From a virus: DNA of 53,296 nucleotides. This document shows, piece after piece, positions 1-53,296 of this stretch. The notes under the pieces were generated by a model. That model worked only from the letters and a program-made list of their open reading frames with translations, had not been told where the DNA came from and ran no database searches. A program made the translations under genes and the position numbers. The stretch spans positions 1 to 53,296 of IMG/VR virus record IMGVR_UViG_3300037485_000957. The stretch is one strand, 5' to 3'. Numbering within the stretch: the first letter of the stretch is position 1; each line of letters opens with the position of its first letter.

Positions 1-1178
1 TGGAAAGCTGGGGCCATCATACCTGATGTTTGCATTTGAACTGGGGAGAAGTCAAGCATGTAGAAGTTACCAGATGTTTGTGGCAAACCTTCGAAACCAG
101 GCAATGAAGTCAATGTACCCATTCCTTGCATATCAAGCATTTTGTCGCGAACTACGTTTACATACTCGAATCCTGGAATCCAAATGCGTGTAGCGTTCAA
201 ACCGTTGATAGAACCATCAGTAAAGTTAACAGCGATTGTGCTATCAAACTTCATGTAGTCTTTGTACCAGTTGGAGATCAACTTCATTCCGATTGATCCT
301 GTACGGATGATACGGTTTGCGTTGTCATTACCTGGATTACTCAAGAACCAGTTACGTACATAGTTCTCGAAATCAGACTGCTGAAGAGCTGAGTTAAGAG
401 CTGCGTAAGTACCACGATCTTGAATCTGCTGATGGATACCTTTAGTAGCCGTCTGATTCATTCCTGTTGACTCAGGGTTAACTCCTTTAGAAAGGAATTG
501 AGTCATTGCGTTGTTACGGAAGAAACGCTGAAGCGCCTCCTTAACAGGTGCAATAGTGATATACCCTTCTGCGTCGGAGATAACAGTGTTCTGCAATGAA
601 GCGAACAAGTTCTGCTGACCACCATCATCGATGATTGAACAGTAGTTCTCCCAAGTCTGAGGAACGATATAAACACCAGCTGGGCCTTTTGTGCCGTTAG
701 TGTCTACTGAACGTACGTACTGGATAACCAATTTACCTGCAGGGAAATCTCCTGCTACTGGAGCAGTGTGACCTGGTGCTTGTGCAACCTTGATGTATCC
801 TAATCCTGTTTCAACAACACGTGAAAGATTACCACCAAACTTAAGAGCTACTTGGTCATTCTCACGGAATGCTTGGTAGTCTGGGTTGGTGAATGTAATC
901 AACACTGATCCACCTGTAGAAGCTACAGAAGAAGATACTTGTGCTTTGATGGTTGGATCACCAGTGTATGCAATCTCATCCTTGTAGGTGAAAAGCATTT
1001 TATTACCCGTACCACGTGACTCGTAGAAATTGTTAGTTTCTTCGATGATTTTCGTCCAAGCGTAAGCGTGTTGTCCTTCTTGAACAACGCCGTCTACAAC
1101 TCGGTTACGAATTAACCCTTGAAGGTTCAGCTCTTTCGCTAAACTCCCTTTGGTATAAACCGCATTAGTTGCTGCCAT
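1..1178 (-). CDS. Major capsid protein, C terminus cut by window edge
   Basis: The reading frame is open from the ATG at 1178 to the left edge, giving about 392 residues without a stop. It begins MAATNAVYTKGSLAKELN and is followed by a moderately hydrophilic sequence with few charged low-complexity stretches, as expected of a head protein. Identification rests mainly on order: terminase, portal and a scaffold-like protein lie directly upstream on the same strand, which is the usual head-gene order. I see no diagnostic motif, so capsid is an inference from position, size and composition. A 36-base gap separates it from the scaffold-like gene, so it probably shares that transcript. The C terminus and later head genes lie outside the window. 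Confidence 0.75.
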   Translation of the reverse strand, partial: MAATNAVYTKGSLAKELNLQGLIRNRVVDGVVQEGQHAYAWTKIIEETNNFYESRGTGNKMLFTYKDEIAYTGDPTIKAQVSSSVASTGGSVLITFTNPDYQAFRENDQVALKFGGNLSRVVETGLGYIKVAQAPGHTAPVAGDFPAGKLVIQYVRSVDTNGTKGPAGVYIVPQTWENYCSIIDDGGQQNLFASLQNTVISDAEGYITIAPVKEALQRFFRNNAMTQFLSKGVNPESTGMNQTATKGIHQQIQDRGTYAALNSALQQSDFENYVRNWFLSNPGNDNANRIIRTGSIGMKLISNWYKDYMKFDSTIAVNFTDGSINGLNATRIWIPGFEYVNVVRDKMLDMQGMGTLTSLPGFEGLPQTSGNFYMLDFSPVQMQTSGMMAPAF

Positions 1179-1214
1179 TTTATTGTTTTTTAGTTAGTTA
1201 GTTATTTCGATGGG

Positions 1215-2315
1215 TTACAGTTTGAAGTTTGGATTTTGGCGTTGCATTGCACGCTCATATGCTGCATCCTCTTCAGTGATTGTCTTCCCAGACTGCACTT
1301 CTCTTGCGATGCTAGTGTTGTGAGCTTGTACTGCTTTTGCTTCCAGGTTCTCTGCACGTGCACGTCCAATCGTTTTCTTAGAAAGATTGAATAGCTCTTC
1401 GCGATGAATCGCCGTGTCAATGAATCGAACCACATCCTCTACAAGAAGGTCTGATACGCCATTAGCGTCAGGGGCTGTATAGCGAACGAAGTCTGGGTTA
1501 AAGATATCACCTGATCTTTCGATCGCTGACTTCACCTTTGTAGCCCACTCTGAGTTAACAATACGGCCATTGAAACGCTTTCCAATGACATTCTCAATTC
1601 CTGCATGAATCTTTGTCCTTTGACGATCAAGCCACTCCATTTGCATACGCTGTTCTGTGTCGCGCTTGGTCTTGTAGTCTTTCTCAATCGCCTCAAGGGA
1701 AGCATTCGCGTTGCCAGACAACGCCTTCTTCGCTGAACTTACGAGGGATTTTCTTTTTAATGTAGAAGGCTCGTTTACCCATGAATAGACTTCTTCTTCA
1801 ACGGCCTGAGCGAACTCATCGCCCTGTAGCCCTAATTCGGAAGCTTGTCTTTCAAAGTGCATACGTATTAGCGCTTCATCATCCTGTCCGTCAACGGGAG
1901 ACACTGCACCAACCTTCTTAAAGAACCCTCCTACTGAATGAGAATCCCCTTCTGCCATACGGTATTCATTCCACAATTTAACCAATGGATCTCCTGCAAG
2001 TGATTCAAATGAAGCAACCTGCGCCTGTAACGCAGTTATTGTTGTAGTAGCTTCATTTAGTTGTGCTTTCAGTGCCTCCAATGCTGCATCTGGACTAGAG
2101 GTAGATTTATCATTTCCTGTTGAAGGAACTTGTCCAAAATCTACATCATCATCATACGTACCATCATCTGCCGCTTGGGCCGATGACGCTTCAGGTGTTT
2201 CAGTACTGGCCGCTGCTTGTGGTGTTGCATTCGTAGTCGTTTCTACCGTTGCTTCGCCTGCTGCCGCTGCCGTTACTTCTTCTTTTTCAATAGGTTCATT
2301 CAATACTGATTCCAT
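1215..2315 (-). CDS. Scaffold-like protein upstream of capsid
   Basis: This 366-residue protein has an Ala/Thr/Glu-rich, acidic, probably disordered first 75 residues. A predicted helical coiled-coil stretch follows at about residues 80-110 (ALEALKAQLNEATTTITALQ). The rest is charged and helical, and the C terminus is basic. This composition and the position between portal and major capsid gene fit a capsid scaffolding protein. No protease motif is evident. A good TAnnTTTG box lies just upstream of the ATG, so the scaffold-capsid pair may be transcribed separately from, and more strongly than, the portal. Function is inferred from context. Confidence 0.6.
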   Translation of the reverse strand: MESVLNEPIEKEEVTAAAAGEATVETTTNATPQAAASTETPEASSAQAADDGTYDDDVDFGQVPSTGNDKSTSSPDAALEALKAQLNEATTTITALQAQVASFESLAGDPLVKLWNEYRMAEGDSHSVGGFFKKVGAVSPVDGQDDEALIRMHFERQASELGLQGDEFAQAVEEEVYSWVNEPSTLKRKSLVSSAKKALSGNANASLEAIEKDYKTKRDTEQRMQMEWLDRQRTKIHAGIENVIGKRFNGRIVNSEWATKVKSAIERSGDIFNPDFVRYTAPDANGVSDLLVEDVVRFIDTAIHREELFNLSKKTIGRARAENLEAKAVQAHNTSIAREVQSGKTITEEDAAYERAMQRQNPNFKL

Positions 2316-2323
2316 ATTAATTG

Positions 2324-2331
2324 CAAATTTA
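2324..2331 (-). promoter_or_regulatory. Bacteroidota-type promoter for scaffold and capsid genes
   Basis: Read on the minus strand the box is TAAATTTG, matching TAnnTTTG. The ATG of the scaffold-like gene begins 8 bases downstream, so the leader would be very short. Confidence 0.55.
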
Positions 2332-2364
2332 TGTTTGTTTTCCGTTTTATTAAACTATTAATTT

Positions 2365-2390
2365 AATCAACACTTGCTATCGTGTTGATT
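2365..2390 (-). terminator. Hairpin between portal and scaffold genes
   Basis: AATCAACAC and GTGTTGATT form a perfect 9-bp stem around an 8-base loop, just after the portal stop. It is followed on the minus strand by AT-rich sequence but not a clean T run. It could be a partial terminator that uncouples portal from capsid expression. Confidence 0.45.
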
Positions 2391-2403
2391 ATCAGTCCTA
2401 TTA

Positions 2404-4737
2404 TTATTGCTGAGGTGGTTGCCCACCTTGCTGTTGCATCATTTGTTGCATCATTTCCGGAGGCATACCGCCACCTTGCTGCTGCATTTGCTCTTGAGGA
2501 GCGCCTTGAGGTGGCATTCCCTGTTGCTCTGCACCGCCCTGGGCCGAAGCCCCTGACATGAACTGTGCAATCTCTTCTTGGGAATACCCTTGCTTGAGCA
2601 TCTCCTTCGCCATGTTGCCTGTCGTAGCGATCGTCTGCTTAGCCAAGTTACCCTCCATCTCCACTTGCTTAGTCTGAGACTGACCTTGTGCCATAGCCTC
2701 TGTAGACTGCAATCTTGATGCATTAGCCATCATCTCTTGAACACGCTGAATCTCACGTTTCTTAGCAACAGAGTATTTAGCGTAATCCTTAAGCTCACTG
2801 ATGGTTTTAGCATCTTCAACATTAAGCCAGTCAGCAAAGTCGATTTGACCTGTAGCCATCAAGTTATCCAATGCAGAAAGCATTCTTGCCTTACGTGCAG
2901 GATCGATGATGTCGCGAGTGGAAATGCTTAGAAGGAAGTCTGTGTATGTATCATTCTTCAAATCAAGAATACGCTGAACGCCCTCTTCGCCAAGTAGCGA
3001 TTGCCATTTCAACTTATCAGGATTCTTCTGGATGTCATTCTTTACGTATTCAATAGCAAACTGAGCAGCATCAGCAAACAGCTGAAGCACTCCTGTCATT
3101 GTGTACTGGATACTGTTTGATGCTAATCCTGCAGAGTTCTGCTGCGTACGCAGGCCGATGTACCCCGTCTGTGTTCCCATGATTGCTGCAGAGACATTTG
3201 CAATCTCTTTAAGCTCAGCCTTCATGCTGTCTTTGATAGCTAGGTAGTTTTGGATATCTCGCATCAACGAAACATCCTCCTTCTGCATTAGCGGTTCTCT
3301 GTCGGTGTAATCTCCATCCTCTCCAGAGGCCGTAGACATCGTGAATCGTGTCTTGCGTAACTGAGAATAGATTTGTGATGGAGTCATGCCATTCTTGAAC
3401 TTCTTACCGTTTAGCGCGATAATAGTCCCCAAGTCCATTGTGTAGTTCTCTCGTACACGATAGCTAATAGCATCAAGCTCTTTCTGCTTAGGCTTCAGCT
3501 GATCTACCAAACACTGGTTGATACCAATGTATGTATCGGGCTGGAAGCACATGATAGGGAACAGCTTATTCCCTGCTTGGTTAGGATCATCGATAACGTC
3601 ATGAACGCCGAAGTCAACAATGAACATATTGGCTAGGAGTGTGGCCTTACGGATAACCTGTACTGGCGTACCCTTTTTGCCCTTACCGTTCTTTAGCTTG
3701 ATAGCCACCCTGTCGCCATCCTGATCTTTCACTACGCGATACCCAGAGTCTATCGTTGCTTTCCAATACACAGTGATCTCACTCATGTATTGATTGATAG
3801 AATTGAATAGCGTGTAATTGTACAATGCAGCAAGCTGCGTGAAGATTGTGGTATTGGTATATGATCCATTACGAATCTGTGCAATATCCTCGTTGCTCAG
3901 GTACTTACGATACTTGGCAATAGCGGCATCTTTGTGGATGAAGTTAATCTTACCCCTTGATACATCGTATCGGCCGAAGTCATCATCCTTCGCTGACATG
4001 GCGAAGTACAAGTAAGGAGGGACATCCTCAAGACGGCCTTCGTCTGTAACATTCAATATGGCCCGACGACCAATCGTTACATTCATGAACTGGCGAGAGT
4101 AATCCTGCGTGTTCATGTTATTCTCCCGTACGTAATCGAGAATCAATCCAGCGTCATGCTGTAGGTCAGAAGAGAATGACATGAAGATTGTCTTGGCAAT
4201 CTCCTCTTCTGTAGCTGCTGGGTTAGCAGGAGGGACGAACTTAAGCCCCGTTGACTCTTCTATCTGCTCCAGCTGCTTTGAGAACTTACGAGCAACCTGA
4301 ACCATCTTAAGCTTCTTGGTTGCTTCATTCTTCATTTCTGGGTTGACTACATTCACGTGCGGTTCAGCACTTGAAGCGACACCTAGGAACTGACCACGCA
4401 AGAAGTTAACAATCGTGTACGTATCCTTCCCTGGCATGTATGGAGTTGACAAATCCTCAATCTGTCCATCTGATCCTTCTATCTGACCGAGGTACACATT
4501 CGTATTGGCTTGAAGCCCCATAGCATACAAGAAGTTATCTTGTATCTGCGTCACCTCTGAACCACCCACCCCAATCTGAGTCTTGTCATAGTCTCTCGTT
4601 GGGAGTCGGTTGTATGCCCGACAATAGAACAAAGCGCTCAGTCGATAGTAATTCGCATACGTCCCATATCGCTTTAGGATCTGGTCGTTGCTTAATCCTT
4701 GGTCAGGAAGCGTTGCTAATATTGCCGAATCGTACAT
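2404..4737 (-). CDS. Portal protein
   Basis: The protein has 777 residues, large for a portal, and lies directly downstream of the terminase block. It should form the dodecameric DNA entry ring of the head. Its body is rich in aromatic and charged residues. The last 70-80 residues are an extreme Gln/Met/Pro/Gly-rich tail with repeated MMQQ and PPQG blocks, probably flexible and exposed inside the head or at the neck. Assignment rests on synteny (terminase, portal, scaffold, capsid), on size and on resemblance to the long portals of Bacteroidota podovirus-like phages; I cannot prove it by motif. The start overlaps the small upstream gene by 35 bases. Confidence 0.75.
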   Translation of the reverse strand: MYDSAILATLPDQGLSNDQILKRYGTYANYYRLSALFYCRAYNRLPTRDYDKTQIGVGGSEVTQIQDNFLYAMGLQANTNVYLGQIEGSDGQIEDLSTPYMPGKDTYTIVNFLRGQFLGVASSAEPHVNVVNPEMKNEATKKLKMVQVARKFSKQLEQIEESTGLKFVPPANPAATEEEIAKTIFMSFSSDLQHDAGLILDYVRENNMNTQDYSRQFMNVTIGRRAILNVTDEGRLEDVPPYLYFAMSAKDDDFGRYDVSRGKINFIHKDAAIAKYRKYLSNEDIAQIRNGSYTNTTIFTQLAALYNYTLFNSINQYMSEITVYWKATIDSGYRVVKDQDGDRVAIKLKNGKGKKGTPVQVIRKATLLANMFIVDFGVHDVIDDPNQAGNKLFPIMCFQPDTYIGINQCLVDQLKPKQKELDAISYRVRENYTMDLGTIIALNGKKFKNGMTPSQIYSQLRKTRFTMSTASGEDGDYTDREPLMQKEDVSLMRDIQNYLAIKDSMKAELKEIANVSAAIMGTQTGYIGLRTQQNSAGLASNSIQYTMTGVLQLFADAAQFAIEYVKNDIQKNPDKLKWQSLLGEEGVQRILDLKNDTYTDFLLSISTRDIIDPARKARMLSALDNLMATGQIDFADWLNVEDAKTISELKDYAKYSVAKKREIQRVQEMMANASRLQSTEAMAQGQSQTKQVEMEGNLAKQTIATTGNMAKEMLKQGYSQEEIAQFMSGASAQGGAEQQGMPPQGAPQEQMQQQGGGMPPEMMQQMMQQQGGQPPQQ

Positions 4738-4930
4738 GTTCTAGTTTCCAGATTTTGAATACGTCACCATTTTGATCTACGACAAGCCAGAACAAGTCGC
4801 ACGTTTGATTGCCGCTCAATAGCGATCCTTGTGGAAATACATTCAACACAAGACACTTCTCCCATATAACCTGACCCTTCTTAAGGCACTCTGCCTCACA
4901 GGGGAAATGTATTTGAGAGAAGTCTATCAT
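4703..4930 (-). CDS. Small protein between terminase and portal, unknown
   Basis: This 75-residue protein begins MIDFSQIHFPCEAECLKKGQ and contains two Cys near residues 11 and 15. Its 3' end overlaps the portal start by 35 bases. It is the first gene behind a TAAATTTG box that lies 5 bases before its ATG, so it probably leads the portal transcript. The sequence looks like a small beta-rich domain. I do not recognise a family. Compactness of the region and the promoter placement make it likely to be a real gene. Confidence 0.6.
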   Translation of the reverse strand: MIDFSQIHFPCEAECLKKGQVIWEKCLVLNVFPQGSLLSGNQTCDLFWLVVDQNGDVFKIWKLEHVRFGNISNAS

Positions 4931-4935
4931 CGTAG

Positions 4936-4943
4936 CAAATTTA
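4936..4943 (-). promoter_or_regulatory. Bacteroidota-type promoter for the portal transcript
   Basis: The minus-strand box TAAATTTG lies between the terminase stop and the next ATG at 4930. Only 5 bases separate box and ATG, which implies a nearly leaderless mRNA. Confidence 0.55.
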
Positions 4944-4953
4944 CGTATTTACT

Positions 4954-6882
4954 TTACTTCTTCTGCATAGTAAATAAATGGGAAAAGTCTCCCCCTGGTT
5001 TCGCTGCTCCTCCGTTACCCGTCACCATCACCCTTTCGCCTTTCGCATTTGTAGTGAACGAAACCGACGATGCAGGGAACTTCTCCTCTATCGTTCGCTT
5101 GTGCATGATGGTTCTGTACTCTTCGTGTAACGCTTCGGCCATCGCCATAGCATCCATGAAATCCGTATTCTCAAAAGGGAAGTTGAAGAACTCTGCAAAG
5201 AATCGATCGATCCAGATGTCCTGCATATTACTCTTCACGTAATCGCGTACGAGCAACCTCAACTCCGTTGTGTTCTTATCCTTATTTAGCCCCTTCTCTG
5301 GCCTGGCATTCTTCGCCCTAAACCTCCTAGGACACCATGCCAGCATATCCATGTTCCCGCTATGCTTATATGATGTCTTGAGCGCCCCAATGGAGTTCTT
5401 CTCGACAAGGGCGACAGCGTTGTTGTATAGCTTCTGCAGGTATATAGTTCTCCTTGCTGCATCATCAGCATCATAGGTTCTCTCTGCGTAGTACGCGACA
5501 TATTGATTGGTGTCAAAGCACTTCACTGCTGCGATGTGGTCTGATCCCTTCTCATTGATAGTGGTGAATGGAATCGTATCAATCCCTACTCCATACGTAC
5601 GGCCGATCACAGGAAGCTCAAATATGTAGTACTTCGCGCCTTCTCTCTTTTCGATGAACTTAATCTCCATGTCTCCATCCAGCTTTGGATGTATGTATGC
5701 TGGCTGATCGCACTTGTTGAAGTTCCTATTCTTGACAGCGACATCCACCTCGTGCTTCTGATCCTTATACATCATCACTGTCTCATCTTCCCACCATGAG
5801 TCAGTTGCTATATCAAGAAGCTCATTGATGTCGTTAGGATACTGTAGGCAGTGCTCCATGAAGGCTTTCTTATTAGGAAGCTTCTCTAATATCCTTCTGT
5901 TGTTCAATAGCGCCTCACGCGCCTTTACTCTATCGACGTATCCTTTTGAATCACGTACGTCTGTGTACTTATTATTGACAAGCGATCCATCCTCGTTGTA
6001 CACTGGGATGAATGGATTGAACCATGACGCATCAACAAAGAGAGGAACGATGCCATACGTTGCAGCATTCTGCCACATGTCAAGTGCATTCTTCAATCCC
6101 TTCGCTGTAGCATCAGATAAAGATCCTACGTAGTAAAGACTTCCCTCCTTACGCATAAACTCCCTCACCAATGCTGCTCCTCGGCTTCTCACCTCCTCTA
6201 CGTATGGATGCTTGAATATCTCATCCACAATAACGGCACGCGCTCCTTGGCCTTCTAGCTTACTCGGACTCTTGGCGCTGAATGCCGTCTCCACGCTCTG
6301 TATCGTAGAGAGTAGCCCTGAGTCATTCTGCCCCTTCTCGCGCTTACCGAACTTAACGAACTGCTTATCGCTCTTCTCATCGGGCCACGTACCAATAACG
6401 CCTGGCCGATAGAACTCATCCATCCCATCATAGGATATCTTGAGCTTGTCGGAGAAGTTCATCTTCGTCGTATCGACAGCCTCCGATGTCATAATCACTT
6501 TACATCCTGGATTCCATATCGCGGTCTTGAGTGGTAAGAACCCGTTCATGATGGTTGACTTCCCTGCACCACGCTGAGTAATCCACATACCATCAGCCTT
6601 CTTCTTATCCACCTCAGCAAGCCAAGGGAATATCACATCTTTATCGACAGGGCGCATGTCAGGGGATAAGCGCTCTCCCGTAACCCTGTTCTTTATCGTG
6701 AACTGCGTCAGGTAATAGTAATAGTCACCAGACAACCCATCAAACCCACTGTGCCAACGCTTCTCTTCCCTGATGTAATACTTAAGCTTCTCCCCTTCAT
6801 TCCTAAAGTCAGGCTGTTCGTGCTTCCATATCCCGTGTCTGAATCCCATACTAATTTGTTTCGTTACCGTTTCGTTTGTCAA
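4954..6882 (-). CDS. terL: Terminase large subunit (packaging ATPase-nuclease)
   Basis: The 642-residue protein has the two domains of a phage packaging motor. A Walker A loop is visible at residues 102-110 (TQRGAGKST) and a Walker B at about 214-223 (AVIVDEIF, with the catalytic Glu after Asp). The C-terminal half carries an RNase H-like nuclease start, YGVGIDT, near residue 430. It ends with the usual late acidic element around FMDAMAMAEAL near residue 585. Size is normal to slightly long for the family. Its start overlaps the 201-aa upstream gene by 32 bases, implying coupled translation of the two. This is the most secure head-module assignment in the window. Confidence 0.93.
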   Translation of the reverse strand: MTNETVTKQISMGFRHGIWKHEQPDFRNEGEKLKYYIREEKRWHSGFDGLSGDYYYYLTQFTIKNRVTGERLSPDMRPVDKDVIFPWLAEVDKKKADGMWITQRGAGKSTIMNGFLPLKTAIWNPGCKVIMTSEAVDTTKMNFSDKLKISYDGMDEFYRPGVIGTWPDEKSDKQFVKFGKREKGQNDSGLLSTIQSVETAFSAKSPSKLEGQGARAVIVDEIFKHPYVEEVRSRGAALVREFMRKEGSLYYVGSLSDATAKGLKNALDMWQNAATYGIVPLFVDASWFNPFIPVYNEDGSLVNNKYTDVRDSKGYVDRVKAREALLNNRRILEKLPNKKAFMEHCLQYPNDINELLDIATDSWWEDETVMMYKDQKHEVDVAVKNRNFNKCDQPAYIHPKLDGDMEIKFIEKREGAKYYIFELPVIGRTYGVGIDTIPFTTINEKGSDHIAAVKCFDTNQYVAYYAERTYDADDAARRTIYLQKLYNNAVALVEKNSIGALKTSYKHSGNMDMLAWCPRRFRAKNARPEKGLNKDKNTTELRLLVRDYVKSNMQDIWIDRFFAEFFNFPFENTDFMDAMAMAEALHEEYRTIMHKRTIEEKFPASSVSFTTNAKGERVMVTGNGGAAKPGGDFSHLFTMQKK

Positions 6883-7456
6883 ATCCCTTTCCAGTAATCT
6901 TGACGTATCCCTTATTCTTCATTACAGAGAAAGCATTAATCAAGTCCTTTGGCTTCGATATCTGCTTGAGTGATTGCTTCCTTATCGTTTTCGCAATTTG
7001 CGTATTGCGATTTGAAACCATTATCATCTCCCCCTTGTGATTCTTTCTGCGCTTCTCGATGTACATATCCTTGTACAACCCATACTGCATAAGATCAATC
7101 TCCTTCTCCTCAATGTCGTAATTAAGAAGTAGCTGCATCGGCAAAGAGAAGATCATGGCCATCACGCCAAAGAACAGCAGATCGAATCCCAAATGTGTTC
7201 CTTTGTGTAATCCCCGTATCGTACGTGAGGCACTCTTTACTCCGCTGCTATGCACTCTTGCTTCATACGTACGCTGACTCATGCCCGTGAACGCAAGGAT
7301 GTATCGCAGATTACGAAAGTAATTCATACGATAGAAGTCAAGCATAGAAGATAGCTGCAAAGGTAAAGTGTCCTGTGTGCTGTACTTCCTCCTTATCCTC
7401 TGCTCCAACAGAGTACCGCTTACATCCTTATATACGTCCTTCGATATTATTGTCAT
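6851..7456 (-). CDS. Protein upstream of large terminase, candidate small subunit
   Basis: This 201-residue basic protein overlaps the terminase start by 32 bases and is the first gene of the head transcript. That position is where a small terminase subunit or DNA-binding packaging factor usually lies. A hydrophobic helical segment (about residues 92-112, FDLLFFGVMAMIFSLPMQ) is followed by Lys/Arg-rich helices and a C-terminal stretch, AFSVMKNKGYVKITGKG, that resembles a winged-helix wing. I do not recognise a specific family. Small terminase is an inference from position only; a regulatory wHTH protein is the main alternative. Confidence 0.45.
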   Translation of the reverse strand: MTIISKDVYKDVSGTLLEQRIRRKYSTQDTLPLQLSSMLDFYRMNYFRNLRYILAFTGMSQRTYEARVHSSGVKSASRTIRGLHKGTHLGFDLLFFGVMAMIFSLPMQLLLNYDIEEKEIDLMQYGLYKDMYIEKRRKNHKGEMIMVSNRNTQIAKTIRKQSLKQISKPKDLINAFSVMKNKGYVKITGKGFDKRNGNETN

Positions 7457-7465
7457 ATTCTAATA

Positions 7466-7473
7466 CAAAAATA
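7466..7473 (-). promoter_or_regulatory. Leftward promoter of the head block
   Basis: The minus-strand box TATTTTTG is 9 bases before the ATG at 7456. It lies back to back with a rightward box two bases away, so the two promoters should compete or be co-regulated. Confidence 0.55.
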
Positions 7474-7475
7474 CT

Positions 7476-7483
7476 TATTTTTG
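7476..7483 (+). promoter_or_regulatory. Rightward promoter, divergent partner
   Basis: TATTTTTG matches TAnnTTTG. The ATG at 7489 begins 5 bases after the box, so the transcript would be leaderless or nearly so. It is separated from the leftward box by only two bases. Confidence 0.5.
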
Positions 7484-7488
7484 ATGAC

Positions 7489-7788
7489 ATGGATTCTATA
7501 CAAAACGCAGAGCAGGATGCGCAACTGGCCGCATTGAAGAAATTAATACTTTCTCTAAAGCCAGGTAACGGGAAGTCGTTCTATAAAATGAATGTCGAGA
7601 CACTCGAAGTGTCAAGGGTTCATGGCGATGATTACCGAAGCTACGTGTCGGCCCTGTCGGAACGAAAGGAAGATATCGTCCCAAAGCCCAACCACCTATA
7701 CTGCGTTGCTAAGTCACAACTCAAAGCATGCACCCAGTTTGGAAAGATTCTTCACGCACTAACACTTGAGTATGCAGTCAATAACTGA
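7489..7788 (+). CDS. Small unknown protein, first gene of rightward block
   Basis: The protein has 99 residues from the ATG at 7489. I prefer this start to the open frame upstream because the promoter box ends at 7483 and the upstream extension is antisense to the head-block gene. It begins MDSIQNAEQDAQLAALKKL, a helical start, followed by a mixed basic domain with GNGKSFYKMN. No family is recognised. It overlaps the next small frame by 17 bases. Position suggests an early gene. Confidence 0.6.
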   Translation: MDSIQNAEQDAQLAALKKLILSLKPGNGKSFYKMNVETLEVSRVHGDDYRSYVSALSERKEDIVPKPNHLYCVAKSQLKACTQFGKILHALTLEYAVNN

Positions 7789-7876
7789 AATCCCTCAGTG
7801 GGAACACACTACAGTTACCACTCTCGATGAAAGTGGAGTAATCATCTACGAGTACTACAGAGAATACGATATGTAA
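7772..7876 (+). CDS. 34-aa microprotein, Tyr-rich C terminus
   Basis: A short frame runs MQSITEIPQWEHTTV and ends YEYYREYDM. It overlaps the end of the previous gene by 17 bases and stops before the next promoter. Length alone gives little support. Its sensible composition, ATG start and the lack of any other use for this stretch make it plausible. Function unknown. Confidence 0.45.
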   Translation: MQSITEIPQWEHTTVTTLDESGVIIYEYYREYDM

Positions 7877-7904
7877 ATTGTTTTATTTTATTTGTTTATG
7901 CCAG

Positions 7905-7921
7905 AATAATACCTATTTTTG
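7905..7921 (+). promoter_or_regulatory. Promoter with abutting AATAATACC element
   Basis: AATAATACC (7905-7913) abuts the -7 box TATTTTTG (7914-7921). The same arrangement recurs on the minus strand before 32555 and 41751. Transcription would start near 7925, leaving about 20 bases before the ATG at 7946. It drives the recombinase block. Confidence 0.6.
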
Positions 7922-7945
7922 GCACGAACTTATAACATAAATCAT

Positions 7946-8164
7946 ATGCAAAATTCTGTTTCTATCATTGGTTTAACCTTTGATATCGCTAGTGTCGGAC
8001 TCGACCAAAGCACCAAATTGTCAAACTTGCTATCTTATAGGAATGATCTCCTCTGTAGCCTTATGGAGGAGACTAGTAAATCAACGCCATGTAAGTCTCT
8101 CATATCGTTATACGCGAATGAGCTTAAGGGTTCTGATTCCATCCTAGAAAAGTTAGTAAAATGA
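7946..8164 (+). CDS. Small protein upstream of serine recombinase, unknown
   Basis: The 72-residue protein starts at the ATG at 7946; an in-frame TTG at 7919 lies inside the promoter box and is unlikely to be used. The sequence starts MQNSVSIIGLTFDIASVG and is helical towards the C terminus. Its stop overlaps the recombinase ATG in an ATGA junction, so the two are translationally coupled. It could be an accessory or directionality factor, but nothing in the sequence shows this. Confidence 0.6.
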   Translation: MQNSVSIIGLTFDIASVGLDQSTKLSNLLSYRNDLLCSLMEETSKSTPCKSLISLYANELKGSDSILEKLVK

Positions 8165-8856
8165 ACGTAGGACTTTATTTAAGAGTGAGCACCGACGAAC
8201 AGCAGTCGGGCCTAAAGGTGTACATACAGCAAGCTAAAGACTTCTGCGAGAGATACGGCCACACATACACCGACCTATTCATTGACGAAGACGTATCGGG
8301 AGACAAAGAGCTACAGAAGCGCCCTGCAGGATCGAAGATATTACAGGCTCTTGAGTCAGGTAAGATACAGGGAATTGTTTCGCCAAACGTAACTCGTCTA
8401 TTCCGTAACTTGCGTAATGGTGTAAATACGATACATGAATTCGAGAATAAGAATTGGAAGATGTTCGTTTCAGATGGGTATGGGCTTCCTGTTGACATAT
8501 CATCAATCATGGGGTTCTCCATGTTCGTAGATCAACTCAAGTATGCACAGATAGAACGCATGCAGATTGCAGAACGTACCAAGAACGGAATGACCTATCG
8601 CCGTAACAACGGGAAGGCCACCTCTCACACCCCATACGGATACTATAGAATCGAAGACGATAAGACGCTTTATCATGATGATGATGAAATGGCTTATGTC
8701 AACGTAATGGTAGACCTGCACAACGAAGGAATGCCATACCTTGGCATCGCTAAGGAGCTAAACGAAGCTTCTGTCACCGCAAAGAAAGGAGGCTCATGGA
8801 CTGCCAAGACTGTTCGTGGCGTAATCCAATACCAACAATCCATAATGAAAAAATGA
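8161..8856 (+). CDS. Short serine recombinase (resolvase/invertase-type with recombinase domain)
   Basis: The 231-residue protein has an N-terminal serine recombinase catalytic domain. The nucleophile is Ser10 in YLRVSTDEQ, and the conserved arginines are in the TRLFRN segment (R79, R82). A second, short domain at about 150-225 (YGYYRIEDD ... TVRGVIQY) matches the DNA-binding Recombinase domain of large serine recombinases. The zinc-ribbon and coiled-coil parts of true large integrases are missing, so it is unusually short. It could catalyse integration, excision, genome resolution or inversion of a segment. No inverted flanking sites were found by eye. It is in one coupled transcript with its two neighbours. 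Confidence 0.85.
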   Translation: MNVGLYLRVSTDEQQSGLKVYIQQAKDFCERYGHTYTDLFIDEDVSGDKELQKRPAGSKILQALESGKIQGIVSPNVTRLFRNLRNGVNTIHEFENKNWKMFVSDGYGLPVDISSIMGFSMFVDQLKYAQIERMQIAERTKNGMTYRRNNGKATSHTPYGYYRIEDDKTLYHDDDEMAYVNVMVDLHNEGMPYLGIAKELNEASVTAKKGGSWTAKTVRGVIQYQQSIMKK

Positions 8857-8857
8857 T

Positions 8858-9094
8858 ATGATGATAAACGTACCCATACTATATACCGAGGTTTCCAAAA
8901 GGAAAGAGTTCTCTCCTGCAATTCGTAATGGAGTGATTAAGATTGACAACAAAGAATACATGTACGTCAGATCGAAAGATGCCCTGATCGTCAAGGATTA
9001 CATAGCGAAATACAAAGAGCGAAAGGACGAAGGAGAAGAATGGGAAGAGTTTGTGGAGTTTGCCAATAACAATAGCAATGGAGTCAAGATATAA
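8858..9094 (+). CDS. Small protein after recombinase, unknown
   Basis: This 78-residue protein (MMINVPILYTEVSKRKEF) is followed by an acidic helical C terminus with EEWEEFVEF. It lies 1 base after the recombinase stop and overlaps the next gene by 17 bases. No family is recognised. It is probably expressed with the recombinase. Confidence 0.55.
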   Translation: MMINVPILYTEVSKRKEFSPAIRNGVIKIDNKEYMYVRSKDALIVKDYIAKYKERKDEGEEWEEFVEFANNNSNGVKI

Positions 9095-9296
9095 GGCGTG
9101 TGATAAGAAGTCGTTCCAATCAAAGAAAGAGGCGCAGAAGGCAGCTAAGACGCTGCAGAGTTCTCCTATTGTTGATGTAAGGACATTGCTTCGTGCTTAT
9201 AGATGTGAGCAGTGTGAATTCTGGCATCTAACGCATCACATAAATTCAGAGTCTAAAGTATTCTTCAGAGAGATGAATAAAAAAAGCCCCGATTAA
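9078..9296 (+). CDS. Small Cys/His protein, possible zinc finger
   Basis: From the ATG at 9078 the protein has 72 residues. A basic helix (KKSFQSKKEAQKAAKTL) is followed by YRCEQCEFWHLTHH, a CxxC...HxxxH arrangement that could bind zinc. Small phage proteins with a Cys-x-x-Cys-x-x-Trp-His-Leu-Thr signature are common; function is unknown. The stop codon lies in the loop of the downstream terminator. An upstream in-frame ATG-less extension from 9051 would overlap the previous gene further and is less likely. Confidence 0.6.
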   Translation: MESRYKACDKKSFQSKKEAQKAAKTLQSSPIVDVRTLLRAYRCEQCEFWHLTHHINSESKVFFREMNKKSPD

Positions 9297-9305
9297 GGGG
9301 CTTTG
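9281..9305. terminator. Bidirectional terminator between convergent genes
   Basis: AAAGCCCC (9283-9290) pairs with GGGGCTTT (9297-9304) over a 6-base loop that contains the stop of the plus-strand gene. A-rich sequence before and T-rich after let it work in both directions. It separates the recombinase block from the Lys-rich block. Confidence 0.85.
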
Positions 9306-9309
9306 CTAT

Positions 9310-9726
9310 TTATTTTACTTTGTAAGCGTTACGAACAGTCTTTTCGCTCATTGGCTTAGAGGACTTCACTTTGGGGGCGCGTTCCATTTTTCCTGTATTA
9401 GGATTGGAAACATAATCTCCCTTCTTCTGGAATGCACCTTTGATTGCTGCTCCTACTTTCTTAGCTCCTTTAACGATTCCTTTACGAACCTTAGGGCTTG
9501 ACAAAGCTGCTGCTGCTGCAGTTCCTAATATTGCTCCTCCAGCGATCTTCATTCCCTGACGACTTGCTCCGCTGCTAATCTTACGGCTTCCTCTGGGATG
9601 CGTTTCGTCGAAGAACTCTTTCTTCATCGGGCCTGGGCTTACTCCGTACTTTCCTGATTTAGCTCCAGAAGGAGCGCCTTTTGGCGGCTTACCTGGGCCA
9701 CCATCTTTTGGTTTCATAATTGCCAT
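9310..9726 (-). CDS. Lys/Gly-rich small protein with hydrophobic centre
   Basis: The 138-residue protein has a Pro/Gly/Lys-rich N terminus. A small-residue hydrophobic segment, GMKIAGGAILGTAAAAALSS, spans about residues 58-77. A strongly basic C terminus follows (KGIVKGAKKVGAAIKGAF). It is the last of four similar basic small proteins on this strand. Such proteins are often minor virion or DNA-associated proteins in marine and Bacteroidota phages, but this is inference. A second ATG three codons in is possible. It ends just before the bidirectional terminator. Confidence 0.6.
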   Translation of the reverse strand: MAIMKPKDGGPGKPPKGAPSGAKSGKYGVSPGPMKKEFFDETHPRGSRKISSGASRQGMKIAGGAILGTAAAAALSSPKVRKGIVKGAKKVGAAIKGAFQKKGDYVSNPNTGKMERAPKVKSSKPMSEKTVRNAYKVK

Positions 9727-9728
9727 GA

Positions 9729-9881
9729 TTATTTCTTTTTAGCGGTTTTTAATGATTCAACAAAATCCTGCTTAGTAGGCGCTCCCTTAGAACCTGGCTT
9801 ACGCATAGCCTCCCCTGATCCTGCTTTTATACGATCCTTCTTGGCTTTAATATTGGCATACAGCCCTTTCTTAGCAGCCAT
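9729..9881 (-). CDS. 50-aa conserved basic phage protein
   Basis: The product begins MAAKKGLYANIKAKKDRI and contains KAGSGEAMRKPGSKGAPT, a pattern I know from many tailed-phage genomes, where it is annotated hypothetical. It is very Lys-rich and has no membrane segment. It sits 2 bases upstream of the 138-aa basic protein gene and 3 bases after another one. Function unknown; a virion-associated role fits the cluster. Confidence 0.65.
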   Translation of the reverse strand: MAAKKGLYANIKAKKDRIKAGSGEAMRKPGSKGAPTKQDFVESLKTAKKK

Positions 9882-9884
9882 CGC

Positions 9885-10061
9885 TTATCGTTTTACAAGT
9901 CCTTTTGCTTTGATCTTCATCTTAGCCTTCACTATCTTACCGCCTTTCTTAGTCGATTTGATAGCGTCTGCGACAGAAGCACCAGAGCGCTCCATCGTGC
10001 TTTTGTCTGATTTCTTAACCACCGTACTTGCCATACCGCAGCTTTTCATTGCTTTTGCCAT
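9885..10061 (-). CDS. 58-aa Lys-rich protein
   Basis: The frame reads MAKAMKSCGMASTVVKKSDK and ends in alternating Lys/Ala/Ile (KAKMKIKAKGLVKR). It is preceded by AAAATCATGGC, the same start context as the 10401 gene. It is one of four basic small proteins in a row. No family is recognised. Confidence 0.55.
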   Translation of the reverse strand: MAKAMKSCGMASTVVKKSDKSTMERSGASVADAIKSTKKGGKIVKAKMKIKAKGLVKR

Positions 10062-10065
10062 GATT

Positions 10066-10401
10066 TTATTTTTTTACTGTTGGTTTTCTTATCGTTGTAA
10101 CGGACAGTTTCTTCTGTGACTTTACAGGCATCGCTTTAGGATATCCCTTTACAGCAGCTAAAGAGTCTTTTGTAGCTGATGTTCTTAAGTTTTTAGCGAT
10201 TGTGAGCCTTTCCTTCCCTGATGCTGACATGTTCCCCTTAAGGTCAATGAGTCTCGTTTCATCGCCCTTCCCAGCTTTAATAGACGATTTGCCCATCTTT
10301 TCTTGTTGAGTAGCAAATAGTTTCTTTCTATTGGATTCTCGCATCAAAGAATCTGAATTAACAGGCTTCTTTGTTGGTGGTTGCACTATCTTCTTTGCCA
10401 T
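10066..10401 (-). CDS. Basic protein, Lys/Ser-rich, unknown
   Basis: The start chosen is the ATG at 10401 (MAKKIVQPPTKKP, 111 residues), because it has the same AATCATGGC context as the neighbouring genes and avoids overlap with the OB-fold gene. An ATG 30 bases upstream is the alternative. The protein is rich in Lys, Ser and Met and appears largely disordered. It heads the group of Lys-rich genes. Function unknown. Confidence 0.55.
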   Translation of the reverse strand: MAKKIVQPPTKKPVNSDSLMRESNRKKLFATQQEKMGKSSIKAGKGDETRLIDLKGNMSASGKERLTIAKNLRTSATKDSLAAVKGYPKAMPVKSQKKLSVTTIRKPTVKK

Positions 10402-10423
10402 GATTATTTTCGTTTTAACAAAG

Positions 10424-10699
10424 TTAATCAATACTCTTTATGTAGTAACCTGTAATATTCGTTTGCCAATTATCGTGAATCAACTTACTCTCGACATTTG
10501 ACAACACATGTACCTTATCACCAACCCTGTGCGTAGAAAGATGACTACACACCTTCTCGCCCCAGAACTTAACCATTACGTGTTTAGGGAACTCTCCTGG
10601 CACATACAACAGCACCTCACGCTTAAAGTGAACTGGCTTATTAGGGAGAGCTATACGCTCAATATCCCCAATGCTCTCTATTACTCCTGATACATCCAT
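10424..10699 (-). CDS. DUF3127-like OB-fold protein
   Basis: The 91-residue protein follows the pattern of the Bacteroidota DUF3127/SSB-like OB fold. It has an initial G-x-I-x-x-I strand (VSGVIESIGD), then KREVLLYVPGEFPKHVMVKFWGEK (quoted in pieces: KREVLLYV, then PKHVMVKFWG), then VGDKVHVLSNVES and a terminal strand GYYIKSID. Members are thought to bind single-stranded DNA or RNA. It lies just upstream of the Lys-rich genes, behind the terminator of the 300-aa gene. The family call is from pattern memory. Confidence 0.55.
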   Translation of the reverse strand: MDVSGVIESIGDIERIALPNKPVHFKREVLLYVPGEFPKHVMVKFWGEKVCSHLSTHRVGDKVHVLSNVESKLIHDNWQTNITGYYIKSID

Positions 10700-10705
10700 A
10701 TACTA

Positions 10706-10746
10706 CAAAAAAAAAAGCGACCTCATACGTATTGTAAGAGGCCGCT
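10706..10746 (-). terminator. Strong leftward terminator after the 300-aa gene
   Basis: On the minus strand AGCGGCCTC pairs with GAGGTCGCT (one G-T pair), followed at once by ten T. This is a textbook intrinsic terminator for the gene ending at 10766. Confidence 0.9.
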
Positions 10747-10765
10747 AATGTAATGATTATATCAA

Positions 10766-11668
10766 TCAAGCCTCCTTGACACTGCCAGCAAGGGCAAACG
10801 AGCCACCCTCAATTCCAAGATCACTCATCTCTTCTTTTATCGCTTTACTCTTTGCCGCGGCCTTAGCAGCGCCCTTCGCCTTACCATTGTCAAATGGAGC
10901 TAAGTAACGACCACGCTCCTTCAACTTGCGCTCAAGGATGCTATACAGGTCAGAGCGCTCTGCGAACGTAGCTGATGCATATTCCTTCGTCTTACCAAGG
11001 CTAACACCCTCCAGCGTATAAACGCCGTCCTCGTTAACGATAACCCCACAAAGGATACCACTCTGGATATTCAACTCCTTATAGTCGAACATAGCGTCTA
11101 CGTGATTCAAGAACTCCACACGCTTCGTGCGATCGCAAGAGATCACTCCCGTGCTAAACCCAACCAAAGCATTGCGCAACTCACGCTCATCAAGCTTCCA
11201 AGGCTCTACCCCAAAGTGGATAGCGATACCCTTGTGCTCAACCTCATTCATCGACTTGTACTTATCGAACACATCACTCTTCTCATCGTCATCATTGAAT
11301 GTCGCTTCCAATGCTTCCCCTGTGATAGTGAATAGATACAATGAGTCACTACGGCGTACTCCCGTCAATCCTAAGGCATCTTCCATGTCTGGATGATTCT
11401 CAATCCAACGCTTCACCTTCTCGTCGCTGATACCTGTCTTACCAAGCTCAATCTCGATGGAGTACATGTTGTCGCGATTAAGCTCCAATAGCGCCTTCTT
11501 AACCTCTTTGCTGCGATCCACCTCTACAACGTCGCCGTTATCAAGAAGCGCTCGAAGCATCGTCTTATTCTTGTCCTCATCGTAGTACTCATAGGCAGCG
11601 TCGATCATACGCTTACCTGTGATTCTATCCGCGTGCTTTGCAGATATGATTAACTTGTTACTTGCCAT
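10766..11668 (-). CDS. 300-aa protein in its own transcription unit, unknown
   Basis: The protein begins MASNKLIISAKHADRITGK. It has an acidic, mixed alpha/beta body and an Ala/Lys-rich C-terminal helix (NGKAKGAAKAAAKSKAIKEE, about residues 259-278). It has a private promoter (11694-11701) with a nearby AGTATTATT element and a strong terminator, which argues for tightly controlled, possibly abundant expression. No membrane or signal segment is seen. I do not recognise the family. A structural or DNA-binding role is possible but not shown. Confidence 0.75.
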   Translation of the reverse strand: MASNKLIISAKHADRITGKRMIDAAYEYYDEDKNKTMLRALLDNGDVVEVDRSKEVKKALLELNRDNMYSIEIELGKTGISDEKVKRWIENHPDMEDALGLTGVRRSDSLYLFTITGEALEATFNDDDEKSDVFDKYKSMNEVEHKGIAIHFGVEPWKLDERELRNALVGFSTGVISCDRTKRVEFLNHVDAMFDYKELNIQSGILCGVIVNEDGVYTLEGVSLGKTKEYASATFAERSDLYSILERKLKERGRYLAPFDNGKAKGAAKAAAKSKAIKEEMSDLGIEGGSFALAGSVKEA

Positions 11669-11693
11669 ATAGCTATATTGAAATGTTTACATG

Positions 11694-11717
11694 CAAATGT
11701 AATAAATAAATAATACT
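11694..11717 (-). promoter_or_regulatory. Promoter with upstream AGTATTATT element
   Basis: The minus-strand box TACATTTG (11694-11701) is preceded by AGTATTATT (11709-11717), the inverse of the AATAATACY element found at other promoters. The spacing resembles that before 17675 and 40537. The leader is about 20-25 bases. Confidence 0.6.
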
Positions 11718-11995
11718 TAAATGGAAACGCCCCAGCTATTGCCGAGGCGTGCCATACATGAGAAACACAACTATACTAAGTGACTATCGTAAACCCATTG
11801 TAATGTAACACTTATGTTACTCTTCCGCAAGGTGTTTATTCCCAAAGAAAGAGAAAAGAAAAACGAAACAAGCAATAAGAAAGTAAAAAGAAAAAAGAAA
11901 GAAAAGCCCCCAGAAAAGAATTAGTTTCTTTAATCAGTTATGCGATCCAATACGTGTTACGTAAAGTCAGTGGGGAACAGTCATCCAGTTCATCC

Positions 11996-12086
11996 AAAAA
12001 AAAGAAACCCTCCAATAGTTTGCACACCATAAGAGGGAGGGTTCTTTTAAATAAGAGAAGTGAATGTCTTATTCTTATGATGTGCA
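11996..12086 (-). ncRNA. Candidate small RNA with own promoter and terminator
   Basis: A minus-strand box TACATTTG (12090-12097) would start a transcript near 12086. A strong terminator ends it about 90 bases later: AACCCTCC/GGAGGGTT (12006-12013 with 12036-12043) followed by eight T. The first 13 bases (complement of 12074-12086) can pair with 13 bases inside the terminator loop (12021-12033), with 12 Watson-Crick pairs and one G-U, giving a pseudoknot or a switch. A further 6-bp hairpin AATAAG/CTTATT lies between. No plausible reading frame fits. The pattern supports an independent regulatory RNA. Confidence 0.55.
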
Positions 12087-12089
12087 CAG

Positions 12090-12097
12090 CAAATGTA
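12090..12097 (-). promoter_or_regulatory. Promoter of the candidate small RNA
   Basis: TACATTTG on the minus strand, identical to the boxes before 11668 and 17675. Confidence 0.5.
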
Positions 12098-12170
12098 CAA
12101 ACCCATTTTGAATAAGCAAGCAATCATGCAAATATATTTGCATTACCGTATTCAAGCAATAAAGGTTACG

Positions 12171-12178
12171 TAACTTTG
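12171..12178 (+). promoter_or_regulatory. Promoter of the fibre operon
   Basis: TAACTTTG matches TAnnTTTG. The fibre ATG at 12183 is 4 bases further on, again implying a leaderless mRNA. Confidence 0.6.
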
Positions 12179-12182
12179 TATT

Positions 12183-14621
12183 ATGGCAACCCCAACACTA
12201 TCAGACTTCTTGGTAGTACCCATAAATGGTACAGACCTGATTGCCTTTTACAGAGGATCAAATACATCAAGACCCCTATACCTACGATACAGCACGTTCC
12301 TTGATATCCTATCACAATCCATAGGTGGCGGCACGTCATTGCTATTAAAGACCAATGGTGTACAGAATCCTGTACAAACCATCCTCAACCTTGTAGATGG
12401 ATCAGGGATGACCATCACCGATGATGGATTGGGTAACATCACATTCACGTCCTCTGGAGGAGCGCCATACATCACCTCAACGTCCGACTCAGCAGATATT
12501 GAACTTGATGTCACAGCAGGGGACTTAAACGCTGTATTGACAGCTATAGGCACGGCAGGCACATTCGGGGACTCTACACATGTTCCGCAGATTACAGTTG
12601 ATAGCAAAGGACGTATCACAGGGGTGACGCTTGTTGCTATTACAGCAGGGACGGGAACGGTAACGTCTGTTGCTACAGCAGGATTGATTAGTGGAGGCCC
12701 TATAACGGTGTCGGGAACAATTACCACGTTCATGTCCACCAATAAAATGGTTGGCAGATATTCGGTTGGAAGCGGAGTGATGGAAGAAGTGAGTGTAGGG
12801 GCGGGACTTGCCATTAGCGGAAGCTCTCTTATCGCTACGGGTAGCGCAAGTGGTGGATCATCCATCAGCTATTACCTCAACGGGGGTACAGCGGCATCTG
12901 TCGCCACCTATTACCAAATGAGTAAGACGGCTGTTGTTGGAACAAACGTAGACTTTCCATTAGCAGGCAACGGACTCATAACACAATGGCTAACGGACGT
13001 AGGTGATCCTAATAGGATTGAAATACCTGCAGGTAACTGGAACTTCGAGATATTCATGTCTGCTTCTTCAGCAGGGGGTACGCCAGCATTTTATGTTGAG
13101 TTGCTGAAATACAACGGGACATTCACCACCATCGCCAATAGCTCGGCAGCACCAGAGAACATAACAGGAGGCACGAGCATTGATCTATATCTCACCTCCC
13201 TTGCCATCCCATACACCACGCTACTTGCAACTGATCGTCTTGCGCTTCGCGTGTATATTGTCAATTCAGTACCCGGAAGGACAATCACCATGCACACGCA
13301 GGACAGCCATCTATGCCAAGTGATAACAAACTTCGCAGGTGGCGTTGTTTCAATCAACGGCGTTGGGGCTAACACGCAATTCCTCACCACAGGGGCGGCA
13401 GGCACGGATTTCAATATTGATAGCACATCCACCCCTGACACGCACATATTCAATCTACCAACAGCATCAGCAATAAATCGCGGTGCGTTAAGCACAACAG
13501 ATTGGAGTGAGTTTAAGGGAAAGCAGAATCTTCTTACCACAACAAAGTCGGTAAAGGTCATTGCTAACAACGTAGAGCTTGAAAATGATGAAGCCGCTCC
13601 ATTAGCCAGAAAATTCTATTCCACAGATGGAGCAGCAGCAAGAGGATGGAGATACATTGAGAAAGCAGACCTTCCTGTATTGATACAAGGAGCAGCCTAT
13701 CCATACGTTGAGCGGGAATATATAAGCTACACCGGAGCGAGTGCGATTATTAAGATTCCCGGAAGCAATGTAATATTCGTTGCATACACCAATACCGCCA
13801 CGGTAGTGGCATATAACACGGTCACTGGAAATATACTTTCTACAACAGCGGTTGCCGCCGCGTCAGGATTGGTTTACGTTACATTAACAGCCGAGGTTTG
13901 GGCGTTTGGATCGGGAGCAAGCGTGAGCCGGTTTAATGCAACAACGGGGGCATTAATAGCAACCACAGCGGTAGCCTCATTGACGGCAAGCTGTCGTGGA
14001 GTGTATGACGATTCTCTTGTCACGGGAAACGTCTACGCCTACAACGGGTCAACAATGAATGTTATCAATGCGACAACATACGTAAGAACGGGTGTTTCAT
14101 TGGTTTCAGGAACAGGAAGTTGGGAGCTTACGCTTGTGACTTCCGGCGTTCAGGCTGGGTTATTGATAGGCTTTGTGAATACAGGTGTTTTTGGCTTCAA
14201 CAAAGCAACGAACACATTAGCATACGCACCTAATGGCATGGTCTATAACTTCATAAAGCACGTTCCTTCGCTGAATGTGTTTATTGGGGTTTCGCTTGGA
14301 ACTAATGTTATTAGCCTGTTATCTGCTCCAACGTCAACATCGTTAGCCATAACGTCATCCCTCGGAGGATTGCAAACACCTTATTCATTTGAATTTGACG
14401 AAGCTGAGGATAGGATTTTTATTCTTAACTCCGCAATATCTACTAGCCCACTTCGACTTCATATTATGGAATTATCCACATTCACATTTATCAAGTCGAT
14501 TGTATTGACGGCGAATGCTTTCAGTTCAATAAGCTGGATGGATATTGACAAGGCAAATAAAGCAATGTATGTTGTAGCGACACCTGCGGGTGGATCAATT
14601 AACAAAGTGATATACGCATAA
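12183..14621 (+). CDS. Tail fibre or adhesin with C-terminal beta-propeller-like region
   Basis: The 812-residue protein opens with a short virion-attachment-type N terminus (LSDFLVVPINGTDLIAFYRG). Long Gly/Thr/Ser-rich beta repeats follow, typical of trimeric fibres (GSGMTITDDGLGNITFTSSG; GTVTSVATAGLISGG). Near residues 430-450 RGALSTTDWSEFKGKQ resembles fibre shaft junctions. The last 300 residues show repeated blade-like units (VAYNTVTGNILSTTAVAA, then SRFNATTGALIATTAVAS) resembling a YVTN/WD-type propeller, a plausible receptor-binding head. It is the first gene of a plus-strand host-recognition operon. The exact receptor is unknown. Confidence 0.75.
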   Translation: MATPTLSDFLVVPINGTDLIAFYRGSNTSRPLYLRYSTFLDILSQSIGGGTSLLLKTNGVQNPVQTILNLVDGSGMTITDDGLGNITFTSSGGAPYITSTSDSADIELDVTAGDLNAVLTAIGTAGTFGDSTHVPQITVDSKGRITGVTLVAITAGTGTVTSVATAGLISGGPITVSGTITTFMSTNKMVGRYSVGSGVMEEVSVGAGLAISGSSLIATGSASGGSSISYYLNGGTAASVATYYQMSKTAVVGTNVDFPLAGNGLITQWLTDVGDPNRIEIPAGNWNFEIFMSASSAGGTPAFYVELLKYNGTFTTIANSSAAPENITGGTSIDLYLTSLAIPYTTLLATDRLALRVYIVNSVPGRTITMHTQDSHLCQVITNFAGGVVSINGVGANTQFLTTGAAGTDFNIDSTSTPDTHIFNLPTASAINRGALSTTDWSEFKGKQNLLTTTKSVKVIANNVELENDEAAPLARKFYSTDGAAARGWRYIEKADLPVLIQGAAYPYVEREYISYTGASAIIKIPGSNVIFVAYTNTATVVAYNTVTGNILSTTAVAAASGLVYVTLTAEVWAFGSGASVSRFNATTGALIATTAVASLTASCRGVYDDSLVTGNVYAYNGSTMNVINATTYVRTGVSLVSGTGSWELTLVTSGVQAGLLIGFVNTGVFGFNKATNTLAYAPNGMVYNFIKHVPSLNVFIGVSLGTNVISLLSAPTSTSLAITSSLGGLQTPYSFEFDEAEDRIFILNSAISTSPLRLHIMELSTFTFIKSIVLTANAFSSISWMDIDKANKAMYVVATPAGGSINKVIYA

Positions 14622-15124
14622 TGAAAGGACTATTTTCAATTGAACAGGATACGATTGTCAGCTACGGTGTTGCATACGAAAATATGGGGACAATAGATAG
14701 CGTGTACGACATTCCTGATGACTACACGCCTGATAGGTATCGTTACGCATCAATTACTCCAGGCACATTCAATCCAAATGGATTCACACCCATATCCACT
14801 GTTTCTGTTGACTTTATTAAAAGGCAATCCAACGTCAACGCAATGAGTCAATACATGACCGCTGTTAAGGATGCAGGAGGCATCACACAGGCGAATCTTG
14901 AACTATTCCTTTCGGACACCGCAGCATTCGTTCCTGCATACGTAGGAGGAAGTTCGCGCCTTATAACATGGATTGAAACGGTGAATAGAAATGGATATAA
15001 CGCTATAACAACAGGATTCAAGACGAAGACCGGTTATCGAGGAGCATTGCTTTCCGGCACAGCAGGTGCAACAGGAGAATACCAAAGAGCAACAGACATT
15101 TTAGCCATACTAAACAACCTATAA
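14621..15124 (+). CDS. Fibre-associated protein, unknown
   Basis: The start codon shares one base with the fibre stop (TAATG), so translation is coupled. The 167-residue product is rich in Tyr, Thr and Gly and begins MKGLFSIEQDTIVSYGVAYE. No signal or membrane segment is seen. Its position directly behind a long fibre gene suggests a chaperone, a fibre tip or another minor tail component. No family is recognised. Confidence 0.6.
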   Translation: MKGLFSIEQDTIVSYGVAYENMGTIDSVYDIPDDYTPDRYRYASITPGTFNPNGFTPISTVSVDFIKRQSNVNAMSQYMTAVKDAGGITQANLELFLSDTAAFVPAYVGGSSRLITWIETVNRNGYNAITTGFKTKTGYRGALLSGTAGATGEYQRATDILAILNNL

Positions 15125-15126
15125 TC

Positions 15127-15408
15127 ATGGCACGCGCATCAAAGGCAATAGCAAAGACAACAACGGGGAAGAATAAGCATTATCTCCCGACATCGCAGGG
15201 GGCTGGCATGACAGCCAAAGGACGTGCCGCGTACAACAAAGCCAACAGCTCCAATCTCAAAGCGCCAGCTCCCAATCCAAAGACACCAAAGGACAAAGCT
15301 CGTAAGAAGTCATTCTGCGCTCGAATGGGCGGCATGCCAGGGGCTACATCAAAAGAAGGCAAGCCAACACGTAAGGGAGCTGCATTGAAGCGTTGGGGGT
15401 GTAGCTGA
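15127..15408 (+). CDS. Conserved small basic phage protein (KARKKSFCARM family)
   Basis: The 93-residue, very basic protein contains KARKKSFCARMGGMPG and ends in ALKRWGCS, which matches a phage family with a SFCARM...LRxWxC signature (annotated DUF6321-like in memory). The two conserved Cys could bind metal or form a disulfide. Members are common in marine and environmental phages and have no established function. It lies 2 bases after the preceding gene in the fibre operon. Confidence 0.65.
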   Translation: MARASKAIAKTTTGKNKHYLPTSQGAGMTAKGRAAYNKANSSNLKAPAPNPKTPKDKARKKSFCARMGGMPGATSKEGKPTRKGAALKRWGCS

Positions 15409-15416
15409 CATTTTCT

Positions 15417-15424
15417 TATCTTTG
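15417..15424 (+). promoter_or_regulatory. Internal promoter in the fibre operon
   Basis: TATCTTTG matches TAnnTTTG, with TTG at 15392-15394, 22 bases upstream, where a -33 element would lie. The next ATG is at 15441. Confidence 0.45.
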
Positions 15425-15440
15425 GGGAAAACTACACGAT

Positions 15441-15941
15441 ATGTCAACATCACCGATAGGAACAGTGTTCCCTGCAGTAGCGCCAAGCGCATTAGTAAGA
15501 GTGGGCATCCCCACAGGAGACGGATTCTCTATGTTAGATGGATCAGTGCCAGTAGAATCGCTAACAGGAGGCGTTCGTAGATTCGATGTCACATTCCCTG
15601 CTTCTGAGTTTAAGAGCATAGGCACAATGCCATTGGTGATTATTGAATCTAACAGAACCGTAATTGTCACATCTGCAGCCGTAGTTCTATCAGGGCAAAC
15701 AGAGGCGTTTGATTTCAGTGGAGGGGTTGCTATTAAGAGTGAAGGAGCAGCCGATCTTCAACTGAGTTCAGCTTCTGTGTATCTTGAAGTTAATTCAAAT
15801 CAATTAATGTGGCAGCCTGCAGATGGTCTTAATCAAATCGGACAAGGTAGTGTTTACATTTTTGCTAAGTCAGGAGAAGATGCCACCACTGGCGATGGCT
15901 TCGTACGCATCATAGGACTTTACTACGAAATTGATTTATGA
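15441..15941 (+). CDS. Beta-rich protein upstream of the peptidase, unknown
   Basis: The 166-residue protein is Ser/Gly/Val-rich and predicted all-beta. It begins MSTSPIGTVFPAVAPSAL, has no signal peptide, and ends GFVRIIGLYYEIDL. Its stop overlaps the ATG of the M15 peptidase. It has the look of a small tail or head decoration protein. No family recognised. Confidence 0.6.
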   Translation: MSTSPIGTVFPAVAPSALVRVGIPTGDGFSMLDGSVPVESLTGGVRRFDVTFPASEFKSIGTMPLVIIESNRTVIVTSAAVVLSGQTEAFDFSGGVAIKSEGAADLQLSSASVYLEVNSNQLMWQPADGLNQIGQGSVYIFAKSGEDATTGDGFVRIIGLYYEIDL

Positions 15942-16417
15942 TGGACGCAGTATCAGTATCGCGAATAAGCCTCTTACACCCCGTATTGCGTGTTAATGCT
16001 ATGCAGATGTACGAAGAGATAACAAAAGCACTCTCAGGGCGTGCTATGTGCAGAATAACGCATACTCTACGTACTATAGAAGAGCAGGACGCTCTATACG
16101 CACAGGGACGCACCAAGCCAGGTAAGAAAGTAACCAACGCAAAAGGAGGCCAGTCATACCATAACTACGGCATGGCATTCGACATATGCCTCATCGTAGA
16201 TGGCAAGACAGCGTCATGGGATATGGAGGAGGACTTCGACAAGGATCACGAAGCCGACTGGATGGAAATCGTACACATCGCCAAGAAGTACGGATGGGAA
16301 TGGGGAGGCGGATGGGAAAAATTCAAAGACGCCCCGCACTTCCAGAAGACATACGGCTACACCACCACCAAACTCAAGACCATGGTGAAGAATTCAGGGT
16401 ATCCTGCTCCTCTATAA
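15938..16417 (+). CDS. M15-type peptidoglycan endopeptidase (endolysin)
   Basis: The 159-residue protein matches the Peptidase_M15_4/CwlK group, which cleaves peptide stems of peptidoglycan, often L-Ala-D-Glu or D-Ala bonds. Visible zinc ligands are His75 and Asp82 in SYHNYGMAFDI and His134 in APHFQ. The early segment ITHTLRTIEEQDALYAQGRT is the usual substrate-cleft element. There is no signal peptide, so it needs a holin for release at lysis, or acts on the virion. It may start at the second ATG. It overlaps the previous gene by an ATGA junction and its 3' end overlaps a convergent gene by 44 bases. Confidence 0.85.
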   Translation: MMDAVSVSRISLLHPVLRVNAMQMYEEITKALSGRAMCRITHTLRTIEEQDALYAQGRTKPGKKVTNAKGGQSYHNYGMAFDICLIVDGKTASWDMEEDFDKDHEADWMEIVHIAKKYGWEWGGGWEKFKDAPHFQKTYGYTTTKLKTMVKNSGYPAPL

Positions 16418-16571
16418 TGTGCTGACGTATAGCAAACCTACTTATCTTACCATTAGCGCACTTCCTAACAGCAGCGTTCCATACCTCACGCATCAACCAC
16501 TCCGTACGCTTCTCATCCAGCTCACGTAGCCCGTGTAGCGTAACCTTATTGAGTATCTCCTGGAACTCCAT
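16374..16571 (-). CDS. Small helical protein, unknown
   Basis: The 65-residue product (MEFQEILNKVTLHGLRELDE) is helical and charged with an Arg-rich middle. It is the last gene of a five-gene minus-strand operon and overlaps the 3' end of the convergent peptidase gene. Overlap with the upstream gene (16546-16571) suggests coupling. No family recognised. Confidence 0.5.
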   Translation of the reverse strand: MEFQEILNKVTLHGLRELDEKRTEWLMREVWNAAVRKCANGKISRFAIRQHIIEEQDTLNSSPWS

Positions 16572-16746
16572 CTATCTTAGCCGACACTATCGTACCACGC
16601 TCTCCACGCTCATGATGGAAGCTAAACTCACAACTATCATACTCCTTCATACCCTCAGGGATGGCATCGCCATGCACCTTAAGAGCGTTACCATGTGATG
16701 TCAATACACACCACACCCCATCCTCTTTAAACAACGTACCAATCAT
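16546..16746 (-). CDS. Small beta-rich protein, unknown
   Basis: The 66-residue product begins MIGTLFKEDGVWCVLTSHGN and continues with strand-turn-strand patterns and an EFSFHHERGE segment. It overlaps both neighbours by a few bases. It reads as a small OB- or SH3-like barrel, but this is only a guess from pattern. Function unknown. Confidence 0.5.
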   Translation of the reverse strand: MIGTLFKEDGVWCVLTSHGNALKVHGDAIPEGMKEYDSCEFSFHHERGERGTIVSAKIDGVPGDTQ

Positions 16747-16940
16747 AGTATTCTCTTTAGTGAAATGTTTGTACAGAACCTGATGTCCTGATTACTCAAC
16801 GTCCATATCTGGCCATCAGCCATAGCACACGTGAATAGTAAATTATGCTCCTGGCTGTAGTCGATAACCAGAAAGGCGTATCCTTCCATACCATCGCTAA
16901 TCCTCTCGATAGGAAGCATAGGGGATAGCTGTAGCATCAT
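16743..16940 (-). CDS. Small protein, unknown
   Basis: The 65-residue product (MMLQLSPMLPIERISDGMEG) overlaps each neighbour by 4 bases in ATGA junctions. It contains a beta-like centre (GYAFLVIDYSQEHNLLFTCA). No family recognised; part of the operon that begins with the RepL-like gene. Confidence 0.5.
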   Translation of the reverse strand: MMLQLSPMLPIERISDGMEGYAFLVIDYSQEHNLLFTCAMADGQIWTLSNQDIRFCTNISLKRIL

Positions 16941-17281
16941 GGCTCTTTAATCGTTAGTTCCTGCCCTGTGAGGGCGAATATGAAATTCTGGAACGTATGC
17001 ACATACTTAATCTCAATGTCTAATTCATTGTGCTTAAAGAAACAAACCCCGCCACTCACTCTAACAATTCCTCCAAGCGCTTTATTGGGATACTCATACA
17101 CGCCAAACTTCCAAAACCATTCTTCTGTGAGGGGAATAGCAGAATAATACTGATTGAAATAACCATTCTCAACAGAAGCCATTCTTATATCCTGCCAATC
17201 TAACACAGTGAGCTCATGCCCCTCACTTGTATCGTAATTCAAAAAATTGCCAACACGAAATTCTTCTGCTTTCATCATCAT
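16937..17281 (-). CDS. Conserved Bacteroidota phage protein, unknown function
   Basis: The 114-residue protein has RVGNFLNYDTSEG near its start, IPLTEEWFWKFGV in the middle and YVHTFQNFIFALTGQELTI near the end. This three-part signature is familiar from many Bacteroidota phages and prophages, where the protein is annotated hypothetical. Three Met codons open the frame; any could be the start. It lies 16 bases downstream of the RepL-like gene. Confidence 0.65.
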   Translation of the reverse strand: MMMKAEEFRVGNFLNYDTSEGHELTVLDWQDIRMASVENGYFNQYYSAIPLTEEWFWKFGVYEYPNKALGGIVRVSGGVCFFKHNELDIEIKYVHTFQNFIFALTGQELTIKEP

Positions 17282-17297
17282 ATGTATTTAGTATTAA

Positions 17298-17675
17298 TCA
17301 AAACTCTTCATTCGGTTGCAACGCACTAACAGGAGCTTTAGGAATACTCAAATCCACAAACACCCACTTCTTCACCAGTACTCCCCTACCCCTTCCTGAT
17401 CCCTTATAACACACATAGGGATTGATTACATAATAACCCCGCCTGGGCCTTATCACATACCCAGCCTTCATCAACCTAACCAACGCCACATCTCTCGTCC
17501 CCACACTAACACCAGCAACCTCACATATCTTATCCCCATGACGCTTCAACGTGAAGTCCCCATCGTTAAAACCACACACACAACAACACGCAAACAACAC
17601 ATCCTTATCCTTACCCCGCAACTCATTCAACTGTGCAACACACTCCTCATAAACAGCAAAGAATCTACCCTCCAT
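17298..17675 (-). CDS. RepL-like winged-helix protein
   Basis: The 125-residue protein shows the core of plasmid RepL-type initiators. A helix-turn-helix region (DKICEVAGVSVGTRDVALVR) is followed by a wing and the typical G-Y-V-I-R...G-x-Y-x-I-N-P...K-G ending (AGYVIRPRRGYYVINP, then CYKGSGRGR). A Cys-rich piece, VLFACCCVCGF, precedes it. RepL proteins start plasmid replication; in phages the fold can also be a regulator. It faces an 888-base gene-free region and carries a promoter with the AATAATACC element, so it is likely early and regulated. Initiator versus repressor cannot be decided here. Confidence 0.6.
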   Translation of the reverse strand: MEGRFFAVYEECVAQLNELRGKDKDVLFACCCVCGFNDGDFTLKRHGDKICEVAGVSVGTRDVALVRLMKAGYVIRPRRGYYVINPYVCYKGSGRGRGVLVKKWVFVDLSIPKAPVSALQPNEEF

Positions 17676-17679
17676 TATG

Positions 17680-17706
17680 CAAATGTATACGATTTATAAT
17701 AATACC
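17680..17706 (-). promoter_or_regulatory. RepL-like gene promoter with GGTATTATT element
   Basis: Minus-strand box TACATTTG (17680-17687) lies 4 bases before the ATG. GGTATTATT (complement of 17698-17706) lies 10 bases upstream of the box, the same geometry as at 40559-40582. Confidence 0.6.
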
Positions 17707-18271
17707 CAAAATCCGATAAGGATTTCCTTACCTATAAGTAAGCTCAACACCTCCCAATCCCACGCTATCACTACTTCTCAATATGTTATAAGTGTACAAA
17801 AAAAGCATTACATAACTCTTACTCCATTTCTTATTACATAGAATGTTCCATTCAAGCACTCTAATGTTGCTCAAGGGTATCAATACACCATAACTATGTC
17901 GTGACTGCGTCAGAACGCTTTAAAAGGGCATTAGCGTCGATGTGCGCTATGTGTGTGGTGTGTGATATCGTGTCACATAATGACAATAATACCACAGGAT
18001 CGTATCATGGCGATTCTACTTCGAGATAGTATGTACATTCTATGGCGTGTTGTATCGTAAAAAAACAGCACCCCCACTACGAAAATAATAAGCCAGCAAA
18101 ATAGCGGGAAATAGCGCGACCTGCTCACATAGTAACGTAAAATAAATACGTTCCTTCCGTTCGGGTGGTAAAATATAATAAGTTGATCCAATAAATACCA
18201 CCACACCACCACCACACCACACAAAAAAAAAACTACGTTTCTGTTTGTACTTTTCTAATGATATGCAAACC

Positions 18272-18279
18272 TACCTTTG
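18272..18279 (+). promoter_or_regulatory. Rightward promoter candidate 1 of the early operon
   Basis: TACCTTTG matches TAnnTTTG, with TTTG at 18244-18247 as a possible -33 element. It is 285 bases before the first gene, so it would give a long leader. Confidence 0.35.
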
Positions 18280-18340
18280 CCTTATCTCGTCCCTTTGGTT
18301 GTTTGGTTGTTTGTTTGTCGCGTCCATTTGCGCGTGTCTT

Positions 18341-18384
18341 ATATATATGTAATATGAATGTAATATATATGTAATATGAATGTG
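18341..18384 (+). repeat. Two tandem 22-bp AT-rich repeats
   Basis: Copies at 18341-18362 and 18363-18384 differ only in the last base (unit starts ATATATATGTAATATGAATG). Tandem AT-rich repeats in a gene-free region next to a RepL-like gene could be iterons or a protein-binding array. Confidence 0.7.
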
Positions 18385-18479
18385 AAATGTATCTTGCTTA
18401 TTTTCAGGTACTTAAGTATTTTATTGTTTTATTTTATTGTTTTATTGCAGTACGATTGTAAAACCTATTGTATTTAGTT

Positions 18480-18487
18480 TACCTTTG
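18480..18487 (+). promoter_or_regulatory. Rightward promoter candidate 2 of the early operon
   Basis: TACCTTTG with TTG at 18456-18458, 21 bases upstream, the expected -33 spacing. It precedes the 18564 gene by 76 bases. Confidence 0.55.
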
Positions 18488-18563
18488 TTCCTGTGTTACA
18501 AACGACACACGTTCTTTTTACTCTTTACTCACACACACACACTCACACTAAACACTCAATATC

Positions 18564-18935
18564 ATGGTAACTACAGTAAACAAGTCAGACGCAAAGAAAT
18601 TAGCTAAAATTGCAACATTCAGCGAAAAAAGTAATTCCCTTGAGCGTCTGCAAATAACGAGCGCAGCAACGACTATTGAAGGCAAAGGTTTGAACGCAGC
18701 CCTAAAAAACTTTTTAACCGTTGGGGAGAAATACCTTACAGACGCGCAAAAAACGTTACTAACCTTTACAGCCGTTAAAAATGCAATAAGTAAACATGAG
18801 ACGTTGAAAAATAAGACGTTGTTTTCTTATTTTGATTTGCAGCTAACTTGTCAGCGTATCATCAAAGAACAGGATAAGAACACGCAAAGAGCCGAAAGAG
18901 CCGCCAAACAAGCAGCTAAAACAGCGAAAAAGTAA
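18564..18935 (+). CDS. Lys/Ala-rich basic protein, first gene of the rightward operon
   Basis: The 123-residue protein begins MVTTVNKSDAKKLAKIATFS and ends with an Ala/Lys/Arg helix (ERAAKQAAKTAKK). It is highly basic and helical, which suits a nucleic-acid-binding or host-takeover protein. It is preceded by a CACACA-rich leader and followed by a strong hairpin at 18940-18999, so it is probably transcribed abundantly as the first early gene. No family recognised. Confidence 0.65.
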   Translation: MVTTVNKSDAKKLAKIATFSEKSNSLERLQITSAATTIEGKGLNAALKNFLTVGEKYLTDAQKTLLTFTAVKNAISKHETLKNKTLFSYFDLQLTCQRIIKEQDKNTQRAERAAKQAAKTAKK

Positions 18936-18939
18936 TACC

Positions 18940-18999
18940 AAACGGGGCTAAATGTGGCACACGTGCGCACATTGGAAAAATCGAACTTTTGCCCCGTTT
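18940..18999 (+). terminator. Long nested hairpin after the first early gene
   Basis: AAACGGGGC (18940-18948) pairs with GCCCCGTTT (18991-18999), 9 bp. Inside, AATGTG/CACATT with GCAC/GTGC forms a second stem around 18951-18973. There is only a short T-rich tail. It could attenuate transcription or protect the 3' end. Confidence 0.5.
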
Positions 19000-19387
19000 C
19001 CATTTATCAAACTTATTTTACTTGTCTCTTTAGCTTGTCAACTCTTTAGTTGAATTGTTAAAATTGTCTCTTTAGCCAATTTATACACTAAGCAACGGAA
19101 CCAACACGGGTAAAATATGTAATGCGCTCACCTGTTCCTTGACGTATTTAAAACACTAAAGCAAGCAAGAAATGTAGCTTAGTGTAATTGTATTGTTTAA
19201 GTCTTCACATAGTTCTGTGCTATGGTTTGACGTTCCTTTGCCGTGACAGCGTAAGCTATAGCGAGGGAACTATATATTTGGGAGCATATACAAGCGAAAA
19301 AAACTACGGTAAATATGCCTTGAAAATAAACGCCTTTGTGCGTATTGCGTTGCAGTACGTACAATTTGAATGTAATCTAATTTGACC
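19000..19387 (+). other. Gene-free leader-like stretch with repeats
   Basis: TTGTCTCTTTAGC occurs at 19022-19034 and 19064-19076. A related palindromic CAACTCTTTAGTTG lies between them at 19039-19052, giving three CTCTTTAG cores. GTTCC...GGAAC at about 19229-19267 can form another stem. The GGGAGCAT word occurs near 19280, 19399 and 19446. One small open frame here starts with TTG and has poor protein character. The stretch probably encodes structured RNA or regulatory sites. Confidence 0.45.
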
Positions 19388-19457
19388 GCTCCTGTATTGG
19401 GAGCATTCGCTATGCAGTAATGGACTTTCTGTTCCCGTTCGATTCGGGAGCATAGCG
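19388..19457 (+). other. tRNA-like element with canonical T arm
   Basis: TCCCG-TTCGATT-CGGGA (19433-19449) is a perfect T arm with the GTTCGANTC B-box. GCATAGC (19450-19456) follows as an acceptor 3' strand and pairs perfectly with GCTATGC at 19409-19415. GCTC-CTGTATTGG-GAGC (19388-19404) looks like a D arm. The parts do not add up to a normal cloverleaf: no 5' acceptor is found at the proper distance and no good anticodon arm. It may be a decayed tRNA, a tRNA-mimic or an attachment site derived from a tRNA 3' end. Confidence 0.45.
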
Positions 19458-19473
19458 CTAACTATATACACAC

Positions 19474-19656
19474 ATGAGAACAAAAATGATTATTCAGGAC
19501 GTATGCTTCATCCTTGTATGGTGTTGCGTATGTATTGCATTGATGGGCGCTGCGTTTGGCGTTTATTATAATGATGGCTTCTTGCTATGCTTTGCAGCAG
19601 CGACGGCAGTAATTGCCTTTGCGCTTACACTAATCGGAATAACTATAGACGTATGA
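19474..19656 (+). CDS. Small two-helix membrane protein
   Basis: The 60-residue product has two hydrophobic segments (about 9-29 CFILVWCCVCIALMGAAFG; 36-57 LLCFAAATAVIAFALTLIG) with a short loop. It probably lies in the inner membrane. It follows a TACACACATG leader and is coupled to the next membrane protein by an ATGA overlap. Function unknown; small early membrane proteins often act in superinfection exclusion or host inhibition, which is inference only. Confidence 0.6.
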   Translation: MRTKMIIQDVCFILVWCCVCIALMGAAFGVYYNDGFLLCFAAATAVIAFALTLIGITIDV

Positions 19657-19856
19657 GAACTATTGCAAATGTATTGGGGGTGGTGGCACTGGTGTCACTC
19701 TTCACAGGGCTTGCGCTCTACAATTATAACCAGACAGCCGGTATTGTGCTGATGTGTGAGGGGTTGATACTGTTTATCATCTTCACCCTCGTGGACGATA
19801 AAATTGTCGAGCAGAAGCAATCTGACGCAATGCGTCGTAACACATACAGATATTGA
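19653..19856 (+). CDS. Small membrane protein, partner of the previous one
   Basis: The start is the ATG at 19653, inside the previous stop. The 67-residue protein has two hydrophobic segments (residues 6-24 and 30-47) and a basic C-terminal tail (KQSDAMRRNTYRY). Similar size and topology to its neighbour suggest a pair, perhaps a duplication followed by divergence. Function unknown. Confidence 0.6.
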   Translation: MRTIANVLGVVALVSLFTGLALYNYNQTAGIVLMCEGLILFIIFTLVDDKIVEQKQSDAMRRNTYRY

Positions 19857-19963
19857 ACGATCTATTGGTATTGCTTAACGAGGCTGACAAGCTACGGGAG
19901 GCACGTATGGCGGACGAGAAGCGCCTATTGAGGATACAATCACTACTAAATTCAATCAAATGA
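19853..19963 (+). CDS. 36-aa helical microprotein with TTG start
   Basis: The frame starts at TTG 19853 within the previous stop (TTGA) and ends TGA inside the next ATG (ATGA), so both ends are coupled exactly like the other genes here. The product, NDLLVLLNEADKLREARM and onward, is a heptad-like amphipathic helix with Leu spacing suited to a coiled coil. Too short for firm prediction; the tight fit between neighbours is the main support. Confidence 0.45.
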   Translation: MNDLLVLLNEADKLREARMADEKRLLRIQSLLNSIK

Positions 19964-20199
19964 ACCATTATGAAGTACAGGGGACGTACGGCAGTTCCCA
20001 AACGCCATGCACAATTTATGTGTATGATAATAGAGACGGCAGTAAGTGGTACTGCGTCGAAGGTAGTAAGAACGTAAACAAAACCAACGACGACCTCGAT
20101 GAGGGCGTTGACGTGGAATATGTAGGGGACATTGACACCTTCACATGCAGTGAAGAGATCAACTCACTTGCGGATCTTGTTATAGAAATCGAATACTAA
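19960..20199 (+). CDS. Acidic small protein, unknown
   Basis: The 79-residue product (MNHYEVQGTYGSSQTPCTIY) is beta-rich and acidic, with DDLDEGVDVEYVGD in the second half. No signal or membrane segment. No family recognised. Acidic DNA-mimic-like composition is noted but not strong enough to name a function. Confidence 0.55.
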   Translation: MNHYEVQGTYGSSQTPCTIYVYDNRDGSKWYCVEGSKNVNKTNDDLDEGVDVEYVGDIDTFTCSEEINSLADLVIEIEY

Positions 20200-20225
20200 T
20201 CACACACACTTAATTCTACACACAC

Positions 20226-20381
20226 ATGAAAAATTCCTTTGTAATCATCAAACTAATGGTGGCGATAATGCTTGTCGCTGCAATGACACAGGGCTGCGCT
20301 ACACATAATTCCACGTATAGTAAGAGGGGACTTGTAAAGCACGGATGTCGCGGAGCTAAGGTTATCCCGCATCGTCGATGA
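20226..20381 (+). CDS. 51-aa lipoprotein
   Basis: A lipoprotein signal peptide (KLMVAIMLVAAMTQGC) ends in a lipobox with Cys at about residue 24. The mature part is only about 28 residues and basic (KHGCRGAKVIPHRR). It follows a CTACACACACATG leader. It could be a small outer-membrane spanin or exclusion lipoprotein; its distance from the lysis genes argues against a spanin. Too short to name further. Confidence 0.6.
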   Translation: MKNSFVIIKLMVAIMLVAAMTQGCATHNSTYSKRGLVKHGCRGAKVIPHRR

Positions 20382-20472
20382 ATGCGGATGCAGAAGTAAT
20401 CACGGGCGTTAATTGCGCCCATTTTTCAACTTACAAATACAAACACAATTCACTTTTTAATCCTACACACAC

Positions 20473-21780
20473 ATGGAAGATTTAGTATTAATTACCGACG
20501 GAAGCAGAGCAGGTGAAATCCTGCCACAATCACAAGTGGTAACGCTCAGTAGCGAGTGGTACGCAGGTTTTATAAACGACGGCATCCAGTACGGGCCGAC
20601 AGCGCATGTTGATAGCACAGTTACGCTGTGTGAATACTCAGAGTATGCCGATCAAATCATCCTTTCTGGCGACGGCACAGAGACAGAAGACGGATGGGTA
20701 CACTTGACCGAACGCACGATTCGTGACGAGTCAGGGCATTGCGAATATCCTGTCATGTACACCAGAAGAGGTTATTACAATATGGTGGAGTTGTACGATG
20801 GGCTGTATGCTTCTAGTGAAAGCGATGACATTTACCACGGGTTTATCAACACCAGCGGCAGGATGGGGTACTTCGTCGATAGTGATGGCGACAGAGTGGA
20901 GGATGCTAGTGGGGTTTGGTATCGCACTAGCTACATAGCGAATCACCTGGGGCTTGAGGACGATGGCTGTGGTATCTATCGCACTCCTGAGCAGTGGACT
21001 GCTGACTATGCAGACTACAGCCATCCCGACAAGAGCGATGACGCTGTTATCAAGTTCGGCATCGAGGTGGAGAAGGAAGACTCCTCTGCACTTGAATCTA
21101 TCAGGAGTCGTGAGTTGTATGACGCTACAGGATGGGCTAAAGAGCGCGATGGATCACTTAATAACGACGGATACGAACTCGTATCACCCACGTATGATCT
21201 TATGAACTTACGTAAGTTCAAAGAGGCGCTATCGGATAGCGACATTGCACGTCACGTCAATGGCGACTACAGCGACAACTGCGGAGGGCACATCACCATA
21301 TCACATGGCGACTACACACCAAGCGAACTGTTCGAAGGTATCACAGGGTTCTTCCCTCTCATCTACGGGCTGTATCCTAAGCGTACACAGCAGGACTACT
21401 GCCATGCAAAGAGCAAGCGTGTGATGGGTAATGATCCCGACAAGCGTAGCGCGTTCTTTATCAAGCACAAAATGCTTGAGTGTAGAATCTTCCCTGCCTT
21501 CCGTAATGTAGACAACACCATCTGGCGCATAGAGCTGATGCAAATCATGCTCAGCAACATCAACATGTCAGAGAACGAGGTACTTAAGATGTTGGTGAAC
21601 ACCAAGAGCAAGCTACATAAGCACATCATGCTCATGTACAAGAAGGCAGAACGTGAGAATGCTTCCGAGTGCCTGATGGAATTATGCACACGATTCGTGC
21701 AGTACGCTCGCCAATACAATCACGTCAACCTAAGCAGCACGTTGACTATCATTCAGAACAATAACAAAAAAGCTGCATAA
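20473..21780 (+). CDS. Amidoligase-like protein (COOH-NH2 ligase, ATP-dependent)
   Basis: The 435-residue protein carries the glutamine-synthetase-fold amidoligase signature in its C-terminal half. FGIEVEKE lies at 195-202, RDGSLNNDGYELVSP at 225-239, GGHITIS at 271-277 (the GGxHxH-like strand) and LECRIFPAF near 335-343. Such enzymes join a carboxylate to an amine, often the alpha or gamma carboxylate of Glu, using ATP. The first 190 residues form an acidic, repeat-like region rich in Asp/Glu/Tyr. The next gene is a class II glutamine amidotransferase, the usual partner, which would supply ammonia or process the product. Substrate unknown. Confidence 0.75.
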   Translation: MEDLVLITDGSRAGEILPQSQVVTLSSEWYAGFINDGIQYGPTAHVDSTVTLCEYSEYADQIILSGDGTETEDGWVHLTERTIRDESGHCEYPVMYTRRGYYNMVELYDGLYASSESDDIYHGFINTSGRMGYFVDSDGDRVEDASGVWYRTSYIANHLGLEDDGCGIYRTPEQWTADYADYSHPDKSDDAVIKFGIEVEKEDSSALESIRSRELYDATGWAKERDGSLNNDGYELVSPTYDLMNLRKFKEALSDSDIARHVNGDYSDNCGGHITISHGDYTPSELFEGITGFFPLIYGLYPKRTQQDYCHAKSKRVMGNDPDKRSAFFIKHKMLECRIFPAFRNVDNTIWRIELMQIMLSNINMSENEVLKMLVNTKSKLHKHIMLMYKKAERENASECLMELCTRFVQYARQYNHVNLSSTLTIIQNNNKKAA

Positions 21781-21801
21781 CCTTTTAATACTACGACAAT
21801 C

Positions 21802-22914
21802 ATGTGTATAGCAATATTGAACAAGACAGGAATCATCTCTAAGGACGCATTCAAGAATTCATGGGAGAATAATTATGATGGTGCAGGATTCGCCTACAGC
21901 GACGGCAACAAAATCTTTGTACATAAGGATGACAAAGGCTATGAGTCTTTCTATAAGATGTATGCAAAGCATCGTAAGAAATTCCCTCAGCAGACGTTTC
22001 TCGTACACTTCCGCATCTCCACGCACGGCACTGTAACCAAAGACAACCTACATCCATTCGTCATCAATGACAACGTGGCTTTGATTCACAATGGTATGGT
22101 GGATCTCAAGGATCATAGCATGAAGGATAACCGTAGCGATACACGCTTCCTATGCGAGGAGATACTATCGCACATGCCTGATGGATGGCATCTGTCCACA
22201 GGTGTGCATAAGATGATTGGTGAGTTTGGTGGAGGATCGAAGTTCGTCATGCTCGACATCGACAACAATCACTCATTCGTCAATGAGAAGTCAGGGCATT
22301 GGTTCGAGGATAACTGGTACTCTAACAAGAGCTATGTCGCTGTAGAGCGTTACGTTGACTACGGAGGCACTCGTAAGGAAAAGGACTTCATGGGTTATTC
22401 GTTGCCAAGCTACGGCAAATCTTCAGGGTATCTCGGGAATTATCAGACAGCAGTACAGTCTATCCCATACACCAAAGTTACTATGCTTGAGAAGCATCTG
22501 AAGAGCATAGCGGTTATTGATAGCAAGCGTTATGTGTTCTCAGGTAATGTAGATCAGAAGACAGCCAACGACTACGCTGTTGTAGAGAGCACCTCTCGCT
22601 CATCATCCATCCTGCCTGATACATGGTATCACATCGATGGGCATCAAGACAATAAGAAGTACTACGCTATGCTGTGGACTACGTACCTCGGAGAGAAGTA
22701 TAGCTTCATCGCAGAGAATGGCATGCATGGGTTTAGTGGTGTTGTTGCGCTACCTGTTGTAGTGACTAATGAAACGCTACTGTGTGCCGTCATCGAGCAG
22801 TGGGAATCAGCTAAGCCTCACTCCACATCTGCCGATAAGCTAGACATAGCTATTGACAACTGCTTCAACTTAGTAGCAGACGCTTACGACATGGTCGAAT
22901 CTATTAACGCCTAA
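21802..22914 (+). CDS. Class II glutamine amidotransferase domain protein
   Basis: The 370-residue protein starts MCIAIL, with Cys2 as the N-terminal nucleophile of Ntn amidotransferases once Met is removed. HFRISTHG (69-76), HNGMV (96-100) and RSDTRFL (111-117) match the glutamine-binding elements of the class. The remainder (about 200-370) is a separate mixed domain of unknown role. Lying 21 bases after the amidoligase, it likely releases ammonia from glutamine or acts as a peptidase/transferase on the ligase product. No channel or synthetase domain is fused, so the pair should work as a complex or in sequence. Confidence 0.8.
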   Translation: MCIAILNKTGIISKDAFKNSWENNYDGAGFAYSDGNKIFVHKDDKGYESFYKMYAKHRKKFPQQTFLVHFRISTHGTVTKDNLHPFVINDNVALIHNGMVDLKDHSMKDNRSDTRFLCEEILSHMPDGWHLSTGVHKMIGEFGGGSKFVMLDIDNNHSFVNEKSGHWFEDNWYSNKSYVAVERYVDYGGTRKEKDFMGYSLPSYGKSSGYLGNYQTAVQSIPYTKVTMLEKHLKSIAVIDSKRYVFSGNVDQKTANDYAVVESTSRSSSILPDTWYHIDGHQDNKKYYAMLWTTYLGEKYSFIAENGMHGFSGVVALPVVVTNETLLCAVIEQWESAKPHSTSADKLDIAIDNCFNLVADAYDMVESINA

Positions 22915-22924
22915 TCCAACTACA

Positions 22925-23287
22925 ATGTACAAGATATCAAAATCCAAACTGCATGTCAGCCATTTCCGTAACGCATCTCCAATGGAACTGCGCAATTACG
23001 TTATCGAGCAATTTCCTCGCCTTGTGCCATTCCTTACTACCTCTGTCTTGCCAATACAATTCAAGGCAGCGGATATGCTATGGACTCCTGTATTACTGGA
23101 GCGAATTGACTATGTCATTACTGATGAAGACTTGCGTGCCCAGGTTGCTGAGATAGGAGTTAAATACACGGAGACTAATGACGCTCTTCACTCTCGTGAC
23201 TGCTTCATTCATGATCTAAACACCCTGCTCCAAACATGGAATGAGAAGTATGCCATCCTACGATTGGCTGGCATAGAAGTCAAATGA
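22925..23287 (+). CDS. Helical protein after the amidotransferase, unknown
   Basis: The 120-residue protein (MYKISKSKLHVSHFRNAS) is predicted mostly helical with no membrane part. It lies 10 bases after the amidotransferase stop and before a hairpin, so it may close that operon segment and could be a substrate or carrier of the ligase pair. That is inference from position only. Confidence 0.55.
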   Translation: MYKISKSKLHVSHFRNASPMELRNYVIEQFPRLVPFLTTSVLPIQFKAADMLWTPVLLERIDYVITDEDLRAQVAEIGVKYTETNDALHSRDCFIHDLNTLLQTWNEKYAILRLAGIEVK

Positions 23288-23310
23288 TATATTGTGTGTG
23301 TGTATAGAAC

Positions 23311-23350
23311 GCTTTGTGTCCACTGAATGTGGATGCAAAGCTTCTTTAAT
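23311..23350 (+). terminator. Hairpin closing the amidoligase segment
   Basis: GCTTTG-tg-TCCAC and GTGGA-tg-CAAAGC (23311-23341) form a long stem with one 2x2 mismatch, followed by TTCTTTAAT. A moderate intrinsic terminator or attenuator. Confidence 0.55.
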
Positions 23351-23415
23351 CGCACAATCAGCACAATCTGTAGACTTCAAAATCGAAACACACTTCACTA
23401 ACTAAATACACAAAC

Positions 23416-23691
23416 ATGAAAGTATTCATTATTGCCAATGGAATGCATGCACCACAGATTGTGTCGTGCGCAGCGTTCGGACTCGATGAGATCACCACCA
23501 CCCGTAATGGCTGCATTGAAGCCAGTCAAGAATTCCGCACTATAGTAGAGGCCCGTGAGTATCTCAAGGAGGTTGCTTATAGCTTCTACGAAGGAGAGGA
23601 CGCTGAGCGTAAGGCTAACCACACCAAGAACTCACTGACGATTAATGACGTGACGGCACGTATCTATCAACTACGGGAGATTACATCATGA
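23416..23691 (+). CDS. Small protein, unknown
   Basis: The 91-residue product (MKVFIIANGMHAPQIVSCAA) is mixed alpha/beta with an acidic helix (EVAYSFYEGEDAERKA). It starts after a CACAAACATG leader and ends in an ATGA junction with the next gene. No family recognised. Confidence 0.55.
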   Translation: MKVFIIANGMHAPQIVSCAAFGLDEITTTRNGCIEASQEFRTIVEAREYLKEVAYSFYEGEDAERKANHTKNSLTINDVTARIYQLREITS

Positions 23692-23840
23692 GCGACGTTA
23701 ATACAGAGCAGGAGGCTATCGTGCTATTGAAGCAAGCAGCTGACCTAATAGAGAAAGCAATGCAGACACACCCTACCTCGCTGGGGTTGTGTCTCAATTA
23801 CATTGAAGTACAACTAACAAAGAAAGATCATGAAGACTGA
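23688..23840 (+). CDS. 50-aa helical protein, unknown
   Basis: The frame (MSDVNTEQEAIVLLKQAADL) overlaps the previous stop by ATGA and the next gene by 11 bases. A single amphipathic helix followed by a short second helix is expected. Small size and coupling suggest an early accessory protein. Confidence 0.5.
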   Translation: MSDVNTEQEAIVLLKQAADLIEKAMQTHPTSLGLCLNYIEVQLTKKDHED

Positions 23841-24099
23841 ACAATTCCCAAACGGATTTGAGGATTGGCATGAGACGCACTACGAGATAGTAGAGCGTCT
23901 CACCCTGATTCTATGTGACGACGAACTTGATGAGGACAGCGTCATAGCTAAGCGATACGATGAGCAAGGGCGTGGCGGTATGTATGAACTCGCTCAGGAA
24001 CTAACCGATGCCTTTGAATTAGAATACGAAGGCGCTGTATGGGGCGATGAAATGGACTACCAAGAGACACTTGGAAACTTCTTAAGCGCTAAGCTATGA
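23830..24099 (+). CDS. Acidic protein, unknown
   Basis: The 89-residue product has strong negative charge (CDDELDEDSV; FELEYEGAVWGDEMDY) and is predicted helical. Acidic small early proteins can mimic DNA, but no known inhibitor signature is visible. It is coupled to both neighbours by overlap. Confidence 0.55.
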   Translation: MKTEQFPNGFEDWHETHYEIVERLTLILCDDELDEDSVIAKRYDEQGRGGMYELAQELTDAFELEYEGAVWGDEMDYQETLGNFLSAKL

Positions 24100-24428
24100 A
24101 CAACACTATCATATCGCCTCGATACTTCGGAGACTTATCAGGCATAGACTCACTACTACCTTTCGATAACAAAGAAGTGGGCGTGTATAACATCGAATAC
24201 TGTAGGTCAGGCTATGGTAGGTACAAGCTGACGTTAAGTATAGACGTTGATAACGTACGCGCCCTACTTACCTCATACACGGACGACTCACGTATGATTG
24301 ATGAATGGCGTACACGTGACGGGGAGCTTAACATTAAGTCTATCAGGAAAGCTATTGAGCACGTGCTTGAGCACAATCAATTAGAGCTTGAAGAATTCAT
24401 TCACATGACTAACGACAACGAGCTATGA
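24096..24428 (+). CDS. Small protein, unknown
   Basis: The 110-residue product (MNNTIISPRYFGDLSGIDSL) has a beta-rich first half and a helical acidic C terminus (KAIEHVLEHNQLELEEFI). ATGA overlaps on both sides. No family recognised. Confidence 0.55.
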   Translation: MNNTIISPRYFGDLSGIDSLLPFDNKEVGVYNIEYCRSGYGRYKLTLSIDVDNVRALLTSYTDDSRMIDEWRTRDGELNIKSIRKAIEHVLEHNQLELEEFIHMTNDNEL

Positions 24429-24595
24429 GACAAAGCATTGTAAGTATGATATGGAAATGCTTAAAGCCCCTTTGGGTGTTCTTCACTATCGTGGGGATTC
24501 CGCTGGCTTTGATAAGCGGGAACGCACTTTATTGGATGATGGCATGGATTGTATTAGTATGCGGATTATTCATCGCTATCCTTAGATGGAACTAG
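24425..24595 (+). CDS. 56-aa membrane protein
   Basis: The frame starts in the previous stop (ATGA). Two hydrophobic segments (WVFFTIVGIPLALIS; YWMMAWIVLVCGLFIAIL) make a compact two-helix membrane protein. It is one base pair away from a second, similar frame. Function unknown. Confidence 0.55.
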   Translation: MRQSIVSMIWKCLKPLWVFFTIVGIPLALISGNALYWMMAWIVLVCGLFIAILRWN

Positions 24596-24596
24596 C

Positions 24597-24758
24597 GTGA
24601 GGCCCGTGATACGATACAGCCGATGGTACTATCCTATCGCTATCCCCTGCATGATCGTGCTGATATACGTACTGGATTCCCCGTATGGTATCGCTTTAAT
24701 CTTCGCATGGGAGTCAGCGCTAGGATGGCTACTCATCTGCCTGCAAAATAAGAAGTGA
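24597..24758 (+). CDS. 53-aa membrane protein with GTG start
   Basis: The frame begins GTG AGG CCC directly after the previous stop and encodes two hydrophobic segments (YPIAIPCMIVLIYVL; IALIFAWESALGWLLICL). Start choice is uncertain since no ATG precedes the first segment; an internal ATG would lose part of it. It ends just before a gene-free structured stretch. Confidence 0.45.
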   Translation: MRPVIRYSRWYYPIAIPCMIVLIYVLDSPYGIALIFAWESALGWLLICLQNKK

Positions 24759-24760
24759 GC

Positions 24761-24867
24761 AATAATACGTATAAGTGTGGTAATTAAGTAGTTACGCATA
24801 AATCGCACATAACTCGACAGGGTACTTTGTAGTGATACCAAGGCTTTGCGGTGAGTTGCGATTTATG
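24761..24867 (+). other. Bulged inverted repeat in a 150-base gap
   Basis: CATAAATCGC plus AACTC (24797-24806, 24811-24815) pairs with GAGTT plus GCGATTTATG (24853-24867): 15 bp with a single 4-base bulge. A GGTA/TACC stem can form in the loop. AATAATACG lies at 24761-24769. It may be a terminator, a regulatory RNA or a protein-binding site at a transcription boundary. Confidence 0.5.
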
Positions 24868-24900
24868 TTTAGTATTTGTTTATCTTTACAGCATAAAACG

Positions 24901-24908
24901 TATATTTG
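24901..24908 (+). promoter_or_regulatory. Promoter of the second early segment
   Basis: TATATTTG matches TAnnTTTG. The first ATG follows immediately (24909), so either the mRNA is leaderless with a slightly early start site or the in-frame ATG at 24939 is used. Confidence 0.5.
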
Positions 24909-25295
24909 ATGGAGGGTGATGATTTTGAATCAAGGAGAATGGAGTTGCTTAACGCAAGATTTGTATTCGTTACAGCAAAGGATGTACTCAGGATACTCAA
25001 TAAACACCTACCTATAGAGCTTGTTGGCAAGAGAAAGAACAGAGCGAAAGTTATAGGGTGCTATCTCTTTTTGATGCAGAACTATACAAACGAAGTCTAC
25101 TCGTATAGAGATTATGCGAATCAGTGGGGATTGAAATACACTCAATCAATCCACCATTATATAGGCAGGCACAAACAGATATATCAAACGAGCGAGGGGT
25201 ATCAGCACTTGGTGCTCCTGTGCTTGCGCGATATGAAACGGAAGAACGACAGACTCAAAAAGGTATTTGAAACTAAAATAACAAGCTTGGAATAA
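24909..25295 (+). CDS. HTH protein resembling DnaA domain IV
   Basis: From the first ATG the product has 128 residues. The region from about 35 to 110 reads KVIGCYLFLMQNYTN, then YRDYANQWGLKYTQSIHHYI, then GRHKQI. The order (helix, short helix, turn, SIHHYIGRHKQI) resembles the C-terminal DNA-binding domain of DnaA/TrpR-fold proteins, where a DHSTVLHA segment sits at the same place. It could bind an origin or an operator. The family call is pattern-based and tentative. An ATG at 24939 is a good alternative start, since the first lies at the promoter box. Confidence 0.5.
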   Translation: MEGDDFESRRMELLNARFVFVTAKDVLRILNKHLPIELVGKRKNRAKVIGCYLFLMQNYTNEVYSYRDYANQWGLKYTQSIHHYIGRHKQIYQTSEGYQHLVLLCLRDMKRKNDRLKKVFETKITSLE

Positions 25296-25501
25296 TGACG
25301 ACGTTTAAGAACTATGAATCGTGGGTATTTACTAATGGGATTGTTGGAGACGTGTTCTTCTCGCAGAAGTCAGAGCGCACCCTTACCGCATCAGCTGGAT
25401 ACTACAATAGAAAGATTACCACAGAAAGAATCGTGGCCGTCTCAGGGACAAGAGAAGCACCTGAGGCTTCAAGTATCGTCAAGGTGACTATACTACAATA
25501 A
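25295..25501 (+). CDS. Small protein, unknown
   Basis: The 68-residue product (MTTFKNYESWVFTNGIVGDV) is beta-rich and shares one base with the previous stop. Its size and Gly/Thr content suggest a small barrel. No family recognised. Confidence 0.5.
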   Translation: MTTFKNYESWVFTNGIVGDVFFSQKSERTLTASAGYYNRKITTERIVAVSGTREAPEASSIVKVTILQ

Positions 25502-25517
25502 CTCTAAACTAAACAAC

Positions 25518-25907
25518 ATGAGAACACTACTAACATCAATTTGCTTAATGGCATGCTTGTCATCAAGCGCACAGGCCCTGCTTGGGTACTCGTACATGGA
25601 TATATCCGAAACTCTGGATGATCGTGATGTAAAGATTGGCAATACGGATGATGATAATACGCTGTATATGTCGTACTCGTCAACGAACAACCAGCATGTG
25701 TATTACTTCGACAAGGACAAGGTGTGCTATATGTACGTGATGAGTCCTCTAACTCAGGTGTCTCTTAATGCTGGCGTTGAGTTCTATAATAAGAACTACG
25801 TGATTATGTCTGATACGCATTGGATGATGTATACGTCAGGAGGGACGTGCGACATACACCTGATCCGTGACGGGAAACTAACTTACTTCTTATGGAAAAT
25901 ACTATGA
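25518..25907 (+). CDS. Secreted or periplasmic protein with signal peptide
   Basis: The 129-residue protein starts with a clear Sec signal peptide (RTLLTSICLMACLSSSAQA, cleavage after Ala). There is no Cys at +1, so it is not a lipoprotein. The mature part is Tyr/Asp/Met-rich and predicted beta, with HVYYFDKDKVCYMYVMSP. It would act in the periplasm. Exported small early proteins may change the cell surface; the function is unknown. Confidence 0.6.
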   Translation: MRTLLTSICLMACLSSSAQALLGYSYMDISETLDDRDVKIGNTDDDNTLYMSYSSTNNQHVYYFDKDKVCYMYVMSPLTQVSLNAGVEFYNKNYVIMSDTHWMMYTSGGTCDIHLIRDGKLTYFLWKIL

Positions 25908-26323
25908 GCACCTACTACACACCAAAGCTTGAAGAGTTTCGTATTGGGTTTCAGTACGAATGGCTTAATGAAGATAAAGAGTGGGTTAAAGTTGATTCCC
26001 CAGAAGTAATAACTCCTGATGGTTATGATGAACAATTCTGTGGATTAAGAGTCAAGCACCTCGACCGCGATGATATTGAAGGGGAGGGATGGGCGTTTAC
26101 AGGTCGTTCAATTGATATTTGGTTTAAGATACCATGTAACGAAACGCCTGGAGGAAGGAATAAGCTGACACATTTGACTATGCATTATAATGTTAAAGAC
26201 CATGAAATGAAAATCACGGCATTTTTTGGTGATACTGACGAGGGCTGTTTATTTGAAGGCTTTATCCTCAACCTATCCGAGTTCCGCAAACTGATGAAAC
26301 AACTTAACATCAAGAAACCATGA
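25904..26323 (+). CDS. Conserved Bacteroidota phage protein (YTPKLEEFRIGFQYE type)
   Basis: I place the start at 25904 (MSTYYTPKLEEFRIGFQYEW) because this ATG overlaps the previous stop in the usual ATGA manner; an ATG 12 bases upstream is possible. The opening words are familiar from many Bacteroidota phages and prophages, where function is unknown. The product is beta-rich and acidic (139 residues). Coupled to the next gene. Confidence 0.6.
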   Translation: MSTYYTPKLEEFRIGFQYEWLNEDKEWVKVDSPEVITPDGYDEQFCGLRVKHLDRDDIEGEGWAFTGRSIDIWFKIPCNETPGGRNKLTHLTMHYNVKDHEMKITAFFGDTDEGCLFEGFILNLSEFRKLMKQLNIKKP

Positions 26324-26763
26324 AAACACAAGAAGAACTAATCGCAATCGCAAAAACAATTTTAGACGAGAACAAACACGCGGCACTAAGCGGTTCGCTT
26401 GGGCTGGCGATACAAGGAATCAATATCAGAAGAAAGCCACAAGACATTGACATCAACGTGCCAAGCGGAGTGCGATTTATGATGCTTCCTAACATGAAAA
26501 TAAGAGAAGCTTCATCCGATCAGTATGAATCGGATGGATATACTCTAGAAGCATACACTCTCGAAGGCGTAAATATTGATGTTTTGATTAGCGATTATGA
26601 AGATACGGATATAGGAGAGATCATCTTTAATGCTAAAAACAAAATAAGGCTAGTCGAATCAGTAAAGATTCTTTCTTTCAAAATGCAGCACTCGTTGGAC
26701 GATAATGTCTCTACTCGACACAAACACAAATACGACCTCATTCACATTCTTGTAAACAACTGA
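26320..26763 (+). CDS. Nucleotidyltransferase-fold protein
   Basis: The 147-residue protein has the core of a minimal pol-beta-type nucleotidyltransferase. GS occurs in ALSGSLGLAIQG (25-26), then a DxD pair in QDIDINV (42, 44) and a third carboxylate in GVNIDVLI (about 90). Toxin AbiEii, MNT and small transferases of toxin-antitoxin or antibiotic-modifying systems share this layout. No partner HEPN or antitoxin is visible beside it. It may modify a host RNA or protein. ATGA overlap with the previous gene. Confidence 0.6.
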   Translation: MKTQEELIAIAKTILDENKHAALSGSLGLAIQGINIRRKPQDIDINVPSGVRFMMLPNMKIREASSDQYESDGYTLEAYTLEGVNIDVLISDYEDTDIGEIIFNAKNKIRLVESVKILSFKMQHSLDDNVSTRHKHKYDLIHILVNN

Positions 26764-26766
26764 ACC

Positions 26767-27054
26767 ATGACGAACCTAATCATCTCACCAATCATCTACA
26801 CAAACTATCACCACGCACCAGTGACTACTGAACAAGAGCATACGCTAATTTCTGTGTTCGCTATATTGACTTTCATTTGGATAGTATCCATTATTGTAAG
26901 ATTGATTCAAATGAAAGGGGACTTTAAACGCGCAGTAGCGATTGACACTTGCGACTCGCTAGTATTCTTCACCTCGCATACGTCTATGGTTATTATGTGG
27001 GGAATTGTCTTACTCTTCATCGCTGGTAATTACATTTCTAAACTAATCTTCTAA
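26767..27054 (+). CDS. Membrane protein, two or three helices
   Basis: The 95-residue protein has hydrophobic segments at about 28-47 (VFAILTFIWIVSIIVRLIQ) and 74-94 (TSMVIMWGIVLLFIAGNYI). It shares one base with the next lipoprotein gene. No family recognised; an envelope-modifying role is a guess. Confidence 0.55.
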   Translation: MTNLIISPIIYTNYHHAPVTTEQEHTLISVFAILTFIWIVSIIVRLIQMKGDFKRAVAIDTCDSLVFFTSHTSMVIMWGIVLLFIAGNYISKLIF

Positions 27055-27314
27055 TGAAACGACTCCTATTCCTCCTGCTCATAGCAATCTCGCTAACATC
27101 CTGCGAGAAGTCATGCTACCGATTCATCGTCACTAGCAAGACGACAACGTACAACAACTACAACGACAAGACAACCACCTCATACATCACGCAGTGCAAT
27201 CTAACGGCTAGGAAAGCACGTAAGGTGTCAGAGGGTATGACTAACACGGTGCGCACAGGCGTTGGCAAGCAGCTGGTTACGGTGGAAACGACGTGTATGT
27301 ATATGATTAATTGA
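27054..27314 (+). CDS. Lipoprotein
   Basis: The 86-residue protein has a lipoprotein signal peptide (KRLLFLLLIAISLTSC) with Cys17. The mature part is Thr-rich (KTTTYNNYNDKTTTSY) with three more Cys. Coupled to the membrane protein by TAATG. It is the last gene before the first tRNA-like element. Confidence 0.6.
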   Translation: MKRLLFLLLIAISLTSCEKSCYRFIVTSKTTTYNNYNDKTTTSYITQCNLTARKARKVSEGMTNTVRTGVGKQLVTVETTCMYMIN

Positions 27315-27320
27315 TAACAG

Positions 27321-27426
27321 GGTTGGGTGGCGGAAATTGGATAGACGCTAACTCGGAGGTCTAAGATGAAATGTAAGTCAGCGAGCGAGTACTTTCATCA
27401 TGCAGGATCATACCCTGCCCCAACCA
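27321..27426 (+). tRNA. tRNA-Leu-like element 1, aberrant anticodon arm
   Basis: GGTTGGG (27321-27327) pairs perfectly with CCCAACC (27419-27425), then A. TG and a GGCGGAAATTGGATAGACGC D-arm region follow the class II pattern. The T stem is GCAGG/CCTGC (27402-27406, 27414-27418), but its loop is ATCATAC, not TTCRANN. The anticodon arm (about 27350-27364) cannot form a clean 5-bp stem with U33. A hairpin GATGAAA/TTTCATC makes a very long variable arm. It is probably a degenerate or tRNA-mimicking element. Confidence 0.45.
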
Positions 27427-27468
27427 CAAGCACTTCTGGGCGGAGTTATAAAACCCACAACAAATACC

Positions 27469-27771
27469 ATGAACCAAGAAGGATTATTACCAAACCCAAA
27501 TGACCGAGCAGAATTAGGGCAAGAGCAACCACCACTAGATCACGTCCCAGGGCTAACTAGAGGGGAAGCGAAAGAATACAGACCATCTAATTCAGAAGTA
27601 CTTCGTGAGTATGAGATCAAAATATCATTCCTCAATAGAGGGTGTATTGTGAACGTGGGCTGTAAGTCTATTGCTTTTGAATCAGTAACCTCAGCGATGA
27701 AGGAAATCAACGAGTATGTAAATGCCCCTTTTGAGACTCAGAAGAAATGGAGAGCGGTGTTAGATAGCTAG
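27469..27771 (+). CDS. Protein between the two tRNA-like elements, unknown
   Basis: The start at 27469 (MNQEGLLPNPNDRAELGQEQ) is preferred; the open frame further upstream runs into the tRNA-like element. The 100-residue product has a disordered N terminus and a helical C-terminal half. Function unknown. Flanked on both sides by tRNA-like sequences, so the mRNA may be processed there. Confidence 0.55.
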   Translation: MNQEGLLPNPNDRAELGQEQPPLDHVPGLTRGEAKEYRPSNSEVLREYEIKISFLNRGCIVNVGCKSIAFESVTSAMKEINEYVNAPFETQKKWRAVLDS

Positions 27772-27778
27772 AATAAAT

Positions 27779-27865
27779 GAAGGGGTGGCGGAACTGGTAG
27801 ACGCTATACTTAAGCAGTTGAAGCTGGGAAATTCAACAATGCAGGATCATACCCTGCCCCCTTCA
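27779..27865 (+). tRNA. tRNA-Leu-like element 2, aberrant anticodon arm
   Basis: GAAGGGG (27779-27785) pairs perfectly with CCCCTTC (27858-27864), then A. The D arm GCGGAACTGGTAGACGC is textbook tRNA-Leu. Total length is 87 bases, normal for class II. The T stem and ATCATAC loop are identical to element 1. The best anticodon loop (CTTAAGC, anticodon TAA) sits on a stem with two mismatches and one G-T pair, while GTTGAA/TTCAAC forms a strong variable hairpin. Either an atypical tRNA-Leu(TAA) or a mimic. Confidence 0.5.
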
Positions 27866-27887
27866 CAAACATTAAATAACGAACATC

Positions 27888-28331
27888 ATGAGCAACTACA
27901 GAGAATACGACAACGCACCGAATATGAAGCAGAATATCGGAAGAAGGTTTGAGTTTATAGATATTGGGAATAAAAGCAAGGAATACACTTTGCATTACGA
28001 TGTTCAAGACGGTTATTATGGAGTCAATGAAAAGAGTAAAGTCTTTTTCGTAATGGACGGTTACGGCATTGCTGTTATACACAGTAATAACACATTCACT
28101 TGGATTGAGCCACCCCTCGCCACCGCCAGCGAGGTATCGCACCCACATTACTACGGAGGCGAGGATAACGTCTACGAGGCGATTAAAGTCATCCAAGCAC
28201 ACGATCTGAACTTCTGCCTCGGTAATGCTATCAAGTACGTCCTACGGGCAGGTAAGAAGGAATCCGACACACGAATCAAAGACCTTCAGAAAGCGATTGA
28301 ATATTTACAGTTTGAAATTGAGAAAGGATGA
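27888..28331 (+). CDS. DUF3310-type protein (T7 gp1.7-like)
   Basis: The C-terminal 60 residues carry the DUF3310 signature: HPHYYGGEDNVYEAIKVI, then NFCLGNAIKYVLRAGKK, then DLQKAIEYLQFEI. In T7 the related gp1.7 is a nucleotide kinase-like protein. The first 85 residues are a separate beta-rich part. The 147-residue protein is coupled to the next gene by ATGA. A role in the nucleotide pool is likely but not shown. Confidence 0.75.
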   Translation: MSNYREYDNAPNMKQNIGRRFEFIDIGNKSKEYTLHYDVQDGYYGVNEKSKVFFVMDGYGIAVIHSNNTFTWIEPPLATASEVSHPHYYGGEDNVYEAIKVIQAHDLNFCLGNAIKYVLRAGKKESDTRIKDLQKAIEYLQFEIEKG

Positions 28332-29152
28332 AAAACATACACGTATTGCCAACGGAGAAATGCACTCGGTTATACTTTTCTAATTATGGCAAAGAATTTA
28401 ATTTAGCAAGTCGTCCTGCTACACTTTATCACACAGGTCAACACATCTACGTCACTTCATCAGAAGAGATTAAAGTAGGAGATTGGTTTTACTTATATGA
28501 TGCGGATATTATCGCCAAGTACGTGAGTGTAAAACCTGTGGGAGAAAGTAAAAAAATCATCCTAACGACAGACCAAGACTTAATTGCTGATGGTGTACAA
28601 GCTATTGATGATGAGTTTCTGCAATGGTTTGTTAAGAATCCAAGTTGTGAGGATGTTAAGGTAGATGACTGGTTAGATAATGCGGGATGTATTGCTTGGG
28701 GATTGTCTGGTAGATACCAAATAATCATTCCAACCGAAGAGCCTAAAAGAAAAATAGATTCTTGCAAGTATTTTAATGAAGAGATAGGATGCAATCAAAT
28801 TGATTGTAAATGTGAAAAAGAAGAACCTAAACAGGATTATAAAAAGCTGTCTGAAGAATTTACAGAAGCCTTAAAAAGCATTCCTGATGATGTATTTCTT
28901 GAATACACTAAACCTAAAAAAGAAACGATTGAAGAAGCAACTGATAGAGTTAGAGAAGAATATCCATTTTGGTTTGAGGATAATTCTTTTGGTTTAGGTG
29001 CTGCATGGCAAGAAGGAAGGATGTATAGCGAGGAGGAGGTGTTGCAAATAGTAGATAATTACAGACATCAGTTTGAATTATACAGGAATATTCAAGTATT
29101 GCCTGATATGTTCTTTGAGTGGTTTGATAAAACAAGAAAACAGAAATCATGA
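28328..29152 (+). CDS. Conserved Bacteroidota phage protein with modular C terminus
   Basis: The 274-residue protein begins KNIHVLPTEKCTRLYFSN and contains IADGVQAIDDEFLQWFVKNP, a pairing common in Bacteroidota phages. A Cys-rich patch (CKYFNEEIGCNQIDCKCE) at about 148-165 may bind metal. The end, GAAWQEGRMYSEEEVLQ ... WFDKTRKQKS, is shared with two following genes, showing duplication of a C-terminal module. Function unknown. Confidence 0.65.
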   Translation: MKNIHVLPTEKCTRLYFSNYGKEFNLASRPATLYHTGQHIYVTSSEEIKVGDWFYLYDADIIAKYVSVKPVGESKKIILTTDQDLIADGVQAIDDEFLQWFVKNPSCEDVKVDDWLDNAGCIAWGLSGRYQIIIPTEEPKRKIDSCKYFNEEIGCNQIDCKCEKEEPKQDYKKLSEEFTEALKSIPDDVFLEYTKPKKETIEEATDRVREEYPFWFEDNSFGLGAAWQEGRMYSEEEVLQIVDNYRHQFELYRNIQVLPDMFFEWFDKTRKQKS

Positions 29153-29334
29153 GCGACACAAAAACAAAATTGTATTCACCATCGCCATATTGGAATGATT
29201 GTCCAATACTAGGATGCAGAAACAAAGTGTGCTTGGCTCTGAATAGTGACAAGTGCTTTCCGCACACAAAAGGGAATAAACAGTGGAAACTATTGAAAAT
29301 ATGGTTCAACCAATTCAAAAAACAGAAATCATGA
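29149..29334 (+). CDS. Small protein sharing a C-terminal tag
   Basis: The 61-residue product has two Cys pairs (NDCPILGCRNKVCLAL) that could bind zinc and ends WFNQFKKQKS, like the genes before and after. The shared 3' end (AAACAGAAATCATGA) suggests copying by recombination. Function unknown. Confidence 0.5.
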   Translation: MSDTKTKLYSPSPYWNDCPILGCRNKVCLALNSDKCFPHTKGNKQWKLLKIWFNQFKKQKS

Positions 29335-29540
29335 ACAGAGAAACGATTAAAGAAGCGGCTAAAGCGTACCTGAATAGTGGTAAAGTACATAATGCTTATG
29401 CATCATTTATTGATGGCGCTGCATGGCAAGCGGAAAGGATGTATAGTGAGGAGGAGATGGAACGAGCATTTCATGAAGGAGTTAAATCTAAAGCGACATT
29501 TTTAGAATGGTTTGACCAAAACAAAAAACAGAAATCATGA
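29331..29540 (+). CDS. Small helical protein, partial duplicate of the 274-aa protein
   Basis: From the ATG at 29331 the product is MNRETIKEAAKAYLNSGKVH onward (69 residues) and contains GAAWQAERMYSEEEMERAF and the end WFDQNKKQKS, closely matching the C terminus of the 274-aa protein. It therefore represents the isolated module. Function unknown. Confidence 0.6.
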   Translation: MNRETIKEAAKAYLNSGKVHNAYASFIDGAAWQAERMYSEEEMERAFHEGVKSKATFLEWFDQNKKQKS

Positions 29541-29971
29541 GGAGAAAAATAAAATTCAGGGGCTTAACAAAAGCCAACAATGTGATGGTGTTTGGTGATT
29601 TAATCCATTGTCCTAACGGTAGCCATAGAATCATAGGGTATGAGCAAAAGGGCGAAATTCCATTAGATGTAGATTACAACGACTTTAACGAACTTATTCA
29701 ATCCAGCACCATCGGAGAGTTCACAGGACTTCATGACAAGAACGGCGTTGATATTTATGAGGGGGATATTTTAGGAGGGTATCCACATGGCTCTGTAATT
29801 GTTAAATGGGACGACCAATATGCCTGTTTTAGCTGTTATGATTTAGAAGAACAAGAAACTGACTACGGGCTATTCGGAAACATCTTAGACGATTGCAAGG
29901 ATGAATTTATAGTCATCGGCAACATCTACCAAAATCCTGAATTACTAACTTCTAACACAACTCAATCATGA
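29537..29971 (+). CDS. YopX-family protein
   Basis: The 144-residue protein matches YopX: KIKFRGLTKANN at the start, GDLIHCPNG, then IGEFTGLHDKNGVDIYEGDI, the family's strongest block, and a terminal VIGNIYQNPELL. YopX proteins are common in phages and conjugative elements of many phyla; their role is unknown. Coupled on both sides by ATGA overlaps. Confidence 0.85.
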   Translation: MRRKIKFRGLTKANNVMVFGDLIHCPNGSHRIIGYEQKGEIPLDVDYNDFNELIQSSTIGEFTGLHDKNGVDIYEGDILGGYPHGSVIVKWDDQYACFSCYDLEEQETDYGLFGNILDDCKDEFIVIGNIYQNPELLTSNTTQS

Positions 29972-30204
29972 AAGCAGTAGCGATAGCCTGCATATCAGTT
30001 GTATTGACAGCTGGATTTTTAATAGCAATAGATAAGACACTTCCTTACCCATCCACGCCAAGAAAAAAATATCCGATAGAGGTTGTGACTGGCTATGGAC
30101 AGATTGCATTAACATTTGAATGCGACAGCATGAAGGGCGATACGTTCTACAAGGATGGCAATAGCATTGTAGTTAAGAACATTTTAAACATAAAATTCAA
30201 ATGA
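29968..30204 (+). CDS. Small protein with N-terminal membrane anchor
   Basis: The 78-residue product starts with a hydrophobic segment (VAIACISVVLTAGFLIAI) that looks like an uncleaved signal anchor. The rest is short and polar (FECDSMKGDTFYKDGNSI) and probably periplasmic. No family recognised. Confidence 0.5.
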   Translation: MKAVAIACISVVLTAGFLIAIDKTLPYPSTPRKKYPIEVVTGYGQIALTFECDSMKGDTFYKDGNSIVVKNILNIKFK

Positions 30205-30205
30205 C

Positions 30206-30508
30206 ATGGGAAAATTCAGAAAAAAGCCAGTAGTAATTGAAGCCTTTAGAATGGGAATTGATGCAAGGCCCGATTGGTTTCAAGACAAAGTAACTGCAAA
30301 TGAAATAATAACATTTGCAGTAGCAGAGAATGAAGATGATGGAACAGGGAATCCATTTGAGTTTAACAAGACAGCATGCATAATAACTACGCTCGAAGGC
30401 GACATGACAGGCGATTATGGCGATTACATAATCCAAGGCGTTAAAGGCGAGGTTTACCCCTGCAAACCCGATATTTTTGAACTCACTTACGAAGCATACG
30501 AATCATGA
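30206..30508 (+). CDS. PGDYG-type conserved phage protein
   Basis: The 100-residue protein begins GKFRKKPVVIEAFRMG and ends GDYIIQGVKGEVYPCKPDIF. This start and end pattern, with a GDYGDYI core, is that of the PGDYG family found in hundreds of phages. Function unknown. It starts one base after the previous stop. Confidence 0.75.
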   Translation: MGKFRKKPVVIEAFRMGIDARPDWFQDKVTANEIITFAVAENEDDGTGNPFEFNKTACIITTLEGDMTGDYGDYIIQGVKGEVYPCKPDIFELTYEAYES

Positions 30509-30759
30509 GCGACAAGACACAAACGGCAGTAGAATGGCTGGTTCAGCAGTTATCAAATTCAAGATATTTTTATAGTATCATGGAAGAAATAGAAAGCAGA
30601 AGCACAATAGTTCAACCTAATAGTATTTTGCACCAAGCCATCGAAATGGAGAAGCAGCAGATAATGAGCGCATATGTAACAAATTTACCAATCCAAGATG
30701 GGGTAATAAATGCCGTACAAAAAGCCGAACAATACTACACCGATATCTACAAGCCATGA
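30505..30759 (+). CDS. Conserved small phage protein (TAVEWL type)
   Basis: The 84-residue product contains TAVEWLVQQL, AIEMEKQQIMSAY and AEQYYTDIY, a combination often seen in Bacteroidota phages. Helical, soluble, function unknown. Overlaps both neighbours. Confidence 0.6.
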   Translation: MSDKTQTAVEWLVQQLSNSRYFYSIMEEIESRSTIVQPNSILHQAIEMEKQQIMSAYVTNLPIQDGVINAVQKAEQYYTDIYKP

Positions 30760-31283
30760 GCGAAGCACCAAAGAAAACCAAGGAAGCCATACTGATTACA
30801 TTGGTAAAGGCGACAATGCTTAAATCGGATGAACTTAAACGCATGGAGAAACTCAAGGATAAGGATGAGGCCGTCGGTAAGCTATTGGATATCTACTACG
30901 CCTTCAAGGATCAAGTGCTGGGAGAACCAATGCAATCGATGGTGAACTACCTACAGTTCGCTAAGTCATCACTCGACGAAGCTATGGTGTATCTCTCAGG
31001 TGACGAACTTGTAGAGGTGCATGAAGGCGATGACGAGGACGGCAGCCCAATTATTAAACTTATGCCTCAAAAGGTGGCTGTGATGGTGGATAAGCAGAAC
31101 GGAATGCCTGAGCGTTTTCGTGACATAGGCAAGAACATCAAAGACGTAGCGATAGACATCATGGAAATGGTGAACTCACAACGATCACTACTCGGAGGTA
31201 ATCCGACAGACGAGAATGACATACCAATGCTCAAAGCAGGGCAGAGTTATGCTGACCATGTAGCAACTAAAAAGAAGCGATGA
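30756..31283 (+). CDS. Helical soluble protein, unknown
   Basis: The 175-residue product (MSEAPKKTKEAILITLVKAT) is predicted mainly helical with an acidic centre (ELVEVHEGDDEDGSP) and a basic tail (VATKKKR). It is coupled to its neighbours by ATGA. No family recognised. Confidence 0.55.
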   Translation: MSEAPKKTKEAILITLVKATMLKSDELKRMEKLKDKDEAVGKLLDIYYAFKDQVLGEPMQSMVNYLQFAKSSLDEAMVYLSGDELVEVHEGDDEDGSPIIKLMPQKVAVMVDKQNGMPERFRDIGKNIKDVAIDIMEMVNSQRSLLGGNPTDENDIPMLKAGQSYADHVATKKKR

Positions 31284-31456
31284 TGAAATCAATCTGTAAG
31301 AAATGCAAAGTAGTAACAAGTCGTAAGTACCTGAGCACTGAGAAAATGCTATCCAATGGAGAGATGTTCGTGCTTAATAAGTGGAAGTGTATGGAATGTA
31401 ATAATGAATTTACAGTAGAGGTGAAGGATCTTGATGGTTATCTTATCCCTGCTTAA
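31280..31456 (+). CDS. 58-aa zinc-ribbon protein, last gene of the rightward operon
   Basis: CKKC at 6-9 and CMEC at about 37-40 form a zinc-ribbon. The frame begins in the previous stop (ATGATGA) and either ATG may be used. A zinc-ribbon of this size could bind nucleic acid or RNA polymerase. The strong bidirectional terminator follows at once. Confidence 0.6.
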   Translation: MMKSICKKCKVVTSRKYLSTEKMLSNGEMFVLNKWKCMECNNEFTVEVKDLDGYLIPA

Positions 31457-31459
31457 TAT

Positions 31460-31486
31460 AAGGCCCTCCTTGATTGGCAGGGCCTT
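31460..31486. terminator. Bidirectional terminator closing the rightward operon
   Basis: AAGGCCCT (31460-31467) pairs with AGGGCCTT (31479-31486); T-rich after, A-rich before. It separates two convergent transcription units. Confidence 0.9.
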
Positions 31487-31492
31487 TCTATT

Positions 31493-31717
31493 CTATATAA
31501 GATAAGCCTCCAATGCATTTATGAATCTATCACGCTGAGCATCGCTTATATATTTATTACCAAGCTCAGTCTGCGATACCAATGTCTGAGAGCATGCCTT
31601 ACCAGACCACATGAAAATAACAGTAGCAGCTTCTGTCTGTGTCAATCCTTTAGAAATCCTAAGCGCTTTTATTTGCTTAGCAATATCTACTATCCTCTTA
31701 CGCTTCTCTGTTGTCAT
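31493..31717 (-). CDS. XRE-family helix-turn-helix regulator
   Basis: The 74-residue protein is a single XRE-type HTH: IKALRISKGLTQTEAATVIF followed by a turn and QTLVSQTELG, then a short helix. It has its own promoter with an AATAATACT element abutting the box and a 5-base leader, so it may repress itself. It sits at the convergence of the two main early transcription units. A phage repressor or cro-like role is likely; which operators it binds is unknown. Confidence 0.75.
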   Translation of the reverse strand: MTTEKRKRIVDIAKQIKALRISKGLTQTEAATVIFMWSGKACSQTLVSQTELGNKYISDAQRDRFINALEAYLI

Positions 31718-31722
31718 GAGAG

Positions 31723-31742
31723 CAAAGATAATAAGTATTATT
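31723..31742 (-). promoter_or_regulatory. Promoter with AATAATACT element for the XRE gene
   Basis: Minus-strand box TATCTTTG (31723-31730), preceded by AATAATACT (complement of 31734-31742). The ATG is 5 bases downstream. The element overlaps the end of the upstream gene. Confidence 0.55.
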
Positions 31743-32175
31743 CAAAGGAGATTATCATCTCTTCTCCTGGATCAGGAATGTATAGCGATAACCTTTCCGA
31801 GCAGTATTGCTGAATGCGCTCGATGAACTCATTGAACTCCCATGTCGATAAAGCGGAACTCTTTCCCAACGACTTCAGCACCTCCCCCGTTTCTCTGTTT
31901 ACTATCTCCGTCACCAAGCAGTTAGCCTTGACGAAATCAAACACCCATTCTTTACTCTGAGCCTCTGTGATACCAAGCTCTATCAATCTATTACGCACCA
32001 AAGGAAGCACTCCGCCATGCAGATAACTATTCTGCGGATTGGAGCGCTTCCTTGTATGTCTCTCGATTGTGATGTCTACATCCATCCCTTCGAACGAAGC
32101 CAACGAATCAGCAAGTAGCTGTCTGTTGCTCGTCATTCGTCCGTCAACTACGGATGTCTTAATCTTTACCTTCAT
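31738..32175 (-). CDS. NinB-like recombination-associated protein
   Basis: The 145-residue protein has RHTRKRSNPQNSYLHGGVLP, then KSSALSTWEFNEFIERIQQY, and ends SLYIPDPGEE. This order (KRSxxQNxYxHG, central helix, IPDPGE) is that of the NinB/ORF family in phage recombination modules. Family members act with RecF-pathway-type functions; the biochemical role is poorly known. Coupled to the MazG-like gene by ATGA. Confidence 0.6.
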   Translation of the reverse strand: MKVKIKTSVVDGRMTSNRQLLADSLASFEGMDVDITIERHTRKRSNPQNSYLHGGVLPLVRNRLIELGITEAQSKEWVFDFVKANCLVTEIVNRETGEVLKSLGKSSALSTWEFNEFIERIQQYCSERLSLYIPDPGEEMIISFE

Positions 32176-32555
32176 GGTAAAATGATAGAAGCCAAATCTG
32201 GCTTGCTATAAAACTCCCCCTTAATCACTTTACCATCGGCCCGATACACGGGCTTACCATTCACATCAAGCTTACTCATGTTGCTACGATGCACCTCGTT
32301 AAAGCATGCAACCAAGCGATCAGCTATACCGAACTCATGTGCTGTACCAAGCAGGATGTACATACAGTCTATGATGGCATCTGCCACCTCAACGATGTCC
32401 CCTTGGATGGAAGCATCCCATAGTTCGTTCACTTCCTCCTGAAGGATGTTTTGACGCAGCACAGCACGCGATGATTCGATGATAAAATTATTCTCTTCAA
32501 CACCCTGACCAAAGGCTAATTGAAATTCCTTCACTTGACTTATTTGCTTCTCCAT
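32172..32555 (-). CDS. MazG-like all-alpha NTP pyrophosphohydrolase
   Basis: The 127-residue protein has FQLAFGQGVEEN, then EEVNELWDASIQGDIVEVAD with the ExxE, DxxE-type metal ligands, then AIIDCMYILLGTAHEFG and SNMSKLD. This is the pattern of phage PRA-PH/MazG-like enzymes that hydrolyse non-canonical or signalling nucleotides. Its promoter carries the AATAATACC element, placing it among early regulated genes. Confidence 0.75.
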   Translation of the reverse strand: MEKQISQVKEFQLAFGQGVEENNFIIESSRAVLRQNILQEEVNELWDASIQGDIVEVADAIIDCMYILLGTAHEFGIADRLVACFNEVHRSNMSKLDVNGKPVYRADGKVIKGEFYSKPDLASIILP

Positions 32556-32562
32556 AACACCA

Positions 32563-32579
32563 CAAAATTAGGTATTATT
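32563..32579 (-). promoter_or_regulatory. Promoter with abutting AATAATACC element
   Basis: Minus strand: AATAATACC (complement of 32571-32579) abuts TAATTTTG (32563-32570); the ATG is 7 bases away. Same geometry as at 7905-7921 and 41774-41790. Confidence 0.65.
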
Positions 32580-32816
32580 TTCATTCTTCACCATCTCTAC
32601 GCCCTTTAATTTTATCAATCGTAAAAGGAATAAACACTCCTTGGCGTACGAGATATATACTTTAGCCTTTGGATCAGCGTGATTAAGGTAGCTGCGGTGA
32701 CTCAGGAACGCTTTTCTTATCTCAATGGACTGTATGTGCCTCCATGAGATAGTTACGTCGTCAGGAGTGTAGTTATTCATTATCTGCTGTACGTTATCAA
32801 TATCCTGTTGCGTCAT
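32568..32816 (-). CDS. Small protein after DnaB, unknown
   Basis: The 82-residue product (MTQQDIDNVQQIMNNYTPDD) is helical. Its start overlaps the helicase stop by 4 bases, and its 3' end lies inside the downstream promoter. It could be a helicase partner, but nothing shows that. Confidence 0.5.
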   Translation of the reverse strand: MTQQDIDNVQQIMNNYTPDDVTISWRHIQSIEIRKAFLSHRSYLNHADPKAKVYISYAKECLFLLRLIKLKGVEMVKNENNT

Positions 32817-34204
32817 ATCATCTCGTCGTTTCTATCCCACTGTGGATCAGTGAAGCTCCTGAAGTCTGTCGCAACGACAGGGACAGGTAATGGCGATACG
32901 TAATCATTGACAGCGAAGAACTGACTAAGGTTGTAGTTGTGCCTAAACTCAACAGAGCCTGTCGCACCGTGCCGATGCTTCTCGAACAGATAGAATATCT
33001 CATTCGTATACGGAGTGCCATCGTCTTTCTGTAATCCATAGTACGCAGGCCGATAGATGAAAGCAACAGTATCTGCATCCTGCTCCATCGATCCCGATTC
33101 ACGTAAATCAGAAAGCAATGGCTTCTTATCGGGACGCTTCTCACAATCCCTATTCAACTGAGCTAACGCTATAATTGGGATGTTCAGCTCTTTCTGAGCT
33201 GCCTTAAGCGCTCTGCTTATCTCCGCTATCTCATTCTCCCTGCTCATCCCCTTACTTCCCTCCAGCGTCATCAACTGCAAGTAATCAATGATAGCCCAAT
33301 TACATTTCCCCTTACGGTGCTGCTGCCTCATCACACGTATAGCCTGATGAACTCCGCAACGTGCCTTATCGTAAATCGTAAATGGGATATTCTCAATATT
33401 CCCAATGGTTCTTTCGAACTCAAGTATCTCCTCCTTTGTCATCGTGCCATCACGTAGATGAGAACCTTCGATGTTATCCGTATGCTGTAGGATCAGTCGC
33501 TGCGCTAACTGGCTCTTATTCATCTCAAGGTTGAAGTAAATGCCAGGCTCTCCACTCTTAACGCCATGAAACAACGCCAATGCCGTCTTTCCCATTGATG
33601 GACGAGCAGCGATAATAATGAATTCATTCTGCCATCCTCCTGTGTATTTGTTTATAGATGCCACTCCCGTATGTAACCCCGATGTCTTCCCGCTTGCAGC
33701 GAGAGCTGAACGATCGTAATACAAATGCCGCTCATCACTCGTTAGTTCCGAAAGTGTGATTAACTCATCTCCACTTGCATTGGTATCCAGTAACTCTGTC
33801 ATCTTGGTGCTTATGCTCATCGCAATCTCAGCGCCCGACTTCTTCTCCAATAACCCCATGCTCTCTTGTGCAATGACAAACGACACCTGCCTCTTGATGT
33901 ATCCATCCTTCAGCTCATCAACATACTCGTTGATAGGTTCGTTGTATGTAATGCCAGTAGTCCATGAAGCAATCATAGGGATGTCCAATGCCGTGATTAA
34001 ATCCATCATCTTCCCTTTGGTGAATAGATTAATCATGTTTGGTGTCTTCCCCTCCTTAAACAGCGCATCTATAATCTTGAACACTTTGATTGTTAAATCC
34101 TGAGTGAATAGATTCACGTTAAGCTGTGGAACGATTTCCTTGTAGTGATCCCCTGGAGACAATAGCACTCCTAATGCTGCTTCTTCTGTCGTAGTATTTC
34201 TCAT
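32813..34204 (-). CDS. dnaB: Replicative DNA helicase, DnaB family
   Basis: The 463-residue protein has the N-terminal helical domain (TTEEAALGVLLSP, a typical DnaB start) and a RecA-like motor. Walker A is AARPSMGKTA at about 199-208, Walker B is IIDYLQLM, and the later SRALKAAQKELNIPIIALAQ, QLNR and ESGSMEQDAD motifs are all present. It unwinds DNA at the phage fork. It is complete and normal in length. It is coupled to a small downstream gene and lies 2 bases after the initiator-like gene. Confidence 0.95.
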   Translation of the reverse strand: MRNTTTEEAALGVLLSPGDHYKEIVPQLNVNLFTQDLTIKVFKIIDALFKEGKTPNMINLFTKGKMMDLITALDIPMIASWTTGITYNEPINEYVDELKDGYIKRQVSFVIAQESMGLLEKKSGAEIAMSISTKMTELLDTNASGDELITLSELTSDERHLYYDRSALAASGKTSGLHTGVASINKYTGGWQNEFIIIAARPSMGKTALALFHGVKSGEPGIYFNLEMNKSQLAQRLILQHTDNIEGSHLRDGTMTKEEILEFERTIGNIENIPFTIYDKARCGVHQAIRVMRQQHRKGKCNWAIIDYLQLMTLEGSKGMSRENEIAEISRALKAAQKELNIPIIALAQLNRDCEKRPDKKPLLSDLRESGSMEQDADTVAFIYRPAYYGLQKDDGTPYTNEIFYLFEKHRHGATGSVEFRHNYNLSQFFAVNDYVSPLPVPVVATDFRSFTDPQWDRNDEMI

Positions 34205-34206
34205 TG

Positions 34207-34989
34207 TTATTTTATTTGTAGTCCGTTAGATGCTCGGCTGAATGTGTTGGGCGAAGCCGTCGGCCCAGTTGTCTTTTTTTCAAAAGGTTGGTCATAAGAG
34301 GAAGATAGAATCTTCCATCTAGCTAATCTCTTTTTTGTTTCCCAAGTTTCATTCAACTGGAATCTCATAATTCCTTTTCCATTTAACTCTGACCAAGTTC
34401 CGTGAAACTTAGCAAGCATCTCTGGACTGTACCCTTTGCCATTCTTTTTAATATCCTCTGCAAATTCTCTTGATGTCCATTTCTTAAAATCTTGTTTCTC
34501 ACTGTTTACTTGTTTCTTTTTTGCTTTAATTTTTGGGATAATAAGTGTTGATTCTTCAACACGTACTTCTTCATACTCTTTATATTCTTTATTGTCTTTA
34601 ATAGTCTTATTATGTGTCCAGTTGGTTTCCATGTGCTTTTCAAGTGGTATCCAAGTGCTTTCCACGTGCTTTCCATTTAATGGAAGGCGTATGACTCTGT
34701 TTTTGTATTGATTATTCGTCTTTGAAATTGTATTCACGAACCCATACTCCTCTAATTTTGAAAGGACTTTTAGCATCGTTGTCCTAGAGCATATACCACA
34801 ATCTTCTTGAAGGTCGATTAGAATAATAGCGAAACTATCTTTCCAGCCAGTCTTATTTGCTCTGTTTAATAAAGCAAAATACACAGCGCAAATAGAAGGA
34901 TCAACCTTATCAGGATTATCACTAACCCATTTCCAAAATCCATTGAAGTATTCAAACATAATGGAACGGATTAGATTCTGATTGTTCAT
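34207..34989 (-). CDS. Replication initiator or helicase loader with winged HTH
   Basis: The 260-residue protein has an N-terminal winged-helix domain (PSICAVYFALLNRANKTGWK, then CGICSRTTMLKVLSKLEEYG, then RVIRLPL) like phage DnaD/RepA-type initiators. A low-complexity Lys/Glu linker (EYKEYEEVRVEES) leads to a C-terminal helical part with FKKWTSREFAEDIKKNG. Immediately upstream of DnaB it is the natural loader or initiator. The exact family is uncertain. Confidence 0.65.
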   Translation of the reverse strand: MNNQNLIRSIMFEYFNGFWKWVSDNPDKVDPSICAVYFALLNRANKTGWKDSFAIILIDLQEDCGICSRTTMLKVLSKLEEYGFVNTISKTNNQYKNRVIRLPLNGKHVESTWIPLEKHMETNWTHNKTIKDNKEYKEYEEVRVEESTLIIPKIKAKKKQVNSEKQDFKKWTSREFAEDIKKNGKGYSPEMLAKFHGTWSELNGKGIMRFQLNETWETKKRLARWKILSSSYDQPFEKKTTGPTASPNTFSRASNGLQIK

Positions 34990-35149
34990 CCCATCTTATT
35001 GCTTTCTCTAGCAAAAATGTCTTTGGTACATCTATAAGATCTCTGAAAATAGCTTCTCTGCTTTCTTCATATGTATCATGCGCCCTAAGGCTACAGTCTA
35101 TAATCCATAGAGAATACTTCTTAATCAATTCATTTTGCTTCTTATTCAT
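34952..35149 (-). CDS. Small helical protein, unknown
   Basis: The 65-residue product (MNKKQNELIKKYSLWIIDCS) overlaps the initiator gene start by 38 bases. It lies just after the terminator of the structured RNA at 35158-35268, so it may be expressed only when that hairpin is read through. Function unknown. Confidence 0.5.
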   Translation of the reverse strand: MNKKQNELIKKYSLWIIDCSLRAHDTYEESREAIFRDLIDVPKTFLLEKAIRWDEQSESNPFHYV

Positions 35150-35157
35150 AACATCAA

Positions 35158-35268
35158 ACGAAAATGCCCAAAGATGGGCTACGGTGAGATCGACAAGTTT
35201 TACCCTGTCTCGTAACCCGCCTTTGGGCGGAATGTCTTGTTATCGTCCAGGATCTCACCTCTGAATCT
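35158..35268 (-). ncRNA. Candidate structured RNA or attenuated leader
   Basis: A minus-strand promoter (35272-35279) would start a transcript near 35268. A perfect 9-bp closing stem GGTGAGATC/GATCTCACC (35251-35259 with 35183-35191) encloses an internal hairpin CCGCC-CAAA-GGCGG extended by TAAC/GTTA. ACAAG and CTTGT can pair across it. A terminator hairpin GCCCA-TCTT-TGGGC with ATTTTCGTTT follows (35166-35179). The 35149 gene begins right after. It could be a stand-alone RNA or a riboswitch-like leader. It does not match a class I recognise. Confidence 0.6.
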
Positions 35269-35271
35269 TCA

Positions 35272-35279
35272 CAAATTTA
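35272..35279 (-). promoter_or_regulatory. Promoter of the structured RNA
   Basis: TAAATTTG on the minus strand, with a TTG 21 bases upstream near -33, overlapping the end of the neighbouring gene. Confidence 0.55.
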
Positions 35280-35289
35280 ATTATTTTTT

Positions 35290-35505
35290 TTAAACGTACT
35301 CAAAATTTACCCACTGCTCCATCACAAATTGGAAGGAGTTCTCCATATCAGCATACACAGTACGTATGTAGTTGATGAACGACCTAGCCTCATCCTCTGA
35401 TATACCTGCGTCAATGGTGTAGTATCCGTACGTGTTTGGTTCTTTGTCTCCCGTGTTGATATGGAAGCTCTGCTGCGTCTCGTTGTATTCTAAACGTACG
35501 TTCAT
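35290..35505 (-). CDS. Small protein, unknown
   Basis: The start at 35505 (MNVRLEYNETQQSFHINTGD) avoids overlap with the HNH gene; an upstream in-frame ATG would overlap it. The 71-residue product is beta then helix (ISEDEARSFINYIRTVYAD). Function unknown. Confidence 0.5.
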   Translation of the reverse strand: MNVRLEYNETQQSFHINTGDKEPNTYGYYTIDAGISEDEARSFINYIRTVYADMENSFQFVMEQWVNFEYV

Positions 35506-35516
35506 GTCATGTAGTA

Positions 35517-35939
35517 TTAAATTACTCTCCCTCTCTCCTCGTTCGTCTTCTTCAGATGGCATGCTTTACACAGCACCTGAAACGCCTTAGGATCTTCTGG
35601 TGTCAAGCGCTCAATGAACATAGCTACGTCATCGTACCCTCTTAGTGAACCACAGGGAATGATATGATCCACCTCAACGCTTGTCCTTGCGTACCAGTTC
35701 GTGCATATAGCACATTGGTATTCAAACTTTATCTTGCGATTTAAACTGCGTGAGTTGCGCTTAGAGCTATCAAGTGCCATCTTCATCGGTGTCCACCATC
35801 TGAATGCACTACGAAGGGCGCTACGTAGCTTCTGAAAGTACTGCGCCTCTGTCATCGTTCCCCCGTTTCTCGTACGTGGAACTCTCGTGGCTTGCTTTTT
35901 CTTTACAACGCCGCCTCTTCTTCTTAATACTATAGCCAT
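35517..35939 (-). CDS. HNH endonuclease
   Basis: The 140-residue protein has a basic N terminus (RRRGGVVKKKQATRVPRTRN). An HNH domain follows: CAICTNWY with a CxxC zinc pair, VEVDHIIPCGSL with the catalytic His, QVLCKACHLKKTN with the second CxxC and terminal HxxK. It could be a packaging-linked nuclease or a free-standing homing-type enzyme. A TAAATTTG box lies 18 bases upstream. Confidence 0.8.
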   Translation of the reverse strand: MAIVLRRRGGVVKKKQATRVPRTRNGGTMTEAQYFQKLRSALRSAFRWWTPMKMALDSSKRNSRSLNRKIKFEYQCAICTNWYARTSVEVDHIIPCGSLRGYDDVAMFIERLTPEDPKAFQVLCKACHLKKTNEERGRVI

Positions 35940-35957
35940 CGCAACTCAAGATTTTTT

Positions 35958-35965
35958 CAAATTTA
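35958..35965 (-). promoter_or_regulatory. Promoter of the HNH gene
   Basis: TAAATTTG on the minus strand, 18 bases before the ATG at 35939. Confidence 0.5.
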
Positions 35966-35986
35966 CGCTCTGGAGCGCTTTCTTTA

Positions 35987-36346
35987 TTATTCAAATGATT
36001 CATTTCCTTTAGCAATGTAGTAAAACAATTCAAGCGAATAAGGAACGCTGTAAATGCTGGCCTTTGGATACGCTCTGTCGATCTCCTCTATTGTATTCAT
36101 CACCTCAATGCGAGGCGCTGTATTAGGTAAGTCTACACCCATATGCTCAGCCATCTGCTTTTGGATAAGGATGGTTAGCTTACCCAAGGGCACTTCATGG
36201 GAGTCAGCAAAATACGATGCTCTTACATGGCCCTTCTCTGCCCACCACCTACGGGCAGCGTTCTCTAGGCATATCTCTTCCATCTTTACCTCAACACGCT
36301 TCCTATCTTGATAGGTGTCGTTTATCATCTTATCCTCTAATGTCAT
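35987..36346 (-). CDS. Protein with helical core, unknown
   Basis: The 119-residue product (MTLEDKMINDTYQDRKRVEV) contains CLENAARRWWAEKGHVRASY. It is soluble and mixed alpha/beta. ATGA-coupled to the gene upstream. No family recognised. Confidence 0.5.
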   Translation of the reverse strand: MTLEDKMINDTYQDRKRVEVKMEEICLENAARRWWAEKGHVRASYFADSHEVPLGKLTILIQKQMAEHMGVDLPNTAPRIEVMNTIEEIDRAYPKASIYSVPYSLELFYYIAKGNESFE

Positions 36347-36756
36347 AGCGATAGGATTTTAATAGACAACCCATCCCCTCCTGATGTGTAGAATGCTGGC
36401 TCTATAACACACCCCTCGTCATCAATGACAAGCATACCCTTCTGTGATTGCGTATAGGCAACCTTCGCTTGCTCCTGCACTTCCTTAGTCTTATCGGCCA
36501 GCTCCACTACACGTGGGCAGTTCTTATAATCCCACTTGCCAGGATTGGATTTCTTCGTTACCTCAGCGCCATTGCATGCAAATGACTTCTCGGAATACTT
36601 ACTAGCCTCTACAAGTGCTTCATTGAACACTTGCTTCATCGAAGCCTCAAGCACTTTCTCTATGCGCTTAAAGTCAACGTATGCGCTTAACGCATTAGCA
36701 TCACCATCTTCTACTGCTGCAGCCATCGCCGCAATTTGATCTACAATGTTTTTCAT
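36343..36756 (-). CDS. Conserved phage protein, helical then beta
   Basis: The 137-residue protein has an N-terminal helical part and a central segment SFACNGAEVTKKSNPGKWDY, then KTKEVQEQAKVAYTQSQKGM. The arrangement is familiar from replication regions of Bacteroidota phages, but the function is unknown. It is the first gene downstream of the cassette-like island. Confidence 0.55.
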   Translation of the reverse strand: MKNIVDQIAAMAAAVEDGDANALSAYVDFKRIEKVLEASMKQVFNEALVEASKYSEKSFACNGAEVTKKSNPGKWDYKNCPRVVELADKTKEVQEQAKVAYTQSQKGMLVIDDEGCVIEPAFYTSGGDGLSIKILSL

Positions 36757-36787
36757 GTTTGTTTTGTTTTAAGTTATTTGTCGCTGC

Positions 36788-36840
36788 ATTAGCGAAAGAA
36801 TGTTACGGGTATAAGTAGTTATAAGCAAGCTGCTACGTTC
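36788..36840 (-). repeat. Partial attC-like site at the end of the methyltransferase gene
   Basis: On the plus strand GTTATAAGCAAGCTGCTACGTTC (36819-36841; quoted as GTTATAAGCAAGC then TGCTACGTTC) matches GTTATACGCAAGC...CTACATTC at the edge of the complete element at 37495-37560. The gene's TAA stop falls inside the TATAAC box. A clear opposite half is not seen; the site looks truncated or degenerate. Confidence 0.45.
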
Positions 36841-37463
36841 CTGCTCCGAATGAAAGTTCCCCATTGTTCAGCCATAGCTTTTGCCACCCCACTAAAAGTT
36901 TTTGAGCTTTCCTTTTGGCTTATGCTTACAGAATGGTATTTCTGTCCTCGTTTTTTCCCTCCAGTATTGCTCGGTAAATACGGCTTATAGTTGCTTTGAA
37001 TATCAGTCGGCTTTAATAGTGGCAAATTTTTCAACCACAATAAAGTTCGTTTACTGTATTCATGTCCATATTCGTATGGCTGTATCGCTTGGCTATGTTT
37101 TGGCAATTCAACTACTTTTAATGGTGTTGGGTTTTCAACTGCAATAAATTCAATCGGTGCATTAAGTAGTTCCAAAAACATAGCTTTCGCTTCCATTGCT
37201 TTTGAGTATCTATCTTGGCACAAATTACCTGCCGTTGGGTACATCCATCTTGCTCCAGCCTTACTCATATAAGTACAAGGCGGGTGTGCAATCATCATAT
37301 CGTATTTGCCACTATAAGCCTCTTTTACTGCATCGCCTACAATATGCCATTCGGGTTTATTACCGCTACATTCTTGTAGGTCGCAACTATAAGCCTCAAA
37401 TCCTAATTCTCGGAAAGCTCTGCAAACTTCTTGGCTCTCCTCACAAGCTATTAATATTTTCAT
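36819..37463 (-). CDS. DNA cytosine methyltransferase-like protein
   Basis: The 214-residue protein starts with a SAM-binding strand (KILIACEESQEVCRAFRELG), followed by an acidic loop (CDLQE). It has a catalytic PPC at 61-63 in AHPPCTYMSKAG and ENP at 110-112 in AVENPTPL. This is the short phage-type cytosine-C5 methyltransferase widely seen in phage genomes. The target recognition region is small (SNTGGKKRGQKY). It would protect phage DNA from host restriction. It ends inside an attC-like box and starts after a complete attC-like element, so it appears to be carried as a cassette. Confidence 0.8.
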   Translation of the reverse strand: MKILIACEESQEVCRAFRELGFEAYSCDLQECSGNKPEWHIVGDAVKEAYSGKYDMMIAHPPCTYMSKAGARWMYPTAGNLCQDRYSKAMEAKAMFLELLNAPIEFIAVENPTPLKVVELPKHSQAIQPYEYGHEYSKRTLLWLKNLPLLKPTDIQSNYKPYLPSNTGGKKRGQKYHSVSISQKESSKTFSGVAKAMAEQWGTFIRSRNVAACL

Positions 37464-37494
37464 TTCAATTTAAGTTTTTAGTTAATAATCCGCA

Positions 37495-37560
37495 GCCAGC
37501 TTATAACAGCGGTTTGGCGGCATTAAAACGACCGCCAAGCCGCAACCGTTATACGCAAGC
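37495..37560. repeat. attC-like imperfect hairpin between cassettes
   Basis: TTATAAC (37501-37507) and GTTATAC (37548-37554) pair as outer boxes. GCGG/CCGC and TGGCGG/CCGCCA pair inside, with unpaired bases on one side only, around an 11-base loop. GCCAGC flanks it. Outer R-type boxes, inner L-type boxes and extrahelical bases are the architecture of integron attC sites (about 60 bp). Confidence 0.6.
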
Positions 37561-37626
37561 ACTACATTCGTTCTCCGATTTAACTTTTGTGGAAGTAAAA
37601 AAGAAAATAAAAATTTACCCACGCTT

Positions 37627-38046
37627 TTAATAAGGTTTAATTACACTTTTGTTTAATCCGTATTCAATAGCATAATTAATACACTCCATCAGTGATGTTA
37701 TTGAGTTTGTTTTTGTTTTGTGTCCGTAATATTTCTCATCGTCATAATACAACTGCAAATCATTTTTGAACTTTGGAAAGAAGTATTTGCCACACAAATC
37801 AATTTCGGCAATCCACTCCGTTTCGTATTCAGGTAACCCTATTGTTAATCCATTTACCAATCCTTCTGTTTCAAAATGATTATCTAAAATGTCAGTTGTA
37901 TATATTTTAACTAACGCATTGCCTTCAAATCTTCCTTCGCAAAGTTCAATTAAATATTGCGTTGAAATATCGTTTTCAGATTTGAAGTAAACACCAAATT
38001 TTAAGTATTCGTTTGGTGTGTCTTTTGGTTTAAAATTTGTTTCCAT
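37627..38046 (-). CDS. Cassette protein, unknown
   Basis: The 139-residue protein (METNFKPKDTPNEYLKFGVY) is acidic, aromatic-rich and soluble. It is preceded by a strong purine-rich ribosome site (AGGAGG 6-7 bases before ATG), unlike most genes in this window, and by a TTAATTGAAAC leader shared with the other cassette genes. It lies between two attC-like elements. No family recognised. Features suggest recent acquisition from a Bacteroidota chromosome. Confidence 0.6.
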   Translation of the reverse strand: METNFKPKDTPNEYLKFGVYFKSENDISTQYLIELCEGRFEGNALVKIYTTDILDNHFETEGLVNGLTIGLPEYETEWIAEIDLCGKYFFPKFKNDLQLYYDDEKYYGHKTKTNSITSLMECINYAIEYGLNKSVIKPY

Positions 38047-38114
38047 AATTCCCTCCTAAATTTTTATTTTCTTTTTTACCGTGTTTCAATTAAACATTCT
38101 ACTAAATCAACCGT

Positions 38115-38217
38115 GCCAGCGTATAACACGTGCTATAAGCAAGTTTGCCAATAACTTTTTCGGTAACTTGAACATTTTTGCAAGGCAAACCTGCTCATAG
38201 CACCATACGTTAGCAGC
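38115..38217. repeat. Second, larger attC-like imperfect hairpin
   Basis: GCCAGC then GTATAAC (38121-38127) opens the element; GTTAGC (38209-38214) closes it. Between them TGCTATaAGCAaGTTTGCC pairs with GGCAAACcTGCTcATAGCA, a long stem with single unpaired bases, around a 34-base loop. The GCCAGC plus TATAAC edge is identical to that at 37495. Length about 100 bases fits attC. Confidence 0.6.
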
Positions 38218-38221
38218 AATT

Positions 38222-38545
38222 TCACGATAGCCTCAAAGCCCTGAACCAATTCAATAATCGATTCTTTTCTCCAAGTGAATAACCCCACCTTCCTGTAATC
38301 AAAAAAGTAATAGGTAGGATCAGGATCATTAACAACATTGTCAGTGTTGCAAACGGCAGTGTTAATCTCATCCAGAAATTAACAGGCGTTTGTTCTTCGC
38401 AATAAAACTCAATGTTTAATTCAATAAACCTATCGCACAACTCCTCGCTACCAATATTCGAAAGCTCTGGAAATACTTTTTTGAAGTTCGGCATGTAATT
38501 AGCATAACCGTTTGACCAAGTCCTTCTTAATTTCCTGTACATCAT
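38222..38545 (-). CDS. Cassette membrane protein, unknown
   Basis: The 107-residue protein has a soluble N-terminal helix region and one long hydrophobic stretch (LPFATLTMLLMILILPITFL) at about 63-86, followed by a basic tail. It has a TTGAAACGAAATC leader like the HD gene. It lies directly before the second attC-like element. No family recognised. Possibly an inner-membrane passenger of the island. Confidence 0.55.
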   Translation of the reverse strand: MMYRKLRRTWSNGYANYMPNFKKVFPELSNIGSEELCDRFIELNIEFYCEEQTPVNFWMRLTLPFATLTMLLMILILPITFLITGRWGYSLGEKNRLLNWFRALRLS

Positions 38546-38586
38546 GATTTCGTTTCAAATTAAGTTTGGGGTGTGGGTGGCTGGAG

Positions 38587-39117
38587 TCAGGCTACAACCG
38601 TGTAGCCTAAACACCTTTTTAAATCATTGACAATATCTCGGTAGTGGTGCATTTCGCTTTCATTCGGAAACAATGATTGCAAAAAAGCAACATTTTCTTG
38701 CTGATAAACACCATACATATTTGACCTAGTTTCGTAACTGTACTGCGCATTTGCAAATCTATCACAAAGCTTTACATACTTTGCCCACATCGTTTTTCTG
38801 ATACCATCGTAATAAGCATCGTTTGCCCTTTCTTTTCGGTTCTTACCTTTTTCGTTGGTTACAGCGTAAACAATGTTCGCAACGGATGCTCCAGCAACTT
38901 GTTTAATATCGTTGTAGGTCATTCTACAATCTTCAATAGTATCGTGCAACCAACAAGCGTCTAATACATCGCCTTGCGCTTGCTCAGGGATGCAGTCAAT
39001 ATACTTTTGTGCAATCATTGCTACCATTGATAAATGTACCGAATAAGGTTTCCCATCGTATAAATGGTTTGTGTTGTTGTGTGCTTCGATTGCGAAGCTG
39101 ATTATTTCACTGTTCAT
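38587..39117 (-). CDS. HD-domain hydrolase of SpoT/MESH1 type
   Basis: The 176-residue protein has the metal site of (p)ppGpp hydrolases: His28 in YSVHLSMV, His58-Asp59 in WLHDTIED, and a later Asp in KYVKLCDRFAN. The order and spacing match the HD half of RelA/SpoT and stand-alone MESH1. It may remove (p)ppGpp or hydrolyse another nucleotide, which would help a phage keep host metabolism active. It carries a GTTGAAACGA leader and is the first gene of the cassette-like island. Substrate unproven. Confidence 0.7.
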   Translation of the reverse strand: MNSEIISFAIEAHNNTNHLYDGKPYSVHLSMVAMIAQKYIDCIPEQAQGDVLDACWLHDTIEDCRMTYNDIKQVAGASVANIVYAVTNEKGKNRKERANDAYYDGIRKTMWAKYVKLCDRFANAQYSYETRSNMYGVYQQENVAFLQSLFPNESEMHHYRDIVNDLKRCLGYTVVA

Positions 39118-39184
39118 ATTAAAAACTTCAATCTCGTTTCAACTCTATTTTCACTCTTACGTGACTCATCGCCTTTGAATTTAA

Positions 39185-39210
39185 AAGGGAGGAGATTACG
39201 CCCCTCCCTT
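39185..39210. terminator. Terminator between the SSB-like gene and the cassette island
   Basis: AAGGGAGG (39185-39192) pairs with CCTCCCTT (39203-39210), followed on the minus strand by TTTT. It isolates the island from the replication genes upstream, so the HD gene needs another promoter. Confidence 0.75.
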
Positions 39211-39219
39211 ATGTTGTGA

Positions 39220-39963
39220 TTAAATCATATCCTCAGCGCCGTCGAAGAAGTCAGCAGGGAGATCGTCTGTATTAGGCAGCTCCGCTTTCTTCTTTGATGC
39301 TGGACGCTTCTCTTCTTCGAAGGAAGGGACAGGTACTTCTTTGCGTTCGTTAGTAAGAGGATTTACAGCAGGGATCGATTGGATACCAGCATCCATCATA
39401 GAGGCGAACTCAGGTGATTTCTTAATCTCCTCTTGCAACCACTCAGGTAGCGTCTTAAACACTTCCTCGTCATGCATAAGTGGAGAATACGATACCAATG
39501 GATTGATTGGCAGTGGAGCAGGAAAGCCCTTAGGGATAGGCATGAACGCTTTGATGTTAGCGTATGTCTTTGTCCCGTCCTTCGATGGCTCATGCACCAC
39601 GTTAATCATACACGCTTTACCAAGCAGGTTACGGAAGTCATAAGAAGACGCTTCTTTATCGGAGGCGAACGCCTTACCAGCAATACCTTCAATCATCTTG
39701 CGTAGTCCTGCCTTCTCGTTCATAGTACGAGTGTACTTACATCCCAGTACCATAGGCTTCTCAGGATCGCCTTCTTTGAATACTCGCATTTCTGTCGAGC
39801 TTTCAAATGTGAAACGCATTGTGTCTTTAAGCCCAGGGAATTGTCCCCCTTGCTCCTGATGACCAACGTGGATCATAGAATACAATACTGCGATTTGTGC
39901 TCCTGCGGGGAACAGCTCTTTGTCGAATGATGCACCAGACGTTGGTGCTGTGAATGGATTCAT
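39220..39963 (-). CDS. Single-stranded DNA-binding-like protein
   Basis: The 247-residue protein has a central beta-rich segment (FESSTEMRVFKEGDPEKPMV quoted in part) and LLGKACMINVVHEPSKDGTK followed by TYANIKAF, typical of the OB core of phage-encoded SSB-like proteins. A Pro-rich middle leads to an acidic C-terminal tip (DDLPADFFDGAEDMI), the usual protein-docking tail of SSBs. It lies in the replication region. The call is from pattern and tail. Confidence 0.65.
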   Translation of the reverse strand: MNPFTAPTSGASFDKELFPAGAQIAVLYSMIHVGHQEQGGQFPGLKDTMRFTFESSTEMRVFKEGDPEKPMVLGCKYTRTMNEKAGLRKMIEGIAGKAFASDKEASSYDFRNLLGKACMINVVHEPSKDGTKTYANIKAFMPIPKGFPAPLPINPLVSYSPLMHDEEVFKTLPEWLQEEIKKSPEFASMMDAGIQSIPAVNPLTNERKEVPVPSFEEEKRPASKKKAELPNTDDLPADFFDGAEDMI

Positions 39964-39974
39964 AGTTATTGGTT

Positions 39975-40250
39975 TTAGTTGTTAAATTGTTCGCTGTAAA
40001 GCACCTCTTGATTACCGGCCAGTTCTGTAATGATGTCATTGTGGACATCGAAGAACTCAGCTGTTGAGATGGCTGTGTATTGTGGGCTATCGCTCAGTAG
40101 CGTATGTATGATGGTTTTGATAGTTTCGAACTCATCAACCACTCTGATGCCGCGCTGGCCCTTCTGGCAATAGACGCTTATCATTCTCTTGGAGGTGTAG
40201 TCAACACGGAAGTACTCTTCCTCCGAGCTAAGCTTGAATGTGAATATCAT
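39975..40250 (-). CDS. Small beta-rich protein, unknown
   Basis: The 91-residue product (MIFTFKLSSEEEYFRVDYTS) lies just upstream of the SSB-like gene and overlaps the previous gene by 4 bases. Strand-rich first half, helical second half. No family recognised. Confidence 0.5.
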   Translation of the reverse strand: MIFTFKLSSEEEYFRVDYTSKRMISVYCQKGQRGIRVVDEFETIKTIIHTLLSDSPQYTAISTAEFFDVHNDIITELAGNQEVLYSEQFNN

Positions 40251-40537
40251 AGTATGTCCTCCAGTATTAAGTCAACAAAAAACTCCTGACTGCCACACGC
40301 TTTAGCATGCAAGGCGTAACGCTTTATCTTATCAATGCGCGTCTCTTCAATAGGCTTCCTTTTCAAGTAAAGGGGCTGCTCCTGAGGAGTCTCGGTAATA
40401 GAGAATCTGTTTGACGAGTATCTATTCCCATTTACTAGAAAGTAAGAGCCGTATAACTCCCCTTTGTATAGATTGCCATAAACAAGATCAGTGTCCTGAT
40501 CGCTTATGCAATACATTTCAATGTCACGCTTTGCCAT
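40247..40537 (-). CDS. Small protein, first gene of the SSB transcript
   Basis: I use the ATG at 40537 (MAKRDIEMYCISDQDTDLVY, 96 residues), since the longer open frame upstream starts with a TTG inside the promoter box. The first half looks like a small beta barrel and the second is basic and helical. It is driven by a promoter with the AATAATACC element in inverse orientation. Confidence 0.55.
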   Translation of the reverse strand: MAKRDIEMYCISDQDTDLVYGNLYKGELYGSYFLVNGNRYSSNRFSITETPQEQPLYLKRKPIEETRIDKIKRYALHAKACGSQEFFVDLILEDIL

Positions 40538-40558
40538 ATATAGTCTGTTTGTTTGATG

Positions 40559-40582
40559 CAAATATACACTGTAAATAATACC
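40559..40582 (-). promoter_or_regulatory. Promoter with upstream GGTATTATT element
   Basis: Minus strand: GGTATTATT (complement of 40574-40582), 7 bases, then TATATTTG (40559-40566). About 20 bases of leader. Similar geometry to 11694-11717 and 17680-17706. Confidence 0.65.
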
Positions 40583-40647
40583 TATTACAATATTGTTTTA
40601 TTTTATATGGTATTTTGCGTTAAACGATTGATAGAGAGTGGATTATT

Positions 40648-41268
40648 TTACTGCTTAATCACCTCTATATCCTGTATGATTACATCGGCCTCATCGCAGT
40701 TGGTGTTCATCTTCGCTGACGTGATGCGCTTACCATAGCGGAATAGGTTCATCCCGAATAACTTCGCCTGCTTGCTTCTGTTGCCTTCGTATACGATAAC
40801 GCTTCCTTTGATACTTAAGAACGTAGAGACGAACGCAGAGTCGCTGTTTGCTGGCTCAAATACGGATACTGATAGGCAAGAGTCTTTGCTTGAAATAATA
40901 CGTCCCACACGAATAGTGTCACCCATCACCAAACTATCTCGCCACTCAACTGTATTCTGTGTCTTGCGGGATAAGCGAAACTGAGTCAACCTCAACACGC
41001 GAGACAGCTCAATCTTATCGTCCATCAATTCATTCAAGCTATCCAAGTACGCATCCTCGCGCTGAGCAAACTGCTCTTCCGTTAGCTTGAGTGTACGTGT
41101 GAATCCATCAGCCTCATGCAGCCCATTAAGAACCTCGGCCTCATAGTTGCCCGTAGCGATGAGAGCCTTGTTCTTCCATGATCTGCGCTCCATAGATTGC
41201 AGAAACAAAAGCAACAGTAATACAGCAATGATAGCTACGGCAATAATGGTTTTATTCAACTTTTCCAT
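40648..41268 (-). CDS. Membrane-anchored coiled-coil protein, spanin-like
   Basis: The 206-residue protein has an N-terminal anchor (TIIAVAIIAVLLLLLFLQ, about 7-24), then a long helical region (LKLTEEQFAQREDAYLDSLN; NELMDDKIELSRVLRLTQFR) expected to lie in the periplasm, and a beta-rich end. This topology is that of Bacteroidota phage DUF6549-type proteins and of inner-membrane spanins. A role in lysis or envelope spanning is inferred. It overlaps the XRE gene by 17 bases. Confidence 0.5.
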   Translation of the reverse strand: MEKLNKTIIAVAIIAVLLLLLFLQSMERRSWKNKALIATGNYEAEVLNGLHEADGFTRTLKLTEEQFAQREDAYLDSLNELMDDKIELSRVLRLTQFRLSRKTQNTVEWRDSLVMGDTIRVGRIISSKDSCLSVSVFEPANSDSAFVSTFLSIKGSVIVYEGNRSKQAKLFGMNLFRYGKRITSAKMNTNCDEADVIIQDIEVIKQ

Positions 41269-41545
41269 TGGGATTCATTTGGAGCTTAAAGTTACGAATG
41301 GATACCTCTTGCTCAACCTTACGATTCCTTATTCTTTCATAGCGTAACAATGCCTTCATCATACTACCATAATGGCGCATGGTGATTCTCTTTGTCCTGC
41401 CCTTCTCAAACATACTCACCTGCACCTGAGTGAGTCCAGCCATCTCGGCCAGCTCCGTCTGTGATACGCCAAGCACCACCCGACACATACCAACTTTAAG
41501 ATGCGCAGGGTAATCCAGCTTAATCAATTCTGTAATGCTTGTCAT
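41252..41545 (-). CDS. XRE-family regulator
   Basis: The 97-residue protein has an HTH at about 17-60: MCRVVLGVSQTELAEMAGLT, then QVQVSMFEKGRTKR. The C terminus is basic (RIRNRKVEQEVSIRNFKLQM). It is ATGA-coupled to a small membrane protein and shares the AATAATACC promoter at 41774-41790, so it may read the same operator. It is the second XRE protein in the window. Confidence 0.7.
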   Translation of the reverse strand: MTSITELIKLDYPAHLKVGMCRVVLGVSQTELAEMAGLTQVQVSMFEKGRTKRITMRHYGSMMKALLRYERIRNRKVEQEVSIRNFKLQMNPNGKVE

Positions 41546-41751
41546 TTCGACTTATCATATTTAATGAATCGGCCATCAGTGCCACGTAAACGAATGCTCT
41601 CGCAACACTTCTTAAGGCGTTCAATCTCCTTCAGAGTTTCTTCATGCTCCTTGCTTAGCTTGTTGTAGTAATGAGCTAATGTAAAAAGAGGAACAATGCA
41701 TGACACTGCAAGCACTACTGATTCAACAAATGATAATGTATATTCGCTCAT
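41542..41751 (-). CDS. Small membrane protein with coiled-coil tail
   Basis: The 69-residue product has one hydrophobic segment (VVLAVSCIVPLFTLAHYY, about 11-30) and a charged helix (KLSKEHEETLKEIERLKKCC). First gene behind the promoter, coupled to the XRE gene. It may tether or sense for the regulator; no direct evidence. Confidence 0.55.
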   Translation of the reverse strand: MSEYTLSFVESVVLAVSCIVPLFTLAHYYNKLSKEHEETLKEIERLKKCCESIRLRGTDGRFIKYDKSK

Positions 41752-41753
41752 TT

Positions 41754-41790
41754 CTGATTATTTTAATCAGAGGCAAACTTAGGTATTATT
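41754..41790 (-). promoter_or_regulatory. Promoter with AATAATACC element and leader hairpin
   Basis: Minus strand: AATAATACC (41782-41790), then TAAGTTTG (41774-41781), then a palindrome CTGATTA-AAA-TAATCAG (41754-41770) just before the ATG. The palindrome may be an operator or may hide the start. Confidence 0.6.
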
Positions 41791-41812
41791 TTAATACAAA
41801 TGGATTATTTTA

Positions 41813-42025
41813 TTATGCTTGCTCCAGCTTGAGCATCCTATCGAAGTGCTTTCCCCACATCATATTGAGGATGATCTCGTCTTTATCTGTGAATGATCCT
41901 GTTATTGTTCTCCATGAATCTTTCGCTATAATCATTGCCGAAACTTCACACATCGTATTACAAGCCACTCTGAATGCTAATACATTTATGAGTCTCTTAT
42001 TATGCTCTCTATTAGACAAGTCCAT
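41813..42025 (-). CDS. Small helical protein, unknown
   Basis: The 70-residue product (MDLSNREHNKRLINVLAFRV) is helical with an amphipathic pattern. It lies 6 bases after the PAS/dimerisation gene on the same strand, so it may work with that protein. No family recognised. Confidence 0.5.
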   Translation of the reverse strand: MDLSNREHNKRLINVLAFRVACNTMCEVSAMIIAKDSWRTITGSFTDKDEIILNMMWGKHFDRMLKLEQA

Positions 42026-42031
42026 CTACAG

Positions 42032-42598
42032 TCATTTGACACTGTTGCACAATGTAGTAATTTCTCTGATAACATCGTCAAGTTCTTCAGAAGATGTTTT
42101 TAACATAGAAATCACTTCAAGCTTATCCTTATCTATTCCAGGAGTTTTTGCAATCAGCTCTGACAATGCAATTATATTAGCCAATGGCTTTCTTACTTTG
42201 TGAGATTGTATCCAGGCGATATTCTCAAGCACCCTGCGCTGAGTGTCATACTCATGAGAAGAGATGCTAACAACATCGAATAGCTGTATGCCCATGAAAT
42301 GAAACGTACCTAATCCAAAGGCCACCTCCCATGTGCTCCATCTACTAGCCCCGTTCTTTTGCTTTAAACGACATTGAAAAGAAGAAGGGAATGGGCTGCG
42401 CTCAACAGCTTTGTCCATCGCCTTCTTCATTAAATCCTTATCGTTATCAATGGTGATAAAATGCTCTATGTTCGTCGGGGAGATATGTGATGCGAAGTCA
42501 TTAAACAACTCATTACTGTATGTTATTTCACCTTCATCGGAACTGCATAAGTAAAAAGCATGCAACGAATTCTCTAATATCACATTGGCTGGTATCAT
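42032..42598 (-). CDS. PAS domain plus histidine-kinase dimerisation domain, no ATPase
   Basis: The 188-residue protein has an N-terminal PAS fold (ITYSNELFNDFAS, then ASRWSTWEVAFGLG, then FMGIQLFDV) to about residue 112. A Bacteroidota-type DHp segment follows: ENIAWIQSHKVRKPLANIIA with the phospho-accepting His133, then a second helix to the end. The HATPase domain that normally follows is absent and the gene stops cleanly. It could accept phosphate from, or titrate, a host kinase. It is not a truncation by frameshift, since the next gene starts at once. Confidence 0.7.
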   Translation of the reverse strand: MIPANVILENSLHAFYLCSSDEGEITYSNELFNDFASHISPTNIEHFITIDNDKDLMKKAMDKAVERSPFPSSFQCRLKQKNGASRWSTWEVAFGLGTFHFMGIQLFDVVSISSHEYDTQRRVLENIAWIQSHKVRKPLANIIALSELIAKTPGIDKDKLEVISMLKTSSEELDDVIREITTLCNSVK

Positions 42599-42698
42599 CT
42601 CCTTATTTTACAAAGGCTAATTTATAACATAAGCAGCGACCTACAAGACAAATAATGTAGGTATTCGATACAATGTGGGGGGACTCCCCTATATGAGA
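42599..42698 (-). other. Short gap with GC hairpin
   Basis: GGGG-act-CCCC at about 42679-42690 can form a small hairpin. No T run follows and no TAnnTTTG box is seen. A weak terminator is possible. Confidence 0.3.
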
Positions 42699-43169
42699 TT
42701 ATGCCTTGTTAATGTCCCTCAAAAGAGCGGCCCAATACCCATTAGTTACCGACCTTACTATGTACGCAACTGTGATAAGAACCAATGCAGGGAACATGGC
42801 AGCGTGGAATGCGCTGTCTGTTGAGGTTGTTACTGGATGGCTATGCGAAGGGTGATGAACAGTGAAGGCTATCGCAGCTGGATGCTGATTGTCGTTAGGC
42901 TGGATGGTATCTGAAGCGCGTAGAGGTTGAATCATCATCGGTAATTGGTACTCAAATGTACTCAATTCCTGACTCAAGGCGACCGTATCTCCTGTGATTG
43001 ACACATACCAATACAGCATGCCCACCCCATCAGGATCGACAGTAGGCTTCAGTGTCACCAATTCATGCGCTATCACCTCCCTATACTCACGGATATGGAT
43101 GAGGGTATCGGAGGTAAACCAAGAGCCGTTTTCATTGTGCACAGTATCTCTACTCATCAGCTGCATCAT
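42699..43169 (-). CDS. C-terminally anchored membrane protein, lysis-type
   Basis: I take the ATG at 43169 (MMQLMSRDTVHNENG), which follows AGGAGG, one of the few clear Shine-Dalgarno sequences here; an ATG at 43157 is also possible. The soluble part is beta-rich with a His-rich piece (VHHPSHSHP). A hydrophobic segment near the end (AMFPALVLITVAYIVRSV) gives a C-terminal anchor. It overlaps the holin-like gene by about 20 bases. A spanin or antiholin role is possible. Confidence 0.5.
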   Translation of the reverse strand: MMQLMSRDTVHNENGSWFTSDTLIHIREYREVIAHELVTLKPTVDPDGVGMLYWYVSITGDTVALSQELSTFEYQLPMMIQPLRASDTIQPNDNQHPAAIAFTVHHPSHSHPVTTSTDSAFHAAMFPALVLITVAYIVRSVTNGYWAALLRDINKA

Positions 43170-43404
43170 TACCTCCTTTCTTGTAATTACCAATGTATTT
43201 AAACAGTCCTATGAAATCAAATGTGTTATTAATGAACCCACCAGCAACCAACAGAATAAGCCCGAATACTGCCTTCTCCTGCGTTATCTGATCGAAGTAC
43301 CACAGATATAAGGTAGCGAGAATTGCAACACTCCCAAAGGTCTCTTTCCAGTTCTTTAGGATTGCTATCAGCACACGTAACCAACGAGGGTAATCAGGAT
43401 TCAT
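43150..43404 (-). CDS. Holin-like small membrane protein
   Basis: From the ATG at 43404 (MNPDYPRWLRVLIAILKNWK) the 84-residue protein has two hydrophobic segments (VAILATLYLWYF; FGLILLVAGGFINN) and a charged C terminus (YKKGGNDAADE), as in class II holins. An upstream ATG at 43437 overlaps the previous gene and is the alternative. It would release the M15 peptidase at lysis. The peptidase gene is far away on the other strand, so the link is inferred. Confidence 0.5.
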   Translation of the reverse strand: MNPDYPRWLRVLIAILKNWKETFGSVAILATLYLWYFDQITQEKAVFGLILLVAGGFINNTFDFIGLFKYIGNYKKGGNDAADE

Positions 43405-43420
43405 AGGTGCGAAGATAGTG

Positions 43421-44182
43421 TTAATGCCCACCAACATAGTACATGAACTTGGAATCAGACACAGAGCGCCCTAACAGATCGAACATCTGCCCATCCTTAG
43501 ATGGATAAGGCACTTCGCAATACACAATATCCGATACATGAACACCGCCATTGACATCATGCTCCCGAACAGCAAAGTAATTCATACCGCCCCTGTTGAA
43601 TGGAATACAGACATTGTAGTTGCTCTCAGTAGACTTCGTCTCCACCTCTGGCAGCACGTTAACCAGCGATGTCCAGTTAATAGCATCCGTTGAAGTGATA
43701 ATCTCATAGCTCTTTGTCCCTGCGTTTGAACACGTCATAAACCTCACCTTAACGCTCCCGTCAGCGTGATACGCATAAATACCACACCACTGAACAGCAA
43801 GGCCACCAGCGAGTACTGTATACGGGCAGAAGTTATCAATCAACTGCGCCTGTATCGTATAGCATACAGTGATAGTGTCACTACCTGCTGGAATCAGCGT
43901 TCCATTCTCGATGAACACGCATGCGCTATTGTACTGCTTCACCGCTGTCACATAAGCAGGCTGTCCGCTTGGGGATGAGTAGCTGAACGCTGCTATCTGC
44001 CCTTGGTTAACACGTGCCACCTTAACACAAATAGTAGTGTCACGTATCGCTCCCGACACACACTGCCCTGAGAAATACAAACCAAAGAACGAAGGGAGCG
44101 CCAAGTATGGCTGTGCCGTCCTCGTTACATTACATTGCGCCGTAGCTGCTACGCTTAACAGCAAAAAGAAAAGTGTCTTCAT
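43421..44182 (-). CDS. Secreted protein with T9SS-like C-terminal region
   Basis: The 253-residue protein has a signal peptide (KTLFFLLLSVAATAQC, cleaved after Ala-Gln or as a lipoprotein at Cys). Two beta domains follow; the second (YEIITSTDAINWTSLVN, then MNYFAVREHDVNGGVHVSD) matches the FnIII-like region that precedes type IX sorting tails in Bacteroidota. The end, QMFDLLGRSVSDSKFMYYVG, resembles the DxxGR motif of that tail. A phage protein exported to, or displayed on, the host surface is possible. Confidence 0.55.
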   Translation of the reverse strand: MKTLFFLLLSVAATAQCNVTRTAQPYLALPSFFGLYFSGQCVSGAIRDTTICVKVARVNQGQIAAFSYSSPSGQPAYVTAVKQYNSACVFIENGTLIPAGSDTITVCYTIQAQLIDNFCPYTVLAGGLAVQWCGIYAYHADGSVKVRFMTCSNAGTKSYEIITSTDAINWTSLVNVLPEVETKSTESNYNVCIPFNRGGMNYFAVREHDVNGGVHVSDIVYCEVPYPSKDGQMFDLLGRSVSDSKFMYYVGGH

Positions 44183-44248
44183 GCGCTATTATACGCACCA
44201 AGACACTCTCCTGTTATTCCTACTTAGTAGGTATTAGTTACATGTATT

Positions 44249-44665
44249 TTACACAATCGTTCCAGCGAACCCTGTCATCAACCACGCTGTGTCAGTGAGA
44301 GAATAAGTGATTGTATCAAATGCTGCAGCAGACATTGTTCCAACTGCGTTACCATCAGAATCTTTCACAGATAGCGTCCCTACAGTCCCTGTTGGGCCGA
44401 TGAAAATAACTACCTTCTGACCTAATTGAGCTGCAGCAGGGAGCTTTACAGTGTATGTAGATACAGAATTAGACAACACCGCTGATCCGCATTGATTAGA
44501 CAACTGAGTTGTAGCGGCATTAACCATACTAATCTCTTCTACGGCATTGCCATAGAACGCTTGATTCAAAATACCCTGCAACAAAGGATTCATTTTCGCT
44601 GCAGTAAACTGCCCGTTAGGGATAATCATATTAAGCAATGCTTGTAATTCTGCCTGTGATGCCAT
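44249..44665 (-). CDS. Fibre-associated protein, unknown
   Basis: The 138-residue protein has a helical N terminus (QAELQALLNMIIPNGQFTAA) and a Ser/Thr/Gly-rich beta part (YTVKLPAAAQLGQKVVIFIG) like fibre trimer domains. It shares one base with the upstream gene and is the last gene of the tail-fibre group. Confidence 0.55.
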   Translation of the reverse strand: MASQAELQALLNMIIPNGQFTAAKMNPLLQGILNQAFYGNAVEEISMVNAATTQLSNQCGSAVLSNSVSTYTVKLPAAAQLGQKVVIFIGPTGTVGTLSVKDSDGNAVGTMSAAAFDTITYSLTDTAWLMTGFAGTIV

Positions 44666-45006
44666 TATGCGAAGTCGTTTATGTTAAAATCGTTGTGATT
44701 GAAGTCCCAGCTTCCGTTTACGTATGTCTCTGGTAATGTTGCAATAGGAGCTGTAGTGAAATTTACATTACGGCAAATCCAATTACATATAGTGACAATG
44801 TCCATCTCCCTTAATCCAATCACACTAATGCAGTTGGTGGCGTATGACATCACTGTGTCTGTGTAGTTCTTTGCTATGTACAGCGTCTCAGGAACACACC
44901 CTTCATCGCACCCAATAGCAATCTGCTCGTTGAGGTACGCTAACTGCGTCTTAATAGCTGAATAGCTTATTAACGCGAATGATTGATATTGTCCTAGTGT
45001 AGCCAT
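44665..45006 (-). CDS. Small tail-region protein, unknown
   Basis: The 113-residue product (MATLGQYQSFALISYSAIKT) is Cys- and Asn-rich near its end, helical in the first half. It is one-base coupled on both sides. Likely a fibre or baseplate component from context. Confidence 0.5.
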   Translation of the reverse strand: MATLGQYQSFALISYSAIKTQLAYLNEQIAIGCDEGCVPETLYIAKNYTDTVMSYATNCISVIGLREMDIVTICNWICRNVNFTTAPIATLPETYVNGSWDFNHNDFNINDFA

Positions 45007-46220
45007 TAGACAGCAAGAGTTGTGTATGTTACGTATACCGTAGCCGTACCATCGCCAGCAGCAGGATTACCAACAGATGTCGCTAATCGCAAAATGTCAT
45101 TCACCACATATTGGTTAGATGACGCTCCTGGGTTATACAGGAAGAACTGATCTATCCCCGATGCAGCAAATCCCCACAACCCCGTTGCTACCATAAGCTT
45201 CTCGCTTCCTGAGAAGGATACGATGTTCGCGTTTAGGTTAGTGGTATATGCCGTCGTGTTGAACGTGCACTTAACAAGCACACTGTACACCACGTTGACA
45301 TACCCAGCACCTGGAGCATCCAGCACCTTAATTGGCGTTGTGTAGCTTGCTAATATCTGAGCAGATGACACTGGTACAATCGCCACCTTCATCACTTGTA
45401 GTGAAGAGTCGATGTTAGCCGATGTAATAAGCCCTGCAGTAAGTCCCGTTCCGCTGCGCTTTAAAACAGCCCCGTCTACAGCAAATGGTACTGCCGTAGG
45501 TGATGCTGAAGCGTTTGTCGCGTTAGCTACAACAGAGAGCGCTGCGATAGCGTCAAGGTCTGTCGTTGATAATGGCTTCGATGTAGACACTCCGCGCCAT
45601 ACAGAGCCATCAAACGTGGCGATAATGATGATACCTCCGTTGAGTGCTTGGTTCGCATTGACGCTAATCCCAAACACTGTCATCGTATTAGCACCAAGCG
45701 TCACACCACCCGACACCTCAATCTGGAATTGACTCCCTGCTTTGATGCCTGACGTACCTGCCGTTACAGTGTAGTTGCTCGTTAATGTCGTTGGACTACC
45801 AACAAGCACCTGATACGCCGTATCAACACCAGCGACAAGCGTAAGTGTGCCTCCTACTGGAACAATGGCGTTCGTTACTCCTTGTGCTGCCTGTGGGGCA
45901 TCTATCCCATTTGCGAAGTATTGTACATCCCATGCCGTCCCGTCAAAGAAGCACGTGAACGTACCACTCTGATTAACCTGATCCTGAGAGATCGTTACCC
46001 CTGCAATGACAACACTGAATGTACTCAGTGTTACATCTGCTGTCCATAGCACACTGAAGCTTGCTGGCTCTAATGCTGTAGTAGTCGGGTTGATTGCAAC
46101 ATTACCCACCAGCGTAACAGGGCCAGATGAGTATAAGTTGAGATTAAGCATTACGCCAGGCGCAACGTAGTTGTCTAAAGAGAGTCCCGTAGACGTTATT
46201 TCTATAGAAGCGTAGTTCAT
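45006..46220 (-). CDS. Fibre or tail-tip protein with repeated FDG-x-W units
   Basis: The 404-residue, almost all-beta protein is rich in Val, Thr, Ser and Asn. TFTCFFDGTAWDVQYF and IIIATFDGSVWRGVST, about 120 residues apart, are two copies of a repeat that is common in fibre proteins of Bacteroidota phages. A SPTAVPFAVDGAVLKRSG junction lies in the middle. Probably a side fibre or fibre tip. Last base shared with the neighbour. Confidence 0.6.
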   Translation of the reverse strand: MNYASIEITSTGLSLDNYVAPGVMLNLNLYSSGPVTLVGNVAINPTTTALEPASFSVLWTADVTLSTFSVVIAGVTISQDQVNQSGTFTCFFDGTAWDVQYFANGIDAPQAAQGVTNAIVPVGGTLTLVAGVDTAYQVLVGSPTTLTSNYTVTAGTSGIKAGSQFQIEVSGGVTLGANTMTVFGISVNANQALNGGIIIIATFDGSVWRGVSTSKPLSTTDLDAIAALSVVANATNASASPTAVPFAVDGAVLKRSGTGLTAGLITSANIDSSLQVMKVAIVPVSSAQILASYTTPIKVLDAPGAGYVNVVYSVLVKCTFNTTAYTTNLNANIVSFSGSEKLMVATGLWGFAASGIDQFFLYNPGASSNQYVVNDILRLATSVGNPAAGDGTATVYVTYTTLAV

Positions 46221-46855
46221 TGCGCTGTGATTTTATCGATTGTGATTGATGTCATTACGCTCTCATTAGCAACCTGCTGCTTCACATTGTATGCAATAGC
46301 ATTTACGATACCGAAGTTCAGTCCTGTCAAATTACGCTGAAGGCAAGTAGTTTGATTTCCACTTGACGTAGCATTCAATGGCAGGAAGTCTGCCTGAACT
46401 CTACACGTAGCCGTAGTTACTCCAGTTTTTATAATCTCCACAACAAGGCGATATAGATTCTTGCCATTAAACATCGAGGTAGGCTCAAATGTAAATAAAG
46501 TGCATGACTGCGAAGCGAATGTAACCTGACGCAATGGAGGATTAGTTTGATTCACAGGAGCGTCCTGCCGACTCCATACCGACACCACGATAGAATCCCC
46601 GTCATTCACAAGCTGATTCGCCCCCAATGCGTATGTAGCTAAGTTGAAATAGTCTCCTGTTGTAATTGTTTTAGCTTCTTCCACATCGTAATACAGGCGA
46701 TACACGCCACTTGGGCCTGCGACACCTGGATCACCTGGATCACCTGGATCACCTGGAGTACCTGGAGCGCCTGGAGCGCCTGGAGTACCAGCCACTGAGA
46801 TGTATTGTATCGGGATACTTAAACACCCTAAATTCGTTAAACAGCAACCTGCCAT
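46217..46855 (-). CDS. Collagen-like fibre protein
   Basis: The 212-residue protein has a collagen-type Gly-x-y stretch (GAPGAPGTPGDPGDPGDPGV) at about 27-46, followed by an adhesive-type beta domain. Collagen-like repeats trimerise phage fibres. A 9-bp tandem DNA repeat encodes them and can change in number by slippage, altering fibre length. ATGA overlap with the next gene. Confidence 0.75.
   Translation of the reverse strand: MAGCCLTNLGCLSIPIQYISVAGTPGAPGAPGTPGDPGDPGDPGVAGPSGVYRLYYDVEEAKTITTGDYFNLATYALGANQLVNDGDSIVVSVWSRQDAPVNQTNPPLRQVTFASQSCTLFTFEPTSMFNGKNLYRLVVEIIKTGVTTATCRVQADFLPLNATSSGNQTTCLQRNLTGLNFGIVNAIAYNVKQQVANESVMTSITIDKITAQ
46724..46786. repeat. Seven 9-bp tandem repeats encoding collagen-like Gly-x-y
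   Basis: Units of ACCTGGATC (three copies), ACCTGGAGT, ACCTGGAGC, GCCTGGAGC and GCCTGGAGT run without gaps; they keep the reading frame. Length variation would add or remove three residues at a time. Confidence 0.9.
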
Positions 46856-46874
46856 GTCTTGTCTTTTTTATAGT

Positions 46875-47504
46875 TTAACAGCCGCATCCGCAGTCAAGGC
46901 ATAAGCTTGCCATTGCGTCCACCTGTGCGTTAACAAAATCCTTATCACCCAAACTAACCCCACCTAAAATGTATTCGTAGTTCAGGAATATCTTTATCTG
47001 ATTCTCAGTCGTCACATGACCAGCAGCACCACGAACAATAGTGTCGTCCTTGCAGCGCTTTGATAAACATGTGAAGAATACCCACTGCTCATTCATTGAC
47101 ACATCAGTGCCATCAGAACAAGAGTAGTTAACCCAATATGAGCCATCAGACAGATCGCTATCGATGCTTGCGTTAAACAGCAACAAGCTATTGAACTCAA
47201 ACTCGTAGAAAGGAAATATCGTGCTATTGATTAACGCCGTAACATTCACTGGCGTTCCGAATTGATCCTCTCGGATAACCTGCGTGATTACATTGTCCTC
47301 AATCGTAAACGTAAACGTGATAGGATCAATGTATCCCTTAGGGATGATGGTGATGATAGCAGAGGTGATTGTAGAGCTTTCTGCGTTAGGAGTACCCCAT
47401 CCACCAGTATTAGTGATGGGATCATATAAGCCAGTAGTGTCGTTAAACATAGCTGTCTTACACGTACATTGCTCTGCAAGGCAGAAGTTAAGATCTACAA
47501 CCAT
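46875..47504 (-). CDS. Cys-tailed structural-type protein, unknown
   Basis: The 209-residue protein starts with three Cys in 16 residues (FCLAEQCTCK) and ends CLDCGCGC, suggesting metal binding or disulfide crosslinks at both termini. The middle is beta-rich. It has its own TAAATTTG box, so it begins a fibre sub-operon. No family recognised. Confidence 0.6.
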   Translation of the reverse strand: MVVDLNFCLAEQCTCKTAMFNDTTGLYDPITNTGGWGTPNAESSTITSAIITIIPKGYIDPITFTFTIEDNVITQVIREDQFGTPVNVTALINSTIFPFYEFEFNSLLLFNASIDSDLSDGSYWVNYSCSDGTDVSMNEQWVFFTCLSKRCKDDTIVRGAAGHVTTENQIKIFLNYEYILGGVSLGDKDFVNAQVDAMASLCLDCGCGC

Positions 47505-47528
47505 TATGCAATTCTGTTTTTACGATTT

Positions 47529-47536
47529 CAAATTTA
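47529..47536 (-). promoter_or_regulatory. Promoter of the fibre sub-operon
   Basis: TAAATTTG on the minus strand, about 24 bases before the ATG at 47504. Confidence 0.55.
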
Positions 47537-47574
47537 CAACAATATTCTTAGTACTGCAGATTGAGGTTTCCTCC

Positions 47575-50500
47575 TTATTCAAAGATTGGTTTCTTTTTGA
47601 TTCTAAACTCAAGCTTGCCAACATCTCTACTCCGCTCTGGCTCTTTTTCCACTCTATTCATCCTGTCTTTAAACTCCTGTTCGCTATACGTTTCACTTAA
47701 CCTAGGATTCACCTTCAGGTTAAGCTCGTAGAATGAACGCTCTTTCGCTCGTCCCCATATCAATGAAACAATCTCCTGAGCCTCTTTCTCTGTAGCCGCT
47801 ATCATAACATCACGATCAGATCCCCAGTATTCAGTGATCTCCTTATTAAATAACTGAGCCGCTCTCTTATTGAAATCGTACACCTCGTAATTATCCATAA
47901 ATCTGAATGGAGCATTACCTGGCGTTTCGGGTACAATCAATGAATATCTGAACTGATCCTCTTCCTTGTCATTGTCAGTCTTCGGCCCAACAGTCTTTAC
48001 GTTCTTATTAGCAGCCCACTTATCAATATCATCGGCCTTAAGGATGTTTTTAGTAATCCCCATGTTCGTTGTAAAAGCACGTGGATTAGATGCATAGAAA
48101 TCTCCTGTCGCGAAAGGACGGCCTCTCCAATCAAACTTCTCACGATCGATTGCCCATGTAGTATAAATGCCGCCTTCATTCATTAGGTTGTCAAAGAATC
48201 CTATTGCTTCTTTCTTGACAGGAGACTTCAAGTCACCACCCTGCTTCGCCATACCCGCGGCAGGAAGGAGAGAGTTAGCCAAGACCTGAGAAGCCTTCTT
48301 GCTTAGAAACTTTGACTTATCTACTACTCCTATATTGTCAAGCAAGTCAATTATCTCTGCCCCTGACTTCAGGATTGATGAAGCAAGTACAGCTGTTTTA
48401 TATGCATTTACTGCATACTGTAACAAATCCATATTCGTATAATCTGGATTCTCTTCAACCTGTTGTCTGTAGTCAGCTATTACCAATAATGCAGTTTGCA
48501 ATGACGCTGTAATGTCGAGAGAGACACCAAGTATTGTTCTGTCTTTCTCCTCTCCTGGGATTGGATTCTTCCTTACATACTTTCCTCCAGTACCTTTAAC
48601 CAAGTCAAAGTATGACATGATCTCTTTCTCATCATCATCATCTCCTGCCAAAAGCATTGCGATAACATATGCGGACGCTGTTAGAGTTATAGCTTGCTTG
48701 GCATATATCTGACGTAATGCAACCTTTAGCTTAACAGCCTTCTCTCCTGTCTTGTCAGTCGTGAAAGCGTGGTAATTTATAATACCACCAATCATTTTTG
48801 TTGTTCCATATATAGGCAACCAGTCAAGACTCGTCTCTGTTACGTTAGCTCCAATGCCAGCAAACGGAACTACTGTATTAAGTCCATACTTCCCAGCCTC
48901 TGCCAGCGCTCCTGCTACTTTAGGGTTAAGGTGCTTTGATTTAGAAAACTTATCAAGCGCCCTTGACATTGCATTAATACTAAAAGGCAATGCATGCGTT
49001 ATGCCATATAGTCCAGGCTTCTTATAAGTAAGTTGATTGGCCGCCTCTTCCGCTAAGTCTTTAGTGATTTGAGGAATCTCCCTATTCTCGTCAATTATCT
49101 CATACGCTCTGCGCTTCACCATATTTTCAGAAGCATCGACACCCATTTTGGCAATCTCGCCTCTGGCCTGATCCATTGCATCGTTGAACTTCTCCTCCGT
49201 CACATACAGGTCGGTATACGCTGCCGCTCCCGCAGCATTACGGCTCATTCCCTTGTTTTGGTCTTTGTAATACTGCTTGAGCATCGCATACTTCGTCATA
49301 CTGGCAGAGACAGAGCCAAATAGACTATCTACTCCTTCGTTCGTACGAGCCATGTACTTAGCAATATTCCATACATTGGAAGCCCTTGCTACATTGCGCC
49401 CCATCCTTGAGCTAGGAACGATATCAAATACGAATTCTGCTATTCGAGGGGTCATATTCTGCTTCCCCCCTTGCTGCATATCTAAAGCTGAAATTGTACG
49501 TCCAGCATACCCTTTACCAATTACGTTTTTACCAATAACAAACCCCTCTTTCATCCCTGCCAATGCAGACTTCAATACGTTCTTATCGAATCCAGAACGC
49601 ACGTATTCTGATCCAATTTGGAATATCAAATCTGCAAGTACTGTTGAGTTCTTTAAACTTGTCAACGGCCCAGAAATTAATCCTGCAACAAAATGCTGAT
49701 GCAATGTAGCAATGATATACCGCCCCTTACCTTTTGATATCAAGTCAATATAATGAGTCATTCTCTCAAGCTCCGCTGCTCTCAAGTACCCGTTAGGAGC
49801 ATTGAAATAGCTCTGGCTCAATTCATCTAACCTCGCTGACTGCTGTGGCGTGATAGATGTCGTGCCAAGCAAATGACCAATAGCGCTCTGCACATTAGCT
49901 CCGGTTGCAGAGCCATTGAGCGCAATCAATCGATTCAATTTATATACGACAGATGGCAAGTGACCTCGCTTAACAGGAGGCTTCCCTTGCGCTTTAAGTA
50001 TTTTGTCGATAGCTTTCAATTTCTTTTTAGCTATCATGTTATCGTAAACAGCGTCTAGTTGTGGCTTCATTTGATTAGCCGCATCTTCCCCTGATACTTC
50101 CTTTATCTTGTCATAGATAGCTTGCTTGGCCTCCACTGATGTATTAGGATTCCCAATTATGCTATTCCAGTCAACAAGCCCACCTGGAGTTACATATCCA
50201 GCATCTTTGAGCGCTTGACTTATCTTCTGCTTATTACTTAATTGCTCTTTGTTTTTCTGACTCTTGATTTTCTTTTCAGCTGCAGCCTCAGTCTTCATCA
50301 CTTTAACCTTCGCCTCAATCTCTTTCTTCTTCGCCTTTAACTCAGTAAGCTTCTTCTGTAAATTAGACGGCTGTGGTGCTGAAAAGAGGTTTCTTATACC
50401 TGATGGAATAGAGCTTGGCGCTCCTCCTTTGCCTTTACCTCGCTTCTTATTAGCACGTTCTTCTGCAATCTGTGCTTCTAACGCAGCTATATCAGCGTCA

Positions 50501-51855
50501 ATGCCAGCAAGCTCCGCTTCTAACCCAATAATAACATCTTCCTTCGTCTTCGCGTCGTCATTAAGCACTTGATCGGCTGCCGCTGCTGCTGTTTCAGTTA
50601 CTTCTTCCGCTCTTGCCTTTTCCGCTTCCTGTGGACTTATGCTTTCGGATTCTTTGCCATTGATGATATTGGCTATATCCTCAAGCATTAACTCATTCTT
50701 CCTTTGCGTTTCAGCTGTATTTATAGCAACATCAATTTTATTCTTAGTATGACGAGCATATGCAATAGGGCTTTGTCTGTATACCTCTTGAATGAATCTG
50801 AGTGTACGGCCTGCTTCTTCTCCTATACCTGCAATAACACTTATCATTGAGACAGCCCTATCGATAGCAATATCTTTATCGGCCTTCGTCTCTGCTGCCC
50901 TTTCTTGTAGATACAGGATGTCATTAATCTTACCCGCTGCTAATACTCTGAACCAAGCAGGAATCCTGACATCGCTTGCAACATCCATCATCTTACTAAT
51001 ACCATTAGGCCCTAATTTCTCAATCAGTTCATCAATGATTTTAGCAACGTCTTTAATATGCACACTCTCTTCTGCCCAAACGAAACTACCATCAGCATTT
51101 TCATTTTGTCCAATTATCGCAGCAAGTTCTTTAGATAAGCTACCTCCTTGTAGCGCTCTTTGTACTATTTTCGAAATACGATTCTTACTATACTTCTGCC
51201 CCTCAGCATACCCCTCTGGATTCAAATCATCCTCCATTGGAATAGCTGCTTCAGAATACTCATCATTGAACTCGTCAATAGCAGACTGCTTATCCTCGCT
51301 GTCCATTGCCTTGAAGTCAGGATGAGAACGCATTGCATCTAGCCCTGCTTTAACAGCCTCTTTCAACGTAGCTCCGCTAGTGTATGCTTCGCTTAGTTCG
51401 TTAACGCCATCCATCACCTTAGCGAATGCCTCAAGTGCTGCAATGTGCGCATCAACAGGAATAAATGAGCTACTCGCTAGGTATGGCTTAGGGTTATTAG
51501 GATCATAAGGCTTCTTCGATTCTTTTAGCTCTTTGATCTTCGCTCTCGCCTTATCAGCCAGCGTGGCATATACCGAAGGTGTCTTTACTTCTTCTGTCCC
51601 TTGCTCTTCTGTGATCGAGCTTGTGACAGGGCGATTGCCACCGCCTGCTTCTGCGGTTTTCCCGCCTTCAACTCCTTCTTTATATTCAGGCTTATCACCT
51701 TCTTCGACTTTCCCTTTAGTAGTGGCATCGTATTGAGCTTTAAGTGTTGGTGAATCTTTGATTAGGTCAGCAATGTTATCCATGACGTACTGACGTGCCT
51801 GATCGAAATCAAGAACAGTACCGTCTTTCAATGTGTACTTACATGGTTTAGCCAT
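47575..51855 (-). CDS. 1426-aa internal virion-type protein
   Basis: The largest gene here. The N terminus MAKPCKYTLKDGTVLDFDQA resembles that of the 138-aa gene upstream. Residues about 440-560 form a long Lys/Glu coiled coil (DADIAALEAQIAEERANKKR; AKKKEIEAKVKVMKTEAAAE). Later come a hydrophobic segment (ITLTASAYVIAMLLAG) and helical parts near the end. Ejected or internal core proteins and large polyvalent proteins of podovirus-like phages look like this. No enzyme motif is visible to me. It follows the ferritin gene with a TAATG junction. Confidence 0.65.
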   Translation of the reverse strand: MAKPCKYTLKDGTVLDFDQARQYVMDNIADLIKDSPTLKAQYDATTKGKVEEGDKPEYKEGVEGGKTAEAGGGNRPVTSSITEEQGTEEVKTPSVYATLADKARAKIKELKESKKPYDPNNPKPYLASSSFIPVDAHIAALEAFAKVMDGVNELSEAYTSGATLKEAVKAGLDAMRSHPDFKAMDSEDKQSAIDEFNDEYSEAAIPMEDDLNPEGYAEGQKYSKNRISKIVQRALQGGSLSKELAAIIGQNENADGSFVWAEESVHIKDVAKIIDELIEKLGPNGISKMMDVASDVRIPAWFRVLAAGKINDILYLQERAAETKADKDIAIDRAVSMISVIAGIGEEAGRTLRFIQEVYRQSPIAYARHTKNKIDVAINTAETQRKNELMLEDIANIINGKESESISPQEAEKARAEEVTETAAAAADQVLNDDAKTKEDVIIGLEAELAGIDADIAALEAQIAEERANKKRGKGKGGAPSSIPSGIRNLFSAPQPSNLQKKLTELKAKKKEIEAKVKVMKTEAAAEKKIKSQKNKEQLSNKQKISQALKDAGYVTPGGLVDWNSIIGNPNTSVEAKQAIYDKIKEVSGEDAANQMKPQLDAVYDNMIAKKKLKAIDKILKAQGKPPVKRGHLPSVVYKLNRLIALNGSATGANVQSAIGHLLGTTSITPQQSARLDELSQSYFNAPNGYLRAAELERMTHYIDLISKGKGRYIIATLHQHFVAGLISGPLTSLKNSTVLADLIFQIGSEYVRSGFDKNVLKSALAGMKEGFVIGKNVIGKGYAGRTISALDMQQGGKQNMTPRIAEFVFDIVPSSRMGRNVARASNVWNIAKYMARTNEGVDSLFGSVSASMTKYAMLKQYYKDQNKGMSRNAAGAAAYTDLYVTEEKFNDAMDQARGEIAKMGVDASENMVKRRAYEIIDENREIPQITKDLAEEAANQLTYKKPGLYGITHALPFSINAMSRALDKFSKSKHLNPKVAGALAEAGKYGLNTVVPFAGIGANVTETSLDWLPIYGTTKMIGGIINYHAFTTDKTGEKAVKLKVALRQIYAKQAITLTASAYVIAMLLAGDDDDEKEIMSYFDLVKGTGGKYVRKNPIPGEEKDRTILGVSLDITASLQTALLVIADYRQQVEENPDYTNMDLLQYAVNAYKTAVLASSILKSGAEIIDLLDNIGVVDKSKFLSKKASQVLANSLLPAAGMAKQGGDLKSPVKKEAIGFFDNLMNEGGIYTTWAIDREKFDWRGRPFATGDFYASNPRAFTTNMGITKNILKADDIDKWAANKNVKTVGPKTDNDKEEDQFRYSLIVPETPGNAPFRFMDNYEVYDFNKRAAQLFNKEITEYWGSDRDVMIAATEKEAQEIVSLIWGRAKERSFYELNLKVNPRLSETYSEQEFKDRMNRVEKEPERSRDVGKLEFRIKKKPIFE

Positions 51856-52340
51856 TATGCTCCTCGTTGTTGGTCAAACATTAATTCTCCTGCGCTATTA
51901 CCCGCCACTCGGTCAAGCGTAGCCAATAAGTCTCCCGCCTCTCCGATGCTCGTACGCTGTGTCTCTACAAAGAACAATAGCTGCTGATGAATAGTGGCAT
52001 CATCGCAGTCCATATACCAGTCATTATAGAACTCACCAAGAGTAACCTCTTTGTTGTAGTACAGCTCAAAAGCTGAACGTAGCGATGGGATAGATTCCTT
52101 CATGGCTTTCACCATAGGAACGTCTGCCACATCACCTCTGTCGTTCACGAAGTCCACCCATATCTGGTAGTGCTTTAACTCATCTTTCGATTCTTTCTGA
52201 AAGAATGATGTGCTGCCAAACCACCCTAATCCTTGAAGATGGTTCGCTATATGCTTGTATGTATTTGACGCATCAAGCTCATATCCAATGGCTTCGTTTA
52301 TCTTCTTTTTGTATTCTGTACTGAGTAGTGAAGTCTTCAT
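51855..52340 (-). CDS. Ferritin-like diiron protein
   Basis: The 161-residue protein has the size and four-helix pattern of a bacterial non-haem ferritin. Putative ferroxidase ligands line up with E. coli FtnA: Glu21 (YELDASNTY), Glu54 and His57 (DELKHYQ), Glu98 (NKEVTLGE), with Glu126/Gln128 (FFVETQR) near the last site. The offset is a constant +4 through Glu98. It would oxidise and store iron or protect DNA from radicals. It is translated between two virion-type genes (one-base overlaps both sides), so it may be packaged. Iron binding is not proved by sequence. Confidence 0.75.
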   Translation of the reverse strand: MKTSLLSTEYKKKINEAIGYELDASNTYKHIANHLQGLGWFGSTSFFQKESKDELKHYQIWVDFVNDRGDVADVPMVKAMKESIPSLRSAFELYYNKEVTLGEFYNDWYMDCDDATIHQQLLFFVETQRTSIGEAGDLLATLDRVAGNSAGELMFDQQRGA

Positions 52341-52756
52341 TATTTACAATCTATTTCTGTGAATACATCCTTCGATTTTAACTCGTCAGCGATTGCCTCA
52401 AAGTTAGCACTTATTGCTTTAGCGACATCGGCTGCGTTGCCATACTTCTCCTTAAACGACTTCTTCGCTTCTTGCTGAGCCTTCAGCCCACCACGCTTAT
52501 TAGTAGCATCCAGGTCAGTGAATATGCTTGGCGCTTTTGGTGCTGCTGCCGTTGGTTGTGGCGCTGCTTCAGCTACCTTCTTACGAATCAGCATAGGATC
52601 GCCCTCACGGAAGCTGTTATCGTATTCGATAGACTTGAGGTATGGAGACGAATCAACCACAGCATCATCCAAATGCAACGTATCAAGCATCCTATGGATG
52701 AAGTCATCCTTAAAGAACACATGATCCCCAAACGTAACCCTACAAGGTTTGCCCAT
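52340..52756 (-). CDS. Small virion-operon protein with KPC leader
   Basis: The 138-residue protein begins MGKPCRVTFGDHVFFKDDFI, similar to the start of the 1426-aa protein, followed by a low-complexity Pro/Ala linker (EAAPQPTAAAPKAPS) and a helical C terminus. The shared leader may mark both for packaging or injection. Coupled to the ferritin gene by one base. Confidence 0.55.
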   Translation of the reverse strand: MGKPCRVTFGDHVFFKDDFIHRMLDTLHLDDAVVDSSPYLKSIEYDNSFREGDPMLIRKKVAEAAPQPTAAAPKAPSIFTDLDATNKRGGLKAQQEAKKSFKEKYGNAADVAKAISANFEAIADELKSKDVFTEIDCK

Positions 52757-52768
52757 AACTTTTGATTC

Positions 52769-53296
52769 TTAATGTAATCGACCAGAGCTTAGTGTACGCA
52801 TGTACTCCGATTGCTTCGTCTGCATTGTGTTTGTGTAATCCCGCTCTTTTACCTCTTGGTCTCTCTTGGCCTCCACCGCCTTGTACTCACTCATCTCCTT
52901 CTCAGACTCACGCTTCAGCTTACTACCCTTCGCCCATCCCGATGCTGCACCAGCGATAGCACCAACGCCCGTTCCTATGAGCGTCCCTACTGCTGCGCCT
53001 GCTGCTGTTCCAGCTCCTGGTATAATAGAGCCAATAGCGCCTCCTACGGAGCTTCCTATCTTAGAGCCTGTCATCACCCCTTTCACTGCTTGCTTTCCAA
53101 CTAGCGCTTTAGTATCGCTATTGTCGAACACCTCTGGCTTAGGTAATGGTGCTGTATAAGGATCTTCGTTAGGATAGCGTTGCTGGAAGTGTGAGTTAGC
53201 AGCGTCCATGTATGGCTGATCCTTTAGCTTCGTAGAAAGGTCAGAACTACTCATGTCTGGGTAGTGGTGGTATTGCAGGTAATTTACATACGGATC
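52769..53296 (-). CDS. Glycine-zipper protein, may extend past the right edge
   Basis: The frame is open to the edge; 14 codons (DPYVNYLQYHHYPD) precede the ATG at 53254, so the true start may lie outside. From that ATG the product has 161 residues. A Gly/Ala-rich hydrophobic stretch at about 60-110 (GSSVGGAIGSIIPGAGTAAG; TLIGTGVGAIAGAASG) is a glycine zipper, as in membrane-inserting or channel-forming virion proteins. The rest is Lys/Glu helix. It may help DNA cross the cell envelope. Context: first of the virion-type genes here. Confidence 0.6.
   Translation of the reverse strand, partial: DPYVNYLQYHHYPDMSSSDLSTKLKDQPYMDAANSHFQQRYPNEDPYTAPLPKPEVFDNSDTKALVGKQAVKGVMTGSKIGSSVGGAIGSIIPGAGTAAGAAVGTLIGTGVGAIAGAASGWAKGSKLKRESEKEMSEYKAVEAKRDQEVKERDYTNTMQTKQSEYMRTLSSGRLH

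Follow-up and report, generated by a model that had tools for sequence, protein, structure and literature searches.

The window, that is, the whole stretch of viral DNA analysed here (one viral record of 53,296 bases), carries an island of four genes, flanked on either side by a minus-strand core phage gene (36343-36756 and 39220-39963). The island genes all lie on the minus strand and encode a methyltransferase, a 139-residue protein, a 107-residue protein, and an HD-domain protein, with functions predicted from sequence (Table 1). Pfam has no family for the 214-residue methyltransferase, and the 139-residue protein matches no family in Pfam, PHROG, or NCBIfam and has no relatives in the viral collection. 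The HD-domain protein might, at a guess, act on alarmone-type signals. Two traits described in an earlier note on this DNA are recovered: a TTGAAA-type leader, detected as a loose repeat (family D1), and a strong ribosome-binding site on one gene, that of the 139-residue protein. The latter gene is also flanked, within its cassette, by a 23-base perfect inverted repeat (37595-37617 and 38057-38079). The likely host phylum is Bacteroidota. Elsewhere in the window lies a tRNA-Leu gene (27779-27866, anticodon aag), and the relative L002 has one too.

Table 1. Coordinates of the island and its component features in the window (a slash marks the expected cleavage position)
Feature	Coordinates	Strand	Remarks
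Whole island	36786-39188		Missing from sister phage L001
attI-like core, outer array edge	36805-36826	+	ACGGGTATAAGTA/GTTATAAGC; expected cleavage G36818/T36819
Cassette 1	36819-37548	+ (attC top-strand orientation)	Methyltransferase gene in reverse; 93-94% DNA identity to L005, L006, L007, L008, and L016
DNA methyltransferase, 214 aa (predicted)	36819-37463	-	Stop codon inside R box; PHROG 757 "DNA methyltransferase", E 4.7e-50
attC of cassette 1	37501-37554	+	R'' TTATAAC to R' GTTATAC; model R1 34.7 bits, E 3e-6
Cassette 2	37549-38209	+ (attC top-strand orientation)	139-aa gene in reverse; borders are the R' boxes of both attC sites
139-aa protein, function unknown	37627-38046	-	Ribosome-binding site AGGAGGG (strong)
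attC of cassette 2	38121-38215	+	R'' GTATAAC to R' GTTAGCA; model R1 39.8 bits, E 1.9e-7
107-aa gene	38222-38545	-	PHROG 36118 (unknown function), E 5.9e-35; probably membrane; third-cassette remnant
HD-domain gene, SpoT hydrolase-like (predicted)	38587-39117	-	Pfam HD_4 E 6.8e-9; spoT_relA E 1e-8; cassette remnant

The earlier note had also reported two complete attC-like hairpins (37495-37560 and 38115-38217). Both are borne out by folding and by a covariance model (R1), whose two matches in the window are these same elements; no third attC is found by the model up to E = 10 in the 53 kb. The model derives from an alignment of 53 chromosomal Bacteroidota sites, each close to a tyrosine recombinase and taken from longer stretches around these enzymes. 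As viral sequence was left out, the choice of sites does not affect the test on the window. Selection of the sites combined filtering for hairpins with a simple rule on their edges, which also set the orientation, and kept lengths of about 118-135 bases; the alignment therefore has pairing, the AAC and GTT boxes, and some of the edge letters built in. Every aligned site has the edges AACA and CGTT, and each of the 15 stem pairs varies on both sides. Elsewhere, related virus arrays and a single Hymenobacter locus yield about 75 model matches; L001, L003, R100, TJE1, and H101 yield none. An Rfam search gave no meaningful match.

Folded as single-stranded DNA, the region of the first site (37488-37568) reaches z-scores of -3.5 on the plus and -3.7 on the minus strand, and that of the second (38108-38225) -1.2 and -2.5, respectively. 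At each site the fold is more stable on the minus strand, the bottom strand of attC (-18.8 vs -15.9 and -19.7 vs -14.2 kcal/mol). Measured against RYYYAAC/GTTRRRY, the outer boxes keep AAC and GTT exactly at both sites, with some outer letters off the R/Y consensus. The GCCAGC that the earlier note found in both hairpins is the cassette end beside the R'' box (GCCAGCTTATAAC, GCCAGCGTATAAC). These properties support the identification of the two hairpins as attC sites of integron cassettes, and two such sites in one cluster, about 0.6 kb apart and with no integrase, constitute a CALIN. The hairpins had been thought to separate all four genes, which holds for the two sites; no attC-type element lies between the membrane-protein gene and the HD-domain gene or before the latter in the window. 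The array consists of two cassettes followed by two genes that have lost their boxes.

A partial third attC had been placed at the methyltransferase stop codon. This position has no model match, and the stretch 36781-36840 folds unremarkably (z about -1.5); the position is instead the outer edge of the array and resembles an attI core. The edge, GGGTATAAGTA/GTTATAAGC, is similar over a short match to the sequences directly 3' of host recombinase stop codons: GCGGGTATAAGGTA/GTTATGTG (L263), CATATAAACGA/GTTAGC (L262), and a further form, GCGGGTATAAGGTA/GTTATG. Identity to the methyltransferase cassette of unrelated contigs ends at this core. In 34 viral loci (L005, L085, L092, and L176-L206, a few of which are repeated contigs), TATCCYATTGCCGCAATATTGCGTGATATAT is conserved as a terminal site immediately after the last cassette box; it occurs in several kinds of phage whose last cassettes differ, and it stands where the polarity of attC leads one to expect attI. 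The exact pattern of this site is absent from 395 Bacteroidota genomes. An alternative assignment as a phage attachment site was dropped because the site always abuts a cassette box. On these comparisons, the outer edge of the window array may be read as an attI-like site.

The island as a whole is missing from a sister phage (L001) whose flanks are 86-91% identical to the window and align to 35511-36785 and 39203-40610. Since L001 lacks the island despite such similar flanks, the island is an insertion or replacement at a variable spot in the phage genome. L002, the alignment of which begins at 39189, and L003 also differ from the window at this position. At the position of the island, L001 has a tRNA-like gene (1412-1501, anticodon undetermined).

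The two genes without boxes have relatives that are better preserved. Intact relatives of the 107-residue gene (L086-L088) are located between GTTATAGGGC and GCCCTATAAC, of which the window copy retains a single box, GTTAGCAGC (38209-38217), while intact relatives of the HD-domain gene (L092-L094) lie between GTTATGCGTTCGGGC and GACGCATAAC, neither of which is present in the window. Because the relatives have boxes, the edges have been lost in the window, and with only two intact sites and two of four genes without borders, this copy may be decaying. It is conceivable, but rather unlikely, that ordinary or illegitimate recombination brought in the island in one piece and that its cassettes are immobile in the window phage. 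The eroded genes, the lack of an integrase in the window, and the fact that no near-identical sister of the window phage with other cassette content was found are in keeping with such a fossil; however, the methyltransferase cassette is intact, as are the two attC sites, the edge is attI-like, and close cassette kinds move in cultured phages.

The extent of the mobile unit can be read from the ends of shared sequence. In the five unrelated contigs that share the methyltransferase cassette (Table 1), identity to the window stops at the boxes (TATAAC box), and L006 aligns from box to box with the attC included (36818-37553). In the other four (L005, L007, L008, and L016), the gene has different upstream hairpins, so inheritance of the gene does not always include its attC. 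When all related loci are compared in pairs, 93 of 305 matches stop at the TAAC box downstream of the gene, compared with 2.6% by chance, a descriptive figure given that the pairs are not independent. The upstream hairpin, in turn, is common to copies with differing downstream sequence (window/L006, L033-L036/L100, L093/L094, and L086/L087). Both patterns led to the rejection of the canonical unit, a gene with its downstream hairpin; most simply, the mobile unit would be an attC combined with the next gene along the direction of transcription.

If each attC belongs to the gene following it in this direction, the genes are reversed inside their cassettes. The attC of aadA1 and the chromosomal Bacteroidota sites alike read TAACA...CGTTA on the gene strand, and the window sites read this type on the plus strand, opposite to the genes. 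The longest open reading frame follows attC in 36 of 39 chromosomal cassettes vs 4 of 51 phage cassettes (p 4e-17, with cassettes of the same array not independent). These 51 were gathered via the window's own genes, for which reason a second sample was taken with a gene-blind attC pattern; it yielded 41 reversed genes and none in the other orientation, in 19 loci, and the model matches there agree. Combined, 88 of 92 phage cassettes (47/51 and 41/41) carry reversed genes vs 3 of 39 beside chromosomal recombinases.

Movement of such units is seen in cultured virulent Flavobacterium phages, which had matched the methyltransferase cassette of the window in the first search. Their arrays contain many model matches, almost none of which share a strand with the genes; each of the three that do overlaps a stronger match on the other strand. 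A 439-bp cassette lies inside the array in lillamy9-1 and at attI in lillamy9-7, with no mismatches in the other 4,124 bases, and snork6-2 is without one 342-bp cassette of lillamy9-1, with no mismatches in 3,254 bases. Cassettes therefore move in these phages as exact units with G/TT junctions, and the attC-model match and the cassette-precise differences among related phages on which the earlier note had staked its proposal both exist. By extension, cassettes may also move in the window phage.

The same comparisons bear on two other explanations. Phages recombine at short homologies, and the boxes could be mere shared stretches of 7-12 bases used by the phage machinery, with no site-specific recombinase involved; the cassettes of the moved pair start with GTTATA. 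Such an origin is nevertheless improbable, since hairpins that covary around fixed edges imply selection on structure, the moved cassette sits exactly at the attI position, and the sites are linked to a recombinase in chromosomes. The notion that the hairpins are ordinary transcription terminators or scattered intergenic repeats of Bacteroidota draws on their intergenic location and on how common the sites are in the phylum (see below), but it is close to untenable: exact cassette differences already make it unlikely, no T run follows the hairpins, shared sequence ends with the boxes, gain, loss, and movement affect entire units, and the sites keep a single fixed polarity relative to attI. Nor do covarying stems and invariant edges fit terminators, which the earlier note had named as the reading that could overturn its own.

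As the earlier note had observed of integron integrases, the search for a tyrosine recombinase in the window record, which may be incomplete, was empty. The enzyme is likewise absent from 30 of 32 related viral records (two have one) and from all five cultured phages; IMG/VR records are mostly fragments, which makes absence there weak evidence, whereas the cultured genomes are complete. Chromosomes of Bacteroidota, by contrast, have a recombinase beside similar sites, and the suggestion that a host integrase is used fits this distribution. Relatives of the methyltransferase occur next to a tyrosine recombinase in a Bacteroidales contig (89% identical; L227, recombinase truncated) and in Hymenobacter (66% identical; L100), where the cassette directly adjoins the enzyme. 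A similar methyltransferase cassette is carried by two contigs binned as Patescibacteria and Izimaplasma (L098 and L099), which are probably misbinned phage contigs.

Of 148 Bacteroidota genomes, 54 encode relatives of the Hymenobacter/Bacteroidales recombinase. Around 30 of these recombinases, 21 attC-like hairpins lie at a distance of up to about 1.5 kb, compared with 1.3 in shuffled sequence. Sites of the attC-like kind seen in the window are present in 82 of the 148: in 49 of the 54 with the recombinase vs 33 of the 94 without a strong enzyme match (p 1e-11, related genomes not being independent). Because of these 33 genomes, the link between enzyme and sites is a statistical one that draws on neighborhood and co-occurrence. 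The recombinases keep the catalytic residues and, in most cases, have an N-terminal extension, but the IntI-specific domain is absent: an alignment with IntI1 shows a gap of about 45 residues at this domain, and matches to TIGR02249 are split around it, at 169-210 bits vs a cut-off of 265. The nearest NCBI model is NF040815, "site-specific tyrosine recombinase/integron integrase". At loci L219-L280 of Bacteroidota genomes, XerA/IntI-like recombinases without the IntI domain adjoin attC arrays, and these loci possibly represent a widespread integron system overlooked by current tools.

Integrase-less cassette clusters in phages are already known. Qi et al. 2023 (PMC9892861) described CALIN in phages including Polaribacter P12002L and obtained attC × attI1 recombination for five of six phage sites, among them P12002L_attC2; for virulent phages they report no attI and no cassette movement, and gene reversal is not discussed. 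The window is like these clusters in having at least two attC sites with cassettes, a methyltransferase payload, and no integrase. The covariance model recovers a single P12002L site (E 2.9e-4) and has no match in TJE1 or H101/PH101, the sites of which accordingly belong to other kinds of attC. Recombinases in the Bacteroidota chromosomes examined are transcribed toward attI, an arrangement shared with the chromosomal integrons of Treponema (PMC3607928); unlike in Treponema, the Bacteroidota enzyme lacks the IntI-specific domain and the phage cassettes have reversed genes. The class 1 integron (R100, aadA1, IntI1) shares the TAACA...CGTTA top-strand edges of attC, the G/TT boxes, and the catalytic residues of the recombinase, but differs in that the model misses the aadA1 attC and the Bacteroidota enzymes are missing the IntI1 residues noted above.

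IntegronFinder 2.0 (PMC9024848) lists only one complete integron in Bacteroidetes proper, where complete integrons were considered very rare. The 82 genomes with sites stand against this reported near-absence, and the adjoining recombinase would escape a search for IntI. No published report of the Bacteroidota recombinase or of reversed phage cassettes was found in a literature search that covered few subscription journals and preprints. As far as this literature goes, the new elements are (i) reversed genes in phage cassettes, (ii) phage attI-like sites, (iii) movement between near-identical virulent phages, and (iv) a widespread enzyme without the IntI domain.

Taken together, the island is very likely a short integron cassette array of an integrase-less Bacteroidota phage, with units that a host recombinase would move. 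Each unit would consist of one gene and one attC. A host tyrosine recombinase would cut the folded single strand of attC at G/TT of the outer box, and the unit would be released as a circle and then inserted at the array's downstream end, into the attI-like site. The reversed genes would point to this site and so run in the same direction as phage transcription. Payloads of the methyltransferase type probably protect phage DNA from host restriction and would be swapped among phages and with host arrays. On a broader scale, there is a reasonable case for an overlooked integron system common to Bacteroidota and their phages, in which the hosts contribute the XerA/IntI-like recombinase without the IntI domain and the phages an attI-like site and a pool of reversed-gene cassettes, with anti-restriction genes being swapped within and between infections. 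Reshuffling of methyltransferase cassettes by virulent phages would amount to a fast change of restriction protection.

The cultured Baltic Flavobacterium phages make the idea of cassette exchange testable now. Their discoverers tied poor plating on LMO6 to a missing methyltransferase and mention neither cassettes nor integrons (PMC7077304). A methyltransferase gene lies between attC sites in snork6-1, snork6-2, sniff9-1, and mumin6-1 and is absent from lillamy9-1; it may be the gene that the discoverers linked to plating on LMO6. Its coordinates between attC sites are 5818-6660 in L410, 6161-7003 in L413, 6210-7052 in L414, and 5426-6268 in L416.
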